The translations under genes were made by a program, and so were the position numbers. From NCBI GenBank assembly GCA_020433455.1, contig JAGRCP010000082.1, forward strand, positions 1 to 63,914: 63,914 nucleotides of DNA. The letters are read 5' to 3'. Every line of letters begins with the position of its first letter. The first letter of the stretch is position 1. The notes beneath the pieces are model-generated. The model saw only the letters and a program-made list of their open reading frames with translations, was not told the DNA's origin and ran no database searches. This DNA comes from Caldilineaceae bacterium. GTDB lineage: Bacteria; Chloroflexota; Anaerolineae; Caldilineales; Caldilineaceae. Shown here piece after piece: positions 1 through 63,914 of the stretch.

Positions 1-112
1 GGGAGATTGGCGGTTGGGAGATTGGAGATTGAGAGATTGAGAGATTGGAGATTGGGGAATGATGAATCTCCAATCTCTCAATCTCTTAATCTCCCGATCT
101 CTTCAATCTTCC
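1..112. repeat. Periodic GAGATTG / CAATCTC repeat with inverted halves
   Basis: Bases 1-57 are a degenerate array of GAGATTG units, and bases about 64-112 are the complementary CAATCTC array. Together they could fold into one long imperfect hairpin. It lies just downstream of the minus-strand isomerase gene. A second copy of the same family sits at 49581-49645. No coding role is visible. The left end is cut by the window edge. Confidence 0.75.
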
Positions 113-117
113 CCCAC

Positions 118-1539
118 TCATCCGTGCCGGTACAAATTCCAGCCCATGTACTTGCTCAGCGCTTCGTTGACGGGCGCGGCGATTCGGGTGGGACTGACGG
201 AAACGTGATGCTCGAAGCCTTCTTCGCAAATGAAGCGGAGGAGGCCCTGAAGGTCGGGCACTTTGACCACGCCGTAGCCGCCGAAGGTGAGGAGCGGATC
301 GTCGGTGAGTTCGCCTTCGCCCACATAGGCACGCATCTCGCCCATCTGATCGTCCGTGCTGACCCGAAGATAGGTGAAGGGATTCGCCTGAGCCCGGCCG
401 TAGATGGCTCCGTAGGTTTTCTCCGCCCCCACCGTGGCGGCGATGATCTCCTGATAGCGCATGGCAGGCTTGTTCTCTCCTTCATTAATGAAGATGTCTT
501 TGGGCAGGTTGCTGCAGTGGAAAATGACGCCCTTGTCGGGATCGTCGCCGTAGTTGTTGTTCCAGTCCACAATCGCGCTGGGGCGGCCGCCGGCCTGGTT
601 GAGGATGTGCATGGCCAGCGCGCCCACCACGTCCACTTCGCACGCGCTGGAGATGAGATCGTTGCTCATCATGCTCATGAGCGTACAGGGGACCGTGCCG
701 AAGAACTCTTCCATGGCCGTCCAGCATTGGATGGCGCTGGCCTGGAGATTGCTGTCGGCCATCCAGCGATCGACGACAACGCCGAATTTGGCCATTTTGC
801 CCAGCGCTTCTTCGGGCACGTTGGCGGTTGAGACGTACGCATCAATGGCCGCGCGCTTGGCCGTCACCGCGGCGTCATCATCCGCCAGCGCGTTAATCCA
901 GCCGAAAAGCTCGTAAAGGTCCAGCGTCTCCACGCTGATGCCGGCCTGCTCCAGCAGCTTCTCACTGTAGCGTACGGTATTGAAGGCCTGAGGACGCGCG
1001 CCCAGCGCGCCCATGCGCAGGTTGCGCAGACCGCGGGTTACGCGACAGGTTGCAGCAAAGTCATTCAAGTCCTGCTGGAAATCGACGCTGCGCGGCGCAA
1101 CGGTGTGGAGGCGGGTCAGGGAATAGGGAATGCCGTATTGACGCAGATTGTTGCAGGCCGACATCTTGCCGCAGAAGCTGTCCCGCCGATTGTCGATTCC
1201 CATGTTCTCTGCATCATCGGGCGTGGCCTGGACCAGCACCGGCACGTTGAGGCCCGACCAGCGGATGGCGTTGGCGATGGCGCGTTCATCGCCGAAGTTG
1301 GGCAAAGTCACCAGAATCCCGTCGATCTCGTGGCGGTGGGCGTCGAACAAATCGGCGCATTTGCGCGCGTCCTCGACGCTCTCGATGCTGCCGTAGGGCG
1401 TCTCATCTGCGTCGAGGGCAATCACGTTGAAGCCCGCTTCCTTCAGTACCTCCAGCATATCCTCTCGACCCGATTGGCAGAGATGATCGGGGAAGAAGCC
1501 GCGGTTGCCGACAATGAGACCGAGGGTGACAGTTTTCAT
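118..1539 (-). CDS. L-fucose/L-arabinose isomerase-like protein
   Basis: A protein of about 473 residues resembling the fucose/arabinose isomerase superfamily, which interconverts aldoses and ketoses in the cytoplasm with a divalent metal. The C-terminal half carries an acidic E-V-D-V-V-G-A stretch and a late conserved His-rich segment (EEGFEHH), as expected for metal and substrate binding. The real sugar cannot be told; relatives are usually annotated only as fucose isomerase-like. Two tandem ATGs exist at 1542 and 1539. The second is chosen because the AAGGAG ribosome site lies 7 nt before it and only 4 nt before the first. The gene stands alone, divergent from the nuo operon, with a perfect palindrome 80 nt upstream that could be its operator. 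Confidence 0.7.
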   Translation of the reverse strand: MKTVTLGLIVGNRGFFPDHLCQSGREDMLEVLKEAGFNVIALDADETPYGSIESVEDARKCADLFDAHRHEIDGILVTLPNFGDERAIANAIRWSGLNVPVLVQATPDDAENMGIDNRRDSFCGKMSACNNLRQYGIPYSLTRLHTVAPRSVDFQQDLNDFAATCRVTRGLRNLRMGALGARPQAFNTVRYSEKLLEQAGISVETLDLYELFGWINALADDDAAVTAKRAAIDAYVSTANVPEEALGKMAKFGVVVDRWMADSNLQASAIQCWTAMEEFFGTVPCTLMSMMSNDLISSACEVDVVGALAMHILNQAGGRPSAIVDWNNNYGDDPDKGVIFHCSNLPKDIFINEGENKPAMRYQEIIAATVGAEKTYGAIYGRAQANPFTYLRVSTDDQMGEMRAYVGEGELTDDPLLTFGGYGVVKVPDLQGLLRFICEEGFEHHVSVSPTRIAAPVNEALSKYMGWNLYRHG

Positions 1540-1616
1540 CATTATGCTCCTTAAGCTATTGGATGAGAATGGGTTGCAAAATTAACGAACACAGTTGAAT
1601 TTGGCCGGGAAGGACG

Positions 1617-1636
1617 CTCCGTGAACGTTCACGGAG
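1617..1636. promoter_or_regulatory. 20-bp perfect palindrome, possible LacI-type operator
   Basis: The half-site CTCCGTGAAC is followed directly by its exact reverse complement. The CG centre inside TGAACGTTCA resembles LacI/GalR-family operators. It lies 75-95 nt upstream of the isomerase start and about 150 nt before the nuo promoters, so it most likely controls the sugar gene. No regulator gene is next to it. Confidence 0.45.
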
Positions 1637-1786
1637 TCATGGGCCAAAACCGATTCGAAAAACGGCTCTACCCGTTCATTGTATACCAAACGGCGGCGTC
1701 TGGATAACTGTGGGTACAGGCAATCAAAGGAAGATCGTCGGCCGAAACACTGCACTTTTTACGCACAATTAAAAAAACAGGGATTT

Positions 1787-1815
1787 TTGAGCGGCTTTGT
1801 CTGCTATGTTACAAT
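1787..1815 (+). promoter_or_regulatory. Predicted sigma-70 promoter P1 for nuo operon
   Basis: TTGAGC at 1787-1792, a 17-nt spacer, and TACAAT at 1810-1815 with an extended TG two bases before it. Transcription would start near 1822 and leave a leader of about 300 nt before nuoA. Confidence 0.5.
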
Positions 1816-1913
1816 GTCGGTCGTGTATCAGTCATGCAGCATACGGGGGCGCGTGCGCATGGGGCAGACGGTTGGCGCAAGGCTTCAAAATGCTTTTTGC
1901 CGGGTAATTGTTT

Positions 1914-1941
1914 TTTACTTCTCTGTGCGCTGTGCTATGAT
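1914..1941 (+). promoter_or_regulatory. Predicted sigma-70 promoter P2 for nuo operon
   Basis: TTTACT at 1914-1919, a 16-nt spacer, and TATGAT at 1936-1941 preceded by TG-C (extended -10). Start near 1948, giving a leader of about 170 nt. Confidence 0.4.
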
Positions 1942-2120
1942 GCCCGTCAGATTGTTCTATTCTACACAATCGATATCCAGCAGCAGCGCGACGATTCGAG
2001 ATTTGGTCAGTAGAAACAGCGTGATCTGCGCCTGACGCGCATATCCGTTTGCGTCGGTTATCATGGCAGACCAGACTGCATAAATTATCGGATCGCATAC
2101 CACATCAGAGGCGTACAGCA

Positions 2121-2477
2121 ATGCTTCAGAATTACCTTTTTGTCCTCATTCTGAGTACGGTTGCGCTCATTATCCCAGTTGCCGCCATTGTTCTCGGCCA
2201 TTTTTTGGGACCGCGCAGACCTGATCCCATTAAGACTGCAACCTATGAGAGTGGCGTCGAGACCATTGGCGACACGTGGGTCCAGTTCCGCGCCCAGTAT
2301 TACCTCATTGGTTTGATCTTTTTGATTTTTGACGTTGAGGTGATTTTCCTCTTCCCCATTGCTCTGGCATTTGAGCGTCTCAGCCTGCTGTCAACTTTGG
2401 CGGTCGTTACGTTTGTGCTGATCCTGCTGCTTGGCCTGCTGGTTGAGTGGCGCAAGGGTGCGCTGGAGTGGGAATAA
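2121..2477 (+). CDS. nuoA: NADH-quinone oxidoreductase subunit A
   Basis: A 118-residue, three-helix membrane subunit of respiratory complex I (ND3 homologue). The family signature YESG is at residues 42-45, and the conserved IFDVEVIFLFP segment of the second helix is at 69-79, with D71 and E73 in place. The frame is open 72 nt further upstream, but the ATG at 2121 is chosen because the protein then begins at the first helix as in the family and a GAGG site lies 9 nt before it. First gene of the membrane-arm operon. Unlike most bacteria, nuoB, nuoC and nuoD do not follow; nuoH does. Confidence 0.95.
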   Translation: MLQNYLFVLILSTVALIIPVAAIVLGHFLGPRRPDPIKTATYESGVETIGDTWVQFRAQYYLIGLIFLIFDVEVIFLFPIALAFERLSLLSTLAVVTFVLILLLGLLVEWRKGALEWE

Positions 2478-2544
2478 ACCGACAAGTAAAAACGGCATCA
2501 ATTCGGCTGCGGATCGTTTAGCTGAGAATGCGGAGGAATAAGGT

Positions 2545-3780
2545 ATGTGGGGAAACAATTGGAACTGGAGTGAAGCATTAACCCAATTCCAGATGCGACT
2601 GGGGGCGCCGGAGGGCGCGGCCCGCCTTGTCGCCTATGGACTGGGCGCGGTCGTTCTGGTCACCATCGCGCTGACCCTGGTGCTCTTCCTCATCTGGGTG
2701 ACGCGTAAGGTGGTTAGCCGAATTCAGGACCGCCTCGGTCCGAATCGTCTCGGCCCGTACGGCCTCTTTCAATCGGTGGCCGATGCGCTCAAGCTTCTGA
2801 CCAAAGAGGACATTACGCCGCGTAATGCGGATGTCATTTCCTATAACCTAGCGCCTGTTTTTGACGTCTTCGGCGTTTTTCTCACTCTGACGGTAGTTGC
2901 TTGGGCGCCTGGGCTCATCGGGGCCGATCTGAACATCGGCGTGCCCTTCCTGGTGGCGTTGGGCGCCATCGGCATCATGTCAGCGCTCATGGCCGGCTGG
3001 AGCAGCAGCAACAAGTATGCGCTTCTCTCGGGCTTCCGGGTTGTGGCCCAACTTCTCAGCTATGAGATTCCCATGGTCCTGTCCATGTTTTTGCCGGTGT
3101 TGCTCATCGGCAGCATGAAGCTGGGTACGATTTCGGCTTCCCAGAGCCTTTATCTCTTCGGCTTTAATCTCGGTCTGGGTTGGACCGTCTTTATTATGCC
3201 TGCGGCCGCGCTTATCTATTTTATCAGCGCATTGGCCGAGGCGGAGCAAACGCCTTTTGACCTGTTGGAAGCGGAATCTGAACTGATCGCCGGTTTCCAC
3301 ATCGAGTATTCGGGCATGAAGTTCGCTATGTTCTTCCTGGCTCAGTTCATGAACAGCTTCTTTCTGGGCGCGATCGCGGTCATGCTCTTCTTCGGCGGCT
3401 ATCAAGGGCCCTTTGTGGACCAATTGCCGATTCTCGGCGCCTTTTATCTGTTGATTAAGGCCATGCTTGTTTATCTGGTTACCCAGTGGATTAAGGGGAC
3501 GTTCCCGCGCCTGCGCGTCGATCAGATGATGCAGTTTGCCTGGAAGGTGCTCGTTCCGCTGGTATTGGCCCTGGTGTTGTGGCAGATGATCGTTATGAAA
3601 ATTTTCAGCTCCAGTTGGATGCAGGATGTTTCGATTCTGATCGGAAATCTGGTTGTGGGCGGGGTTGTGCTCAATGTCATCTCCAACTACTTGCGCCGCC
3701 AGAAGGTGGTGACCAAGCGAGCCTTTGAGCCAAAGTCGCTCATCGGCGTTATGGAACCGGTCGTCTCTTCCGGCGATTAG
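2545..3780 (+). CDS. nuoH: NADH-quinone oxidoreductase subunit H
   Basis: A 411-residue polytopic subunit (ND1 homologue) that forms much of the quinone chamber and links the peripheral arm to the proton pumps. The hallmark [11 protein letters not shown] stretch runs from residue 61, followed by the A-D-A-L-K-L-x-x-K-E segment. The acidic quinone-side loop containing EAEQTPFDL and EAESE lies around residues 230-250. It is longer than E. coli NuoH (325 residues) at both ends. Ribosome site GGAGGAAT sits before the ATG. The gene that normally follows, nuoI, is missing; nuoJ comes next after 147 nt. Confidence 0.96.
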
Positions 3781-3927
3781 GACCCGGTTCGGCGTGGGGC
3801 CGCGCTGGAAATCCGACGGCTTCGGCGGGATTGTCTGCGGCTTCCCGCCTGTATTTACCTGTATTCATTCGTATCGGCGAAATTGCATTTATCTTGCTAA
3901 TTAGACGCACGTAAAGGTTTCTGCATT

Positions 3928-4455
3928 ATGTCTCTGCCTGAAATGTCCGCCCTTTTCCCCACGTTGCAAGAGGTGATCTTTGTCCTTTTTGCGCTTCTTA
4001 TTGCCGTGACGTCTCTCATCGCGGCGATGGCGCCAAACCTTTTTCATAACGCCTTGGGCTTGGTCGCTACGCTCTTCGGCATTGCAGGCATCTACTTTAT
4101 GCTTGAAGCTGAATTTGTGGGCGTCAGCCAAATTCTGGTTTACATCGGCGCCATTGCCACGCTGATCACCTTCGCCATTATGCTCACCCGGGGAATGATG
4201 TTTGGCCGAACTTCCGCCATGAATCGGCAGGGATTGGCCGGAGCCATCATCTCCGGCCTCTTCTTTGTTGTGCTGCTGGGCATCGTTTTTCAGGTCCCCT
4301 GGCCGAACGTGGTCGCGGACATTACGGACGGAGAAGCCTTGATTGCTAATCTGGGGGCTTTGTTCGTTTCCACCTACCTGTTGCCCTTTGAGCTGTTGGC
4401 GTTGCTGCTCCTGGTCGCATTGACCGGGGCCCTGCTCTTGGCGCGCGATCGCTAG
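3928..4455 (+). CDS. nuoJ: NADH-quinone oxidoreductase subunit J
   Basis: A 175-residue five-helix membrane subunit (ND6 homologue) of complex I. The second-to-third helix region contains the family pattern A-L-G-L-V-A, then [16 protein letters not shown], the stretch that includes the flexible third helix coupling quinone chemistry to proton movement. AAAGG lies 10 nt before the start. The 147-nt gap before it, where nuoI would be expected, holds no iron-sulfur (CxxCxxC) coding remnant. Confidence 0.93.
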
Positions 4456-4530
4456 AACTGCCGCTTACGGATGCGAATCCGTACGGGCGGATAACGTTAA
4501 TAAATTCCCGCGAAGGTTGGAGAATTTTTT

Positions 4531-4848
4531 ATGGTTTCACAAACTTGGTACCTGGCGCTCGCCGCATTTGTCTTCAGCTGCGGCCTGTATGCCGCCCTCA
4601 CCCGGCGTAACGCCATCGCGGTTTTGATCGGCATCGAGCTGATGCTGAACGCGGTGAACATCAATCTGGTCACTTTCTGGCGCTACGGTTCCATGGCGCC
4701 CATGGAGCAACTTTCGGGGCAGGTCTTCTCGCTCTTTGTGATCGCCATTGCCGGCGCGGAAGCGGCCGTGGGCCTGGCGCTGATTATCTCCGTCTATCGG
4801 ACGCGCCATACCGTGAACCTGGATGAATTGGACATGCTGAAGGGCTAA
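4531..4848 (+). CDS. nuoK: NADH-quinone oxidoreductase subunit K
   Basis: A 105-residue three-helix antiporter-like small subunit (ND4L homologue). The two membrane glutamates of the proton path are visible: E36 in [11 protein letters not shown] and E77 in IAGAEAAVG. Length fits the family (about 100). Separated from nuoJ by 75 nt and followed after only 12 nt by an unassigned TPR/membrane gene rather than directly by nuoL. Confidence 0.95.
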
Positions 4849-4860
4849 TGTCGGTTTGCA

Positions 4861-5229
4861 ATGCCGAAGCAGACACTATCGGGGACCATCGACGAGCAGT
4901 GTGAATTTCTCTACGGCCTGGCCTTAGAGAAAATGGGACAGGGTAACTTTACCGGCGCCGCCCACGTGCTGAAAGAGGTTGTCAAGTATCGGCCGGACTT
5001 TCAGGATGCGGCCGCTTTATTGGCTGAGGCCAAGCGCCGCAAGCGTGAGCAGCGTAACCTGGTGCTTTTTGCGCTCCTGGGCCTTTCCATAGGCATTTTT
5101 GCAGGCTCACGCATGAATGTCGCCAACGATCTCTTGTTCTTCGTTTATGCCGCAGTAGGCGCTTTGCTCGGTTACGCAGCGGGCAATCTGCTCTATAGTT
5201 TTCGTCACAGCTTTCATCGCGACGGCTAA
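4861..5229 (+). CDS. Small TPR-like membrane protein inside the nuo operon
   Basis: A 122-residue protein I do not recognise as a complex I subunit. Residues about 12-62 form two amphipathic helices with TPR-like spacing (LYGLALEKMGQGNFTGAAHVL, then PDFQDAAALLAEAKRRKR). A basic stretch follows, then two hydrophobic helices (about 68-84 and 93-112) joined by a short loop. The likely form is a membrane-anchored cytoplasmic TPR hairpin. It starts 12 nt after nuoK and precedes nuoL by 100 nt, all on one strand, so co-transcription is likely. Role unknown; an assembly factor or accessory subunit is the natural guess from position only. No clear ribosome site before the ATG, suggesting coupling to nuoK. 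Confidence 0.75.
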   Translation: MPKQTLSGTIDEQCEFLYGLALEKMGQGNFTGAAHVLKEVVKYRPDFQDAAALLAEAKRRKREQRNLVLFALLGLSIGIFAGSRMNVANDLLFFVYAAVGALLGYAAGNLLYSFRHSFHRDG

Positions 5230-5329
5230 AAAGTCATCAAGTGACATATCGTTTTTATCAATCATTAATTAATATCGACGCTCCCGCTCTCAGTTTGAGC
5301 GAAATAAACCACGAGATGAGGTTTGGGCA

Positions 5330-7549
5330 ATGGATGGTTTTTTGAATCTAGCCTGGTTTGTTCCGGTGCCGCCGTTTCTGGCTTTTTTGGCGATTATTCT
5401 TTTTCTCAACCCCAATAAGGTTGTCAGTTCGCTTACGGCCATTACCGGAGCCGTTCTGAGTCTGCTAATTGCCTGGCCCATCGCCTTCAATGTCTTTATG
5501 ACGCCCAATTTCGGCGAGCATCCGGTCTTCGGCGCGCTCTACACCATCCCTACCGGCAAGAGCAACTTTATCATCGGCTATCAGGTGGATCCCGCCAATG
5601 CGCTCATGCTCTTCATGGCCTCCTTCCTGATTCTCATGATTTTCATCTACTCCAACGGCTACATGACGTTTCCCGGCCACCTGGATGCCAAGATGTATCC
5701 CCGCGCCGCCGATGAAAACATGGACCCGCGCTATAGCCGCTTTATGGCCTACATCAGCCTTTTTGCCACAGGCATGTTCGGACTAATCGTCTCTAATTCT
5801 CTGATTACCTTTTTCGTTTTCTGGGAAGTGATGGGGCTCTGTAGTTATCTGCTGATCGGCTTCTGGTACGAAAAGAAATCAGCCCAGGCGGCATCCATCA
5901 AGGCCTTTATGACCACCCGCGTCGGCGATGCCATCATGCTCATCGGCATGCTGTTGCTGTACGTCTACAGCGTGCCCAGCACGCTTGAATTCAGGGAAAT
6001 CCTGAGTTCCGGGAACTTGGAGCACCTGGCCACGACCGTCGTCCACATCCCGCTGTTGGGTCTGGATCTGCCCATTGCCACCCTGACCGCCTTCCTGATC
6101 TTTTTCGGCACGGTGGGCAAGAGCGCCCAATTTCCGCTTCACGTCTGGCTTCCCGACGCGATGGAGGGCCCCACGCCCGTCAGCGCCATGATTCACGCGG
6201 CAACCATGGTGTCAGCCGGCGTCTTCCTGCTGGTGCGCATGTTCCCGCTCTACTTTGTCGCCGGCGAGGTTTCGCCCGGCCTCATGACTTTTGTGGGCTA
6301 CACCGGTGCGTTTACGGCTCTCTTCGCTTCCACCATCGCCCTGGCCCAATGGGACATCAAGCGCGTGCTGGCTTATTCCACGATTAGCCAGTTGGGCTAC
6401 ATGGTGGCGGCCATCGGCGTCGGCGCTTATGTGCCCGCTCTGTTTCATCTGATTACCCACGCCTTTTTTAAGGCGTTGCTCTTCCTGGGCTCCGGCAGCG
6501 TTATCCACGGCGTGGAGCACGGCTTCCATCACGCCCATGCTCACGGCGACGGCCATGGAAGTCATCATGCCGAAATCGAAGAGCGCATCGACGGCAACCT
6601 GGACCTGCACGATCCCCAGGATATGCGCAACATGGGCGGTTTGCTCTCGCGCATGCCCCTTACCGGCTGGACCTTTATCATCGGCGGCATGGCGCTGAGC
6701 GGTTTCCCCCTTATTACGGCCGGCTTCTGGTCCAAGGACGAGATTCTGGCTTATTCGTGGGGGCTGGGGCGTCCGGGCATTTTCTGGATGCTCGCCATTG
6801 CCGCCTTCCTGACGGCTTTCTACACCATGCGTCAGATTGGCCTGACTTTCCTGGGATCGCCCCGCTCTGAAGGTGCTGAACATGCGCCGGAGAGCGTTTG
6901 GCAGATGACGGTGCCGCTCATGCTGATCGCCCCGTTTGCCATCGGCCTGGGCTGGTTCGGCATCCCCGCTTCCTTCCCGCTGATCGGCGGTCTCGTGCCC
7001 AACTTTATCGAGAACTTGCAGGAGCCTTATCTTGAGTACCTGCAGCTGCACGTGGCTCATCCCGAAGCATCGTTTTTGCCCTTGCTGGTCGGTCTGGTTG
7101 TCGCCCTGGGCGGTTTGACCGTAGGGTGGCTGGTTTACGGCAAAGGCATCGGCGAGCACCAGGTTGATCCGGTGCGCAAGTGGCTGGGACCGGTTTGGGT
7201 GCTCTTCCACAACAAGTACTATGTGGATGAACTCTATCAGGCCACGATTATTCCCTTCTCGCTGGCGCTTGCCCGCTTCCTGGCCCTCTTTGACGATAAG
7301 TGGGTGCTGGACCCCATTGTGGATTTCGTGGGTCGCCTCGGGGTGTGGCTGGCCGGCGTATTGGCTGCCGTGGACCGATTGGTCGTGGACGGGGTTGTCA
7401 ACGGCGTAGGCAACGTTTCGGATCGTTTCGGCGGCCTTTTGCGCCGCACCCAGAACGGCAACATTCAGGTCTACCTGCTGGCGCTCGTAATTTTTATTAC
7501 CATTTGGCTGCTGCTTGAGACGCTGCCGTTAATTCTGACATTGGTTTAA
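5330..7549 (+). CDS. nuoL: NADH-quinone oxidoreductase subunit L
   Basis: A 739-residue antiporter-like proton-pumping subunit (ND5 homologue), with the long lateral helix expected at the C-terminal end. The helix-5 glutamate is in [19 protein letters not shown]. The conserved lysine and histidine segments ([35 protein letters not shown]) are present. Residues about 393-416 are an unusually His-rich cytoplasmic or loop insertion with at least nine His in 24 residues, absent from E. coli NuoL. GAGG lies 8 nt before the start. An imperfect hairpin follows the stop before nuoM. Confidence 0.96.
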
Positions 7550-7557
7550 TCAAAATC

Positions 7558-7619
7558 CGCCTATCCGTCGCCAATGCGGGCATCGTTGCTCCGTCCAGGA
7601 CGATAGGCGAAAAATTTTT
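7558..7619 (+). promoter_or_regulatory. Hairpin with A/T run between nuoL and nuoM
   Basis: Arms 7558-7569 and 7598-7609 pair as CGCCTATC plus GTC with one bulge, and are followed by five A and five T. It could be a weak terminator or processing site tuning nuoM and nuoN relative to nuoL. No promoter for nuoM is obvious. Confidence 0.4.
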
Positions 7620-7662
7620 GACTCATTAGATTCCAAAACAAGGGTCTGCGGAGGAGAAGTCC

Positions 7663-9261
<1,599 letters not shown>

Positions 9262-9270
9262 CAAACTTCG

Positions 9271-9298
9271 GCGGAGTCCCTATCCAACAGGGCTCCGC
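9271..9298 (+). other. Hairpin between nuoM and nuoN
   Basis: Arms GCGGAGtCCCT (9271-9281) and AGGGcTCCGC (9289-9298) with a 7-nt loop and no T-run. Unlikely to be a terminator by itself; may stabilise or process the transcript. Confidence 0.4.
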
Positions 9299-9337
9299 TG
9301 TACAATCACGCCTTCATGACGAGATAAGGGGGCACCC

Positions 9338-10867
9338 TTGGAACAAGTAACTATTGGCGAACTCGGCTCAATTTTGCCCGAGCTGATTCTCCTGACCGGC
9401 GGCTTGCTGATTCTGATCCTGGACATGGTTCAGAGTCACGGCACGGCGGATTCGGGAATATCCGGCCGCGGCTTTATGCTCATCGCCGTACTTTTCCTGG
9501 CAGTCGGCTCGGTTGCCGTTATTCTGCAGTTTGACGCCGAGCAGCAGCTTGCGCTCAGTATGATCATGGTCGATAAGTTTTCCGCCTTTCTCAAGGTGGT
9601 CATCTATGTCGGCATGACGCTGGTCGCGATTGCCGGCGGCGGCTACATGAATCGCCGCATGGTGGGCCATGGTGAGTTTTGGATGCTCTTCATGTTCGTC
9701 ACTATTGCCATGAGCTTTGCAGTCGGCGCGGCCGATCTGCTCATGATCTTCCTGACCATCGAGTTCTTATCCATTACCAGCTATATTTTGGTGGGCTTCC
9801 TGCGCACCGATGTCCGCAGCACCGAGGCGGGCGTCAAATATTTTCTCTACGGCTCGGTCGCTTCATCCGTCATGCTTTTCGGCATGAGTCTGCTCTATGG
9901 CGCGAGCGGCTCGCTTAACCTGGCCGAGATCGCGGCTGCGTTCGCCGCCTCGCCTGAGCGGTCGCTGGTGATTGTGCCGGCTACCCTCATGATGCTGGTG
10001 GGGCTGGGCTTTAAGACCAGCTTGGCGCCTTTCTTTCAGTGGACGCCGGATACGTACGAGGGGGCGCCCACGCCCGTTACCGCCTATCTCTCCACTGCAT
10101 CCAAGGCCGTAGGCTTTGCCGTCATGGCCCGGGTGCTCGTAGTCGGATTGGGCGCGTTCCAGGCCAGTTGGGTGCCCATCCTGGCTGGTCTCAGCATGTT
10201 GACCATGTTCGCCGGCAACCTGATGGCCCTGCGTCAGCCCAACGTTAAGCGCATGTTGGCCTACAGTTCTGTGGCCCAGGCCGGCTATATTCTGCTGGGG
10301 CTGGTTGCCGTTGTGGACAGCAGTCACGGTAATTTCGCCTCGCTTACCAACAACGGCCTCAACGGCGTGCTGATCTATCTCTTTGCCTATCTCTTCACCA
10401 ACATCGGCGCCTTTATGGTGATTATGCTGGTGGAAGAGGCCACGGGCAGCAGCGACATATCGGCCTTTGAAGGGCTTTCCCAGCGTGCGCCGGGCATGGC
10501 TTGGGGCATGTTCATTTTCTTGTTGAGCCTTACCGGCATTCCCCTGACGGGCGGCTTCATGGGCAAGTTCTATGTGTTTGGGGCCACGGTCCAGCATCAG
10601 TACTACACGTTGGCCGTTATCGCCGCCATCAACGCAGGCATCGCGGCCTTCTACTACCTGAACGTTGTCCGCGCTATGTTCTTCACCGAAGCCGAACAGG
10701 ATGAGGACGGCAAGGCGCTTCCCCTTTCCGGACAGGGTTTCGCCCCGGCAACCCAGCTTATCGTGCTGGTCTGCGTAGCCGTTACGCTTTGGCTGGGCGT
10801 TTATCCCATGAGCCTGATCAACTGGGCCAGCGATGCTTCCCAGAATCTGCTTACCATCGTTTTCTAG
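9338..10867 (+). CDS. nuoN: NADH-quinone oxidoreductase subunit N
   Basis: A 509-residue antiporter-like subunit (ND2 homologue). The helix-5 glutamate is in FLTIEFLSITSYILVGF. The lysine segments are LGFKTSLAPFFQWTPDTYEGAPTP and NVKRMLAYSSVAQAGY, as expected for NuoN. The start is a TTG at 9338, supported by AAGGGGG 6 nt upstream and by the absence of an in-frame ATG before the first helix. Last gene of the operon; a strong intrinsic terminator follows 70 nt after the stop. Confidence 0.95.
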   Translation: MEQVTIGELGSILPELILLTGGLLILILDMVQSHGTADSGISGRGFMLIAVLFLAVGSVAVILQFDAEQQLALSMIMVDKFSAFLKVVIYVGMTLVAIAGGGYMNRRMVGHGEFWMLFMFVTIAMSFAVGAADLLMIFLTIEFLSITSYILVGFLRTDVRSTEAGVKYFLYGSVASSVMLFGMSLLYGASGSLNLAEIAAAFAASPERSLVIVPATLMMLVGLGFKTSLAPFFQWTPDTYEGAPTPVTAYLSTASKAVGFAVMARVLVVGLGAFQASWVPILAGLSMLTMFAGNLMALRQPNVKRMLAYSSVAQAGYILLGLVAVVDSSHGNFASLTNNGLNGVLIYLFAYLFTNIGAFMVIMLVEEATGSSDISAFEGLSQRAPGMAWGMFIFLLSLTGIPLTGGFMGKFYVFGATVQHQYYTLAVIAAINAGIAAFYYLNVVRAMFFTEAEQDEDGKALPLSGQGFAPATQLIVLVCVAVTLWLGVYPMSLINWASDASQNLLTIVF

Positions 10868-10936
10868 CTCAGGATAACGTTAAGCATCCGTGCGCGCGAC
10901 GGGCGAAACGACCCGTCCCGGAAAATAGAGTTCATG

Positions 10937-10977
10937 CGCCAAGGGGACCGTTTATTCTCCCCTTGGCGTTTTCTTTT
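10937..10977 (+). terminator. Intrinsic terminator of the nuo operon
   Basis: Perfect 11-bp stem CGCCAAGGGGA / TCCCCTTGGCG (10937-10947 with 10958-10968), 10-nt loop, followed by TTTTCTTTT. Seventy nt after the nuoN stop. Confidence 0.85.
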
Positions 10978-11040
10978 CCCTTTGCCCTTCGTCTATAATC
11001 GGGACGTTATCTTTGATCGCTTCGTCGAGACACACTCTTC

Positions 11041-12897
11041 ATGATCAACCGTCGTTCTTTATTTTATCACTATTGGGACCGGCTGTTTGTCCGTTCGCCG
11101 CGGGCGGCAATGGGCGTCACGTGGCTGCTCTTGCTGACTCTCTCAGCGCCTCTTCTTGCGCCCCGGGCTACCGTAGCCCAGGACGATCCCGCCCGGACCG
11201 TACCCACACGCAACACGCCCATTAGCCTGGCCGTGCGCCCCGGCGCCCCGGATTGGGTCTTGGCGGGCACCCTCAATGCGCCGGATGAACAGAATCTCTA
11301 TCGCAGCGAAGACGGCGCGGTAAGTTGGCAGGCGTCCAGCGACGGCATGGAGCCCAACATCAGCGTTGCGGGTCTGGCTTTCGATCCCGCTGATGAGGAT
11401 TTTGTCATGGCCGGCGACGGCGCGTTGGGATATATCTATCGCAGCGAAGACAGCGGTGAAACCTGGGAAGAAGCCCCCGGCTTCCGGGATCTCCTGGCCG
11501 CCGACAGCGCGGTGGGCGAAGTCTTCGCCACCCGCAGCGGCCGCACTACAGTCTTTTACGTGACGACCCGCTACGACGCCGTCTACCGCACCACGGACCG
11601 GGGCGACACCTGGGAGCACGTTGAAGCGGGGATGGCGGGTGAGGCGCGCCGGGTGCGCGAAGTGGCCGATTTTAACGGCGTGATGTATGCCGGAACCCAC
11701 GACGGACTCTACCGCCTCAATGAGGATGAGGTCTGGACGCCCGTCACCGCCTTTCCCATTGCCACCATTATTTTTAGCCTGCTTACGGATGAAGATACGC
11801 TCTACGCGGGAACGGCCGCCGGCCTCTATGCCAGTCAGGACGGTGAAGTCTGGGAGCGGACGGCAAACTTTCCCAACGCAATCGTCTATGATCTGATCTC
11901 CACCGGCAGCCGGCTGGTGGCCGCAACGGATCAGGGCATCATCACCGGTCGGGATGCGGAATGGACGGCTGCGCCGCTCAATGACGAAGCGTTCGGCGCG
12001 ACGGTTTATGCCGTGGCCAATACGCCTGAAGCGCCGCGCACCGTTTACGCCGCGACGGAGGGTATGTGGATCGTGCGCAGCGATGATGAGGGGAATACGT
12101 TCCGCTCGCTCCTGCAAATGCCCGAGTTGGATGTGCGCGCCGCGCTGGCTACGGCCACGCCTACGCCTACTAACACGCCTACGCCCACCAACACGGCCAC
12201 GCCCACCAATACGCCCACAGAGACGCCCACCGCGACCTTTACGCCCACGCCCACGGAGACGCCTACGCCGACCTTTACGCCCACGGCCACGTTAACGCCG
12301 ACCCTGACGCCCACGCGTACGCCCCGGCCCACCCGTACGCCCACGTCCACCCCCCAGGTGATTCCTTTGGTCGGGCTGGATGATGCCGTGACCGAGACGC
12401 TGGGCCTTACGGGGACATCGGGGATCAGCATCGTCATTCCATCGCCCGGTTCCGCCGTCACCGCAACTAATGAGCTTACCGCCACGACGTCCATTACGGT
12501 TGATGACGGCGCCGGCGACACCGCGCCAACTGTGACCCCGATCGTCACATCAACCGTCTCTGCTGCCGGCGTCAACGCCATTTCCATCACCGTGCCCACG
12601 GCCGAGTCATCGGTGCCCACTGTGACGCCTCTGCCGCCTACGGCCACGCCCACCGAGACGCCGACCTCTACTGCTACGCCCACGGAAACGCCTCTGCCTA
12701 CGGAGACCGCTACGCCTGCGCCGCCCACCGCGACACCGACGGCTTCACCTACGCCCACGCCCACCCGCGTTCCCATCGACCTGGGCGCGGAACTGTACCG
12801 ACGCCTGCCGCCCGTCTTTGTGGGTGCGGGCATTCTGCTCTTTGTTGCCGTGCTGACTGCGGGCCTTGCCGTTGTGCGCGGGCCGCGCGATATCTAA
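11041..12897 (+). CDS. Asp-box propeller surface protein with Thr-Pro stalk
   Basis: A 618-residue predicted exported membrane protein. An N-terminal hydrophobic segment (about 24-42) follows a basic leader and looks like a signal sequence. Residues about 55-365 form a beta-propeller of sortilin/BNR type with five Asp-box-like motifs ([39 protein letters not shown]). Two Thr-Pro-rich low-complexity stretches (about 371-440 and 534-578) act as an extended stalk. A C-terminal helix (about 595-614) with a short RGPRDI tail anchors it. Function unknown; such proteins in Chloroflexota are presumed envelope binding or scaffold proteins. Only weak GAGA before the ATG. It precedes the MurE-like gene by 15 nt, so the two may be co-transcribed. 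Confidence 0.75.
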
Positions 12898-12912
12898 CCC
12901 CTTCTCTTTGCC

Positions 12913-14505
12913 ATGCCTTCCACCACATTGGCCCGCATTTTGGCCCATCTCTCACCGCTGGAAGTCCGCCTTCCCGTTGATCCGGCCGCGGTTGTCATTA
13001 CCGGCGTGACGGGGGATAGCCGTCAGGTGGCGCCCGGCGCGCTTTTCGTGGCGAGCCTGGGCGGAAGCGTGGACGGCCATCGTTTTATCGCCGACGCGTT
13101 GCGCCGAGGCGCCGGCGCGGTTATGGGCAGTCGTCCTATCACGGACCTTCCGTCACTTTCCGCTGATTCGCCCTACATCTGCGTAGCGCATCCTCGCCTG
13201 GCCCTGGCCACGGCCGCGGCCGCGCTGCATGATTTTCCCAGCCGGAATCTCATCACCATCGGCATTACCGGCACCGACGGCAAGACCACCACCGCGACCA
13301 TCCTCGAATCAATTCTGGCTCAGGTCGGCCGTGTGGGCGTGATTACCACTGTCGGCGCGCGCATCCGGGGCGAAGAGCAGGACACCGGTTTCCACGTCAC
13401 CACGCCCGACGCGCCAGTGATCCAGGCTTTCCTGGCCCAGATGCGCACGGCAGAGTGCCGCTACGCCATCATCGAGAGTACCAGCCACGGCCTGGATCAG
13501 GAACGCGTCGCGGCCATCGATTTTGATGTCGCGGCCGTTACCAATATCACCCACGAGCATCTGGATTACCATGGCTCCCGGGATGCGTATGTCGCGGCCA
13601 AGGCTCGCCTGTTCCGCATGCTCTTTGCTGCGCCCGCCAAGCCCGCTGTGCCGCGCCTGGCCGTTCTCAACGCCGACGATCCGGGCAGTTATGCCGCCCT
13701 GCGCGCAGCCGTCAACGATGCCCGGGCGGCATCCGCTACGTCGGTTGCACTCTCCAGCTACGGCTTTGCCCGGGATGGCGACGATTCGCCCGACGTAGCG
13801 GCGGGGGACATCCGCTATCAGCCCGATCAGACCACTCTGGTCATCCGATGGTCCGGGGCTGATTTTCCCCTCTCCACAACCCTCATCGGCGATTATAATG
13901 TCCAGAACATTCTCTGCGCAGTGACTGTTGCATTGGGACTGGGCGTTGCGCCTGGGGCCATTCAGGCCGGCGTACGCGCGCTGCCGGGCGTCATCGGACG
14001 CATGGAGCGCATGGACGGCGGCCAGGATTTTCTTGCCATTGTGGATTTCGCCCATTCTCCCGCCAGCCTGGAGCGCGCGTTGACGACCCTGCGCATGCTC
14101 GTTACGCTCCACGCTGACGGTTCGCCCGGCCGTCTCATCGCCGTCTTCGGCAGCGCAGGACTGCGTGACCGGGCCAAGCGCCGGCTCATGGGTCGGGTGA
14201 GCGGTCGCCTGGCCGACTTTACGGTGATCACCGCTGAGGACCCCCGCACCGAGGACCTGGCGGCCATCAACGCCGAGATTGCGGCGGGCGTGGAGGAACA
14301 TGCGTCGGCCGACGGCTTTGTCATCGTGCCGGATCGGGCTGAGGCGATTCAATACGCCGTGGCGATGGCGCAGAAGGGCGATGTGGTTTGCGCCTTCGGC
14401 AAGGGGCATGAACGCAGCATGTGCTTCGGCGAAACCGAATATCCATGGAGCGATCAGCAGGCCATGATGGACGCGCTAAATCGCTTGTGTCATGTTGCAA
14501 GTTAG
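12913..14505 (+). CDS. murE: UDP-N-acetylmuramyl-tripeptide synthetase (MurE type)
   Basis: A 530-residue Mur ligase that adds the third amino acid to UDP-MurNAc-Ala-Glu using ATP in the cytoplasm. The N-terminal nucleotide-binding domain has the DSR motif at the usual place (GDSRQVAPGALF). The ATP loop GTDGKT is at 120-125, and the lysine that is carbamylated in this family is K230 in AAKARLF. The C-terminal domain has HSPAS and GKGHE. At the third-residue-binding motif, which is DNPR in diaminopimelate-adding enzymes, it reads EDPR (442-445), so the added amino acid may differ (ornithine is common in Chloroflexota). Starts 15 nt after the propeller gene without a clear ribosome site. Confidence 0.85.
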   Translation: MPSTTLARILAHLSPLEVRLPVDPAAVVITGVTGDSRQVAPGALFVASLGGSVDGHRFIADALRRGAGAVMGSRPITDLPSLSADSPYICVAHPRLALATAAAALHDFPSRNLITIGITGTDGKTTTATILESILAQVGRVGVITTVGARIRGEEQDTGFHVTTPDAPVIQAFLAQMRTAECRYAIIESTSHGLDQERVAAIDFDVAAVTNITHEHLDYHGSRDAYVAAKARLFRMLFAAPAKPAVPRLAVLNADDPGSYAALRAAVNDARAASATSVALSSYGFARDGDDSPDVAAGDIRYQPDQTTLVIRWSGADFPLSTTLIGDYNVQNILCAVTVALGLGVAPGAIQAGVRALPGVIGRMERMDGGQDFLAIVDFAHSPASLERALTTLRMLVTLHADGSPGRLIAVFGSAGLRDRAKRRLMGRVSGRLADFTVITAEDPRTEDLAAINAEIAAGVEEHASADGFVIVPDRAEAIQYAVAMAQKGDVVCAFGKGHERSMCFGETEYPWSDQQAMMDALNRLCHVAS

Positions 14506-14597
14506 TGTATGATGCGGCTGCTTAATGGCTGCCTCCACAGCGGCTGTTCCCATAATTTTTAGGAAACCCAAACGCCAAATTTTGAAGGAGAAGGCAA

Positions 14598-16250
14598 ATG
14601 CAGGCACGACGAATGACTCTGCCACGCGTTTTGGTTGTACTTTTTGCCGGTTTGTTATTGAGCGCATGCGGCGGCGGCAATACCGGGTCCACCTGGTTCA
14701 ACCTGCCGTCGGCGCCCGTCGAGGTGCAGGAGAACGGCACAGCTTCGGTCTACGGCTTCAACCTCGGGCAGATTTTGGATCCGGCCATGGTCTCGCAACT
14801 GCAAGGCGCCGGCGCGGAGAAGCTCGACGTCCGTATCGGCTATGAAGGCGTCATGCCCCTGCTCAACGGCGAGAGCCTGCCCTACGTTAATTGGGATCAG
14901 GGTTCCGTCGCTGAAGTGCAGAACATCGTCCAGAGCATGCCTAATCTGCCCAACGCGGGTCTCATCTCCCGCGCGCTGCCCATGTTGCGTACGTTCGGCG
15001 TCGGCGTTTCGCTCAACCTCCCCGGCGACAGCGTGCCGAATTGGGACGGCTCCACGCCCAGCATGACCGCAACCGGCGAAGATCAGGCTGCGGTCGGTCC
15101 CGTCAATCTGGGCGGATTGGCCGTAGACGATCAGGGCGCTGTTTCCCTGGACGGCATCTCCCTTGGCGATTTGGGCGCGGCCGTCAATCTGCCGCCCCAG
15201 GTGATGAGCATGGTTCAGCAGCTGGGCGTCAATGAACTCTCCGTGGATACCAGCCCCAACGGAATTCAACTGAGTATGGACGGTCGCTCGCTGCCCGGAC
15301 TTACCTTTGACCCGGCGTCATTGAACCGCGCGCTGGGCGTGGCGGGCGCGTTCGTGGACGCGCCGACGCAAGCCATGCTCGATCAAGCGGCTCCTCTGCT
15401 TGAATCCAGCGACATCAACATGGCCCTTTCCTTCACCGGCGAGCCCACGGGCGAAACCGATCTGGGCAATGTGCCCGTCACCATCAACGAAGACGGCACC
15501 CTATCCGCCTTCGGGCTGAGCATGGGCGATCAGCCTGTGCTGGATGCCGCGACCCTGGGCATGTTGCAGGATGCCAACATCCAGCAGCTTTCGCTTGATG
15601 TGCAGGAGAATGGGCTGAATCTGGCCGCCAACGGCAAGAAATTGCCGTCTGTTTCCTGGAATGAGGATTCCTTGCCCGTTCTTGCCAGTGTGGTCGGCGG
15701 CGTGGCGGGGATCGCGCCCGCCACGTTGGAAAGCGGCCTGGGCGTTCTCCGCAACAGCGGCTTGAGCACTTCCGTCAATCTGCCGCCCAAGGCGGGCGAA
15801 GCCGCCATGGAGATGCCCGAATCGGTCGATTTCACCTACGCCCCGCCTGAACTGGGCGACTTGTCTGCGCCGGTGGTAAAGCTTGATGCCACCCTCAATC
15901 AGGACGGCAGCCTGGCTGAGGCCGCGGGTCTGGACCAGAACGCTCTGGCCGGGCTGGGATTAGGCGGACCGCTGGTTCCGGCCAACGTGATGGCGATTCT
16001 GGATAGCCTGGGCGCGAGCGAAGTCAACCTGACCAGCGATCCCGACATGCTGCACCTTTTCCTGGACGGCAGTGAAGCCCTGACGGTTCAGTACGATCAG
16101 GCGTCGCTGGAGAATGCGCTGGACCTGGCTGTGCCCCTTCTGGGCGACGCTTCTCCCCTCGCCAACCCGGATCTTCAGGAACTGATTCGCACCGTCTTCC
16201 TGCCCTTGCTGCCCGGCTCGGATTTGGACGTAACGGTGCACCTCAACTAA
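14598..16250 (+). CDS. Lipoprotein with four internal repeats, unknown function
   Basis: A 550-residue lipoprotein I do not recognise. The lipobox LLSAC puts the lipidated cysteine at C24. The rest consists of four degenerate tandem units (about 38-150, 168-282, 292-396 and 426-550). Each runs through a G-x-L/V-S-x-x-G-x-x-L-G strand, a proline-containing helix ending in I/L-Q-x-L-x-V/L, an N-G-I/L-x-L-x-x-x-G-x-x-L-P turn, and a second helix. Regular strand-helix alternation suggests a BPI-like or TULIP-like or solenoid fold, but this is a guess. AAGGAGAAGG precedes the ATG. Followed by a perfect bidirectional terminator shared with the convergent O-antigen-ligase-like gene. Confidence 0.7.
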   Translation: MQARRMTLPRVLVVLFAGLLLSACGGGNTGSTWFNLPSAPVEVQENGTASVYGFNLGQILDPAMVSQLQGAGAEKLDVRIGYEGVMPLLNGESLPYVNWDQGSVAEVQNIVQSMPNLPNAGLISRALPMLRTFGVGVSLNLPGDSVPNWDGSTPSMTATGEDQAAVGPVNLGGLAVDDQGAVSLDGISLGDLGAAVNLPPQVMSMVQQLGVNELSVDTSPNGIQLSMDGRSLPGLTFDPASLNRALGVAGAFVDAPTQAMLDQAAPLLESSDINMALSFTGEPTGETDLGNVPVTINEDGTLSAFGLSMGDQPVLDAATLGMLQDANIQQLSLDVQENGLNLAANGKKLPSVSWNEDSLPVLASVVGGVAGIAPATLESGLGVLRNSGLSTSVNLPPKAGEAAMEMPESVDFTYAPPELGDLSAPVVKLDATLNQDGSLAEAAGLDQNALAGLGLGGPLVPANVMAILDSLGASEVNLTSDPDMLHLFLDGSEALTVQYDQASLENALDLAVPLLGDASPLANPDLQELIRTVFLPLLPGSDLDVTVHLN

Positions 16251-16271
16251 CTGCATCAATCTGTAAACGCT

Positions 16272-16308
16272 AAAAAGAGCCGCTTCGCAAAACGAAGCGG
16301 CTCTTTTT
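16272..16308. terminator. Bidirectional intrinsic terminator
   Basis: Perfect 16-bp stem (16272-16287 with 16293-16308) with 5-nt loop CAAAA. The stem ends are A5 and T5, so each strand ends in a T-run. It lies between two convergent genes and can stop both. Confidence 0.9.
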
Positions 16309-16321
16309 GTTTAGGGTGTGT

Positions 16322-18934
16322 TCAAAATGAGTTGGACCGGTGGGGGCGTACCCTTGCGGTCGCCTGTGTTTCGCCGACCAACAAGGCAAAAGCGGCCAAA
16401 TTCCATGCGGCCAGATCGGGCAGCACGGTAAAAGCGTCTACCTGGCCATGGGCAAAACCGGCGATCAGCCCAGCCAGTACGCCCGCATATACAGGCCGTC
16501 TGGTTATTCGTGTAGCCATACGTGTTGCTGCTGTGCAGAACAGGCCCAGCCAGATGAGGCCCGCTATTCCCCAGCCGGTTGCAATTTCCAGCCAGACGTT
16601 ATGAGGATGAAGCAGATTGGGATCCATCTTTGCTCTCAGGGGAATGTGGGCCGGATAGCGCCAGAAAAAGCCGTCAGGACCTTGGCCAAAAAAGGGCGCT
16701 TCCCTCCATAACGCCAGGGCGGCCCGCCAGATCTCCAGACGCTCTACGACCGTGGCGCTGTTTTGCAGCCGCGCACCGCCCAGCATGCCCAGCGTCCCTG
16801 CCAGGATGATGCCGGCTCCGGCCAGAAGAACAAACCGGCTCCCGCGTCGTTTGTCCGCGGGGCGGCGGGCCAGGCTCACGAAGACGATGGCTCCCGCAGG
16901 AACCCCCAGCAGCAGGGCCCCGCGACTGGCCGTCAGCATCAGGGCCAGTGCGACCAACGCGGTTACGCCGGCCGTTACAGTCCGCCGGCGCGATTGCGCG
17001 GCCGCGGTCAGCCCCAGGCCCAGAAAAAGCGTGCGTTCCAGGTAGAGGGCCGTATGGTTGGGAGAAAAATGGGGCCCGACCAGGCGCCGCACGCCGTCGG
17101 CATCCACGCCCGCTCCGAGAGCCCAGCCCAGCAGGCCGTAGAGCGCTGCCAATACGCCCCCGGCAAAGAGCGCATAAGCGGCGGCATGTCGCCGGGCAGG
17201 CGTGGCGAGCAGCAGGCGTCCGGCTGCGTATACCGTCAGCGGCATGATTGTGAGCGTGAGAAGACCGGTGCGGTAGGCCGGCCAGTGCCAGACGTTGACG
17301 GCGGAAAGGAGGGAAATGGCCGGCCAAAGCAGGGCCACTCCATCCGGTCCGTTAACTCGGGTCCACATCTGCTTGCCGCGCCGCATGACTCTGAAGAGCA
17401 GCAGGAGGATCAAAGCGGCGAGAAAAATATAAGCAGGCGGGATGGTCAGCGCGCCGTCAATCAGTCTGACTTCTTTGTGCAGGAAATGAAAAGGCAGCAG
17501 GATGAGGCCGGCGGCCAACCCTGCTGCCGGCTGTAGGAACGTCAACAAGGCAAAGCCTAGCCAGCAGAGAAGAATGAGGGGCGGCCAGGTTGCCGGGTAG
17601 TAGACGATTCCCACGCCCAGCCAGAGGGCGATCTGCACCCCAAGCGGCCAACTCAGGATGGACTGACGCCAATGCCTCCATGGCGTTATCCGCGCAGCGA
17701 CGCTTAGGCGCCAGATCCCCGCGGCCGTGATCGCGGCAATCAAGCCCAGGCTAAGCAGCGCGTGCTGCGCGGCGGGGAAGGAGCTTGCCGTCGGCGAACT
17801 CTCTTTCCCGGTTTCCGTTGCCGCGCGCGTCAGACCCGGCGTCAGCATGAACCCTTGCCACTTATCCGGCTGATTTGAAGGGGTGGAGTCTGTGGCCCAA
17901 GCCATGGCCGTCAGCCACGGCCACCCTTTGACGGCGATTTGTATTGCTTCGCTGGCATACTGGGCCTGATCTTCGGGCGAGACGGTCTTCCATGCCGGAC
18001 TGACCGTGCGATTCCAGCCGTAGCGTACGGCCCAGATTGGCGTTTCCGCTTCTCCTGCCGCCTCTACGGCCCGCCGCACCCATGCAACGCGCGCAAAGTC
18101 GAGGACGTCCTGCCGCTGGGCCGGATGGTCCGGCGCATAGCCGAAACCGAAGGGCTGGACGGCAATGACGTCCAGCCCAGATGCTGCATCCGCTGCCAGC
18201 ATGCGCTGAATAAAGGTGACTTCATCCAGCGCCAGGTGGCCCTGATCCTGGGTAGGGGCCAGCGCAGCGCTGACGATCACGGCATGGCTGTCTGCCGCGC
18301 GGATTTCGGCCGCGGCAGCGCGCAGAAGCTGGGCATAGGCGACGGGATTGACGTGCCGGTTGCCCCAGTGGGGCGCGATGTTGGGCTCATCCCAAATTTG
18401 GTAATAGTGGACCTGGTCAGCATAGCGTTGCGCGAAGGCCCCGGCAAAGCGGGCGAAAGTGCGGGGATCGGCCGGCGGCGCCAAAGGGTTGGCCCGGTCG
18501 TCAGGGGCCCGGGCCCAGGCCGGGGCGCCGTCCAGCACGATGACCGGCTCCAGGCCGGTTTCGATGATTGCCGCGATGAGGGCATCGCTTGCCTGCCAGG
18601 CAAACGCGTTCGGCTCCGGTTCCAGCTCGGCCCAGGGGATGCGTTGACGCACCCACGTAAAGCCGGCATTATGCAGCGAGCGCAGGTGCGCCTGGCGGGC
18701 GTCAGGGGATGCGGACAGGAGATCGACGTTGACGCCCGTCGAGGCAAGGCGGGGCGCATCAACAGCGGCCGGCGTGAGGCCAAATCCGCTTTCCCCCAGC
18801 TGCCGCCAGGCCAACTGTCCGGCGAGCAGCGTGGCCATGAGCAGGCCCAGCAGCAACCCAATCCGCGTCAGGGCCAGGGTCTCCCGGAGGGGATGTCGCC
18901 GGTTATTTTGCAGGGTTGGAGATCGATGAGACAA
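16322..18934 (-). CDS. O-antigen-ligase-like protein fused to a degenerate glycosidase domain
   Basis: An 870-residue fusion. After one N-terminal helix (about 23-42), residues 65-365 form a clan GH-A-like TIM barrel (GH39/GH5 type) predicted outside the membrane. The acid/base motif is WDEPN (E183). The strand that should carry the nucleophile reads WAVRYGW (301-307), with R304 where Glu is expected, so it is probably not a working glycosidase. From about 390 to 860 there are about a dozen membrane helices with the Wzy/WaaL-like TASRGA loop and the HPHN motif at 776-779, typical of O-antigen ligases and polymerases that transfer undecaprenyl-linked glycans. Start is TTG at 18934. It lies 52 nt after the CHAT gene on the same strand. 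Confidence 0.8.
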   Translation of the reverse strand: MSHRSPTLQNNRRHPLRETLALTRIGLLLGLLMATLLAGQLAWRQLGESGFGLTPAAVDAPRLASTGVNVDLLSASPDARQAHLRSLHNAGFTWVRQRIPWAELEPEPNAFAWQASDALIAAIIETGLEPVIVLDGAPAWARAPDDRANPLAPPADPRTFARFAGAFAQRYADQVHYYQIWDEPNIAPHWGNRHVNPVAYAQLLRAAAAEIRAADSHAVIVSAALAPTQDQGHLALDEVTFIQRMLAADAASGLDVIAVQPFGFGYAPDHPAQRQDVLDFARVAWVRRAVEAAGEAETPIWAVRYGWNRTVSPAWKTVSPEDQAQYASEAIQIAVKGWPWLTAMAWATDSTPSNQPDKWQGFMLTPGLTRAATETGKESSPTASSFPAAQHALLSLGLIAAITAAGIWRLSVAARITPWRHWRQSILSWPLGVQIALWLGVGIVYYPATWPPLILLCWLGFALLTFLQPAAGLAAGLILLPFHFLHKEVRLIDGALTIPPAYIFLAALILLLLFRVMRRGKQMWTRVNGPDGVALLWPAISLLSAVNVWHWPAYRTGLLTLTIMPLTVYAAGRLLLATPARRHAAAYALFAGGVLAALYGLLGWALGAGVDADGVRRLVGPHFSPNHTALYLERTLFLGLGLTAAAQSRRRTVTAGVTALVALALMLTASRGALLLGVPAGAIVFVSLARRPADKRRGSRFVLLAGAGIILAGTLGMLGGARLQNSATVVERLEIWRAALALWREAPFFGQGPDGFFWRYPAHIPLRAKMDPNLLHPHNVWLEIATGWGIAGLIWLGLFCTAATRMATRITRRPVYAGVLAGLIAGFAHGQVDAFTVLPDLAAWNLAAFALLVGETQATARVRPHRSNSF

Positions 18935-18986
18935 AAAATCTTCGCTCGTTCAGATGGTGCAACTCAGGCGCGATGCAACTCATATG

Positions 18987-20444
18987 TCAGCCGCCCAGCA
19001 GGCGTATTTTACCGGCTAACTCGGTCAGGTTAGCCTGCATGTTTTTGATGCGCTGATATTTGGCCTGGCGCAGATCGCCTTTTCCTGCGGCGGTTTGGCT
19101 GATGGCCCGCCACTGGATCAGCAGGGCTTGCAACTCGCTTGCGTCTTTCCGCCATCGGTCCAGCAGAAACCGCCTGTCAGATGGCAGGGGATGGGCGAAT
19201 TCTCCAATTGCTTCTTGCTCTTGAGCCAGCCACGCGGCTACTTCATCCACCGCGATTTCAACCGGGTCCTCAGCCGGATCCGGGACGGGATCGCCATCTT
19301 CCTGCGCTTCGGCTATCTTCCGGCCGGGCTCGAAAGCGTTCGGCTTGTCTTGGCTGTAAACCGGCTCATCATCCGTCGGCAACGTAAAGAGCCGTCCGTC
19401 GCCCTGCTGCCACAGTACGGGAATGCCGTAACCGGGACCATCGGGGTTGCGCACGTAGAGCGCTCCCCGCGCCGCGGCCACTGCGTAACCGATCCTTCCG
19501 GGGCAGGGACCGGCTGCCAGCGCCGCGTACAGATAGCGGGAGAAGGCGATGGCGTCTTCATCCAGGATGTCGGACTGCATGGCGATGACGGCGGGGAGCC
19601 CGGCCTGTAAAAGCTGCTGGGCAACAGTAGTGAAGGGAATGGGACCGGCAATCTCTCCGCTGCGGCAGGCGTTGAGCAAAGCCAGGCGGACGCTGGGCGT
19701 CTGCTCCATCATGGCGCGCAGCGAGCCGGACGACGCCACGATCGGCTCGCCGTCTCGCCAGAGCGCCAGCCCGTCATCCCGGCCGTGGGTGATGACGTGC
19801 AGGATATCGCTCTGTTGATCGGCGAGGGCCTGGCGCAAGTCCAGCATATCGAAGCGGCCGCGCAGCGTGCGGACGACCAGCCGGGCGGGCGGCAAAGCCT
19901 GCAATGCATCCTCCACGCGTGCAATTTCGGTTTCGGCATCGATTACGCCGTCGGGATCATCGGGCGCGGCAATGAGCAGCCGGAGAGGGAAGCCTGTCGC
20001 CTGCGCGCGACCCGCTCCCACGTGTCGATAGGCTCGCTCTACGCGCACGAGGGGCGTACGCGTCTGCGTAGCGAAAGCGGTATTGCGATGGGGATCGTAC
20101 AGGTACTCCCACGGCAGCGCGGCCACGGCGGGCGGCGACAGGGCCAGGCAAATCCGCACGCCCCGTTCGTCGTCATTTTCCAGGTCGGACCGGGCCCGGA
20201 GCCATAAATCGCGCACGTCGCCGTAAAAGATTTCGCTAAAGAGCGCGCTGCCCGCCTCAATCAGCAGCGCCTCACCCGGTTCATCCTGGCTTATCGCTGC
20301 GCGTACTTCCTGCCAGGCCGTGACGTTCATGTCCTGGGCGAAGAGCCCTTCTGCCGTATGTTCGCGATAGGCGCAGTGGACGGGATAGGGGGGAGAGTCG
20401 CCGAGAATGGTGATGGTAAAGTTGTTATAGTGACAGATGGGCAT
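18987..20444 (-). CDS. CHAT-domain (caspase-like) protein
   Basis: A 485-residue cytoplasmic protein with a CHAT fold. The catalytic pair is visible: H220 in HVITHG and C260 in LNACRSGE, both after hydrophobic strands, with the upstream LPWEYLYDP motif (about 110-118) common to CHAT proteins. The C-terminal 90 residues are helical and charged, a possible partner- or substrate-binding tail. The frame extends 84 nt further upstream, but that would overlap the divergent membrane gene, so the ATG at 20444 is preferred. Substrate unknown; CHAT proteases act in bacterial defence and regulated proteolysis. No adjacent gasdermin, CRISPR or TPR partner gene is seen. The neighbours are a divergent membrane protein and the glycosidase/ligase fusion. 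Confidence 0.8.
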   Translation of the reverse strand: MPICHYNNFTITILGDSPPYPVHCAYREHTAEGLFAQDMNVTAWQEVRAAISQDEPGEALLIEAGSALFSEIFYGDVRDLWLRARSDLENDDERGVRICLALSPPAVAALPWEYLYDPHRNTAFATQTRTPLVRVERAYRHVGAGRAQATGFPLRLLIAAPDDPDGVIDAETEIARVEDALQALPPARLVVRTLRGRFDMLDLRQALADQQSDILHVITHGRDDGLALWRDGEPIVASSGSLRAMMEQTPSVRLALLNACRSGEIAGPIPFTTVAQQLLQAGLPAVIAMQSDILDEDAIAFSRYLYAALAAGPCPGRIGYAVAAARGALYVRNPDGPGYGIPVLWQQGDGRLFTLPTDDEPVYSQDKPNAFEPGRKIAEAQEDGDPVPDPAEDPVEIAVDEVAAWLAQEQEAIGEFAHPLPSDRRFLLDRWRKDASELQALLIQWRAISQTAAGKGDLRQAKYQRIKNMQANLTELAGKIRLLGG

Positions 20445-20460
20445 AATTTGGCGTCGAATT

Positions 20461-20489
20461 TTGACAGTGGATGGCTTGGCCCGTAGAAT
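20461..20489 (+). promoter_or_regulatory. Near-consensus promoter giving a near-leaderless transcript
   Basis: TTGACA at 20461-20466, a 17-nt spacer, and TAGAAT at 20484-20489. The first ATG of the membrane protein is at 20499, so a start 7-9 nt after the -10 box would leave a leader of only 1-3 nt. No ribosome site is present, as expected for leaderless translation. Confidence 0.6.
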
Positions 20490-20498
20490 GCTGGGGTT

Positions 20499-21413
20499 AT
20501 GATGAGACTTGAATGGTTGAACCTGCAATCAATCCGGCAGCGAATTTTTGGGCGTTCCGGCCGCGCTGAGCGTAGCTATGTTGATTATCGGGATCGCATC
20601 AGCGTCGGTACGTGGCTCTTGCTTTTCGGCATTGGTCTGAGTCTGCTCATTGACTTGCCGACCGTGACGCTCAATTTTCGCGTCTTTCGCTCCCCGCTCA
20701 ACATTGCTTTGGGCGACGCGATCTTTGCCGCGCTGCTCCTGGCCGTATTGGCCGCTGCCGTGACCGAGAGCGTGGTCTCGCTTCACCCGGCCATGATTTA
20801 TCGTCGGCGTCGGAACACGTGGGTCTTCTGGGCGTTGCCCATGGCATTGGCGATTATTACGCCTTTAATCCTGCTCCAGGCGGAGAGCCGCACTCAGCAG
20901 GTTATCGGCCTGGGCGTGGCCGGGGCTTTATTCCTGACGGCTTTCCATTTCCTTTATGCGACTGTGGAGCCTGGGCGATCCGGCTATCGTCGGGGCCGGC
21001 TCATCCTGGACGCCCTGACCTACGGATCGGCTCTTCTGCTCTTTCTCTTTGTCTATCAGACCCGCACGCGCAGCGTACTTTCCGGTTCGCTGACGGCCTT
21101 TACCGCGCTCCTGCTGGCTGTAGAGCTGCTGCGCACGACCACCGATCGGGTGAGCCTCACGCTGGTTTACAGCCTGGTTATCGGCCTGATTTTGGGCCAG
21201 GCGACCTGGGCGCTCAACTATTGGAAATTACTGCCCGATTTAACCGGCGGCCTGCTCCTGCTGCTCATCTTTTACCTGCTCACCGGCGTCGCTCAGCAGG
21301 GCTTGCAGGGGCGCCTTTCGCGTCGCGTCCTCGTCGAGTTCGCTTTTTTTACGCTGGTTGCTCTTTTCCTCATCGCCATTGGGCCCGGCTTCCGCCTCTC
21401 CGTGCAGTTTTAG
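20499..21413 (+). CDS. Polytopic membrane protein, possibly DUF5656 family
   Basis: A 304-residue integral membrane protein with about eight hydrophobic helices and a basic N-terminal tail of about 30 residues. The pattern recalls the DUF5656 family common in Chloroflexota, but I cannot confirm it. No catalytic motif is visible. Two ATGs (20499 and 20502) follow a near-consensus promoter almost directly, suggesting a leaderless mRNA. It is divergent from the CHAT gene with only 54 nt between starts and convergent with the reductase gene ending 5 nt after its stop. The shared promoter region with the CHAT protein is the only hint at a joint role. Confidence 0.65.
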   Translation: MMRLEWLNLQSIRQRIFGRSGRAERSYVDYRDRISVGTWLLLFGIGLSLLIDLPTVTLNFRVFRSPLNIALGDAIFAALLLAVLAAAVTESVVSLHPAMIYRRRRNTWVFWALPMALAIITPLILLQAESRTQQVIGLGVAGALFLTAFHFLYATVEPGRSGYRRGRLILDALTYGSALLLFLFVYQTRTRSVLSGSLTAFTALLLAVELLRTTTDRVSLTLVYSLVIGLILGQATWALNYWKLLPDLTGGLLLLLIFYLLTGVAQQGLQGRLSRRVLVEFAFFTLVALFLIAIGPGFRLSVQF

Positions 21414-21418
21414 CGGCT

Positions 21419-22486
21419 TCAGGCTCCGGCGCCGGCTTCGGCCAGGCGAGCGTAATTTTCGCGCCAATCCGCCCGTTGCGTGGGATCATCAACCAGGCGC
21501 AACAGCGTCCCTGTGAGCGCCTGATTGACGGGTGTGGCAACGCCTGCCGCTCTTCCGGCGCTTACAACTGCGCCGTTGAGCCACTCCACTTCGCTTCTTC
21601 CCTTGCCGCTTTCTAAATCAAGATAAAGGCTGGGCATTTTTCCGCCCCGGGCCTTGCCGATGCGCTTGCGCAAAATGGGGCGCAATACCCTGCGCGGGGC
21701 AAAACGAATGAACGGCGCCAGCGTCTTGAACGGATAGCTGCCCACATTTTGGGGAGGAATTCCTGCCGCGGCCATGACGCGCAGCGCCTCGCGCCAGGCG
21801 TCAATTTCCAGATCGGCCATCTTGTTCCGGGCATAGACCTGGTCCGGCGGGACGCCCAATATTGCGCTGGTCGCGTTGCCGGCCATGTTCATGAGCAGCT
21901 TGGTCCACTTCATTCCCCGGGCATGGGCATAGCAGGTGGCAGAAAAGCCGGCCTGGGCCAGCAACGTCCGGACCGTATCTGCATCGGGCTGCGGTGCGCC
22001 GGGCTGCCAGTCGCTGAGGCCCACCGTGTACTGAGGCCGGTCCACGCGAATGACGCCCGGCTGGGGAATCGAGACGGGCGTGGTAATGGTTCCGGCGATA
22101 ACCCGTTCCGGCCCTATCCGCGCCGCCAGCGTCTCTTCGTTGCCTACGCCGTTCTGCAAGCTTACCACGATGGGGATGGTATGGCCGTATCGCTCGGCCG
22201 CGTCGGCAAATTCATTGACGGCTGCGGCTGTGTCATAACTTTTGACGGTGAGAACGGCGAGATCAAACGCGTCTTTCGTCTGGGCGAAAGCGTCGCTCAA
22301 GCTGCCGGTAACGTGAATGTCTTCGATCCGCCGGCGGCCCGATTCATCTTCCAGATAGAGGCCATGCTCGCGCACGGTCTCCACCGTACGCGGCCGTCCC
22401 GCCAGCGTTACGCTGCCGTGACGGGTTGCCAGTCGGGCTCCGACCAGAGAGCCGATGGCGCCTGCGCCGATAATGAGTACGTTCAT
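21419..22486 (-). CDS. Ketopantoate reductase family protein
   Basis: A 355-residue NADPH-dependent oxidoreductase of the PanE/ApbA type, which reduces 2-dehydropantoate to pantoate for coenzyme A in the classic case. The N-terminal Rossmann motif is GAGAIGSLVGARL (7-19). The catalytic lysine and neighbouring Asn are in KWTKLLMNMAGN, the family signature for Lys-176 of E. coli PanE, and a Glu in RSEVEWLNG matches Glu-256. It is longer than E. coli PanE (303). The start lies 3 nt after the ptsI stop, so it is the last gene of the dihydroxyacetone kinase operon. This placement leaves open another 2-keto acid or ketone as substrate. Confidence 0.8.
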   Translation of the reverse strand: MNVLIIGAGAIGSLVGARLATRHGSVTLAGRPRTVETVREHGLYLEDESGRRRIEDIHVTGSLSDAFAQTKDAFDLAVLTVKSYDTAAAVNEFADAAERYGHTIPIVVSLQNGVGNEETLAARIGPERVIAGTITTPVSIPQPGVIRVDRPQYTVGLSDWQPGAPQPDADTVRTLLAQAGFSATCYAHARGMKWTKLLMNMAGNATSAILGVPPDQVYARNKMADLEIDAWREALRVMAAAGIPPQNVGSYPFKTLAPFIRFAPRRVLRPILRKRIGKARGGKMPSLYLDLESGKGRSEVEWLNGAVVSAGRAAGVATPVNQALTGTLLRLVDDPTQRADWRENYARLAEAGAGA

Positions 22487-22489
22487 GGA

Positions 22490-24220
22490 TTAACCTTCAA
22501 GCAGGGTCCGGACCTCTTCGGCGCTGCGACAGCGCAGGGCGGACTCGGCCAATTGGTGGGCGTGAAAGAGATCGGTCTCCCGGATCGCCTGCTTGATCAG
22601 GGGCGCCGCAGGCAGAGGAACGCTCAACTCGGAGACGCCCAGGCCCAGCAGGAGCGGAGCGGCCTGGGCATTGCCGCCCAGCTCGCCGCAGAGGGAGACG
22701 GGAATGTAAAAATTTTTGGCCGCATGAGCCGTGCGTTCCACCAGTTGAAGTACGCTGGGATGCAGCGCATCGGCCATGCCGGCCACGCGGCTGTTGGTCC
22801 GATCGCTGGCCAGTACATATTGGGCCAGATCGTTGGTGCCGATACTGAGAAAATCGGCCATGCCGGCCAGTTGTTGCGCCATGAGTGCGGCGGACGGCAC
22901 TTCGATGAGGGGACCGATGCGCACACGTGCGCCTGTTTGGGCCGTTCCGGCATCAGCGCGTACCTGGTCCAGCAGCTTGCGGGCTTGCTCCATTTCGGTG
23001 AGGGTGCTGACCATGGGCAGCATGAAGCGCACTTCCATTTCAGGCGCAAGCGTCTGGGCGGCCAGCAGCACCGCGCGGAACTGGTCGGCCAGAATGGCGG
23101 GATGGGACAGGAGCAAGCGTAGACCGCGTACGCCCAGAAACGGATTGTACTCGTCCCGATGGGTTAGATATTCCAAGGGCTTGTCGCCCCCGGCATCCAG
23201 CGCACGGATGGTGAGCAGGCGGTTGTCGGTCTGGCGGGCGAATGCGGTATAGATTGCGCACTGCTCGTCTACCGTAGGCGGTTCGTTCCTGTTTTGAAAA
23301 AGGTACTCTGTGCGGAGCAGGCCGATGCCGTCGGCTCCGCTTTCGCCCAGCGCGGCCACGTCATCAGTCGTGTTGGCGTTGATGTAAACGGGCATTTTGA
23401 GTCCGTCAAGGGTGACTGCTGGTTCATGGGCGCGGCGTACGGCCTCCGCGCTTCGATCCGCATCCCGGATCTGCTGGGCCTGATAGCGCGCAAGTTGCTC
23501 AGGCGACGGGCTTAGAATCAACTGTCCGCTGTAACCGTCCACGATGGCCTGTTGCGCCCTGCTCTCCTCCAGGATCGCCGTGCCCAGCCCGCAGACCAAG
23601 GGGAAACCCAGGCTGCGGGCGAGAATGGAGGTGTGGGCCGTAGGCGTGCTGCGCGCCAAGGCAATGCCCGCCACGGCCGCGACCGGCAGCGTCGCGATCT
23701 CGCTGGGCGTCAGGTCTTCGGTAAGCAGGATGGAGCCGGGCGGCAGCTCGCTGAGTCGGCCCGTCTCTATGGGCGCGCCCAGGAAGGTGAGGAGGCGGCG
23801 CCCGATGTCGATGATGTCGGTGGCCCGTCCTGCAAAATACGCGTCGTCCAATTCCTGAAAAACCTGGGCCATATCCAGGATTGTGCGACGCGTGGCGCTG
23901 ATTGCGCTGCGCCCTTCCTCGTGGATGGCGATACGGACGGAATCGGTGAGCGTGACGTCGCTGAGGATGAGCCGATGCATGGCGAAGATGTCGGCCGCGA
24001 CGTGGTTGAGGGAGGTTCCCATCTCCATCAACTGCTGATCAACCAATTTTTTGGCGTGGAGAAAGCGCTCCCATTCCGTTTGGGGATTGAAGGGCGCGCG
24101 GGCAAGAGAGATGACCGTTGAGGTCGAATATTCCAGCTCAAGCTCGCGCCCGCGGTGAAGATAGATCGCGCCCATGCCGATGCCCGGCGCCGCGGGTAGG
24201 CCCTGGTATGCGGCACTCAT
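22490..24220 (-). CDS. ptsI: PTS enzyme I (PEP-protein phosphotransferase)
   Basis: A 576-residue cytoplasmic enzyme that takes phosphate from phosphoenolpyruvate and passes it to HPr. The phosphorylated histidine is H196 in STPTAHTSILARS, matching the family G/A-x-x-T-S-H-x-A-I-x-A-R loop. The C-terminal TIM barrel has the PEP-binding Arg segments (GLLRTEYLF, GVRGLR), the SIGTNDLAQY motif and the catalytic Cys in SLCGELGGN. Length equals E. coli EI (575). It overlaps ptsH by 4 nt. In this operon it most likely feeds DhaM; no sugar-specific EIIBC is present in the window. Confidence 0.93.
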   Translation of the reverse strand: MSAAYQGLPAAPGIGMGAIYLHRGRELELEYSTSTVISLARAPFNPQTEWERFLHAKKLVDQQLMEMGTSLNHVAADIFAMHRLILSDVTLTDSVRIAIHEEGRSAISATRRTILDMAQVFQELDDAYFAGRATDIIDIGRRLLTFLGAPIETGRLSELPPGSILLTEDLTPSEIATLPVAAVAGIALARSTPTAHTSILARSLGFPLVCGLGTAILEESRAQQAIVDGYSGQLILSPSPEQLARYQAQQIRDADRSAEAVRRAHEPAVTLDGLKMPVYINANTTDDVAALGESGADGIGLLRTEYLFQNRNEPPTVDEQCAIYTAFARQTDNRLLTIRALDAGGDKPLEYLTHRDEYNPFLGVRGLRLLLSHPAILADQFRAVLLAAQTLAPEMEVRFMLPMVSTLTEMEQARKLLDQVRADAGTAQTGARVRIGPLIEVPSAALMAQQLAGMADFLSIGTNDLAQYVLASDRTNSRVAGMADALHPSVLQLVERTAHAAKNFYIPVSLCGELGGNAQAAPLLLGLGVSELSVPLPAAPLIKQAIRETDLFHAHQLAESALRCRSAEEVRTLLEG

Positions 24221-24543
24221 TGCGCGGCCGGGAGATCGTAATAACGCTGGTCGAAAAGGAGGCTGATTGCCGCCAGCGCGTCGTCAGCGTCCGGCCCCTG
24301 GGCGGAGAGGCGAATCACGTGGCCCTGACGCGCCTGAATCTGCATTAGCTGCAAGATGCTTTTGGCGTTTACCACGGGCGACGTGCGCGTCAAATTCTGG
24401 GCCGTGATTTGGGCCTGAAAGCGGCTGGCCGTCTGCACTACATCCTTGCTCTTGCGCAAGTGCAGTCCCAGGGGATGCCGAACCGTCACATCAGTTGAGT
24501 GGGAGCTGTCTCCGCATGCCTCGCGGATGTTACGATCCTCCAA
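24217..24543 (-). CDS. ptsH: HPr-like phosphocarrier protein
   Basis: A 108-residue HPr relay protein between enzyme I and DhaM. The phosphohistidine is H28 in PLGLHLRKS, and the following Arg is kept although the usual Pro is Lys. The regulatory-serine region reads NAKSILQLM, with S62 as the Ser-46 equivalent, so HPr-kinase control is possible in principle. The assigned start is TTG at 24543. The true start is uncertain because a GGAGG lies inside the first codons, and residues 1-17 exceed the usual HPr N-terminus. Ends by overlapping ptsI (ATGA). Confidence 0.85.
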   Translation of the reverse strand: MEDRNIREACGDSSHSTDVTVRHPLGLHLRKSKDVVQTASRFQAQITAQNLTRTSPVVNAKSILQLMQIQARQGHVIRLSAQGPDADDALAAISLLFDQRYYDLPAAQ

Positions 24544-24687
24544 TGCGTATTCGTCCGTTTCTCTTTTAACAATAAGCGCTATGCGGGCATGAGACCCTTC
24601 GCCGGCCGTTCGTCCAATCTGGAAGATCTGGGGCGAATTGCTCAGGGTGACAGGCTGTTGCTTGCCGACGCTTGCTGCGCCGAGCGC

Positions 24688-25110
24688 TCAGTATGAATTC
24701 AGCGAGCGCGGAATCTTTTCAAATTGGGCGGTTGCTTCAGCCGCCTGATTGACTTCTTCCAGTGAATGGCCCAATCCTGCTTCAAGGGCGGCGATGACTG
24801 CGCCCTCTACCAGAGGCGCATTGCTGATTAGGCAGGTTGCCCTCTGTTCGGGCGTGAGGAAATCCAGCGCCAGCGTTGCGCTGAGGACGGCGCTGCCCAG
24901 GTCCACCAGCAGGAGCACGCCCGCTTCGCTCCACACTTCCTCCAGCGCCGCGTGGATGCGCATGGGGTCCGTGCCCAGGCGATAGTCATCGCCCTCCGCT
25001 ATTCCGCCCACCGCGATGATGGTCACGTCGCCGTCGATCATGGAGCCGGCCAACTCCTTCACGCCCTCGGCCAGGCGCGCTGAGTGGGAGACAATTACCA
25101 GGTTGACCAT
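24688..25110 (-). CDS. dhaM: Dihydroxyacetone kinase phosphoryl donor subunit DhaM
   Basis: A 140-residue EIIA(Man)-type protein that carries phosphate to the ADP held by DhaL. The phosphohistidine is H9 in VIVSHS, the typical position. The GTD and LVDLGSAVLS segments match DhaM. It is the single-domain form, not the three-domain E. coli DhaM, which fits with separate ptsH and ptsI downstream. A 144-nt stretch without a gene separates it from ptsH. Confidence 0.9.
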   Translation of the reverse strand: MVNLVIVSHSARLAEGVKELAGSMIDGDVTIIAVGGIAEGDDYRLGTDPMRIHAALEEVWSEAGVLLLVDLGSAVLSATLALDFLTPEQRATCLISNAPLVEGAVIAALEAGLGHSLEEVNQAAEATAQFEKIPRSLNSY

Positions 25111-25167
25111 CTCCGTCTCCTCTCGCTCATGCCGGTTGAGTTCGCCGCTTGCTACAGCCGATCCGGT

Positions 25168-25629
25168 TCAGAGTTCTTTCGCCATAAAGACGTTGAATTC
25201 CGTTGCCGCGTACTCACCGAAGGCGTCGCACCGGCTAAAACCGTTCCTGGCGTAAAGCGCGTGGGCGGCTTCAAACGCGGGGCCGGTTCCCGTCTCAAGC
25301 AGGAGCTGAGTATAGCCGCGGGACTGGGCCGTGCGCAGGATTTCGTCCAGGATGACCTGCGCGACGCCCCGTCTGAGAAACGCAGCGCGGGTGCGCATTG
25401 ACTTGATTTCGCCGGATGTGGCGTTCAGCTCCTTGAGCGCGCCGCAACCGCAGAGCTGATCGTCGAGCCAGGCCGTCCAGAACGTGATCTCGGGGGCTTG
25501 CAGGCCGTCGATAGCCAGTGCGTGGACCTGCCCGGCCGGCGTATTTCCGTGCATGCCCGTTAGGTGCTCAGCGATAAGCTCCTGGACTTCCCGGGTAGAG
25601 AGATCATCGACGCGTGTGCGAATTGGCAT
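25168..25629 (-). CDS. GNAT family N-acetyltransferase
   Basis: A 153-residue acetyl-CoA-dependent acetyltransferase. The acetyl-CoA pyrophosphate loop is RRGVAQVILDEIL (motif A, R/Q-x-x-G-x-G/A-like), followed by the GYTQLLLETG strand and the ALYARNGF segment typical of GNAT motif B. Substrate unknown. It sits between dhaL and dhaM, spaced 31 and 57 nt from them, so it is co-transcribed with the kinase. Modification of a Dha or PTS protein or detoxification of a side product are guesses only. Confidence 0.85.
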   Translation of the reverse strand: MPIRTRVDDLSTREVQELIAEHLTGMHGNTPAGQVHALAIDGLQAPEITFWTAWLDDQLCGCGALKELNATSGEIKSMRTRAAFLRRGVAQVILDEILRTAQSRGYTQLLLETGTGPAFEAAHALYARNGFSRCDAFGEYAATEFNVFMAKEL

Positions 25630-25660
25630 ACAGAATCCATGGTTTTATCGTGCTGGTGGT

Positions 25661-26302
25661 TTAATTCCCCAGCGTGGCCGCGGCGCTGGCTACAAGCAGA
25701 TAGGCGCTGGTTGCGCCGGGATCCTGGTGGCCGATGGAGCGGGGACCCAGATAGCTGGCCCGCCCTTTCTTCGCTTCCATATCGATGGTGGCGAGCATGC
25801 CCGCCTCCGCTGCTTCGGAAGCGACGGCCAGGGCCTCGGTCGTGCTCTGGCCTGCGTCCGTGGCTAAGCGCAGCGCTTCGACCGCGGGGGCCAGGGCGTC
25901 CACCATGGTCTTGTCGCCGAGTCGGGCGTGGCCCCGCTGCTGGATGGACTCCAGCCCCACCTGGAACATTTGCGCCAGACGATCCAGGGATATCACGTCG
26001 CCGGGGCCGGCTTCTTTGGACGCGCGCAAAAAGAAGACGCCATAGAGAGGCCCGGCCGCGCCGCCAATGCTGCTGATGAGGGTCATAGCAATGGTACGCA
26101 AAAAGACGTCGATGTCGTGACAGTCGGTCAGGTCGTTAATTTTGGCGCGCATTTTTTCAGCCCCGTGCTGCATGTTCACGCCGTGGTCGGCGTCGCCGAT
26201 GGCCGCATCCAACCGGGTTAACGTCGCTTGCTCCTGCTCAATTTGATCCGCATAGTGGAGGAGCCAATGCTGCATTTGCTCCAGTGTCACATCGCGCGTC
26301 AT
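25661..26302 (-). CDS. dhaL: Dihydroxyacetone kinase subunit DhaL
   Basis: A 213-residue helical subunit that holds ADP as a cofactor and phosphorylates dihydroxyacetone bound to DhaK. The magnesium-binding aspartates lie in DAAIGDADHG (about 32-41), as in E. coli DhaL. The GAAGPLYG loop for the nucleotide follows. Length matches the family (210). Downstream of dhaK by 41 nt and upstream of the GNAT gene. Confidence 0.93.
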   Translation of the reverse strand: MTRDVTLEQMQHWLLHYADQIEQEQATLTRLDAAIGDADHGVNMQHGAEKMRAKINDLTDCHDIDVFLRTIAMTLISSIGGAAGPLYGVFFLRASKEAGPGDVISLDRLAQMFQVGLESIQQRGHARLGDKTMVDALAPAVEALRLATDAGQSTTEALAVASEAAEAGMLATIDMEAKKGRASYLGPRSIGHQDPGATSAYLLVASAAATLGN

Positions 26303-26343
26303 GACGATTCTTTCAATGGTCGATTAGATTTTATTGACATTTT

Positions 26344-27384
26344 TTACCAGTGCAAGGCGGCCGTATGTACCGGCGCATCCCAGAGGCGGGTTAGTTCCGG
26401 CGTCAGCTTGAGGAGCGTAATCGTGCAGCCGGCCATGTCCAGACTGGTGATGTAGTTGCCCACCAGTTGCCGAATGACGGGAATACCCCGCTGCGCCAGG
26501 GAGTGATGCAGGTGGCGGAAGACGATAAACAGCTCTTGCAGGGGCGTTGCGCCCAGGCCGCTGACCAGCGCTAACACATTGTCGCCCTCTGTCAGACCCA
26601 GGTCCTGGATAATCGGCTCCAGCATCATCTCGGTCATGGCGTCGGCGCTGGCGAGCATGCGCCGCTGACGGCCCCGCTCGCCGTGAATGCCCACGCCCAA
26701 CTCAAATTCATCGGCGGGCAGCTCGAACGTAGGATATCCGATCCGGGGCGACGTGCATCCGGTAAGGGCCAGGCCCATGCTCCGGGCCTGATCCGCAACC
26801 TGTTGGGCAATAGCCGCGACATGGTCCAGCGGGCGACTCTCTTCGGCCGCGGCGCCGGCAATTTTTTCCACGAGGACGGTGGCGCCCATTGCCCGCCGGT
26901 TTTCAGGATCGTTTTGTGCGACGTCATCATTGACCAGTACGGTTTGCACCCGAAAGCCCTCGTCTTCGGCCATTTCCTTGGCCATACCCATGTTGAGGAG
27001 GCCGCCGGTATAATTTTTGGTGATAAAGAGCGCGCCCGCTCCGCCTTCCACCGCATGCATAGCCGCTACATACTGATCGGGCGTCGGGCTGGTGAAGAGG
27101 CCGCCGGGACAGGCCGCGTCAAGCATTCCCCGCCCCACATAGCCGGTATTGAGGGGCTCGTGACCGCTGCCGCTGCCGCTGATCAGCGCGACCTTGCCTT
27201 TGACGGGCGCATCCTTCCGCCAGACGACCGGCGGAGCGTAGGCAATGTTGAGCAAATTTGGGTAGGCCAAAGCCAGCCCTTCCAAACTTTCGGTAACAAC
27301 ATCACGCGGACGATTGATGAGTTTCTTTTGGAGGGCTGTTTTGGGGGAATAATCCGCAGGGCGATGGTTGGCTGGAGCGATCAT
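26344..27384 (-). CDS. dhaK: Dihydroxyacetone kinase subunit DhaK
   Basis: A 346-residue subunit that binds dihydroxyacetone covalently as a hemiaminal. The substrate histidine is H234 in GVGIHGERG, and the second active-site His is H75 in GSGSGHEP. The segment LFTSPTPDQ (97-105) is also conserved. With DhaL and DhaM it makes dihydroxyacetone phosphate for glycolysis. The N-terminus is about 15 residues longer than E. coli DhaK. First gene of the operon, 72 nt after a predicted transcription start; ribosome site weak. Confidence 0.93.
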   Translation of the reverse strand: MIAPANHRPADYSPKTALQKKLINRPRDVVTESLEGLALAYPNLLNIAYAPPVVWRKDAPVKGKVALISGSGSGHEPLNTGYVGRGMLDAACPGGLFTSPTPDQYVAAMHAVEGGAGALFITKNYTGGLLNMGMAKEMAEDEGFRVQTVLVNDDVAQNDPENRRAMGATVLVEKIAGAAAEESRPLDHVAAIAQQVADQARSMGLALTGCTSPRIGYPTFELPADEFELGVGIHGERGRQRRMLASADAMTEMMLEPIIQDLGLTEGDNVLALVSGLGATPLQELFIVFRHLHHSLAQRGIPVIRQLVGNYITSLDMAGCTITLLKLTPELTRLWDAPVHTAALHW

Positions 27385-27462
27385 GGAATACTTTCGAAAG
27401 CAAATAGACGCGTAACGCGCATTAAAACAGGGCCGAAACGAATCCGGATCGATATTAACGTC

Positions 27463-27491
27463 ATTCTAGCCCTAATCTCTCCTTTTCACAA
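27463..27491 (-). promoter_or_regulatory. Predicted promoter of the dha-pts operon
   Basis: On the minus strand TTGTGA (27491-27486), a 17-nt spacer, and TAGAAT (27468-27463). Transcription would begin near 27456, about 70 nt before dhaK. It lies between rdgB and dhaK, so the operon need not depend on rdgB transcription. Confidence 0.5.
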
Positions 27492-27559
27492 TCCGTTTTG
27501 AGCGAATATTGCAGATTTGTAATAACTTGCTTTTGATAAACGCCTCGCCTGGAGCGGGA

Positions 27560-28174
27560 TCACGTCTTGGGGACAATTTCCGTCTCCGTCAACTCCTGCA
27601 GGAGCGCCAGCATGGCCCGGGAGGCCTGGCCCCGATGACTGATACCGTTTTTGACGTCACGGGGCAATTCCGCCATGGTTTTGCCGAACTGGGGCATGAA
27701 GAAGACGGGATCATAGCCGAAGCCCCAATTACCCCGAGGCGCAGAAATGATCTCGCCTTCCACCGCGCCGTCCCGCGTAAAAGTGCGTCCGTCCGGTAAG
27801 CAGAGGGCAACCACGCAGCGAAACCGGGCGGCATGGGGGGCTGGGTACGGGGCAACATCTGACAGCAGTTTGCGATAGCGTCCCGCATCGTCAAGACCTG
27901 GCCCGCCGTAGCGGGCCGAGTAGACGCCGGGGCGGCCGTTGAGGGCGTCTACCTCCAGACCGCTGTCGTCCGCCCACGTCCAGCAGCCGCTCATCTCCGC
28001 ATAGGCGCGGGCTTTGAGCAGGGCGTTTTCGGCGAAGGTTACGCCGGTTTCATCCACATCATGCGTGATGCCCTGTTCCTCAAGGGACGTTATGCGCAGG
28101 GGCAGGTCAGCCAGCAGGCTCTGGTATTCTCGGATTTTGCCTGCATTATGGGTGGCGACTAAGAGCGTTTGCAT
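27560..28174 (-). CDS. rdgB: Non-canonical purine NTP pyrophosphatase RdgB/HAM1
   Basis: A 204-residue house-cleaning enzyme that hydrolyses dITP, ITP and XTP to the monophosphate. The N-terminal ATHNAGKIREY loop, the metal and base-binding ADDSGLEVDALNGRPGVYSARY segment, the GYDPVFF motif and the final SHRGQA motif are all present. Length fits (197 in E. coli). It is divergent from prs, also a nucleotide gene. Confidence 0.95.
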   Translation of the reverse strand: MQTLLVATHNAGKIREYQSLLADLPLRITSLEEQGITHDVDETGVTFAENALLKARAYAEMSGCWTWADDSGLEVDALNGRPGVYSARYGGPGLDDAGRYRKLLSDVAPYPAPHAARFRCVVALCLPDGRTFTRDGAVEGEIISAPRGNWGFGYDPVFFMPQFGKTMAELPRDVKNGISHRGQASRAMLALLQELTETEIVPKT

Positions 28175-28275
28175 GGTTATACGTCCATTCAGTCCATGAT
28201 GTAATCGGGGTTCAAATCGTTTCTATGCTATCATACAGCCCGTATGAGGGTCTGCGGAAATTAACCGGCGATGTA

Positions 28276-28351
28276 ACTATACGGGCCCCTCCGGAAGGGT
28301 CGGCTGGAAATACGCCGCTTTCGAGGAGAAACCTCCCGGAGGCCGTATAGT
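28276..28351. repeat. 76-nt palindromic element, copy 1
   Basis: The outer arms ACTATACGG and CCGTATAGT pair perfectly, then CCTCCGGAAGG pairs imperfectly with CCTCCCGGAGG around a loop of about 33 nt. A second 76-nt copy with a different but self-complementary outer stem lies at 29918-29993. It sits between rdgB and prs, probably in the prs leader or promoter zone. It could be a MITE-like repeat or a structured RNA. Confidence 0.6.
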
Positions 28352-28455
28352 AACCCGGCGATAATACAAAAATTTCCGCTTTCCGTTGCACCCCTGTTAT
28401 GCGCTGTAAGCTCCGTCAGGCGTAAGCCCGTTGTAAAAAGAGGAACACTTTACTT

Positions 28456-29412
28456 ATGGTCGATTCGTACCACCCCCTGCGTATCTTTTCCGGCTCATCC
28501 CACCCCGCTCTTGCCGAGAGCATTGCCGACATTTTGGGCGTCCGATTGGGGCGCTCCACCACGACTTATTTGCCTGATAGCGAAATTCATGTCATGATTG
28601 ATGAGGTAGTGCGGGATCAGGACATCTTCATTGTTCAACCTTGCTCCGTTCCTGTTAATGACCATCTGATGGAGCTGTTGCTCTATCTCGACGCACTCCG
28701 GCGTGCCAGCGCACACAGCATCAGCGTCGTCATTCCGTATTTCCCTTACGCGCGGCAGGATCGTATGGCCCGGGGGCGCGAGGCAATTAGCGCACGGGCG
28801 GTTGCCAATATGTTGGAAGGATTCGGCGCTACTCGGGTTATCTTCGTGGATATCCACAGCCGGGCTATTCAGGGCTTCTTCAATATCCCGGTGGATCCGC
28901 TGAGCGCATTGCCCTTGCTGGCTGACTATTTCCGCGAACCGAAATTCGCCAACGCGGCGATTGTGAGCCCCGATGTGGGGCGGGCGGGCATGGCCGGGCG
29001 CTATGCCGAGCAGCTGAACCTGCCTCTGGTCGTCATGCACAAGCGCCGGACCGCTTTCGATCAAACCGAGACTACTCATGTGGTGGGCGATCTGGAAGGC
29101 CGCAGCCCCATCGTTATTGATGATATTATGGCGGGCGGCAGCGTTCTCAAGCAGGTGGATGCGCTGTATGAGGCCGGGGCCGGCGGGCCATGTTACTTTG
29201 CGGTTACCCATCCGGTTCTTTTGCCCTCGGCGCTTGAGCGTTTGGACGCGGATGACCGCATTGAAAAGCTGGTCGTCACCGATACAGTTCCTGTTCCTCC
29301 GGAAAAACGCCATCCCAAAATTGAAGTGCTTTCGATTGCACCCTTGCTGGCCGATATCATTCACCGGATTTACAAGGGGACCAGCATTTCCGAAAAATTG
29401 ATTCTCGCCTAG
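28456..29412 (+). CDS. prs: Ribose-phosphate pyrophosphokinase
   Basis: A 318-residue enzyme making PRPP from ribose 5-phosphate and ATP. The ATP flexible loop region is [15 protein letters not shown]. The metal site [12 protein letters not shown] differs slightly from the usual VDLHxxQIQGFF. The PRPP loop is [13 protein letters not shown] (family D-D-x-x-x-T/S-G-x-T), with Ala-Gly-Gly-Ser at its end. Length fits class I PRPP synthases (315). Followed 12 nt later by the bactofilin gene. About 280 nt of upstream DNA contains the first 76-nt palindromic element. Confidence 0.93.
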
Positions 29413-29424
29413 AGGAGACCCATT

Positions 29425-29883
29425 TTGTTTCGACGCTCACAGCGATCGGGATCCGACGTTATTGAAGTCATCGTCGGTCCCGGCGCCACCTTAAGCGGCA
29501 ATCTGCGCTGCGATGCCAGCATCCGGATTGACGGCAGCATAGAGAGCGGGCAGATCGAAACGCCGGCCAATGTCATTTTTACCGAAACGGCCCGGGCCGA
29601 GTGTAACGTTATCGCCAAAAATGTGAGTATACGCGGTCGGGTGCGGGGCATTATCCGCGCCGAACGGGTTGAGTTACTCTCCGGCAGCCAGGTCTACGGC
29701 GCGCTGCACGTGAATACGTTCTATATGGATGACGGCGTTCTCATGCGCGCCGAACTCAATATTCAAGGCGCACAGGATCCGCACGCCCCCGTGATTCCCG
29801 CACAGCCTCAGGGCGACGCGACGATTCCCGTGATTGATTCCTCTGTCACTGCAGCGGGCGATAGAGGGATCGAAAGCCGATAA
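29425..29883 (+). CDS. Bactofilin (polymer-forming cytoskeletal protein)
   Basis: A 152-residue protein. The central part (about 11-110) is the bactofilin right-handed beta-helix, with repeated short hydrophobic/Gly turns such as GATLSGNLRCDASIRIDGSIESG, the ECNVIAKNVSIRGRVRG region and GSQVYGALHVNTFYM (each written here in separate pieces of the core). It polymerises into filaments at the membrane in other bacteria and helps cell shape or surface structures. Flexible termini flank the core. Start is TTG at 29425, 8 nt after GAGGAG. Close behind prs, so co-transcribed. Confidence 0.88.
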   Translation: MFRRSQRSGSDVIEVIVGPGATLSGNLRCDASIRIDGSIESGQIETPANVIFTETARAECNVIAKNVSIRGRVRGIIRAERVELLSGSQVYGALHVNTFYMDDGVLMRAELNIQGAQDPHAPVIPAQPQGDATIPVIDSSVTAAGDRGIESR

Positions 29884-29917
29884 TTCGCTCTAACTGGCTA
29901 TCGACTCTTTGGACGTT

Positions 29918-29993
29918 ACTGTACAACCTCCGGAAGGTTTCGCTTCGGAACCGGCTTGTTTTCCGCAGCTCCTCCCGGAAGGACTTGCACAGT
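29918..29993. repeat. 76-nt palindromic element, copy 2
   Basis: Outer arms ACTGTACAA and TTGCACAGT pair (one G-T), then CCTCCGGAAGG faces CCTCCCGGAAGG. Exactly the same length as the copy at 28276-28351. It follows the bactofilin stop by 34 nt and a T-rich tract begins 20 nt later, so it may also end transcription here. Confidence 0.6.
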
Positions 29994-30083
29994 TGTCTCC
30001 TGGCGATAGCGTAAGTTTTTTGTTTTGTTTTCTATTTACACCCCCACTTTACTCACACCTACCATATTTGAGGAGACATTGCT

Positions 30084-32534
30084 ATGGATCGAGGACGGAC
30101 AAAACGCTGGTCACTCTTTGCATTGCTACTGATGGCAGTGCTGGTATTGGCCGCATGTGGCGGCGGGCAGAGTGAACCTGCTCCCGCGGCAGAGGATACG
30201 CCTGCTGCGTCAGAAGAGAGCGCAGGCGAAGATACGACGACTGAAGAGCCGGCGGCTGCCGCCGGCGTTATCGTAGTCGGCACCAACGCCGAGTATCAGC
30301 CGTTTGAGTTTGTTGATGCCGGCGGCAATATTGTGGGCTACGACATCGATCTGATGAAAGCGCTGGCGGCAGAGGCCGGACTGGACGTAGAATTCGTCAA
30401 CACCAAGTGGGACGGCATTTTCGTCGCCTTGGCCAATGGCGAGTTTGACGCCGTCATCAGCGCGGTGACCATCACCGATGAGCGCAAGGAAGTCGTGAAC
30501 TTTACGGACGCCTATTTCAACGCCGGTCAGGCTGTGGCCGTACGCAGCGATAATGACGCTATCGCCGGCGTTGACGATCTGGTCGAAGGCGTAAGCGTAG
30601 GCGTGCAGCTCGGCACCACGGGTGACATCTACTCCACGGATAACCTGCCGGTTGAGGTCAAGCGCTTTGATGAGACGCCCCTGGCCATTCAGGCTTTGGC
30701 CAATGGCGATGTGGACGCAGTGGTCGCCGATGCGCCGACCCTGGCCGATTACATCAAGGCCAATGCCGACCTGAACCTTAAGGTGGTGGGCGAGCCCTTC
30801 ACCGAAGAGTTGTACGGCATTGCCGTCAATCAGGATAAGCCGGAAGTGCTGGACGCGCTCAACGGCGCCTTGGCCACTATCCGCGAGAACGGCACGTATG
30901 ACGATATCTTTAACACCTGGTTCGGCGCTCCTGAGGCGGCGGCCGGCGGCAGTGGAAGCAGCGGCGAGGCGGCTGCGACCGGCGGCGGCGCAACCTTCAT
31001 CTTCGGCCGCGGCGCTGACGGCGTGAGCCTGGACCCGGCCGTGGTGACCGACGGCGAATCCTTCCGGGTGACCAACCAGGGCTGTGATGCGCTGCTGGCC
31101 TATGACAAGGAGACCACCAACGTCGTCCCTGCCTTGGCCGAAAGCTGGGAATCCAACGCCGACGGTACCGAGTGGACCTTCAAGCTGCGGGAAGGCGTCA
31201 AGTTCCATGACGGCACCGACTTTAACGCGGACGCCGTACTCTTCAACTTTAATCGCTGGTGGGACCCGGAAAATCCTTATCACTACGAAGAGCAGGTTTT
31301 CGAGTATTGGGATTACATGTGGGGCGGCTTCAAGGGCGACTCCATCGTGACGAACATCGAGAAGGTCGATGATTACAGCGTGAAATTCACCCTTAGCGAA
31401 CCGTTAGCCCCCATTCTGGCCAACCTGGCTATGCCCATGTTCAGCATTGCCAGCCCGGCCGCCATTCAGGAATACGGCGCGGACTACGGCACGCCTGAAG
31501 TCGGCTATGTCTGCACGGGTCCCTTTAAGTTTGTGGAATGGGTGACCGACGATCACACGACCATGGTGCGCAGTGAAGACTACTGGGGTGAGATTCCCGG
31601 CAACGTAGAGACCATCATCATCCGCACCATTCCCGACAACTCGGCGCGCTTCCTGGCCCTTCAGGCCGGTGAAATCGATGCCCTGGAGCAGGCCAATATT
31701 GAAGACCTGGCCTCGGCCGAGGGATCAGATGATCTCTACGTCCTGACCCGCCCGGCCCTCAATACGGGCTATCTTGCCTTCAACTACCGCATTCAGGAGT
31801 TCAACGATCCCCTGGTGCGCGAGGCAATCGCCGCAGCCATCGACAAGCAGGGCTTGGTAGACGCCTTCTACGGCGGTTACGGTGAGGTCGCCACCCAGTT
31901 CCTGCCTCCCTTCGTCTGGGGTCACAATCCCGATCTCCAGGGAGTGCAGTACGATCCCGATCGTGCAGTGGAACTTCTGACCGAAGCCGGCTATCCTGAC
32001 GGCATCAGCGAAGTCACCCTGGATGACGGCAGCACCATGCCGCTGACCCTTTACTACATGCCGGTGGTGCGCTTCTACTATCCCGATCCCGAAGCTATTG
32101 GCGAGGCCATGGCCGCGCAACTGGCTGCTGTCGGGATCAACGTGAAGCTCGAACTGGCCGGCGACTGGGCCACCTACCTGGACATGCGCCGCAACGGCGA
32201 ACTGGTGGGTCTCTACCAACTGGGCTGGGGCGGCGACAACGGCGACCCGGATAACTTCCTGGGCTACTTCTTCGGCAATGCTGCGGAGCCCAAGCCTTCG
32301 GAGGGCTTCTTCTCCAATCCGGAACTGGCCGAGATTCTGACCGAAGCTCGCTCTACGCCGGATCAGGCGGCTCGCACCGCGCTCTATGAACAGGCCGAGC
32401 AGATCCTTTATGAGACGGTCGGTCGCGTCTGGATTGCGCATAACAGTACGCCGCTGATTTTCCGCAATGAGGTTTCGGGCTATATTCCGAATGCGGTAAG
32501 CGACGACAAATATAAGTATGTTTCGGTTGAGTAA
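30084..32534 (+). CDS. Double substrate-binding lipoprotein: amino-acid-type plus peptide-type
   Basis: An 816-residue fusion of two ABC-transporter binding proteins. The lipobox VLAAC places the lipid on C25. Residues about 62-281 are a family 3 (polar amino acid) domain: R134 in TDERK and D216 in VVADAP match the residues that hold the carboxylate and amino group of an amino acid. Residues 282-303 are a Gly/Ser/Ala linker. Residues about 304-816 are a family 5 (DppA/OppA) domain, beginning GADGVSLDPA, with EWTFKLREGVKFHDG and the late AIAAAIDKQGLV helix. There is no second signal peptide. Downstream come peptide-type permeases and an amino-acid-type permease. GAGGAG precedes the ATG. An in-frame fusion of two neighbouring genes is the simplest origin. 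Confidence 0.88.
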   Translation: MDRGRTKRWSLFALLLMAVLVLAACGGGQSEPAPAAEDTPAASEESAGEDTTTEEPAAAAGVIVVGTNAEYQPFEFVDAGGNIVGYDIDLMKALAAEAGLDVEFVNTKWDGIFVALANGEFDAVISAVTITDERKEVVNFTDAYFNAGQAVAVRSDNDAIAGVDDLVEGVSVGVQLGTTGDIYSTDNLPVEVKRFDETPLAIQALANGDVDAVVADAPTLADYIKANADLNLKVVGEPFTEELYGIAVNQDKPEVLDALNGALATIRENGTYDDIFNTWFGAPEAAAGGSGSSGEAAATGGGATFIFGRGADGVSLDPAVVTDGESFRVTNQGCDALLAYDKETTNVVPALAESWESNADGTEWTFKLREGVKFHDGTDFNADAVLFNFNRWWDPENPYHYEEQVFEYWDYMWGGFKGDSIVTNIEKVDDYSVKFTLSEPLAPILANLAMPMFSIASPAAIQEYGADYGTPEVGYVCTGPFKFVEWVTDDHTTMVRSEDYWGEIPGNVETIIIRTIPDNSARFLALQAGEIDALEQANIEDLASAEGSDDLYVLTRPALNTGYLAFNYRIQEFNDPLVREAIAAAIDKQGLVDAFYGGYGEVATQFLPPFVWGHNPDLQGVQYDPDRAVELLTEAGYPDGISEVTLDDGSTMPLTLYYMPVVRFYYPDPEAIGEAMAAQLAAVGINVKLELAGDWATYLDMRRNGELVGLYQLGWGGDNGDPDNFLGYFFGNAAEPKPSEGFFSNPELAEILTEARSTPDQAARTALYEQAEQILYETVGRVWIAHNSTPLIFRNEVSGYIPNAVSDDKYKYVSVE

Positions 32535-32585
32535 CCGCTATAGGTAACCGACCGACTCACGTAAGCCGGAGAACGCGGATCTAGC

Positions 32586-32643
32586 GTGATTGGACGGGCA
32601 TACACTGATCGCTGGAAAAATCAGCGTATGTCCGCCCAATCAC
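32586..32643 (+). promoter_or_regulatory. Long hairpin after the binding-protein gene
   Basis: Arms of 24 nt (32586-32609 and 32620-32643) pair with three mismatches around a 10-nt loop, with TTTTCTTATT soon after (from about 32654). It lies between the abundant binding protein and its permeases, a usual place for attenuation or mRNA stabilisation. Confidence 0.5.
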
Positions 32644-32729
32644 CTGGCTGCGTTTTCTTATTCCCACCCCGGCACGGCAATGTCTTCTGATATGACTTTG
32701 TCTGCATCACCAATCGCTGCGAGCAATCC

Positions 32730-33920
32730 GTGTTTCAGTACATTATTCGCCGGATCCTGACTACCATTCCCGTGCTGTTTGGAGTCTCCATTCTGGTCTT
32801 CTTATTTATCCATTTGATCCCCGGCGATCCGGCCGTAGCTCTATTGGGCGAGCGCGCGACGGAAGAGAATGTGGAGCGCATGCGCGAGCAGCTTGGCCTG
32901 AACGATCCCATGCCCGTGCAGTATGTCCGCTTTATGTTGGGCCACACCCATATGCTCATCGTCAACGCTGATAACTCCTACACCACTCGGCGCGGCGAGC
33001 AGTGTGTGGAGGTTACCGATGCGGCTAATGTGGCCTGTCGCAACACAGCGGGCAAATGGCAGGGGCAACAAAACCCGAGCATGCAGTGCAACCGTCTGGG
33101 TTCATTCATGGTCTGCCATGAAAACGGCATTCTGTGGGGCGATCTGGGACGCTCGATCAAGGGAAATATTCCCATCGGCAAGGAACTCCAGCGCCGCTTC
33201 CCGGCCACGGTGGAACTGGCCGTTATTGCCATTATCATCGCTGTTGCGGTAGGGATTCCCGCCGGCGTGCTGGCCTCGCTTAAGCGTAATTCCTTTGTCG
33301 ACACCTTTACTATGTTTGCTGCGCTGGCCGGCGTTTCCATGCCCATATTCTGGTTGGGCATCCTTCTCATGTGGCTTTTTGGATTGGTATTGGGCTGGCT
33401 GCCTACGGGCGGCCGCCTCTCCACGGGGATCGAGCTGCATACCATCACCAATTTGTACTTGCTGGACAGCCTGCTGACCCGGAACTGGCCTGCATTTATC
33501 GACGCCCTGCGCCACATTATTCTTCCGGCCCTGGCCCTGGCCACCATCTCCCTGTCCATCATCGCGCGCATGACCCGCTCATCCATGCTGGACGTATTGG
33601 GGCAGGACTATATGCGTACGGCGCAGGCTAAGGGGCTCTCCCGGGGCGTCCAGGTTCGCCGCCACGCCATGCGCAACGCCATGATGCCGGTGGTGACAAT
33701 CGTCGGCCTTCAATTCGGCGGCCTGCTGGCAGGCGCAATCCTCACTGAGACCATCTTCTCCTGGCCGGGAATCGGCAAGTGGGTCTTTGATGCCATTACC
33801 GCGCGGGATTATCCGATTGTCCAGTCGGTCACCATGATCATCGCCTTTATCTTTGTCATGGTTAATCTACTTGTCGATATTTCCTATGCGTGGCTCAATC
33901 CGCGCATCCGTTACGAATAG
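32730..33920 (+). CDS. Peptide-type ABC permease, DppB-like, with Cys-rich loop
   Basis: A 396-residue inner-membrane permease of the DppB/OppB family. The N-terminal helix (7-30) ends in the family LIPGDPA motif. The EAA loop contains DYMRTAQAKGL, which contacts the ATPase. The C-terminal ETIFSWPGIG and NPRIRYE are typical. Residues about 71-135 are an extra outside loop with four cysteines (C92, C103, C120, C129), absent from E. coli DppB (339 residues) and possibly disulfide-bonded to receive the double binding protein. Start is GTG at 32730. Followed 9 nt later by the DppC-like gene. No ATPase gene adjoins. Confidence 0.9.
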   Translation: MFQYIIRRILTTIPVLFGVSILVFLFIHLIPGDPAVALLGERATEENVERMREQLGLNDPMPVQYVRFMLGHTHMLIVNADNSYTTRRGEQCVEVTDAANVACRNTAGKWQGQQNPSMQCNRLGSFMVCHENGILWGDLGRSIKGNIPIGKELQRRFPATVELAVIAIIIAVAVGIPAGVLASLKRNSFVDTFTMFAALAGVSMPIFWLGILLMWLFGLVLGWLPTGGRLSTGIELHTITNLYLLDSLLTRNWPAFIDALRHIILPALALATISLSIIARMTRSSMLDVLGQDYMRTAQAKGLSRGVQVRRHAMRNAMMPVVTIVGLQFGGLLAGAILTETIFSWPGIGKWVFDAITARDYPIVQSVTMIIAFIFVMVNLLVDISYAWLNPRIRYE

Positions 33921-33929
33921 TTTTTACTT

Positions 33930-34829
33930 ATGGCTGTTGCAAACGATCTGTCACTTGCTTCTGAACAACCCGAAAGTCGGCATGAAAATCAGACGCGTCG
34001 GGTATTGCGTCGCCTCATGCGCTCTACCAATGCCCGGGTGGGTATTTTCCTGGTCGTCGCTTTCCTGCTCATTGCGCTTCTCGTCCCCCTGGTTGACGAT
34101 TACGACGCACGGCGGGATCTGGACCTTTCTTCCCGCCTGCAACCGCCGTCCAGCGAGCACTGGTTCGGCACCGACGATCTGGGGCGGGACGTGCTGCGGA
34201 GAGTGCTGCACGGCGCGCGGGTCTCTCTCCAGGTCGCCATTTTGTCGGTGAGCATTTCCCTCATCATCGGCTCCATGATTGGCCTGGTCGCGGGCATGAC
34301 CGGCGGCTGGGTGGATAATGTACTCATGCGGCTGATGGATATCATGCTTGCCTTCCCCTACGTTCTCCTGGCCATTGCTTTGGTGACGACGCTGGGCGCG
34401 GGACTGCGTAATACCATGATCGCCATCGGCATTGTGTACGTGCCTATTTACGCGCGTCTTTCGCGCTCGGTGGCCATCTCGCTGCGCGAAGAAGATTACG
34501 TCATGGCCGCGCGCAGCATCGGTTCTACCCAGCTGCGCATTCTCTTCTCCCATATTGTCCCCAATGGTCTTTCGCCCATCATCGTCCAGGCGACTCTGAG
34601 TATGGGGATCGCCGTATTGGACGCCGCTGCCCTGGGCTTTTTGGGGCTGGGGCAGCAGCCGCCCTATCCGGAATGGGGCAAAATGCTGGTAGATAGCCTT
34701 CAGTTTATCCTCTCCGGCTCCTGGTGGGTGATGCTTTTCCCCGGCCTGGCGATCATGTTGACGGTGCTGGGCTTCAATCTGTTGGGCGATGGTCTGCGTG
34801 ACGCTCTGGATCCCCGCTTGCGCATGTAG
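33930..34829 (+). CDS. Peptide-type ABC permease, DppC-like
   Basis: A 299-residue permease partner of the preceding gene. The HWFGTDDLGRDVLRRVL motif, the EAA loop (EEDYVMAARSIGST), the LGFLGLG segment and the PGLAIMLTVLGFNLLGDGLRDALDPRL ending (quoted in short pieces) are DppC/OppC hallmarks. About six helices. Transcribed with the DppB-like gene. The ATPases could be supplied by the dppD and dppF genes at 45-47 kb or from elsewhere. Confidence 0.92.
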   Translation: MAVANDLSLASEQPESRHENQTRRVLRRLMRSTNARVGIFLVVAFLLIALLVPLVDDYDARRDLDLSSRLQPPSSEHWFGTDDLGRDVLRRVLHGARVSLQVAILSVSISLIIGSMIGLVAGMTGGWVDNVLMRLMDIMLAFPYVLLAIALVTTLGAGLRNTMIAIGIVYVPIYARLSRSVAISLREEDYVMAARSIGSTQLRILFSHIVPNGLSPIIVQATLSMGIAVLDAAALGFLGLGQQPPYPEWGKMLVDSLQFILSGSWWVMLFPGLAIMLTVLGFNLLGDGLRDALDPRLRM

Positions 34830-35052
34830 TTGCTTGATCGCAGATTGGGGAATCCGGCATGGGCGCTGAACGTAACGCCATCGGCGCCCTGCTGGCGATC
34901 CGACCAGCCGCTAAGCCAGGTTTGTCTCCATCCTGGACCCAAGACGTTAAGCTGTGGGCATAGCATTGCTCGCGGATGCGGGGACGGCCAGCGATGGATT
35001 AAATTGATAATACTCCCTCTTTTGATCTTTATAAACAGGAAAGGAACCAATA

Positions 35053-35571
35053 ATGGGGAAGCGAACAGTAACCCTGAAGCAGGATAAGGAATTTGAGGTA
35101 GTCGGTCAGGAACTCTCCGTCGGTGACAAGGCTCCCGACGTAACGGTGGCCGACGGCGGTTTCGGCAGCACGTTTGACCTGCTGGGCGATACCGCCGGCA
35201 AAATTCGTCTGGTCAGCGTCGTGCCCAGCATCGATACGGGCATCTGCGATGCGCAAACCCGCCGCATGAATGAAGAGGCCGGCGGCATGGGGGATGACGT
35301 CATTGTCCTCACGGTGAGCGCGGACCTGCCCATGGCCCAGGAGCGCTGGTGCGGCGCGGCCGGCGTGGACCGGGTGAAGATGCTTTCCGATCACCTGGAC
35401 ATGGCCTTCGGCGACGCTTACGGCACCAACGTAAAGGATCTGCGTCTGGAACAGCGGGCTATTTTTATCATCGACGGCGATGATGTGGTGCGCTATGTGG
35501 AATATGTGCCTGAAATCGCCCAGCACCCTGATTATGCGGCGGCCATGACCGCCTTGCAGGAATTGCGATAA
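35053..35571 (+). CDS. tpx: Thiol peroxidase (atypical 2-Cys peroxiredoxin)
   Basis: A 172-residue thioredoxin-fold peroxidase reducing hydrogen peroxide and lipid hydroperoxides. The peroxidatic cysteine is C65 in SIDTGICD (family SxDTxxC, with Gly in place of the usual Pro). The resolving cysteine is C100 in AQERWC. Length fits Tpx (168). AAAGGAA stands before the ATG. It lies between the peptide-type and the amino-acid-type permease genes, interrupting an otherwise coherent transport cluster. Confidence 0.93.
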
Positions 35572-35577
35572 ATTGTC

Positions 35578-35618
35578 CACGTCGTAGAGACGTTGCATTG
35601 CAACGTCTCTACGACGTG
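35578..35618. repeat. Perfect 20-bp inverted repeat (GTAGAGACGTTGCA family)
   Basis: CACGTCGTAGAGACGTTGCA is followed after one T by its exact reverse complement. A third arm, GCAACGTCTCTAC, recurs at 35649-35661, after a degraded copy at about 35625-35640. Repeats with this core are found between genes in cyanobacteria and Chloroflexota. It starts 6 nt after the tpx stop but has no T-run. Confidence 0.75.
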
Positions 35619-35693
35619 ACATCGTAACGTCTTTGCGGCGTGGATATTGCAACGTCTCTACCCATATGACGTGATCCGTCAGGAAAACAGCCT

Positions 35694-36488
35694 ATGGAAC
35701 CCGATGTTCAGCAAAATTCAAGTTCAAACGTTTCGGCGATTGCCCGCGGCCTCCCCTGGTGGCTTTTTATCATTGTCGGCGGGCTGCTGCTTTTTGCACT
35801 TTTTATCATGCTGGATCCCCAGCGGACGGAATATTACCGGGACGCATTCACCTTCATTTTACCCGGCGTCAGCCTTACCCTGCGCGTCACAATCTTTTCC
35901 TACCTGCTCGCGTTGATTATCGGTCTTTTTGTGGGCCTCATGCGCCTTAGCTCGAACCCGATCATTTTTCATCTGTCTACGGTCTACGTTGAGGTTATGC
36001 GCGGCCTGCCCATGCTGGTCATTATCCTCTATGCGGGTTTTGTCATCGGCCCGGCCGTACGCGACGGCAGCGGAGGCCTTTACGATCCGCCCATGCTCCA
36101 CCGCGCGATTACCGGGTTGGCGCTGGGCTACGGCGCCTATATCTCCGAGGTTTTTCGCAGCGGCATTCAGGCCATCGGTAAGGGCCAAATGGAAGCCGCC
36201 CGCAGTTTGGGCATGGGCTACATTCAGGCCATGCGCTATATTATCCTGCCCCAGGCCGTGCGCTTGATTCTGCCGCCCCTGGGCAACGATCTCATTGCGC
36301 TGCTGAAGGATAGCGCTCTGATTTCCGTGCTGGCGTTGGAAGATACGCTGCAATTGGGCCGCCAGTACATCAGCCGCACCTTCCGCGCCTTTGAAGGCTA
36401 TAACACCGTCGCCGTCATTTTCCTCTCCATGACGCTGGTCCTCTCGCTGATCGTGCGGTATATTGAGCAGCGCACCAAAACGGGTTAG
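35694..36488 (+). CDS. Polar amino acid ABC permease (HisM/GlnP type)
   Basis: A 264-residue membrane permease of the His/Glu/Gln/Arg family. The family features are GVSLTLRVTIFSYLLAL near the start of the core, EVMRGLPMLVIIL (the R-G-x-P motif), SEVFRSGIQAI, and the EAA loop GQMEAARSLGMGYIQAMRYIILPQA (quoted in pieces here). The ending LALEDTLQLGRQ is also typical. It would pair with a family 3 binding domain such as residues 62-281 of the double lipoprotein at 30084. No matching ATPase is in the window. PlsY follows after 74 nt. Confidence 0.9.
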   Translation: MEPDVQQNSSSNVSAIARGLPWWLFIIVGGLLLFALFIMLDPQRTEYYRDAFTFILPGVSLTLRVTIFSYLLALIIGLFVGLMRLSSNPIIFHLSTVYVEVMRGLPMLVIILYAGFVIGPAVRDGSGGLYDPPMLHRAITGLALGYGAYISEVFRSGIQAIGKGQMEAARSLGMGYIQAMRYIILPQAVRLILPPLGNDLIALLKDSALISVLALEDTLQLGRQYISRTFRAFEGYNTVAVIFLSMTLVLSLIVRYIEQRTKTG

Positions 36489-36562
36489 TACATCTATCCA
36501 CGCAAAGCGCGCTTAGGCGCCGGCATCCAATCGCTGAGGCGATCTTTGAGGAGAAACAACAT

Positions 36563-37231
36563 TTGACACCCTGGATACTTGTGCCCGCGGGCGCGCTCAT
36601 CGGCTATTTGCTCGGCTCCATTCCTGTTGGGCTATGGGTCTGCCGCCTTTATGGCGTGGACATCCGCACCGTGGGCAGCGGCCGCACCGGCGGCACCAAC
36701 GCCTGGCGCGCGGCGGGCCTCAAGGCGGCCATCCCCACGATTCTCGGCGATGCGATTAAGGGGGCGGTTGCCGTCTGGGTTATCCGCTGGCTCTTCTATC
36801 GCCTTTTTCCCGAGCCCGCAGTGATGAGCGTAGATGAAGCCGTATTGCGTACAACCGCTGTGCAGCTGGCCGCGGCTTTTGCCGGCGGCATGGCCGTTAT
36901 CGGTCATAACTGGTCCGTCTTTAACGGCTTCCAGGGCGGCGCGGGCGGCATTACCTCCGCCGCCACCGCCATGGCCATTTCGCCGCTGGTCGGGAGCGTC
37001 GTCTGGCTGGTGGGGGGCATTCTCATCTGGTGGACGCGGATTGCGTCCGTGGGTACGTTTGCCGTAGGCGCGGGCGCGTTTGCCCTTTTCCTCATTCTGG
37101 GCGTCAATCGCCTGTCACCCTGGCCCTACATCGTCTTTGGCGTGATCGCCTTCTTCTCCGTCCTCATGGCCCTGCGCAGTAACCGGGAAAAGCTGCGCAA
37201 TCAGGAGGAACGCATTATCACTCTCTGGTAA
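36563..37231 (+). CDS. plsY: Acyl-phosphate glycerol-3-phosphate acyltransferase PlsY family
   Basis: A 222-residue membrane enzyme that makes 1-acyl-glycerol 3-phosphate from acyl-phosphate, the first step of phospholipid synthesis. Motif 1 reads GSGRTGGTNAWRAAG (family GSGNIGATN), so it is somewhat divergent. Motif 2 reads GHNWSVFNGFQGGAGGITS (family GHxFPVFLxFKGGKGV). About five to six helices. Start is TTG at 36563, 9 nt after GAGGAG. The changed residues in both motifs make the exact substrate less certain. Confidence 0.82.
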   Translation: MTPWILVPAGALIGYLLGSIPVGLWVCRLYGVDIRTVGSGRTGGTNAWRAAGLKAAIPTILGDAIKGAVAVWVIRWLFYRLFPEPAVMSVDEAVLRTTAVQLAAAFAGGMAVIGHNWSVFNGFQGGAGGITSAATAMAISPLVGSVVWLVGGILIWWTRIASVGTFAVGAGAFALFLILGVNRLSPWPYIVFGVIAFFSVLMALRSNREKLRNQEERIITLW

Positions 37232-37232
37232 G

Positions 37233-37271
37233 ATGCGTGATGCGTAATGCGTGCTGGATTTTCTCACGGCT
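37233..37271. repeat. GCGTGATGCGTAATGCG repeat, copy 1
   Basis: Periodic GCGTRATG units end in a TCACGGCT tail, starting directly after the plsY stop. A close relative lies at 48441-48479 and a reverse-oriented fragment near 58753-58775. Confidence 0.6.
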
Positions 37272-37272
37272 A

Positions 37273-39975
37273 TTACCCCGGCGTGATGCCGAAACTCTGC
37301 AAAATGCTCTGTAAGGTGAACTCCACGCCCGACGCCATCATGCCCACCAAGGCAGCCCCCGCTATCCAGACCAGGAGCGCCAGCACGGGCAGGAGCAGCG
37401 TTCGCCAACCGTCGGTCTTGTCGGCTACGGCTCCGGCCATCCAGAGAGCCACAAAGCTCCAAACCATGATGAGCGCCATGACGGCCGATCGCAGAGGCGG
37501 AATCAGAGCCAATAGCGAAAGAAGCAGGACCGATGAGGCGAAGCCCGCTGTGCGCACCATGCGTCCGATATTCGTCCGGCGGGTGATGAGGCGGCCGGCA
37601 ACGGTCATGGCCAGGATGACGCTGAACCAAACCAGGATATCGCCCAACAATTGAGGCGCATTGAATGACCCGCTGCGGATAAGCGAATTGAGCGCAGCCA
37701 TAGTCAACGCGATGAGGAGCGCAGGACCGGTCATGGCCGGATTATCGGCCACAGCCTGATAGGCTGATCGATCCAGCAGCAGCGCACGCAGGGCATAGCC
37801 CGGCCAGAGATCCACTCGTCCGATGCCCTCCCGGAAGTTCGCTTGCGTTTCCTTCTTTTTTTTGTCGTCAGCCTGATTTTCTGAATCTCTCGCCGCGTGG
37901 ATGGGCGCATCGCGATGGCGGTTCAGCAGGTGGAAGACGTCGGTGGCGTTGCGCGTCTCGCTGATCTCCAAGTCCGGCGGATGCAGAACAAAGGCGTCGG
38001 TCTGTTCGCCGCCCAGGCCACCGTGGTTGCCCACCAATTCCTCCAGCGCCGCGACGGTGCCGTCTTCGTACAGCGTGCTGATCACCCAGAGATCGCCGGC
38101 GTGGGGAAACTCCATGACCCGCTTGAGCTGCCAGACGCGCTTCTCGATGGACGCTGCGCCGGCCCCGCTTGCACGGGCATAGGGCGCCACCGGATCGTCG
38201 CCAATCACCTCGCCGGTGTGCAGATTACGCCGCCCGCCCTTGCCCATTACTACCACGGTTCCGTCATCTTCATAGCCCAGCACCAGCCCGATCCCTTCGT
38301 GCTGAACGACGGCCTGGACCATGCCGGGATAGGCCGTCTCCAACTCGCTCAGCTTGATCTTGCGCGGGAAGAGATCGAAGTAAACCTGCGCGGCATTGCC
38401 GCTGCCGTAGGCCGTGACCGAAGCCAAATCGTCGGCAGATACTTCAGCGCGATTGGCCTGGGCTCCCGCCGCGGCCAATCGCCGGCCCTGCCTGGCCGCC
38501 AATCGGTCAAAGGCGCTTGCTCCTTTGTCGCTGTCAACCTTGGCCAACTCGCCCGCTACGCTGGCCAGGCCGGCCGCGCCGGTATCGCCGCCGATGGCCT
38601 GGGCGACCGTAACCTCATCCGGGAGAAGGGACTCGATAAATTCCTTAATCGTAACGCCGTAGCGCTGCTTAAATGTGGCGCCGAATGATTGGCCGTGGTC
38701 CGAGAGTACGATGAGATCGTAGGGGCGGTGGGACTGTTTTTTGGCTGCACGGTGCAGGCGTTCAAAGGTTCGATCGAGGCGCCTGAGATCGCCGAAGGCG
38801 TCATCCGTCCAAGGCCCCGAATGGTGGGCAACTTCGTCGTAGCCCAGGTAGAGCATGTAGATGACCGGCGCGCCGCGCATCATATCCATGACGGCGATGT
38901 TGGCGGAAATATCGCGCATGAAGACGCATGTACCCGCGCGTACAAAGGGATAACCGTGGGCCAGCCGATTGAGACGCGGCCGCACATGATGGCGTCGCTG
39001 CTGCCATCCTTCCCAGAGTTCGCGTCCGGTTTCAGCCAAAAAGAGGACGATTTCGCGCGTCAAAAAATAGGGGTCCAGCATGAGGAGGCGGATATCTGCC
39101 GAACGCCTGCGCGCTTCCTCTTCATCGGAGGCGTCTAGCAAGTTGGCCATGGTGAACATGGACTTCTCGGCGTCGCCGTCCATCATGTTCATAATGCTGG
39201 AGCCCCGGCGCATCAACCCGTGGCCGTGGGCGTAACGCGCGTTGAGTTCCGGCGCATCTTCGGCTGAGACGTAGGTTTTGTTTTTGGACTTGTCGAACCA
39301 GCGATAGGCGGGAATGTCTTCATTGTCGCCGAACATAATGCCCGCCTGACAGGAGGAGGTCATGGAAGGCAGGCCGCAATCCGTGAGGGAGAGTTGATAG
39401 CCCTCTTCGTCGATCATTTTTTGCAGCGTGGGCAGCAGGCCCTGGTCCAGCGCCTTGCGAATGTGCCAGTAGCTGAGCCCGTCGATTTCAACCAGCATCA
39501 TCCCCCGTCCGGGCTCATCGGAGCCGCTGAAGCGCTGCCGCTTGGCCAGCCGTTCGATTCGATTCTGATACCAGGATCCTTCCTCCTCGATATCCAGCGT
39601 GTTGGTCAGAATGGTATTGAAGAAGGCCAGCACAATACCGGCCAGCAGCGCGGCCCCAAACGTAACGTCAAAACCGGGCAGCAGCCAGGCCGTCAGTTGA
39701 ATGGAAGCCGCATTCACCAAAAAGCCGACCAGGAAGGTCATGATCCAACCCAGGGGGACGGCCAGCAGGAGAATAATGGGCCGGATCAGTAAATTGACCG
39801 CGGCCAGCAGGAGCGCCGCTGACAGGATCACGATGCCGCGGGGCGTCGCTTCCGTGGCCTGGAAGCGCACAGCCGGAATGACCCATGCCGTTGCGGCCAT
39901 GGAGAGGGCATCAACCAACCAAAGGATTGCCAGACGTATACCGTACCGTAAAATGGATTTGATGGTGTGGGACAT
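37273..39975 (-). CDS. Holin-4-like / alkaline phosphatase superfamily membrane fusion
   Basis: A 900-residue protein in three parts. Residues 1-145 hold four helices like the PF04020 (phage holin superfamily IV) family, with the NLLIRPIILLLAVPLGW and FLVNAASIQLTAWLLPGF segments. Residues about 155-700 are an alkaline-phosphatase-superfamily domain: metal Asp in MLVEIDGL, a nucleophile region LPSMTSSCQAG, YDEVAHHSG, LSDHGQSFG and a late NHGG, together forming a two-metal phosphodiesterase or phosphatase site. A charged KKKKE linker leads to five or six C-terminal helices. Such fusions exist in other bacteria and the substrate is unknown. It ends 41 nt from plsY (convergent), so a lipid or glycerol-phosphate substrate is possible. 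The TetR gene ends 11 nt before its start. Confidence 0.82.
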   Translation of the reverse strand: MSHTIKSILRYGIRLAILWLVDALSMAATAWVIPAVRFQATEATPRGIVILSAALLLAAVNLLIRPIILLLAVPLGWIMTFLVGFLVNAASIQLTAWLLPGFDVTFGAALLAGIVLAFFNTILTNTLDIEEEGSWYQNRIERLAKRQRFSGSDEPGRGMMLVEIDGLSYWHIRKALDQGLLPTLQKMIDEEGYQLSLTDCGLPSMTSSCQAGIMFGDNEDIPAYRWFDKSKNKTYVSAEDAPELNARYAHGHGLMRRGSSIMNMMDGDAEKSMFTMANLLDASDEEEARRRSADIRLLMLDPYFLTREIVLFLAETGRELWEGWQQRRHHVRPRLNRLAHGYPFVRAGTCVFMRDISANIAVMDMMRGAPVIYMLYLGYDEVAHHSGPWTDDAFGDLRRLDRTFERLHRAAKKQSHRPYDLIVLSDHGQSFGATFKQRYGVTIKEFIESLLPDEVTVAQAIGGDTGAAGLASVAGELAKVDSDKGASAFDRLAARQGRRLAAAGAQANRAEVSADDLASVTAYGSGNAAQVYFDLFPRKIKLSELETAYPGMVQAVVQHEGIGLVLGYEDDGTVVVMGKGGRRNLHTGEVIGDDPVAPYARASGAGAASIEKRVWQLKRVMEFPHAGDLWVISTLYEDGTVAALEELVGNHGGLGGEQTDAFVLHPPDLEISETRNATDVFHLLNRHRDAPIHAARDSENQADDKKKKETQANFREGIGRVDLWPGYALRALLLDRSAYQAVADNPAMTGPALLIALTMAALNSLIRSGSFNAPQLLGDILVWFSVILAMTVAGRLITRRTNIGRMVRTAGFASSVLLLSLLALIPPLRSAVMALIMVWSFVALWMAGAVADKTDGWRTLLLPVLALLVWIAGAALVGMMASGVEFTLQSILQSFGITPG

Positions 39976-39986
39976 GGTTTGCTTCC

Positions 39987-40619
39987 TTATCCGCCCTTTA
40001 GCCCTGAATTTAAGCGCTGTAATCCTTCCTGCTCTACCGCGGCGAAATTCATGGGGAAGTGAGCCAGATGGCCCAGGCGCAGCATGGCCATGCCGTGGAC
40101 CATGGCCCAGGCCGTGTGGGCCATTTCCAGCGTGCCGTACCCCTCCCGCGCTTGGAAAACGCCTTCGTCAATGCCGCGCTGAACGGCCCCCAGCAGGAGA
40201 CCGAATGACGAACCCTCCATCGCCATCTCCTCCATCGCGCTCTCCTGCGTTGCACTGGGCGAAGCCCCCGTGGCGGACGAAGCGAACATAAGCAGAAAGT
40301 GATCCGGGTTGCGCACGGCGAAATCGATGTACGCCGTGCCCAATTCTATGAGATACTCATCGACGGGCAGTGACGCATCGGCCCGGCCCATGTATTCGAT
40401 CAGGCGTGCGTGACCCTGTTGACAAACGGCCTGAATGATCTCGTCCTTGCCGCCGAAATATTCGTATAGTCCGGCCGGACTGTGATCGATGGCTTTGGCA
40501 ATGCCGCGCATGGAGAGATTGTCAATGCCTTCTTGCGCAATAATTCGGCGCGCCGCATCCAAAATTGCCTGCTGCGTGCGCTGGTGACGCCGCTCCCGAG
40601 GGGTTAATTCTCTACCCAT
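39987..40619 (-). CDS. TetR/AcrR family transcriptional regulator
   Basis: A 210-residue repressor. The N-terminal helix-turn-helix spans about residues 10-55 (ILDAARRIIAQEGIDNLSM, then GIAKAIDHSPAGLYEYFGGKDEII as consecutive pieces). The C-terminal ligand domain resembles the WHG/TetR_C_33 type. The frame is open up to a TTG at 40697, but that codon is part of the -35 box, so the ATG at 40619 is used. A palindrome over the -10 region suggests autorepression. It is 11 nt upstream of the holin/phosphatase gene on the same strand, so that gene is the likely second target. Confidence 0.88.
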   Translation of the reverse strand: MGRELTPRERRHQRTQQAILDAARRIIAQEGIDNLSMRGIAKAIDHSPAGLYEYFGGKDEIIQAVCQQGHARLIEYMGRADASLPVDEYLIELGTAYIDFAVRNPDHFLLMFASSATGASPSATQESAMEEMAMEGSSFGLLLGAVQRGIDEGVFQAREGYGTLEMAHTAWAMVHGMAMLRLGHLAHFPMNFAAVEQEGLQRLNSGLKGG

Positions 40620-40640
40620 ATAAGACCCGTGAAAATAAAA

Positions 40641-40679
40641 GGCGCTATGATTCCGAACATCGTTCGGAATCATAGCGCC
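40641..40679. promoter_or_regulatory. 18-bp inverted repeat, likely TetR operator
   Basis: Perfect arms GGCGCTATGATTCCGAAC and GTTCGGAATCATAGCGCC with a 3-nt centre. It covers the -10 box and predicted start of the tetR promoter, ending 21 nt before the tetR ATG. On the minus strand it is followed by TTTTATTTT, so it could also terminate sqdB transcription. Confidence 0.65.
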
Positions 40680-40697
40680 ATCTCGATCACGTGTCAA
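40669..40697 (-). promoter_or_regulatory. Near-consensus promoter of the tetR gene
   Basis: Minus strand TTGACA (40697-40692), a 17-nt spacer, and TATGAT (40674-40669). The -10 box is inside the left arm of the palindrome, so a bound repressor would block polymerase. Confidence 0.65.
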
Positions 40698-40748
40698 GGT
40701 CTGGACCGCAAGCCCTGCTTTATTTTATAACCTGCCACTTGCCGTTTG

Positions 40749-41996
<1,248 letters not shown>

Positions 41997-42145
41997 GTCA
42001 TTCTTCTCCTATTTGAACGTTACTTGATGAGGCGAATTGGGCCGTAACCAAAAGAGCATAAACGACTGTTTTAGGATTTAACAAACTGAACCGGCCTCAA
42101 TTATTTAATCAAGTTTCAGGAATAATTATGCGCTCTGCGCAACTC

Positions 42146-42173
42146 TTGATATTTGCGCCGCTAATGCTAAAAT
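42146..42173 (+). promoter_or_regulatory. Predicted promoter of sqdX
   Basis: TTGATA at 42146-42151, a 16-nt spacer, and TAAAAT at 42168-42173 with TG-C before it (extended -10). Start near 42180, 40 nt before the sqdX ATG. Confidence 0.55.
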
Positions 42174-42221
42174 AAGCCGGTTACGAACAACCCACTTTTT
42201 CTGTATCCAAGGAGTATCTTT

Positions 42222-43388
42222 ATGCCTGTTGCGCCGGACCGATTGCGTATCGCTATCTTCACCGAAACGTTCCTGCCCAAAATCGACGGCGTGGTGAGTA
42301 TTCTCAAGCTCATGCTTCAGCGTTTGCAGGAGCAGGGCCACAAGGTCATCCTCTTTGGCCCGGCCGGCGGTCCGCCCGAATATGCCGGGGCGGAAATCGT
42401 GGGCGTGAGCGGCCCGAAACTCTTCTTTTATCCTGAGCTGAATTTGAACTATCCCCGGGTTTGGGTATACGAGCGGGTCAAGCAATTCCGTCCGGACATT
42501 ATCCATGCGGTCAACCCTATGATGTTGGGCGCCTTCGGCCTGTACTGCGCAGGGAAGCTGAACACGCCTACCCTGGCTTCGTATCATACGGACCTGGCCC
42601 GCTATGCCGACCACTACGGCTTCGGCTTCACCAAGCCCCTGCTCTGGTCCTATCTGCGCACCATGCACAATCGGGCTGAGGTGAATCTTTGCCCCTCTTC
42701 CACCGTGCGCGATGAGCTGCGGGCCCAGGGCTTCCAGCGCGTGCGCTGGTGGCGCCGAGGCATTGACACCGACTTCTTCTCGCCCGGTCCGGTAAATCAG
42801 GCCATGCGCGCCCGCCTCAGCAACGGCCACCCCGATGACTTCCTGCTCATCAACGTAGGCCGCCAGTCGCCGGAAAAAGGGCTCTTCGGCCTGCGCGACG
42901 CCATTTTCCCCCAGGAGGGGGTGCGCTTGACGCTGGTGGGCGGCGGGCCGGCTCACGATGACCTGCGGACCCATTTTGCCGGTACGCCCACTTCATTCCC
43001 CGGCTATCTTCGGGGCCAGGAACTGATTGACGCCTACCGATCGGCCGACGCCTTCATTTTTCCCTCCACTACTGAGACTTTCGGCCTGGTTGCGCTGGAG
43101 GCCATGGCCTGCCGCGTGCCCGTGATTGCGGCCAGAAGCGGCGGCATTCTGGACACTGTACGCGACGGCTACAACGGCCTTTATTTCGATCCGGCTTATC
43201 CCCGGCAGATGGGCGATCTGGTCCGGAAGTTACGCGCACAGCCCGATCTGCGTGACGAACTGGCCGAGCATGCCTTGCAGCATGCCCGCAAGCAATCCTG
43301 GCGCGCGACCATGGATCAGTTGATTAACTATTATTACATGGCCCTGCGCGTCCACGATTACAGCGCACCCTTGCCCATGACCGGCTGA
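42222..43388 (+). CDS. sqdX: Sulfoquinovosyl transferase-like glycosyltransferase (SqdX/SQD2)
   Basis: A 388-residue GT4-family (GT-B fold) glycosyltransferase. The N-terminal FTETFLPKIDGVVSIL motif and the ASYHTDLARYADHYG region are characteristic of SqdX/SQD2 and related mannosyltransferases. The donor-binding half has GRQSPEKGL and PSTTETFGLVALEAMA (the EX7E motif). Next to sqdB, transfer of sulfoquinovose from UDP-sulfoquinovose to diacylglycerol is the best reading; PimB-like mannosyl transfer is the alternative. AAGGAG lies 8 nt before the ATG. The stop overlaps the next start (TGATG). Confidence 0.85.
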   Translation: MPVAPDRLRIAIFTETFLPKIDGVVSILKLMLQRLQEQGHKVILFGPAGGPPEYAGAEIVGVSGPKLFFYPELNLNYPRVWVYERVKQFRPDIIHAVNPMMLGAFGLYCAGKLNTPTLASYHTDLARYADHYGFGFTKPLLWSYLRTMHNRAEVNLCPSSTVRDELRAQGFQRVRWWRRGIDTDFFSPGPVNQAMRARLSNGHPDDFLLINVGRQSPEKGLFGLRDAIFPQEGVRLTLVGGGPAHDDLRTHFAGTPTSFPGYLRGQELIDAYRSADAFIFPSTTETFGLVALEAMACRVPVIAARSGGILDTVRDGYNGLYFDPAYPRQMGDLVRKLRAQPDLRDELAEHALQHARKQSWRATMDQLINYYYMALRVHDYSAPLPMTG

Positions 43389-45304
43389 TGAATCGTCCAC
43401 GCATCTTCTTTTCGTTGACGAAGCGCACGCTTATATCGCGTGTGCTGTTGTCCGCGGCCCTGCTGCTTCTGATTGGGCTGCTGGGCGCATGCGGCCGCGC
43501 TGCGCCGCCGCCTGATGCCGTCGCCACGCCCTTGCCTACGCCGGAGCCCGAACGCTATGTCAGCGCAGCCGGCGGATTTTCTTTCCCCTTGCCCGACGGC
43601 TGGACGGCGACAGCGGATAGCGAGCCGGGCGTGCTGCTGCTTCTTCCCCCCCAGGAGGAGATCCAGGCCGATTCCGACGATATTTTCCACATTTTTGCCG
43701 CGGTGCAGGACCCTGCTGCGGTTCCGTCGCTTCTCTGCGCCGATTGTTTGCCGTCGCCCCTGACGTCAATCGCCGTCAACGGCCGGCCGGCCTGGACGTT
43801 TAGTCTGACCGGTGATGATGGCGCGCCGCGTGAGTGGACCGTGGTGGAGAACGGCGATGTGCTGGTCGCCTATACCCTCTCCGACGCGGAAATCGCGGCC
43901 GGCCTTCGCTTTACGCCGGTCATCGACGGCGAAGCCCGGGCCGCAGCCATGGCGGACGCCATGCGCACCGCCGTGGCCAACCTTTCCGGCGATGATGCGG
44001 CTGTGACTATTCGCACCGTTGAAGCCGTAACGTGGTCCGACGCTTGTTTGGATGCGCCCCTGATCGATGAGCTGTGCGCTCAAAGCGTGACGCCCGGTTA
44101 TCGGGTTGTGATTGACGCGCCGGAAGGCGAGTATCGCTTTCATTTCGATCCGGTGACGACGCAGATCCGCTTGGCTGCGGGGCCTGAGGTTGACGTGGGC
44201 GACGTGCTGGTGGAGTGGCGCTCCCTGGGCTCCCCGTGCGAAACAGTGCGGATCGGCCGCGCCGGCGTCGCCTTGGGCGCGTGCGGCGCGCATGTCCTGC
44301 TGGGCGGGCCGCCGCCCGACGCAGCGCGTACGGCCCTGTTGACGAGCCTTCTGGACGAGCTTGCGTTTTTTGAAGCCGAGACGCCCGCGGGCTTTGTCAC
44401 TTTTTTTGGCCGGGGCACGCGCACGGCTACGCCCGCTGAGCAGCGCCAGCTGGCCGAACTAGCGCGCCTCATGCATACGGAAAGCACGGGCGGGACGGCA
44501 GACGTTCCAGCTTTGACGTGGCAACGGCGCGGCGCGGGCGGTTATTGTGATGAACTGACCATCTTGCGCTCGGGCGAGACCTGGGCCCGCACGTGCCGCG
44601 GGGCAACAGGCGATGAAACGGCGGTCGGCGTCCTGGACCTGGAAGCGCTGGTTCAACTTTATACGTGGGTTGATCTGCTGGGAGGCGGCAGCACAGAGTG
44701 GGTTGGTCTGGATGTTGACGATCCCTTGCGGATCGAGATCGCATTCAGCGGCGACGGTGAGCAGATGCCGGATCGGGAGGACGCTGCAGCCATGCTGCCC
44801 CTGGCCGCGGCCGTCTTTACCGATCTGTTTGCCGTGGACGATCGCCTTGTTCCTGTCCAGGCGCCGCCCGTGGCCTGTCCCCAGCCGGCCGCGGACGAAA
44901 CCGCTCTTGTCCTGCCGGAGCTGGGCTTTTGTCTTCTCTATCCTGAAGCCTACAACTTCTACCGCCCCGCTCCTGATCAGGTTATTCTGGCCGTTGATTC
45001 GCTCTTTGGCGTACGCGAGCCGCGCGTTACCCTCTTTGCGACGCCTGCCGATCAAGCGCCGCCGCCCGCAGCCGCGGATGAAGACGGCGCGGCCGAATCT
45101 CTGGTCGTCGCGGGCTACGATGCACGCCTGTGGACGGATGAGGCGTCCTTCCCACCGGGCCGCACGCTTCTCCTGGAGACCGACTCTCGCCGCTATCGCT
45201 TCCTCTTTGATCTGGCGTTAGAGGAGGGCGGTCGGGAAAATATGGACGCGCTTTTTGACTTGTTAACCGGCAGCCTGACCCTGTTGGATGATGCCGCGCC
45301 ATAG
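43388..45304 (+). CDS. Large lipoprotein of unknown function
   Basis: A 638-residue lipoprotein. The signal helix (about 18-34) ends in the lipobox LLGAC (C35), followed by a Pro-rich spacer. I do not recognise the whole. Residues about 55-200 resemble a PsbP/DUF1795-like fold (YVSAAGGFSFPLPDGW). A segment around 215-255 (WSDACLDAPLIDELCAQ, then VTPGYRVVI) recurs in many Chloroflexota and cyanobacterial lipoproteins and includes two cysteines. A second fold-like block begins near GFCLLYPEAYNFY. The ATG overlaps the sqdX stop by one base, so the two are translationally coupled. Confidence 0.7.
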   Translation: MNRPRIFFSLTKRTLISRVLLSAALLLLIGLLGACGRAAPPPDAVATPLPTPEPERYVSAAGGFSFPLPDGWTATADSEPGVLLLLPPQEEIQADSDDIFHIFAAVQDPAAVPSLLCADCLPSPLTSIAVNGRPAWTFSLTGDDGAPREWTVVENGDVLVAYTLSDAEIAAGLRFTPVIDGEARAAAMADAMRTAVANLSGDDAAVTIRTVEAVTWSDACLDAPLIDELCAQSVTPGYRVVIDAPEGEYRFHFDPVTTQIRLAAGPEVDVGDVLVEWRSLGSPCETVRIGRAGVALGACGAHVLLGGPPPDAARTALLTSLLDELAFFEAETPAGFVTFFGRGTRTATPAEQRQLAELARLMHTESTGGTADVPALTWQRRGAGGYCDELTILRSGETWARTCRGATGDETAVGVLDLEALVQLYTWVDLLGGGSTEWVGLDVDDPLRIEIAFSGDGEQMPDREDAAAMLPLAAAVFTDLFAVDDRLVPVQAPPVACPQPAADETALVLPELGFCLLYPEAYNFYRPAPDQVILAVDSLFGVREPRVTLFATPADQAPPPAAADEDGAAESLVVAGYDARLWTDEASFPPGRTLLLETDSRRYRFLFDLALEEGGRENMDALFDLLTGSLTLLDDAAP

Positions 45305-45320
45305 TCATTGCCTCCGGGAG

Positions 45321-45340
45321 CGCCGGACTCCAGTCCGGCG
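45321..45340. repeat. CGCCGGACT inverted repeat between convergent genes
   Basis: CGCCGGACT, then CC, then AGTCCGGCG (9-bp perfect stem). It lies between the lipoprotein stop and the dppF stop. No T-run, so a true terminator is doubtful. This palindrome type is common between genes in such genomes. Confidence 0.5.
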
Positions 45341-45351
45341 GTAAGGCCAGG

Positions 45352-46374
45352 CTATTCCACCAAAATGCACGCAACCTCTTGTCCCGCTCCTGCAGGATGA
45401 AGGGGCGGGTCGGTCTTGCGGCATGCGTCCACGGCCAGGGGGCAGCGGGGGTGAAAGCGGCAGCCTGTGGGCAGGTTGATGGGGTCCGGCGTCTCGCCGC
45501 TCAGGATGAGGCGCTTATGGCGCAAGCGCGGATTGGGTACAGGCACTACGGAGAGAAGCGCCTTGGTGTAGGGATGCTGCGGATTGGTCAGGACGGCCAT
45601 GGTCGGTCCGATCTCCACAATGCGGCCCAGATACATGACCGCGACCCTGTCCGCCAGCGCGCCGACGGTGCCCAAATCGTGGGTGATGAAGAGAATGGAA
45701 ATCCCCCGGGTATCGCGCAATTCCGCCAGCAGGTTCAATATCTCCGCCCGGATGCTCACATCCAGCATGGAGACCGGCTCGTCGGCCAGGAGCAGCGTCG
45801 GTTCCAGCACCAGCGCGCCGGCGATGACCACGCGCTGACGCTGGCCGCCGGACAGCTCGTGGGGCAGGCGCTTCAAGTAACGATCCGCCGGCTTTAAGCC
45901 CGCGTCTTCCAGGGCGCGAACGACCCGGGTTTCCTGCTCGGCCCGGCTTCCGCCCAGCTTGTGTACCTTAAGCGGCTCCATGACAATCTCGCCGATGCTC
46001 ATGAGCGGATTGAGAGATTCGTAAGGATCCTGAAAGATCATCTGCATGTGGCGACGCACGTTCTTCATCTGCGCCGACGAATACTCGCTGATTTCGTTTC
46101 CTTCAAAGCGGATGCTGCCGCGGGTGGGCTTCTCCAACCCCAGCAGGGTCAACGCCAGAGTGGATTTGCCGCAGCCGCTTTCGCCCACCAGGGCCAATAC
46201 CTCGCCCCGACCCAGACTGAAGCTGACGTCGTCTACGGCATGCACATAGCTTTCGGAGCCGCGTCCGAAAATGCCCGCGCGTCCGAGTAAAAAGCGCTTT
46301 TGCAGGTTTGTAACCGTGAGGACCCCATCCTTGCCGGGCAGTTCATTTCCGCTGATTGCGCGGGGCATGGTCAT
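45352..46374 (-). CDS. dppF: Peptide ABC transporter ATPase DppF
   Basis: A 340-residue ATPase subunit. Walker A is GESGCGKST, the signature is LSGGQRQRV, and Walker B is LLLADEP, with the H-loop in FITHDLG. The C-terminal oligopeptide-transporter extension contains CRFHPRCPLAVDAC, whose cysteines fit the iron-sulfur or metal motif of DppD/DppF proteins. The ATG overlaps the dppD stop (ATGA). Last gene of the dpp operon. Confidence 0.93.
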   Translation of the reverse strand: MTMPRAISGNELPGKDGVLTVTNLQKRFLLGRAGIFGRGSESYVHAVDDVSFSLGRGEVLALVGESGCGKSTLALTLLGLEKPTRGSIRFEGNEISEYSSAQMKNVRRHMQMIFQDPYESLNPLMSIGEIVMEPLKVHKLGGSRAEQETRVVRALEDAGLKPADRYLKRLPHELSGGQRQRVVIAGALVLEPTLLLADEPVSMLDVSIRAEILNLLAELRDTRGISILFITHDLGTVGALADRVAVMYLGRIVEIGPTMAVLTNPQHPYTKALLSVVPVPNPRLRHKRLILSGETPDPINLPTGCRFHPRCPLAVDACRKTDPPLHPAGAGQEVACILVE

Positions 46375-47408
46375 ACGCTTTCCCCTTCCAGCAGGAAACA
46401 GCTTGCGACATGCTTGTCATCCAGGCGATAGATTGGCGGCATCTCCTGCCGGCAGCGCCCGAAGACCTGGGGACAGCGCGGCGCAAAGCGGCAGCCCGGC
46501 GGCAGATCGTCCAACCGCGGCGGGTAGCCGGGAATGCTGGTGAGCTTGCCCGCGGGGCGGGTGATGTCGGGGAAAGCGCGCAGGAGTTCCTGGGTGTAAG
46601 GATGACGAGGTGCATTGTAAATGGTATCCACATCGGCGTACTCTGCGGTCACGCCGCCGTACATGACCAGAACCGAATCGCATAGCTCGGCCACCACGCC
46701 CAGATCGTGGGTGACGAAGATAATGGAGAGGCCCAACTCCTTCTGTAGATTGCCCATCAGTTCCAGGATTTGGGCCTGAATCATCACGTCAAGGGCCGTG
46801 GTGGGCTCGTCGGCGATGACGATCTGGGGATCGCAGGCCAGAGCCATGGCGATCATGGCGCGCTGGCGCATGCCGCCGGAATATTGATGGGGATATTGAT
46901 CTTTGCGGTTGCCGGCAATGCCCACCAGGTCCAGCAGACGGCGGATGCGCGCGTCCACGGCCGCACTGTCTTGCCGGGGCATGTGGAGACGAATGGCCTC
47001 GCCGATCTGGTCCCCGATGGTGCGTACGGGGTTGAGCGCATTCATCGCGCCCTGGAAGATAATGGAGATATTCTTCCAGCGCACGTCCTCCATCTCCGCC
47101 TCGGAGAGGGCAAGGAGATCCCGGCCCTGGAAATAGACCGCACCGTCTACAATGCGCCCGGCCGGCGGCAGGAGCCGCATGAGCCCCAGCATGAGGGTGG
47201 ATTTGCCGCAGCCGCTCTCGCCCACGAGCCCCAGCACTTCGCCCGCGCGTAAAGTAAAGTCCAGCTCACGTACAGCCTGTGCGGGCGACGCATCCTTGTT
47301 GACATAATCTATGGATAAGTTGCGCACGTCCAGCAGAACCGGGCGGTCATTAACGGACGCTGCGTGCGTGTGGGAAGAAACTGACGGATCAGACATAACG
47401 ATAGGCAT
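46371..47408 (-). CDS. dppD: Peptide ABC transporter ATPase DppD
   Basis: A 345-residue ATPase partner of DppF. Walker [10 protein letters not shown], signature YSGGMRQRA, Walker [15 protein letters not shown]-loop FVTHDLGV. The C-terminal [14 protein letters not shown] extension is present. Several starts are possible: TTG at 47417, ATG at 47408 or ATG at 47396. The middle one is chosen, with low certainty because no ribosome site is clear. Confidence 0.92.
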
Positions 47409-47449
47409 CTCAGTCAAAATAGGCGATCATTTTCAATGATTTTTGATGA

Positions 47450-48409
47450 TCAATCGCTGGATAGGGACATCGGCTCGCCTGCAAATCGGGCTGCCGCGGA
47501 CGCAGGGCGCGCGACCTGTTCATGAAGCTGGGCCAGGTGATGGGTTTCGGCCCGGGGGTTGAGCGCCTGCTCCAGGCCGTGGCCCAGGAGCGTGCAGCCC
47601 AGCACGACCCATACGATGCCGAAGCCCGGCGTTACCAATGCCCACCATGCGCCCGCGCTCATGGCGCCCCGGGTAAAGGCATAGTTGAGCATCTGTCCCC
47701 AGCTCAGCAGGGTGGGATCGCCCAACCCGAGAAAGCTTAACGTGCTCTCGTTGAGGATGGCCAGGGAGATCACGAGGACCGTATTAACCACAATCAGCGG
47801 CAGGACCAAGGGCAGGATGTGGCGACGGATAATATAGGGGCGGGACGCGCCCACGGCCTGGGCGCGCAGGACAAACTTCCGCGCCTTGACCGATAAGGTT
47901 TGGGAGCGCACGAGGCGGGCCGTGCTCGTCCAGCCCAGCAGGCCGATAACCAGGATGATGTTGGTCAGGCTGGGCCTGGTCAGCGCGACGATGACCACGA
48001 TCAGGGGTAGGTCAGGAATGACCAGCATGATGTCGGTGAAGCGCATGAGGATGTTTTCCGTGCGCCCGCCGTAGAAGCCGGCCACAATGCCGATGGTCCC
48101 GCCGATGAAGATCGAAATGATGGAAGCGAAGAGGCCCACCGTCAGCGAGACCCGCGCACCGTAGATGAAGTTGGAAAAGACGTCGCGCCCCGCGTCGTCT
48201 GTTCCCAGCCAGTGGGCTGGGCTGGGCCGCGTGTAAATATCGTCGATGGTGATGCGAATGATCGCCTTGGGATCGTAGGGCGCGATGAGGGGCGCACAGA
48301 CCGCGGCGATGATTGCGATGAGCAACATGACCAGGCCGATCATGGCCATGGGATGTTGGCGAAAGGTCCGCCAAAATGCGCCCAAACTCGTAACGCTGGT
48401 ACTTTCCAT
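47450..48409 (-). CDS. dppC: Peptide ABC transporter permease DppC
   Basis: A 319-residue permease. The core motifs are HWLGTDDAGRDVFSNFIYG, the EAA-loop segment RKFVLRAQAVGAS, LSFLGLGDP and a VVLGCTLLGHGLEQALNPR ending. The N-terminal cytoplasmic tail and C-terminal tail are longer than usual. The ATG at 48409 is used because GAGGAG lies 8 nt upstream; a TTG two codons earlier is inside that spacing. Confidence 0.92.
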   Translation of the reverse strand: MESTSVTSLGAFWRTFRQHPMAMIGLVMLLIAIIAAVCAPLIAPYDPKAIIRITIDDIYTRPSPAHWLGTDDAGRDVFSNFIYGARVSLTVGLFASIISIFIGGTIGIVAGFYGGRTENILMRFTDIMLVIPDLPLIVVIVALTRPSLTNIILVIGLLGWTSTARLVRSQTLSVKARKFVLRAQAVGASRPYIIRRHILPLVLPLIVVNTVLVISLAILNESTLSFLGLGDPTLLSWGQMLNYAFTRGAMSAGAWWALVTPGFGIVWVVLGCTLLGHGLEQALNPRAETHHLAQLHEQVARPASAAARFAGEPMSLSSD

Positions 48410-48440
48410 GGGCAATTCTCCTCGGGCGTGACTATTTGAG

Positions 48441-48479
48441 ACGTGATGCGTGATGCGTGCCAGACTCGGTCACGGCTTA
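48441..48479. repeat. GCGTGATGCG repeat, copy 2
   Basis: Shares the GTGATGCGTRATGCGTGC core and the TCACGGCT tail with 37233-37271. It lies in the dppB-dppC gap. Confidence 0.6.
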
Positions 48480-48526
48480 GAAAGCGGACCGCATGAATTC
48501 CAAAAGAGTCTTTTCTTCCATGGGCC

Positions 48527-49555
48527 TTACTCGGCGCGGATGCGCGGATCCAGGACGGAGTAGAGCAACTCCGCGCCCAGGTTGGCAAAGATGACGCTGA
48601 CGGCCAGGAGCAGGAAAGCGCCTTGCAGCATGGGATAATCCCGTCTGCCCACGGCCTCGAAGATGGCCCCGCCCAGACCGGGCCAGGAAAAGACCGTCTC
48701 GATCTGGACTGCGCCCGCCACGGTGAAGCCCAGATTGAGCGCGATGATGGTCACCATGGGCAGCATGGCGTTTTTGAGCGCGTGATCCTTGAGAATCTGA
48801 AAATGATTGAGTCCCTTGGCCCGCGCGGTCAGGATGTAGTCTTCTGACAGCACGTCCACCAGCGTACTGCGCATGATGAGCATGTATTCGCCCAGGAAGA
48901 CGATAGTGTAGGTCAGGGTCGGCAGCAACATGTGGCGCAGCATATCGCTCACGCGCGCCCAGGCGCCGGGAAAGTTCACGCCGGGCGTGATCATGCCACC
49001 CAGGGGCAGGTTGAAGTAGCGGCTGCCGGCAAAGAGCAGGATGATGCCCAGCCAGAAGGTGGGGAGGCTCCAGGCCAGGAGGCTAAAGAGGAGCGCGCCG
49101 AAATCTATGGGCGTTCTTGCTTTCCACGCGGCCAGGATGCCCAGCCCCATACCCAGGATAATGGCCAGGATTTGCCCCGCGCCGATCAGCAAAATTGTGT
49201 TCCACAGCCGCTCGCCCAGCATCGTGCTCACGGGACGATTAGTGTGGTAGCTGATGCCCAGATCGCCTGTGAGCAGGTTGCGCACGTAGAGAAAAAACTG
49301 GGTTTCAAACGGATTGATCAGGCAGGGGCCGGACTTAACGGGATTCAGCGATTCAAAGCAGTTGATGACCGGCTTGTCCAGCCCGAAGCGTTCGCGGATG
49401 GCCTGCTGGGCCTCCTGGGTCAGGCGCGGATCCCGCACGCCCGAGCGGACCGGATCGCCCGGCAGGACGCGGAAGAGAAAAAAATTGAGGCAGATCACGA
49501 ACAGAATCGTGAACAGCGCCCAGGCCAGCTTGCCCAGCAGGTAGGATGCTCTCAT
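48527..49555 (-). CDS. dppB: Peptide ABC transporter permease DppB
   Basis: A 342-residue permease. The first helix ends in RVLPGDP. The EAA loop has EDYILTARAKGL, and the ETVFSWPGLGG and SVLDPRIRAE ending is typical. The loop before helix 2 contains a short insertion with two cysteines (C66 and C78), a smaller version of the four-cysteine loop in the other DppB-like protein at 32730. The upstream gap holds a GAGATTG-type repeat and no good ribosome site. Confidence 0.92.
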   Translation of the reverse strand: MRASYLLGKLAWALFTILFVICLNFFLFRVLPGDPVRSGVRDPRLTQEAQQAIRERFGLDKPVINCFESLNPVKSGPCLINPFETQFFLYVRNLLTGDLGISYHTNRPVSTMLGERLWNTILLIGAGQILAIILGMGLGILAAWKARTPIDFGALLFSLLAWSLPTFWLGIILLFAGSRYFNLPLGGMITPGVNFPGAWARVSDMLRHMLLPTLTYTIVFLGEYMLIMRSTLVDVLSEDYILTARAKGLNHFQILKDHALKNAMLPMVTIIALNLGFTVAGAVQIETVFSWPGLGGAIFEAVGRRDYPMLQGAFLLLAVSVIFANLGAELLYSVLDPRIRAE

Positions 49556-49580
49556 GATGGGCGACTCGATAGAATCTTCT

Positions 49581-49645
49581 AATCTCTCAATCTCCCAATC
49601 GCTGTCCTGTTAGAGAGTAGGCGATTGGGAGATCGGGAGATTGGG
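49581..49645. repeat. CAATCTC / GAGATTG inverted repeat in the dppA-dppB gap
   Basis: Arms 49581-49602 and 49621-49645 are made of CAATCTC and GATTGGGAGAT units and pair around an 18-nt loop. Same family as bases 1-112. As a hairpin after dppA it may lower dppB expression relative to the binding protein. Confidence 0.65.
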
Positions 49646-49666
49646 TTTAGGTTAGCCAGGGGACTG

Positions 49667-51358
49667 TTATTGCACCGGCTCAATGATGGTCAGGGAGGTC
49701 ATGTCCGACAGCTCGATCTTGTCGGCGTCGGTGATCCAGCCCTGGAAGCGATCAGTCCGGTAGGCCTGAACGTTTTGGTCATAGAAGGGGATGATGTAGG
49801 GGACGTCCTCATGCGCGATTTCCTGCATTTGCCAGATAATCGCCTTTCGCTCATCCGGATCCATGGCGACGGCTTGCTCCTTGTACAGCTGATCAAATTC
49901 AGGATTGGAGTAGCCGCTTTCGCTGGTGCCCGTGGGAATCTGATCCGTCGTCATCACGCTGAGCAGGAAAGCCGGATCGGGATCCGAGCCCCAGCCCCAG
50001 AGGATCACGTCATAATCGAAAGTCGGGCAGCAGACGGACGTAAGCGCGTCCGCGTCCAGCGCCTGAAGTTGGGTTTGCACGCCGGCCTGGGCCCAGGTTC
50101 CGCTCATGATTTCGGCGGCCCGCGAAGACCAGGTGCTGTCGCTGGGCCAGTTAACCCGCAGGGTCAGGGGATCGCCGCCGCCGGGCATTTCGCGCACGCC
50201 GTCGCCGTCCGTGTCTGCGTAACCCGCGTCATCCAACATTTGGTTGGCCAGATCGAGGTCATACTCGAAATCCTGAATTGTGTCGTTGTACCAGACGCCC
50301 AGGCTGTCGGGAATGAGGGTGAGGCCAGGCGTGCCGAAGCCCAAAAGCACCACGTCGATGATCTGCTGCTTATCCGTGGCGTGGGCTAATGCCTGACGTA
50401 CGGTCCGGTCTTGCAAGGCCGGATGGCCGGAACAGACGCCGTCCTCGGGGCAGGTTCCATCGTTGGTCAGGTTGAAGATGATGTCGGCCACGCTGGGCGA
50501 GCCGGGCGGGCCGCTGACAACCGCGATGTTGGCCTCATTGCGCAGGGTCGCAACCGCGGGCTTGGGCATTTCGGTAATCATGTCCACCTGGCCGGTGCGC
50601 AGGGCCTGGACCAGCGCGTCCTGATTATCAAAAGTCTGGAAGACTACGCCGTCCACCTTGGGCGGATAGAGGGGATGATCCTTGTTCGCCTCCAGGCTGA
50701 CGAACTGATTCTGCGCGTAATCGGCCAGCTTAAAGGGGCCGCTGCCGACCATAGCCAGATTCTCGAATTCGGCGGCGTTTTCAGTCTGGTCCGCCCAGAT
50801 GTGCTCGGGCAAAATGAAGAGGAAGATGAGCTGGCTGTCCAGGTTGGGGATCGCCTGGGAGAGAGTGAGGACAACCGTCTTGTCATCAGGCGCTTCAACG
50901 GATTCAAAATATTCCGTATATACGTTGAGGAAGGGGAAGTCGGTCTGGGCCTTGTAAAAATTGTAGGAGAAGACGACATCACTTGCGGTGAGGGGCTCGC
51001 CGTCGGAGAAGACGAAGCCGTCGCGCAGGGTGAAGGTCCATACCTTGCCGTCTTCTGATACGTCGGCCGATTCGGCGAGTTCCAGGGTGTAGGTGCCGTC
51101 AAGCTGCAACTGGTACATGGAGTCATAAACGAGATCAAAAATGGTATAGGCTTCGGACAAGACGGCCGCGCCGGGATTCAGCGTGTCCGGGCTGCCGGCC
51201 CAGCCGATGCGGGCCGTTGCGCTGCCCGTGTCGGCGGTCGATGCGGTTGCTTCCTCTGCGCTGCCCGTTGTGGCCGGTTGGGGAGTTGAGGCGCTGCATG
51301 CGGCCAGCAAGAGCGCCGCGAGCAAAGCCGCTATCAGCAGCCATGTTCGTTTCTTCAT
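49667..51358 (-). CDS. dppA: Peptide-binding lipoprotein (family 5)
   Basis: A 563-residue substrate-binding lipoprotein. Lipobox LLLAAC gives C21. The mature part begins ARIGWAGSPDTLNPGAAVLSEAY (as pieces), then VWTFTLRDGFVFSDGEPLTASDV, the family 5 signature, and later QALAHATDKQQIIDVVLLG. It delivers peptides to DppBC. AAAGGAG lies 7 nt before the ATG. First gene of dppABCDF, about 275 nt after a predicted start site. Confidence 0.92.
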   Translation of the reverse strand: MKKRTWLLIAALLAALLLAACSASTPQPATTGSAEEATASTADTGSATARIGWAGSPDTLNPGAAVLSEAYTIFDLVYDSMYQLQLDGTYTLELAESADVSEDGKVWTFTLRDGFVFSDGEPLTASDVVFSYNFYKAQTDFPFLNVYTEYFESVEAPDDKTVVLTLSQAIPNLDSQLIFLFILPEHIWADQTENAAEFENLAMVGSGPFKLADYAQNQFVSLEANKDHPLYPPKVDGVVFQTFDNQDALVQALRTGQVDMITEMPKPAVATLRNEANIAVVSGPPGSPSVADIIFNLTNDGTCPEDGVCSGHPALQDRTVRQALAHATDKQQIIDVVLLGFGTPGLTLIPDSLGVWYNDTIQDFEYDLDLANQMLDDAGYADTDGDGVREMPGGGDPLTLRVNWPSDSTWSSRAAEIMSGTWAQAGVQTQLQALDADALTSVCCPTFDYDVILWGWGSDPDPAFLLSVMTTDQIPTGTSESGYSNPEFDQLYKEQAVAMDPDERKAIIWQMQEIAHEDVPYIIPFYDQNVQAYRTDRFQGWITDADKIELSDMTSLTIIEPVQ

Positions 51359-51694
51359 TGGTTTGCTCCTTTATCAATGGTGATAACATATCGGCGCACG
51401 CGGGACCGTGCGGTTAGCGAATCCCGGCAGGAATCAGCACATCGTTCCTGTCAGGGGTAGAGTCGTTGCATTTCCGGCGCTGTACGCACGCCCAACTTTA
51501 CCGGTGCATCCGCTTGTTGCGGAGAAGATTGTCGGCAGAAAGTAGTCTTGTATCAGTCGTCGATCACGCGAGAGGGTAGCGTGCTGCCGACGCATGGAAG
51601 ACGGACTGTCCAGCAGGAGAGCCCGTTTGGATGACGTGCATTATATGCAAGGTTTCCGATTCGCACAATCGGGAGAATCGGGGATTTAAGGCAA
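51359..51694. other. Leader region of the dpp operon
   Basis: A 336-nt gap between the creatininase-like stop and dppA. It contains a predicted minus-strand promoter at 51640-51668. No gene and no recognisable riboswitch are seen. Confidence 0.5.
51640..51668 (-). promoter_or_regulatory. Predicted promoter of dppABCDF
   Basis: Minus strand TTGTGC (51668-51663), a 17-nt spacer, and a perfect TATAAT (51645-51640). Start near 51633. Confidence 0.5.
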
Positions 51695-52837
51695 TCAGGC
51701 GCCCCATCCGCCCCAGCCGTTTTGCCGCCGTTCTTCCCGCCGGCGCTGCTGTTCGTGAATTTCGGCCACGTGATCGCACTTCTCCGCTACGGCCGCCTCC
51801 AGCCAGAGGCGACCGTGTTCGGCCGTGGCGGTGCTGCCCGCACCGTACGCGCCGGTGATGCTGTCGTCCTCCCACGGTGGATTGGCGACCAGCGCGCCGC
51901 CCTCAATCCAGTCCATGTAGTAATTGGGCGTGGTGATGAAGTCCGTCTCGTCGATGACCCGGTCCATGCGGCAGAGGTCGGGGCGCAGATGGAGGAGCAT
52001 GGCCGTCTCCAGTTCGCCCGCGTGGCCCATGCCGCCCCGGGCGGAGACGCGGTGTCGGGCAATGGCCGGCGCGCCCAGATGACCCGACGTGTGCAGCCAG
52101 GTCGTGGCGCAGAAGATGCGGCGATGGCGCTCGCCCGCATATTTGACCACGGTAACCAGGAACGAGCAGTTGCCGCCGTGGCCGCTCATAAAGTAGAAGC
52201 GGTCAAAACCCCGTACCGCCAGGCCGTCGATCACCGCCAGCCAGAAATCCTCAAAGGCGCGGCCGCCGCAGTTGAGCGTGCCCGCGAACGCGGACCGATG
52301 GGTGCTCACGCCGTACGGGAAAGCCGGCAGCGTGACCGCCTGATCCGGGATGCGGACCGCGGTCGCTTGCGCGATGGCGTTGATAATTTCCGTATCGGTA
52401 GAGAGGGGCAGATGCCGGCCGTGCTGCTCTGTGTGGCCGATTGGGATGAGGACGACCTTGTCCCGGGCCGCGTCGTCGGGCAGGAAGAGCGTCGGCCGGT
52501 CAAATGCGTCCGTGCGCTGGACCAGGCTTGCTGCCCCCAGGCCCAGCTTCAGCTCCGGCGGCGTGAGGGCGTAGACCCGAGCAAAGCCGTCCTCGCACAG
52601 GCTTTCCAGCAGATTGGCGACCAGCGCGCCCAATTTGCTCTCATCCACGGTCAGCCCACTGCCCCGCCAGCCGAAAGGCAAGGCCGGCAGCCTGCCCACT
52701 TGGGGCGGATTGTCCAACGCCTGGGCGACCCGCGGCCAATCGTAGTCGTCGCCCAAAGGCAAAATCAGGGGCGTGCTGCGGGGCAACGCGGCCGCGTCGG
52801 GCCAGGTAAGGGTTTCGTAGGCGAAGAAGTCGGTCAT
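51695..52837 (-). CDS. Creatininase family amidohydrolase with N-terminal half-copy
   Basis: A 380-residue protein. Residues 127-365 are a creatininase-type metal amidohydrolase: PIGHTEQHG gives E137 and H139, STD gives D148, SGHGGN gives H220, and GHAGELETAM supplies the last acidic residue. Substrate unknown; relatives act on creatinine, formamides and a mycofactocin peptide. Residues about 22-92 repeat the same fold in brief (PLILPLG, LPALPFGW, LLESLCEDGFARVYALT mirror VLIPIG, LPAFPYGV and DGLAVRGFDRFYFMS), but lack the metal ligands. It lies between the S9 peptidase and dppA genes, same strand. Confidence 0.85.
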   Translation of the reverse strand: MTDFFAYETLTWPDAAALPRSTPLILPLGDDYDWPRVAQALDNPPQVGRLPALPFGWRGSGLTVDESKLGALVANLLESLCEDGFARVYALTPPELKLGLGAASLVQRTDAFDRPTLFLPDDAARDKVVLIPIGHTEQHGRHLPLSTDTEIINAIAQATAVRIPDQAVTLPAFPYGVSTHRSAFAGTLNCGGRAFEDFWLAVIDGLAVRGFDRFYFMSGHGGNCSFLVTVVKYAGERHRRIFCATTWLHTSGHLGAPAIARHRVSARGGMGHAGELETAMLLHLRPDLCRMDRVIDETDFITTPNYYMDWIEGGALVANPPWEDDSITGAYGAGSTATAEHGRLWLEAAVAEKCDHVAEIHEQQRRREERRQNGWGGWGA

Positions 52838-52846
52838 AGGGGCGTC

Positions 52847-52962
52847 GAATGAGAAATGAGAAAGGAGGAATGAGAAATGTTGCCGTCACGTACCAATTAG
52901 GAAAATAGGCGTGCCACGCGACGGCGCAACCAATTACGTATTTCTCATTCCTCATTATTTCC
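52847..52962. repeat. GAATGAGAAATGAG inverted repeat
   Basis: Left arm 52847-52878 and right arm 52940-52962 are made of (GGAATGAGAAAT)-like units in opposite orientation. The right arm covers the S9 peptidase stop and encodes its last residues (VGNNEE). A related fragment is at 58776-58798. Confidence 0.55.
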
Positions 52963-54810
52963 TACCATCAAATACCAGTCCAAAAAGCGCTCCATGCGGC
53001 CCCATGCGTCCAATTGCGTGGCCCGATGAAGAAAGCCGTGGGGTTCGATGGCATAGGTCTTGTACTCGAAGACTTTGTCATACTTGCGCAGTGCTTCCAC
53101 CCATTCCTCCGACGCTTCGGGCGCAACCACATCATCCTTTAGGCCGTGGAGGATGAGGACCGGCTTTTGTACCTGCTCTACCTGATAGATGGATGAGCCG
53201 TCTACATAAACCTGGCCGTGGGTGGCCGGATGCCCCAGAAAGCTTTCTACATAGAGGCGGAGATGGCGATTGCACTGGGCCCACGAGCTGGTGAGCTGCA
53301 TGTCGCCGTATTTGGCGATGCCGCAGGCGAAACGATATGCCGGGTCCCGGGAGAGGGCCAGGGCCGTGAGATAGCCGCCGTAACTGCCGCCGTAGATGGC
53401 CCTGCGCGTCGGGTCGATCCAGTCCAGTTCGGCCAGATAATCCGCCCCGGCCAGACAATCCTGGAGGTCGCCTTTGCCCCAGTCAAAGTGGTTGGCGTGC
53501 TCAAATTCGATGCCGTAGCCGGTGCTGCCCCGATAGTTGGGCGCCAGCCAGGTATAGCCCTTGGCCACAAAATATTGGGCCAGGATATCCCACTGGTCTA
53601 CGTACTGGGCGGACGGCCCGCCGTGGGGATAGAGGACCGCTGCGCCATTGGGCCGGGCCGGGCGATAGAGGTAGGCGGGGATCTCTGTACCGTCGGAACT
53701 GGCGTAGCGGATCCGCTCAGACATGGCCAACGCGTTGGCCGCCAGCGCAGGCAGTTGGGAAAAGGTGAGTTGTGTCCCGCGTCCGTCGGCCGCATCAACG
53801 CGCCAGAGATCGGGCGGCGCAACGGGGCTTTCAAACGCAACGATGAGGGCCGCGCCGTCGGGCGTCCACTGGGGCGCGCTGTGGCTGCCCCGCATCTGAC
53901 GCAGATAGCGAACGTCGCCGTCATTTACGCTGATGATCGCCAGGGCCAGCGTGCCTTCCAGGTTCACTACGCAGGCGATGCGCGTGCCGTCGGGCGACCA
54001 GGCCGGCTGGAACATCTCGTGATTAAGCGACGTGAGGCGGCGCAGCCCTTCGCCGTCGGCGCGAACGAGCCAGAGATCGCCCCAGCCCGCGCGTTCCGAG
54101 CGGAAGGCAATGGTTGAACCGTCGGGCGACCAGACCGCGCCGCTGTTTTTCTCGCCGGCTTGCCCGCAGAGAAGACGCTGCTCGCCGCTCTCCGCGTCGA
54201 TGAGCATGAGATCTATGCGGTTGAGGTCATCCAAATGACGCCGTTCGCACGCAACGAACTTGCCGTCAGGCGACGGCGCGGGCGTCCAGTAATCGTAGGG
54301 GCCCGTTGCCAGCGGTTGCGGATAGGCCCCGTCCCGGTCGGTGATGAGCAGTTGATCCCGCGTGTGGCGCACGACGCTGATGATGAGGCGGCGGCTGTCG
54401 GGCATCCAGACCGGACCGGATGCGCCCGCACTGAAATCGCTGATTTTGCGCGGCTCGCCGCCGGCCGCGTCCGCAACATGGACGTGCCCGTCGATACAGA
54501 AGGCCAGCCGTCGGCTGTCGGGCGACCAGCGGGGAACCTCATCGCTCCAGTAGGCGGCCAGGCCGCGGTTGGTGGAGATGCGGGCGGGCCAGCCGCCTGC
54601 GCTGTCCATAACGTAGACGTCGGAGAGATCGGCCCGATCCCAGATGAAGGCGATGCGCGTGCCGTCGGGCGAGAGGCGGTGGCTACGCACCCGATCTACC
54701 GCGGTGATGAGGGAGAGACTCCAGCCCGAAGGCGCCTTCAGGTCGGGCCGGGTGAGAGAGGGCCAACCGTTCCGCTCATATTTCTCAGTCAGTTTGATGG
54801 CTTCGTGCAT
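52945..54810 (-). CDS. S9 family peptidase (acylaminoacyl/dipeptidyl peptidase type)
   Basis: A 621-residue prolyl-oligopeptidase-family serine peptidase with no signal peptide, so cytoplasmic. Residues about 40-370 form a TolB-like propeller with repeated WSPDG/TPDG blades. Residues about 375-615 are the alpha/beta hydrolase: nucleophile Ser in GGSYGGY, Asp in HGLKDDVV, and His in EPHGF. It cleaves short peptides. First of a run of minus-strand genes (peptidase, creatininase-like, dppABCDF), fitting the breakdown of peptides imported by Dpp. The final residues come from an intergenic-type repeat. Confidence 0.92.
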   Translation of the reverse strand: MHEAIKLTEKYERNGWPSLTRPDLKAPSGWSLSLITAVDRVRSHRLSPDGTRIAFIWDRADLSDVYVMDSAGGWPARISTNRGLAAYWSDEVPRWSPDSRRLAFCIDGHVHVADAAGGEPRKISDFSAGASGPVWMPDSRRLIISVVRHTRDQLLITDRDGAYPQPLATGPYDYWTPAPSPDGKFVACERRHLDDLNRIDLMLIDAESGEQRLLCGQAGEKNSGAVWSPDGSTIAFRSERAGWGDLWLVRADGEGLRRLTSLNHEMFQPAWSPDGTRIACVVNLEGTLALAIISVNDGDVRYLRQMRGSHSAPQWTPDGAALIVAFESPVAPPDLWRVDAADGRGTQLTFSQLPALAANALAMSERIRYASSDGTEIPAYLYRPARPNGAAVLYPHGGPSAQYVDQWDILAQYFVAKGYTWLAPNYRGSTGYGIEFEHANHFDWGKGDLQDCLAGADYLAELDWIDPTRRAIYGGSYGGYLTALALSRDPAYRFACGIAKYGDMQLTSSWAQCNRHLRLYVESFLGHPATHGQVYVDGSSIYQVEQVQKPVLILHGLKDDVVAPEASEEWVEALRKYDKVFEYKTYAIEPHGFLHRATQLDAWGRMERFLDWYLMVGNNEE

Positions 54811-54833
54811 GGGCGCTTATTTCCCCCGGGGAA

Positions 54834-54896
54834 CGTCACGGCGAAATTTTCGCCTTGCCTCGCGGGGAGGAGCAGGCAGAAAATTTCGCCGTGACG
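54834..54896. repeat. Perfect 18-bp inverted repeat, CGTCACGGCGAAATTTTC
   Basis: Arms 54834-54851 and 54879-54896 are exact reverse complements around a 27-nt G-rich loop. It lies in the gap between the B-domain/LysM gene and the S9 peptidase gene. Confidence 0.75.
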
Positions 54897-54950
54897 GATA
54901 TGAATGACTGATTCAGCCGATCGATATGCAATTACTGCGTACTGTGTAAT

Positions 54951-55004
54951 GTCGCCGTAGCGGAAGGACTCGGAGAAAATCCGACCCATCCGCCACGGCG
55001 AGAC
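54951..55004. repeat. GTCGCCGT inverted repeat
   Basis: GTCGCCGTaGCGGAaGG pairs imperfectly with CCcaTCCGCcACGGCGAGAC around an inner CGGA/TCCG hairpin, and is flanked by TAAT(TACTG) on both sides. It is adjacent to and similar in layout to the 54834-54896 element. Confidence 0.55.
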
Positions 55005-55079
55005 TAATTACTGCCCTGAAAATAGGATTGTTTTCATTTCTCCGTGGCGCACAATCGCCCATGGGGAACTCATCACGTA

Positions 55080-56714
55080 TTACGGAATACAAATGCTGTC
55101 GCCGGGGCGCAGGTAGTAATCCGCCCGCGCGCGGACCCAGGAATTGTTGTCAAGCATGGACTGAGGCGATGCGCCGTAACCCATGCCGATGCCGAAGAGG
55201 GTTTCTCCCGGCTTGACGGTGTGCGTGTTGCGGCAACTGCTGTTGGTGTTGCCCTTGCTCGGACCGTCGGGCTTGCCGCTTTCCGAGTGGCCGATCTGCT
55301 GATTGACGAAGTCGGGCACTTCTACGGTGCCGGGCTTGGACGGAATATTGACCACATAGCACGTGGGCGTGTGGGCCGACCAGCCGTCGCGCGTCTCCTC
55401 GCAGACCCGATAGCTGGAGCCGGGCACGCGATAGTCGTCGAAGGGCAGGCTGAATGCATAGTGGCCCAGGCCGTCGGTGTAGACCGGATCAACCTCGTAG
55501 CCGTTCTTGCTCAACGGTTCCATGGTGATTTCCCAGCCGGGGATTCCGTAATGGCCATTGGCGTCCAGCTTGTAGCCTTCTACCGTAAAGCCCAGAGGAA
55601 CCTGCTTGTTGACGAAGTGGACCTGGGTGCAGTCAGCCGAATTGGATACAACGATGTCGTAGCGGGAGGAAGAGCCCGTGCCCGGCGCCCAACCGGGGCG
55701 ATCTTCTTCTACTACCCGGTACGGTCCCGGGGGCACGTCAAAGCGAACGTATCCGTCGGCATCCGTGTATTCATAGGCTACTTCCGAACCGTCGGCGCGC
55801 AGGACGCTGATTTCCCAGCCGGCCAGCGGCGTAGACGTGGTGTCATAGCTGCCTTCGCCGTTTTCCGGCGCTGCGGGCGGCTCATCTACCTTCCAGACTT
55901 CAATGCAGCTATGGTTGACTGCATTCTTGAAGCGGATGTGGTAGGGCTGATTGTCGCCGTCATCCGCCGCACTCTTGACGGTCAGGCTCTGCTTACCGGT
56001 GGGCGGCATGATGGGAATGTAGCTGAAGTCCGCATCCGAGGGCGGCGCTTCGGTAAACGTCCAGTCGCCGGGCGTCAGGCGCAAAACAACTATGCCGTCG
56101 CCGTCGGCGCCGGTCTTGCCGCTCTTGGTGGCGGCGAAGTAGTTACCCGAGTCGGGCGTGGCCGTGATCTTCCAGCCGTCCAGCAGCTTGTGGGTGGCGT
56201 CGATCTTGGTGACGATGACCTCGACGATTTCACGCAGCTTGAAGCGCACCTGGTAGCATTCGCTGCCGTTGGCTTTCAGCTCTACATCAAATGATTCGGT
56301 ATAGGGCGCAACGGGTTCCCAGTTGCCGGCAAGGCCGCTGTAATCAATCGTAAAGGTCCACGTACCGGGCGTCAGGCCATCATCATCGCTGTTGAAGGTG
56401 GCTACATTGGTGGCATCGCCGTCTTCGTCCAGGTCAGGACCTTTTGCTGCCAGGGCCATGCCGTCGGGACCGGTAGGATAGACCGTCCAGCCTTCTTCCA
56501 GGGGGTCTTCTTTCCAGTCGATGACCGCGACCTCTACGCAGATATTGCTGGGAACGCTGACACCGTCATCAGGCGGCGGGGTGGTCCCCGCGTCGCCGGG
56601 CGGTGCGGCAAAAACGGCTGCTGCCGGAATCAGCATCGCCAGTAAAACGACGAGCGTCAGCATCCAACGACGCTGTCCGGAAAACAGGCTTCCGCCGTTC
56701 ATGTTACGAGACAT
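55080..56714 (-). CDS. Secreted protein with SdrD-like B domains and LysM
   Basis: A 544-residue exported protein. The signal helix (about 18-36) ends AAAVFAAPP. Four or five Cna-B/SdrD-like beta-sandwich units follow, each with a W-E/K-I-T/S strand, an acidic D-x-D-G turn and a PG-x-Y/W-T-F/V strand (for instance GWKITATPDSG, DADGYVRFDVPPGPYRVVEE in two pieces). The C-terminal 48 residues are a LysM domain (HTVKPGETLFGIG ... LRPGDSICIP), which would hold the protein to peptidoglycan or another glycan. Start at 56714 is chosen because AAGGAGAGAG lies just upstream and the signal peptide then has a normal length; the frame is open 141 nt further. Confidence 0.82.
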   Translation of the reverse strand: MSRNMNGGSLFSGQRRWMLTLVVLLAMLIPAAAVFAAPPGDAGTTPPPDDGVSVPSNICVEVAVIDWKEDPLEEGWTVYPTGPDGMALAAKGPDLDEDGDATNVATFNSDDDGLTPGTWTFTIDYSGLAGNWEPVAPYTESFDVELKANGSECYQVRFKLREIVEVIVTKIDATHKLLDGWKITATPDSGNYFAATKSGKTGADGDGIVVLRLTPGDWTFTEAPPSDADFSYIPIMPPTGKQSLTVKSAADDGDNQPYHIRFKNAVNHSCIEVWKVDEPPAAPENGEGSYDTTSTPLAGWEISVLRADGSEVAYEYTDADGYVRFDVPPGPYRVVEEDRPGWAPGTGSSSRYDIVVSNSADCTQVHFVNKQVPLGFTVEGYKLDANGHYGIPGWEITMEPLSKNGYEVDPVYTDGLGHYAFSLPFDDYRVPGSSYRVCEETRDGWSAHTPTCYVVNIPSKPGTVEVPDFVNQQIGHSESGKPDGPSKGNTNSSCRNTHTVKPGETLFGIGMGYGASPQSMLDNNSWVRARADYYLRPGDSICIP

Positions 56715-57660
56715 TCGCTCTCTCCTTTTTTGGAAGGTAAACATGTGCAGAAGAAAAAACAGTTTGAGTATGAGCCGGCAGACGAACCGGCTGCCGTGCT
56801 CTACAGTACAACCCGACTCGGCCCGACGGTGGGCGCCGACGAACCGTGCTCTCAATGGGGCATTTCGTTGTTTGAAATCACATTGTTTTGCGACTCCTTT
56901 CTTCTCTACCGGCCTGTTTTGCCGGTTACCGGATATGCGGGGGAGTGCCAGGAGTGTAGGCGGAGGTCATATGTGCGTTGACAAAGCCGGGCAGGTAGCG
57001 CTTGCCGGGAGAACGAATCAACTGCCGTTCCCGCTTCGTCAATTTGAACCCACACGGACGCAGAAAGCGTCCTGCCTGCCACTGCCCCGAACCGGTTGCA
57101 ACAGCATGCGCCTGAAAACCCGGCGCGCAGGTAACAACGCGAATGATAGTAAGTCCCGACGGAAAGTAAGCCGACAGCTTCCAGCCAAAGTAGAAGGCCC
57201 TGATTTCCGCCGCGGTATTTACGCCATTTTGGACCAGAGACGCGACGCCTGCCGCAAGGCATGTACGCATATCGTGAGAGGCAAACGCGCTCTGATGCCG
57301 CCGAAAACGGCTATGTCTCGTGAGGGGTGCTGACTAAGCTGCCTGGATGGATGCAGCTTATGTTCTATGTGGGGGGGCATCGATAGACGCTATAGAAAGC
57401 GTCTACTGAACATAACAATCATGCCATGGTTTTTCGGCTCTGTCAATCCATAAAATACAAAGGCCGGCGATGATCGGGCGATTAGGCGCGTGTGGGTGCA
57501 CGCTGGGGTGCTCTGCTACTGATTTTACCACATATTCGGGCATAATAGTCAAGCGCCTTTTGCACCCGCCAAATTTTTCTTCTTTAGGCTTAGACGCACG
57601 GGATGGAAAAAGGGCGCGTCTAAATTTGTTGTCAGGGTCTGTTTTGGAAGGTATGTGATT
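56715..57660. other. Long divergent intergenic region
   Basis: A 946-nt stretch between the B-domain/LysM gene and fni. I see no convincing gene. It holds a minus-strand promoter (57418-57446), a small AGACGC/GCGTCT hairpin near the predicted start (57385-57405), and several G/C-rich inverted segments around 57000-57130 that could be a structured leader. No known riboswitch consensus is recognised. Confidence 0.5.
57418..57446 (-). promoter_or_regulatory. Predicted promoter facing the B-domain/LysM gene
   Basis: Minus strand TTGACA (57446-57441), a 17-nt spacer, and CATGAT (57423-57418). The leader to the 56714 start would be about 700 nt. Confidence 0.4.
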
Positions 57661-58701
57661 GTGACCATTGATCAGCGCAAAGTCGATCATATCCGCATCA
57701 ATCTGGAAGAAGATGTGACATTTCCCCGCACGACCACCGGTTTGGAGCGCTTTCGTTTTGAGCATCAGGCCCTGCCTGAACTCCATCTGGATGATATCCG
57801 CACTGATGTAGAACTCTTCGGGCGTCGTCTGAAGACGCCCCTGCTCATCAGCTCCATGACCGGCGGCGCGGAGGAAGCCCGACGCATCAACCATAATTTG
57901 GCTGTCGCGGCCCAGGCTCAGCGAGTGGCCATGGGCGTGGGCAGCCAGCGCGCGGGGCTTGAGCAGGACGCAACCAGCGATACCTTCCGCGTGCGCCATG
58001 TTGCGCCGGATATTCTCCTCATGGCTAATCTGGGGGCGGTGCAGTTCAACTATGGCTATACGGTCGATGAGTGCCGCCGCGCGATGGAGATGATCGAAGC
58101 CGATGCGCTGATTTTGCACCTCAATCCGCTGCAGGAAGCGCTCCAGCCCGAGGGAGACGTTGATTGGCGAAACCTGCTGACGCGCATCGAGGAGGTATGC
58201 ACGCGGCTTGATGCGCCCGTGGTGGTCAAGGAGGTGGGCTGGGGCATCAGCGGGCCGCTTGCCCGTCGCTTGATTGATGCCGGCGTGCAGGCCATTGACG
58301 TGGCCGGCGCGGGCGGCACCTCGTGGAGTCAGGTGGAGATGCACCGCGCGCCGACTGAACGCCTGCGACGTTTGGCCGCTGCATTTGCCGATTGGGGCAT
58401 TCCCACGGCCGAGAGCCTGGCGGCCGTGCGCGCCGTACGCGAGGAAGTAAATCGGCCGGACGTGCGCCTCTTCGCCAGCGGCGGCATTCGCACCGGTCAG
58501 GACATCGCCAAGTGCCTGGCTTTGGGCGCGGATTTGGCGGGTCTGGCATCGCCTTTTCTGCGCGCCGCCGTGGAGTCGGCCGACGCCGTGGCGGAGGAGA
58601 TGGCGCTCCTGACCGACGAGCTGCGCATTGCCATGTTCTGCACCGCGTCGCGCACCCCCGCTGACCTGCGCAGGCCCGGCATCCTGGTCAGCGTGAGTTG
58701 A
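57661..58701 (+). CDS. fni: Isopentenyl-diphosphate delta-isomerase, type 2
   Basis: A 346-residue FMN enzyme interconverting IPP and DMAPP, with NADPH to reduce the flavin. Family features: [15 protein letters not shown] for flavin and substrate, [44 protein letters not shown] and the [20 protein letters not shown] phosphate site (in two pieces). Two GTG starts exist, at 57655 and 57661. The second is used because GGAAGG is 9 nt before it. Co-directional with the polyprenyl synthase, which uses its products. Confidence 0.93.
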
Positions 58702-58775
58702 TTGGTTGATTTGTGACTGGTTGAGGCTTCTCATGTCAACTATATTCAGGACGGGTCACGAATTACGCATTACTC

Positions 58776-58798
58776 ATTCCTGATTTCTCATTTCTCAT
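58776..58798. repeat. ATTTCTCATTTCTCAT repeat fragment
   Basis: Units match the right arm of the 52847-52962 repeat. Preceded at 58753-58775 by TCACGAATTACGCATTAC, the reverse of the GCGTAATG family. Two repeat families thus abut just before the polyprenyl synthase ribosome site. Confidence 0.5.
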
Positions 58799-58815
58799 CA
58801 CCAAAAGGAGTAAGC

Positions 58816-59850
58816 ATGACCAAGGAGACGCTCCAGGCTTTTATTGGAACCTGGCTGCCTCGCCTGGAGGAGGAGATGCGCCGTACGCTGGACTGTTCCG
58901 AGCCGGCGCTGGAGCCGTTCTACGGCATGATGGGCTATCATCTGGGGTGGCGCAACGCGGCGCTGGAGCCGGAACGTCTGCCTGCGGGCAAGCGTCTGCG
59001 CCCCATGCTCTGCCTGCTGGCCTGCGCCGAGGCGGGGGGCGATCCTTTTGACGCGCTGCCGGCCGCCGCGGCCATCGAACTGCTCCACAACTTTTCTCTC
59101 ATCCACGATGACGTAGAAGACGGCGACGAAACCCGCCGCCACCGGGCGACAGTCTGGGCGGTCTGGGGCGTGCCCCAGGCCATCAATGCCGGCGACGGCA
59201 TGTTCGCGCTCTCCTTCCGCGTGCTCCAGCGTCTGCGCGGGATCGGCGTGGATGAGCGCGTCGTGCTGGATGTGTTAGCGCACTTCACCACGACGTGCCT
59301 TGAGCTGACTGAGGGGCAGTACCTGGATATGCGCTTTGAGGCGCGGGATGACGTCACCGTGGAGGAATATTTGCGCATGATCAGCGGCAAGACCGCGGCC
59401 CTCATCGGGGCGGCCTTGGCGATCGGCGCGCGTATCGGCGGCGCCTCGCTTGAGCAGGTGGAAGATCTGCGCCAATTCGGGCGTTCCATCGGGCTGACGT
59501 TTCAGATTCAGGACGATATTTTGGGCATTTGGGGGGATCCGGCGATGACGGGCAAGGCCGCGGGCAACGATATTCTGCGGCGCAAGAAGAGCTTGCCTCT
59601 CCTCTATGCTCTCAATCATCCCCATGCCGGCCCGCACCTGCACGAATTTTTTGTTGAGCCGCCGTCGCCTCAGGACGTGCCGGACGTGATGGCGCTGCTG
59701 GATGAAGCGGGCGCCCGGGCTTATGCTGAAGGCGAGTTGTTGCGCCTGCACGAAGAGGGCGTCATAGCGCTTGCGCGTGGGCTGGGCGATAACGCCCGGC
59801 AATCTGCGCTTTACGGATTGGCCGAAGGCATGTTGCAGCGCGAAGCGTAA
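58816..59850 (+). CDS. Polyprenyl (probably geranylgeranyl) diphosphate synthase
   Basis: A 344-residue trans-prenyltransferase. GKRLRP (58-63) binds IPP. The first Asp-rich motif is DDVED (98-102), and the second is DDILGIWGD (233-241), the longer variant with an insertion seen in some bacterial synthases. F93, five residues before the first motif, is a chain-length gate consistent with a C15-C20 product. With fni upstream it supplies prenyl chains for carotenoids, quinone tails or lipids. AAAGGAG precedes the ATG. Confidence 0.9.
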   Translation: MTKETLQAFIGTWLPRLEEEMRRTLDCSEPALEPFYGMMGYHLGWRNAALEPERLPAGKRLRPMLCLLACAEAGGDPFDALPAAAAIELLHNFSLIHDDVEDGDETRRHRATVWAVWGVPQAINAGDGMFALSFRVLQRLRGIGVDERVVLDVLAHFTTTCLELTEGQYLDMRFEARDDVTVEEYLRMISGKTAALIGAALAIGARIGGASLEQVEDLRQFGRSIGLTFQIQDDILGIWGDPAMTGKAAGNDILRRKKSLPLLYALNHPHAGPHLHEFFVEPPSPQDVPDVMALLDEAGARAYAEGELLRLHEEGVIALARGLGDNARQSALYGLAEGMLQREA

Positions 59851-59856
59851 GCGGGA

Positions 59857-60273
59857 TTATTGACGCCTGTCTTCAGAATTGTCCCTGCCGCTCCCAATTC
59901 CCATTACCCCGGCCAGGCGCGCCAGCTCTACGGCCGGATCGTCACACAGGCCCGAATGGACGGGTGAGGCTTGAATCATGGTGTTGTGGGGCGCGACGAG
60001 CCAGTGAAAGGCTTCGGCTTGACCCAGAGCCCCGATGGGGCCCTCGCCCGCGCAAATGCGGGGGATCAAGTCCAGGTGCGTGCGGATTTGGGCGATCTCT
60101 TCTTCGGTGATGCCGGGGCCCAGGGCGCGCAGACGCATGGGGTCCAACTCGATGCGTGCGTCCAAAAAGCGCCGGGTGCGGCAAAACAAAATCAAGCCCA
60201 CGTTCAGAAACTCTTCGCGTTCCACCCGGGGGACAAGGCGCAGGCAGGCGTAGTCATAGCTGCTCATGGGCAT
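59857..60273 (-). CDS. DUF3037 family protein
   Basis: A 138-residue protein matching the DUF3037 pattern: YDYACLRLVPRVEREEFLNVGL near the start (pieces), then an FLDARIE strand and a helical second half. The frame is open from 60375, but the start at 60273 (or 60267, MSSYDY) fits the family and overlaps the HipA-like gene by 20 nt (or 14). DUF3037 genes often directly follow HipA-like kinase genes. Function unknown; an antitoxin or substrate-recruiting partner is a guess from the pairing. Confidence 0.8.
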   Translation of the reverse strand: MPMSSYDYACLRLVPRVEREEFLNVGLILFCRTRRFLDARIELDPMRLRALGPGITEEEIAQIRTHLDLIPRICAGEGPIGALGQAEAFHWLVAPHNTMIQASPVHSGLCDDPAVELARLAGVMGIGSGRDNSEDRRQ

Positions 60274-61048
60274 GACGCGCCTCCTCCACAAAGGCGTCTG
60301 CGCCGTCGCGCCGCGCGCGCAGATACGCCGCATACGCATTACGCACCTCTGCCGGCGACGCAAATTGGTCCTCATCTTTCAGCCACGCATCCGGCACGTC
60401 CGCGGCGATTGCCGCCAGCACGTCATCGGTGAGCCGGGCGCGTAATGCTCCGTCTACGCCGCTCAGATCAGTCGCCAGGGGCAGCAGTACGTGTTGGCGA
60501 ATAAAGGGGAACGGCGTTGTGCTGCGCGCCATGTAGTCGTCCCAGCCGTGGTGGAAGATGAGGCTGGCGCCGTGATCGATGAGCCAGTGGCGACCCTGGG
60601 CGATGAGCATGTTGACGTTGCGTGCGGTGCGGTCCACGTTGGTGATGTAGGCGTCAAACCAGACGATGGATGAAGCCAGTCGGGCGTCGGGCAGGGGCGG
60701 GGCCATGGGCGTGTAGGCCAATGCGCCGGGCAGATAGCGCATGCCGAAATTGAGCCCCGTACTGGCGCGCAGCAATTCCCGAATCTCCGGATTCGGCTCC
60801 GAGCGGCCCAGCTCCGTTCCCATCTCCAGCAGGACCAGCTCCGGGACGGACAGCCCCAACGCTTGACCGATTCGGCCAGAAATTACTTCAGCGATGAGGG
60901 CCTTGACGCCCTGACCCGCCCCATGAAATTTCATGACGTACAATTGACCGTCATCCGCCTCCACCACGGCGGGCAATGAGCCCCCCTCGCGCAGGGGAAC
61001 GACGTAGCGGACAGCGCGCAGGTGCGGAAGCGACGTCTGGTCACTCAT
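60254..61048 (-). CDS. HipA-like kinase domain protein
   Basis: A 264-residue protein related to HipA kinases (short HipA_2 type). The ATP lysine is K40 in YVMKFHG, a Glu follows in LIAEVISGRI (E54), the catalytic segment is FDAYITNVDRTARNVNM (D139, N144), and the metal motif is IDHG (D158). It lacks the HipA N-terminal domain and no HipB is present. AAGGAGTCTCCC before the ATG at 61048 supports that start; the ATG overlaps the upstream enolase-superfamily gene by 8 nt. Toxin-like phosphorylation of a tRNA synthetase or other target is possible but not shown. Confidence 0.8.
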   Translation of the reverse strand: MSDQTSLPHLRAVRYVVPLREGGSLPAVVEADDGQLYVMKFHGAGQGVKALIAEVISGRIGQALGLSVPELVLLEMGTELGRSEPNPEIRELLRASTGLNFGMRYLPGALAYTPMAPPLPDARLASSIVWFDAYITNVDRTARNVNMLIAQGRHWLIDHGASLIFHHGWDDYMARSTTPFPFIRQHVLLPLATDLSGVDGALRARLTDDVLAAIAADVPDAWLKDEDQFASPAEVRNAYAAYLRARRDGADAFVEEARHAHEQL

Positions 61049-62174
61049 GGGAGACTCCTTGTTCGCGCAGGCGGGCGCGGTCAACGCGGATCGCGGCTGC
61101 GTCCTTCAGCTTTACCCAGCCGTCGATAATGGGAATGGGGCGGTCGATGATGTCCTCCTTGAGTTTGAGAAAAAAACTGATTTCGGCCGGGTGCGTGCTT
61201 TCGGGGCGGGCGGCGAAGAGGGTGGCCTGGGCGGCTCCCAGCCCGGCCGCCGCCTGCGAGCCGACCATGATGCTCTTGCCCGCGGCCACGGCGGCGGCCG
61301 CCATGGCCAGAGAGTCGCTGTAGCCTGTGCGCGGCGTTTTGATATTGAGAATGTCGAATGTGTCCAATGCCAATTCCCGCTGCAAATCCCGGGGCGTAAA
61401 GCAACTGTCGTCGCCGATGATGGGCAAGCGCGACTCCCTGCGCAGGGCGGCCCGGGCATGGACCTGCTCCACCGGCAGCGGTTCTTCACAGTAAAGGAGC
61501 CCCAAATCCTGGAGGATTGCCAATCGGCGGGCCGCATCCCCGGGGGCGAGACACTGGTTGGCGTCGGCATAGAGGGCCAGATCGGACGGCAGTTCCGCCT
61601 GCAAGCGCCGGATGCGACGCAGATCGTCCTCCCAATCCCGCCCCACCTTTACTTTGAAGACGCGCACGCCTTGCTGATAGACGCGCTGGGCTTCGGCCAG
61701 AACGGCGTCCTCCTGGCCTAATCCGAGGATGTAGGATGCTTTGATCCGGTCGCGCGTTGCGCCCATGTGCTCCGCCGGCGTGATGCCGCGACTTTGGGCG
61801 ACGGCGTTGTGCAGCGCAATATCCAGCGCGCCCCGGGCCACGTGGTTATTGGCGATTTCGGCCAGGCGCGGCCGGCCCGCTGCCGGTGATGCGCCCAGAA
61901 GACGCGGGGCCAGCTCCGTGCGGATGATGGCGCAAATGGTCTCGGCGGTTTCGCCGTAAATGGTAGGGCGGGGCGGGGCCTCGGCCATGCCCGTTGCGCC
62001 GTCGCTCAGTTCGACTTCCACCAGAACGTGGCGGGCCTCATTCAGTGCGCTGCTTTTGCCCCAGCGCAGCGCGCCGTACATGGGCAGGCGAAAGACTGTC
62101 GTCTCCACCCGGGCAACGGTGAGCCTGTCGTCATCGGGCAGTTCATGGGGCGGATATAGTGCGGGGGCGATCAT
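61041..62174 (-). CDS. Enolase superfamily (mandelate racemase/muconate lactonizing) enzyme
   Basis: A 377-residue metal enzyme that abstracts a proton next to a carboxylate. The KxK base is in VFKVKVG. Metal ligands are in YADAN, CEEPLP and IGDDS, and the opposite base is in NIKTPRTG. This arrangement fits the muconate lactonizing subgroup, which includes dipeptide epimerases and o-succinylbenzoate synthases. The ATG at 62174 overlaps the upstream stop (ATGA); six more upstream codons are unlikely. It shares an overlapping operon with a kinase-like and a HipA-like gene, an unusual partner set. Confidence 0.88.
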   Translation of the reverse strand: MIAPALYPPHELPDDDRLTVARVETTVFRLPMYGALRWGKSSALNEARHVLVEVELSDGATGMAEAPPRPTIYGETAETICAIIRTELAPRLLGASPAAGRPRLAEIANNHVARGALDIALHNAVAQSRGITPAEHMGATRDRIKASYILGLGQEDAVLAEAQRVYQQGVRVFKVKVGRDWEDDLRRIRRLQAELPSDLALYADANQCLAPGDAARRLAILQDLGLLYCEEPLPVEQVHARAALRRESRLPIIGDDSCFTPRDLQRELALDTFDILNIKTPRTGYSDSLAMAAAAVAAGKSIMVGSQAAAGLGAAQATLFAARPESTHPAEISFFLKLKEDIIDRPIPIIDGWVKLKDAAAIRVDRARLREQGVSHE

Positions 62175-62944
62175 GGCTGATGCACTTTCCACTGCTCCAG
62201 GGCCTGCAGGATGACCTGGGCGGCTTCCGCCGGCGTATGTTGGACCGTGTCGATGATGAGCGCGCGGTCTTTCGCTGCTTCGTTCAGGGCGCAGCGGGTG
62301 GCGCCCGGATCGTAATTGCGTCGTTCGGCGCGCACGATTTCCAGCTTGGCCGGCAGGTTCGTCTGGGCCTGGGGATCGTCTGCCACCATCTGCTCCACCT
62401 TGTACGCTTCTTCCGGCGTGAAGAGATCGTGGGTTTCCGCAGGGCGAAAAGCTGTACCGCTACGCCGGAGCGCGATTTGATCAAACGCATCCCCGCGCCC
62501 CATAAGGCGCATGACCCGCACCCAGTCCGGCGCATCCAGCATCACGAAGCAGGCCCGGGGCAGGAGATTGGCTGCGTGACGCACTTCGTTTGCGCCGCGC
62601 AGGCCATCGAAGACGAGGAGGCCCGGGTCGTCCTCCTCCACAGTCAAACGGCTGAGGGCGTAGGCCATGCCGCCGGGATATTGTTCCCGGTAGCGGCGGG
62701 TGTAGGCGAATCGTTCGCTGCGGTCCGTTACGGGCGTAACCGGACTGCCGTCCGCCTCCTGTAGCGTGCTGATAATGAGTTGGTCCGTCAGGGCTCTGCG
62801 ATTGGGCAGCAGGCGCAGAGTTGGCTCCCGGGCGCGCAGCTCATCAATGGTTGTGCTCTTGCCCACGCCGGTGACGCCCACAAAGATCAACAGGGGTTGG
62901 GCGGTTAACGGCTGGGCGGGAAGAGATGCGGACGAATAAGGCAT
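62171..62944 (-). CDS. P-loop NTPase, kinase-like, unknown substrate
   Basis: A 257-residue protein. Walker A is GVTGVGKST (23-31) after a FV strand. A LLVFDGLRGANE segment resembles the Walker B/acceptor region of small-molecule kinases, and RRSGTAFRP could be a lid. The overall size and layout resemble nucleoside or sugar kinases or AAA-type single-domain NTPases, and I cannot choose. Start at 62944 (MPYSS) is preferred over 63016 because the extra residues are Pro-rich and hit a repeat hairpin zone; ribosome site weak. First gene of the four-gene overlapping operon. Confidence 0.72.
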   Translation of the reverse strand: MPYSSASLPAQPLTAQPLLIFVGVTGVGKSTTIDELRAREPTLRLLPNRRALTDQLIISTLQEADGSPVTPVTDRSERFAYTRRYREQYPGGMAYALSRLTVEEDDPGLLVFDGLRGANEVRHAANLLPRACFVMLDAPDWVRVMRLMGRGDAFDQIALRRSGTAFRPAETHDLFTPEEAYKVEQMVADDPQAQTNLPAKLEIVRAERRNYDPGATRCALNEAAKDRALIIDTVQHTPAEAAQVILQALEQWKVHQP

Positions 62945-63016
62945 GTTTGGCGTTTGTGTGGGTGGCGGTCGGATACGTGATCCGTGAATAGGTGATGGCT
63001 CGCTCCGGCCGGACAA

Positions 63017-63051
63017 GAGAAACCGGGCTCCTGCCGGACGCCCGGTTTCTC
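63017..63051. repeat. GAGAAACCGGGC inverted repeat
   Basis: Perfect 12-bp arms 63017-63028 and 63040-63051 with an 11-nt loop, then GATCTTGTTTTTG. The AGAAACCGGG core is like palindromic repeats common in cyanobacteria. Situated between the fasciclin stop and the kinase-like gene; it may terminate on the plus strand only. Confidence 0.6.
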
Positions 63052-63099
63052 GATCTTGTTTTTGTTAGCCAGGTACTCGGAATGGCAAAGAACAGAACG

Positions 63100-63914
63100 C
63101 TACCGACTCGTTGGTTGGGCAACCGGGATCAGCACCCGATCAATGGCGTAGATGAGCCCGTTTCCGCTCTCCGTCGGGTCAGCGGCGACGGCAACCTCAT
63201 CCACATAAACCGTGCCGTTATCCGCCACCGTCACGCTGAGCGACTCATCGCCGGCGGTGGCCAGGCTTTGGCCGTCCAGAGCCGCCAGATCGTCAAGCGT
63301 GTACAGGCCGGGCACGACGTGATAGCTGAGCAAGGCGGGCAAAGCCCGGCTCTTCTCGCCCAGCAGCGCATTGCGTACGCTGGCGGGCAGGGCGTCAAAA
63401 GCCGCCTGAGTCGGCGCAAAGACGGTGAACGGGCCTTGGGTGCTGAGCGCATCGGACATGCCCGCGGCATTCACGGCCGCGAGGAACGTGATGAAATCGC
63501 CGCTCTCTGCGGCCGCGTCGGTAAGGCTGGGGCCTTCAAACGTGAACTCATCGCTCGCCTGGTCGGCGGCATTTTCCGCTGTGGCTCCCGCGTCTGTTCC
63601 CATGCCCTGGACAGCGTCGGCCGCGCTTTGGGCCGTCGCTTCGATTTCGCTCACGGCGTCGGCGGCAATCTCCTGGGCCTTGTCAGCTGCGCCTTCCGCC
63701 GCGTCCTTGGCGTCGGTCGCGGCATTCTGAACCGCGTCGGCCGCGCTTTGGGCCGTCGCTTCGATTTCGCTCACGGCGTCGGCGGCAACCTCCTGGGCCT
63801 TGTCGGCTGCGCCTTCCGCCGCGTCCTTGGCGTCGGTCGCGGCATTCTGAACCGCGTCGGTCGCGCTTTGGGCTGCATCTTCAACCGCAGCCCCAGCGTC
63901 GGCCGCGACCGCCT
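63100..63914 (-). CDS. Fasciclin-domain protein with Ala-rich 40-residue repeats (partial)
   Basis: The 3' part of a gene whose start lies beyond the right edge; the frame stays open to base 63914. The C-terminal 135 residues are a fasciclin (FAS1) domain, with TVFAPTQAAFDAL (H1 motif), a YHVVPG motif (H-box) and a final YAIDRVLIPV. Before it are 40-residue repeats (120-bp DNA period) of the kind AQSAADAVQNAATDAKDAAE, rich in Ala, Asp and Lys and predicted to be amphipathic helix, resembling LEA or apolipoprotein-like repeats. Probably exported, but the N-terminus is missing. An internal GTG at 63774 is inside a repeat and is not a true start. Confidence 0.85.
   Translation of the reverse strand, partial: AVAADAGAAVEDAAQSATDAVQNAATDAKDAAEGAADKAQEVAADAVSEIEATAQSAADAVQNAATDAKDAAEGAADKAQEIAADAVSEIEATAQSAADAVQGMGTDAGATAENAADQASDEFTFEGPSLTDAAAESGDFITFLAAVNAAGMSDALSTQGPFTVFAPTQAAFDALPASVRNALLGEKSRALPALLSYHVVPGLYTLDDLAALDGQSLATAGDESLSVTVADNGTVYVDEVAVAADPTESGNGLIYAIDRVLIPVAQPTSR

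What the first reader, a model, noticed from the sequence alone, without database searches (positions are those of the whole stretch)
16322..18934. Glycosidase-like domain lacking its nucleophile fused to an O-antigen ligase
A clan GH-A barrel keeps the acid/base Glu (E183) but has Arg (R304) at the nucleophile strand. It is joined in one chain to a Wzy/WaaL-like membrane domain with HPHN. A dead glycosidase could act as a glycan-recognition module for the ligase or polymerase.
Basis: partly seen in the sequence, partly recalled or inferred. Interest (0 to 1): 0.6.

Follow-up and report, generated by a model that had tools for sequence, protein, structure and literature searches.

The report
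Catalytically altered PslG-like barrel fused to ligase
In many bacteria of the phylum Chloroflexota, a sugar-cutting enzyme domain is built into the membrane protein that joins surface sugars; in the window's class it has repeatedly lost one cutting residue while keeping its sugar pocket, which suggests it was turned into a built-in sugar holder.

Summary
The 870-aa ORF carries a PslG-like (β/α)8 barrel, with E183 after strand β4 and R304 at the end of β7, exactly where PslG has its nucleophile Glu276. The barrel is fused to a WaaL/Wzy_C-like membrane domain that keeps all three residues known to matter in WaaL (R671, R732, H778).

The fusion is not a one-off. 87 non-redundant fused homologs were collected from Chloroflexota, and 32 of 37 sampled genomes of the window's family have it. 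All 21 stand-alone barrels sampled keep both catalytic Glu, and so do nine fused ones of other classes. In the window's class the fused barrels lost the nucleophile at least 7 times (to R, A, S, N, T, H, G, Q) and the acid/base at least 9 times (mostly to Q or N), almost never both. The pocket stays near-invariant, and the barrel's dN/dS (0.09-0.24) is mostly below that of the attached ligase.

Best reading: a membrane-tethered pseudo-glycosidase that holds the glycan for the ligase. E183 is never lost after the nucleophile is gone, so unusual residual chemistry is not excluded. In the own family the gene is coupled to a CHAT-protease gene. No report of this fusion was found; there is no biochemistry.

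The parts
16322..18934 (-). GH-ligase fusion gene, 870 aa (TTG start)
18803..18871 (-). N-terminal transmembrane anchor, residues 22-44 (positive N-terminus inside, barrel outside)
17810..18739 (-). PslG/GH39-like (beta/alpha)8 barrel, residues 66-375
18386..18391 (-). D182-E183: retained acid/base Glu (PslG Glu165) preceded by Asp in place of the usual Asn (PslG Asn164)
18023..18025 (-). R304 at the end of strand 7, in place of the nucleophile Glu (PslG Glu276)
17888..17890 (-). D349 at the end of strand 8, acidic mostly in the R304 clade (possible R304 partner)
16349..17776 (-). WaaL/Wzy-like membrane domain, residues 387-862
16553..16963 (-). Pfam Wzy_C match, residues 658-794
16922..16924 (-). 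R671, aligned with WaaL Arg191 (binds Und-PP phosphate)
16739..16741 (-). R732, aligned with WaaL Arg265 (binds Und-PP phosphate); invariant in 42 relatives
16598..16609 (-). HPHN; H778 aligned with WaaL His313 (proposed acceptor activation); invariant in 42 relatives
18987..20528 (-). CHAT-domain (caspase-like) gene directly upstream on the same strand; conserved, often overlapping, partner in the own family

Best explanation
The protein is a membrane-bound WaaL/Wzy-like glycan ligase whose first transmembrane segment displays a former PslG-type endoglycosidase barrel on the outer face of the membrane, the same face as the ligase's HPHN loop. The barrel probably no longer hydrolyses by the retaining two-Glu mechanism. 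Instead it uses the conserved cleft to bind the growing or finished surface glycan (or its acceptor) and present it to the ligase site, where R671 and R732 hold the Und-PP diphosphate and H778 activates the acceptor. Shown: the fusion, the residue losses, pocket conservation and purifying selection. Inferred: glycan binding, its ligand, and the effect on ligation. The acceptor is unlikely to be lipid A, because Chloroflexota lack LPS genes (PMC13319060).
For: R304 sits at the nucleophile position by sequence and model. Losses in fused barrels: nucleophile at least 7, acid/base at least 9 parsimony changes on the fused tree. All 21 sampled stand-alone barrels keep both Glu. In 50 nucleophile-less proteins the pocket residues W101, E105, P138, W140, W181, P184, N185, W190, Y200, G306, W307, Q323 and W340 are 47-50 of 50. 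GH dN/dS is 0.09-0.24, against 0.09-0.34 for the ligase domain in the same pairs and nearly always lower. The WaaL residues are intact. Relatives in other families lie in glycan clusters (NDP-sugar epimerase, second Wzy_C, GtrA, GT4). PslG itself is an inner-membrane part of the Psl synthesis machinery (PMC6813494).
Against: No ligand data. E183 is never lost once the nucleophile is gone (0 losses on 25.4 branch units, against 9 on 24.4 intact), which is more constraint than a plain lectin needs. About 20 fused class members keep both Glu with Asp at 182. In P. aeruginosa the hydrolytic activity of PslG matters for Psl. A purely protein-docking role is not excluded.
Confidence: 0.6

Rival explanations
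1. The barrel is still an enzyme with unusual chemistry. With no Glu nucleophile, E183 acts as acid or base and D182 either polarises a 2-acetamido group (substrate-assisted, as the Asp-Glu pair of GH20) or E183 acts as a base in a glycosynthase-like transfer onto or from a lipid-PP-linked glycan.
For: E183 is strictly kept after nucleophile loss. The Asn that touches the -1 sugar in PslG (Asn164) is Asp in all fused class members that keep both Glu and in 39/50 nucleophile-less proteins. The R304 clade has new pocket residues, among them D349 and W346. Upstream neighbours in other families carry G5 domains.
Against: Sister lineages lost the acid/base instead and keep the nucleophile (18 of 18 with D182), and neither mechanism covers these. 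A long cationic Arg in the -1 site is odd for either. Position 304 takes R, A, S, N, T, H, G or Q.
Confidence: 0.2
2. The barrel is a structural or protein-docking module (folding aid of the ligase, or docking site for co-polymerase, flippase or CHAT partner) with no glycan ligand.
For: Fold and sequence are under purifying selection. Pseudo-glycosidase barrels such as Klotho bind protein ligands in the old pocket (PMC8465397).
Against: The most invariant residues include the aromatic and polar residues flanking the catalytic positions. Relatives with both Glu intact exist in the same fusion.
Confidence: 0.17
3. Artefact: frameshift, misassembly or alignment error makes the barrel look dead or fused.
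For: MAG-type assemblies; TTG start.
Against: R304 appears in over 30 family genomes, including single-contig assemblies such as G236, G291 and G379, and the fusion is present in many other families.
Confidence: 0.01

Closest known systems
PslG of Pseudomonas aeruginosa (CAZy GH39, PDB 9g17/5bx9/4zn2)
   Same: Best solved match by sequence profile and by fold; acid/base Glu, cleft residues; membrane-associated, extracytoplasmic, and part of a polysaccharide synthesis machinery (PMC6813494).
   Different: PslG is a separate protein with both Glu and Asn164, and is active; here the barrel is fused to a ligase, with Arg at the nucleophile and Asp at 182.
WaaL O-antigen ligase (CAZy GT121, PDB 7tpg)
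   Same: Wzy_C domain; Arg191, Arg265 and His313 equivalents all present (R671, R732, H778).
   Different: Extra glycosidase barrel; host phylum lacks LPS genes, so the acceptor must differ.
WadA (GT25-GT121 bimodular O-antigen ligase of Brucella and Mesorhizobium; PMC10920833)
   Same: Precedent for a ligase fused to a second carbohydrate-active domain.
   Different: Partner there is a globular glycosyltransferase domain, not an extracytoplasmic glycosidase barrel.
Klotho KL domains (GH1 pseudo-glycosidases)
   Same: Barrels using the old glycosidase pocket for binding, with contact to the remaining 'catalytic' Glu693 (PMC8465397).
   Different: Animal GH1 co-receptors binding a protein hormone; no ligase.

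Membership tests
GH39 / PslG-type retaining glycosidase | (beta/alpha)8 clan GH-A fold, PslG-like | tested here: met
   (VIA-align Z 30, rmsd 3.0, 306 aligned)
GH39 / PslG-type retaining glycosidase | Acid/base Glu after strand 4 | tested here: met
   E183
GH39 / PslG-type retaining glycosidase | Nucleophile Glu at end of strand 7 | tested here: not met
   R304
GH39 / PslG-type retaining glycosidase | Asn before the acid/base Glu | tested here: not met
   D182
GH39 / PslG-type retaining glycosidase | Hydrolytic activity | not testable with these tools
   needs enzyme assay
WaaL / O-antigen ligase (GT121, GT-C fold) | Wzy_C domain above curated cut-off | tested here: met
   62.5 vs 31.7 bits
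WaaL / O-antigen ligase (GT121, GT-C fold) | Two phosphate-binding Arg and acceptor-activating His | tested here: met
   (profile to 7tpg E 5e-11); residue roles from PMC10920833
WaaL / O-antigen ligase (GT121, GT-C fold) | Twelve transmembrane helices, catalytic loop outside | tested here: inconclusive
   many helices, loop 719-783 outside in a crude topology that miscounts helices inside the barrel; exact count unsure
WaaL / O-antigen ligase (GT121, GT-C fold) | Transfer of a glycan to lipid A-core | not testable with these tools
   Chloroflexota lack LPS genes (PMC13319060), so another acceptor is likely
Pseudo-glycosidase binding module | Lost catalytic residue with conserved pocket and purifying selection | tested here: met
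Pseudo-glycosidase binding module | Binds a ligand without cleaving it | not testable with these tools
   needs binding assay

The most novel reading that the evidence does not exclude
The fused barrel still does chemistry as part of the ligase: after nucleophile loss, the strictly kept E183 (with D182) supports substrate-assisted or glycosynthase-like transfer, making one polypeptide with two coupled glycan-transfer sites. This state evolved repeatedly by knocking out one catalytic Glu at a time.
Probability: 0.15. Interest if true: 0.85.

Novelty: new variant of a known kind. Interest (0 to 1): 0.62.

Why it matters
Why polysaccharide-synthesis clusters carry a glycoside hydrolase is an open question (stated for PslG in PMC9075953). 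Here evolution ran the experiment many times: the hydrolase is welded to the ligase and then loses one catalytic Glu or the other while its pocket is kept. That makes a direct, testable case that a non-catalytic, glycan-holding role is what the ligase needs, and it gives a tractable single-chain system in a phylum whose multilayered, LPS-free envelope is poorly understood.

Tried and rejected
Literature searches for a GH-O-antigen-ligase fusion or for PslG with PslJ found nothing relevant (open-access library only). NCBIfam and Pfam give no confident name for the barrel (Pfam GH42 below cut-off; GH42, GH5 and a few GH39 hits for relatives). A replacement Glu at the nucleophile was searched for in the model and alignment: no column is acidic across nucleophile-less proteins but not in intact ones; the R304 clade alone gained D100, D148, D237 and D/E349, of which D349 is at a strand end in the window protein (its residue 100 is Pro). 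A plasmid search gave no full-length relative. The genome-contig scan found only Chloroflexota, but its patterns were specific to this protein, so absence from other phyla is not shown. In a first tree PslG joined a long branch, so PslG placement was ignored and the counts were repeated on fused proteins only. L008 and a fragment of L006 were left out of the tree and of the conservation table.

Full report
What is there. The ORF at 16322-18934 (-) encodes 870 aa: a positively charged N-terminus, one transmembrane anchor (residues 22-44), an extracytoplasmic barrel (66-375) and a polytopic Wzy_C domain (387-862; Pfam Wzy_C 658-794). The model and a crude topology (which wrongly calls helices inside the barrel) place the barrel and the loop carrying R732 and HPHN on the same, outer side.

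The barrel. Sequence search finds PslG first (E 6e-17), and a profile of 42 fused relatives finds it at E 1.5e-35. PslG's Glu165 is E183 here. Its Glu276, shown as nucleophile by a covalent complex (PMC11912335), is R304. The barrel-only AF2 model (pLDDT 81, pTM 0.85) shows the eight strands, E183 after strand 4 and R304 at the end of strand 7. PslG is the best match to it (Foldseek E 8e-19; VIA-align Z 30, rmsd 3.0, 306 residues). No other Glu stands at the nucleophile strand. Asn164 of PslG, which touches the -1 sugar, is Asp182 here.

The membrane domain. A profile of 42 relatives matches WaaL 7tpg (E 5e-11). WaaL's Arg191, Arg265 and His313 (roles as given in PMC10920833) fall on R671, R732 and H778. 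R732 and H778 are invariant in all 42 relatives; R671 is present here but not in every relative. The ligase half therefore looks competent. His at this place is the O-ligase pattern, whereas most polymerases of the clan have Asp or Glu there. Chloroflexota lack LPS genes (PMC13319060), so lipid A is probably not the acceptor.

How widespread. In 396 genomes of the class, 361 have a match to the protein (not all of these are fusions); of 37 genomes of the window's own family, 32 have a strong match to the fusion (counted from its table). Reading the ORFs in the fetched loci gave 111 simple GH-Wzy fusions plus four variants, with some duplicates between collections; 87 remain after thinning. Fusions also occur in other classes of the phylum, where an intact stand-alone barrel often lies directly upstream (L087, L089, L090, L093, L094, L095, L100, L102). 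In L017 barrel and ligase are two overlapping genes.

Catalytic residues. All 21 stand-alone barrels counted, PslG included, keep both Glu, as do the nine fused ones with Asn from other classes. Fused barrels of the window's class mostly have Asp (sometimes His, rarely Gln or Asn) before the acid/base. They either keep both Glu (20), lose the nucleophile (R 32, A 15, S 5, N 5, H 2, and single T, G, Q), or lose the acid/base (N 10, Q 9, A 1); only two lack both, and these are included in the A and S counts. On a tree built with these columns masked, the fused proteins need at least 7 nucleophile and 9 acid/base changes (quick tree, many weak branches, so the numbers are approximate).

Not decay. 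In 50 nucleophile-less proteins, W101, E105, P138, W140, W181, P184, N185, W190, Y200, G306, W307, Q323 and W340 are 47-50 of 50. Pairwise dN/dS of the barrel is 0.09-0.24, nearly always below that of the ligase half in the same proteins. Selection keeps the cleft while dropping one catalytic carboxylate. That is the signature of a binding pseudoenzyme, and it is why I favour it.

A twist. On the same tree, once the nucleophile is gone the acid/base is never lost (0 changes on 25.4 branch units), although it was lost 9 times on 24.4 units of intact branches (binomial P 0.0016). This rests on a loss-only mapping and on few clades; on the slightly different tree one such loss was seen. Taken at face value, E183 still matters, for ligand binding or for chemistry. 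An Asp-Glu pair without a nucleophile is what GH20-type substrate-assisted enzymes use (general knowledge), hence the rival. It does not explain the lineages that keep the nucleophile but have Gln or Asn at 183. In the R304 clade, G136, W346 and mostly D/E349 changed together with R304, so that pocket was remodelled rather than only damaged.

Surroundings. In the own family a CHAT-domain gene lies directly upstream in 32 loci, often overlapping the start. All 30 copies that cover the region keep the His and Cys of the caspase-like dyad. Elsewhere in the class the upstream gene carries G5 and propeller domains, and downstream come an NDP-sugar epimerase, a second Wzy_C protein, GtrA and GT4 genes, so the system belongs to surface-glycan assembly.

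Verdict. Function is inferred. I found no report of this fusion.

Noticed in passing
window 18987-20528 (-): CHAT-domain (caspase-like) protein with intact His/Cys motifs (ITHG, NACRSG), conserved directly upstream of and often overlapping the fusion gene in 32 family loci; its link to a glycan ligase is unexplained.
   Followed up: partly
window 14598-16250 (+): Predicted lipoprotein-like 550-aa protein with internal repeats and no Pfam family above cut-off, converging on the fusion gene; homologs sit at the same place in many family loci (L009-L012, L018 and others).
   Followed up: partly
L007 (own genome, contig C128): A second Wzy_C protein that carries what looks like the middle domain of distant fused relatives (L015, L016) but no barrel.
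   Followed up: no
L004-L006 (own genome, contig C46): Tandem array of PslG-like barrels with both Glu, some behind SH3-like repeats, in one 11-kb contig.
   Followed up: no
L087, L089, L090, L093, L094, L095, L100, L102: In other classes an intact stand-alone barrel gene lies directly upstream of the fused gene.
   Followed up: partly
L015:2086-3726, L016:4298-6001, L103:339-1931, L055:5783-7426: A G5/DUF348/propeller protein takes the upstream place that CHAT has in the own family.
   Followed up: partly
window 20499-21413 (+): DUF5656 membrane protein (E 7e-64), divergent from the CHAT gene, conserved near the locus in several family genomes.
   Followed up: no
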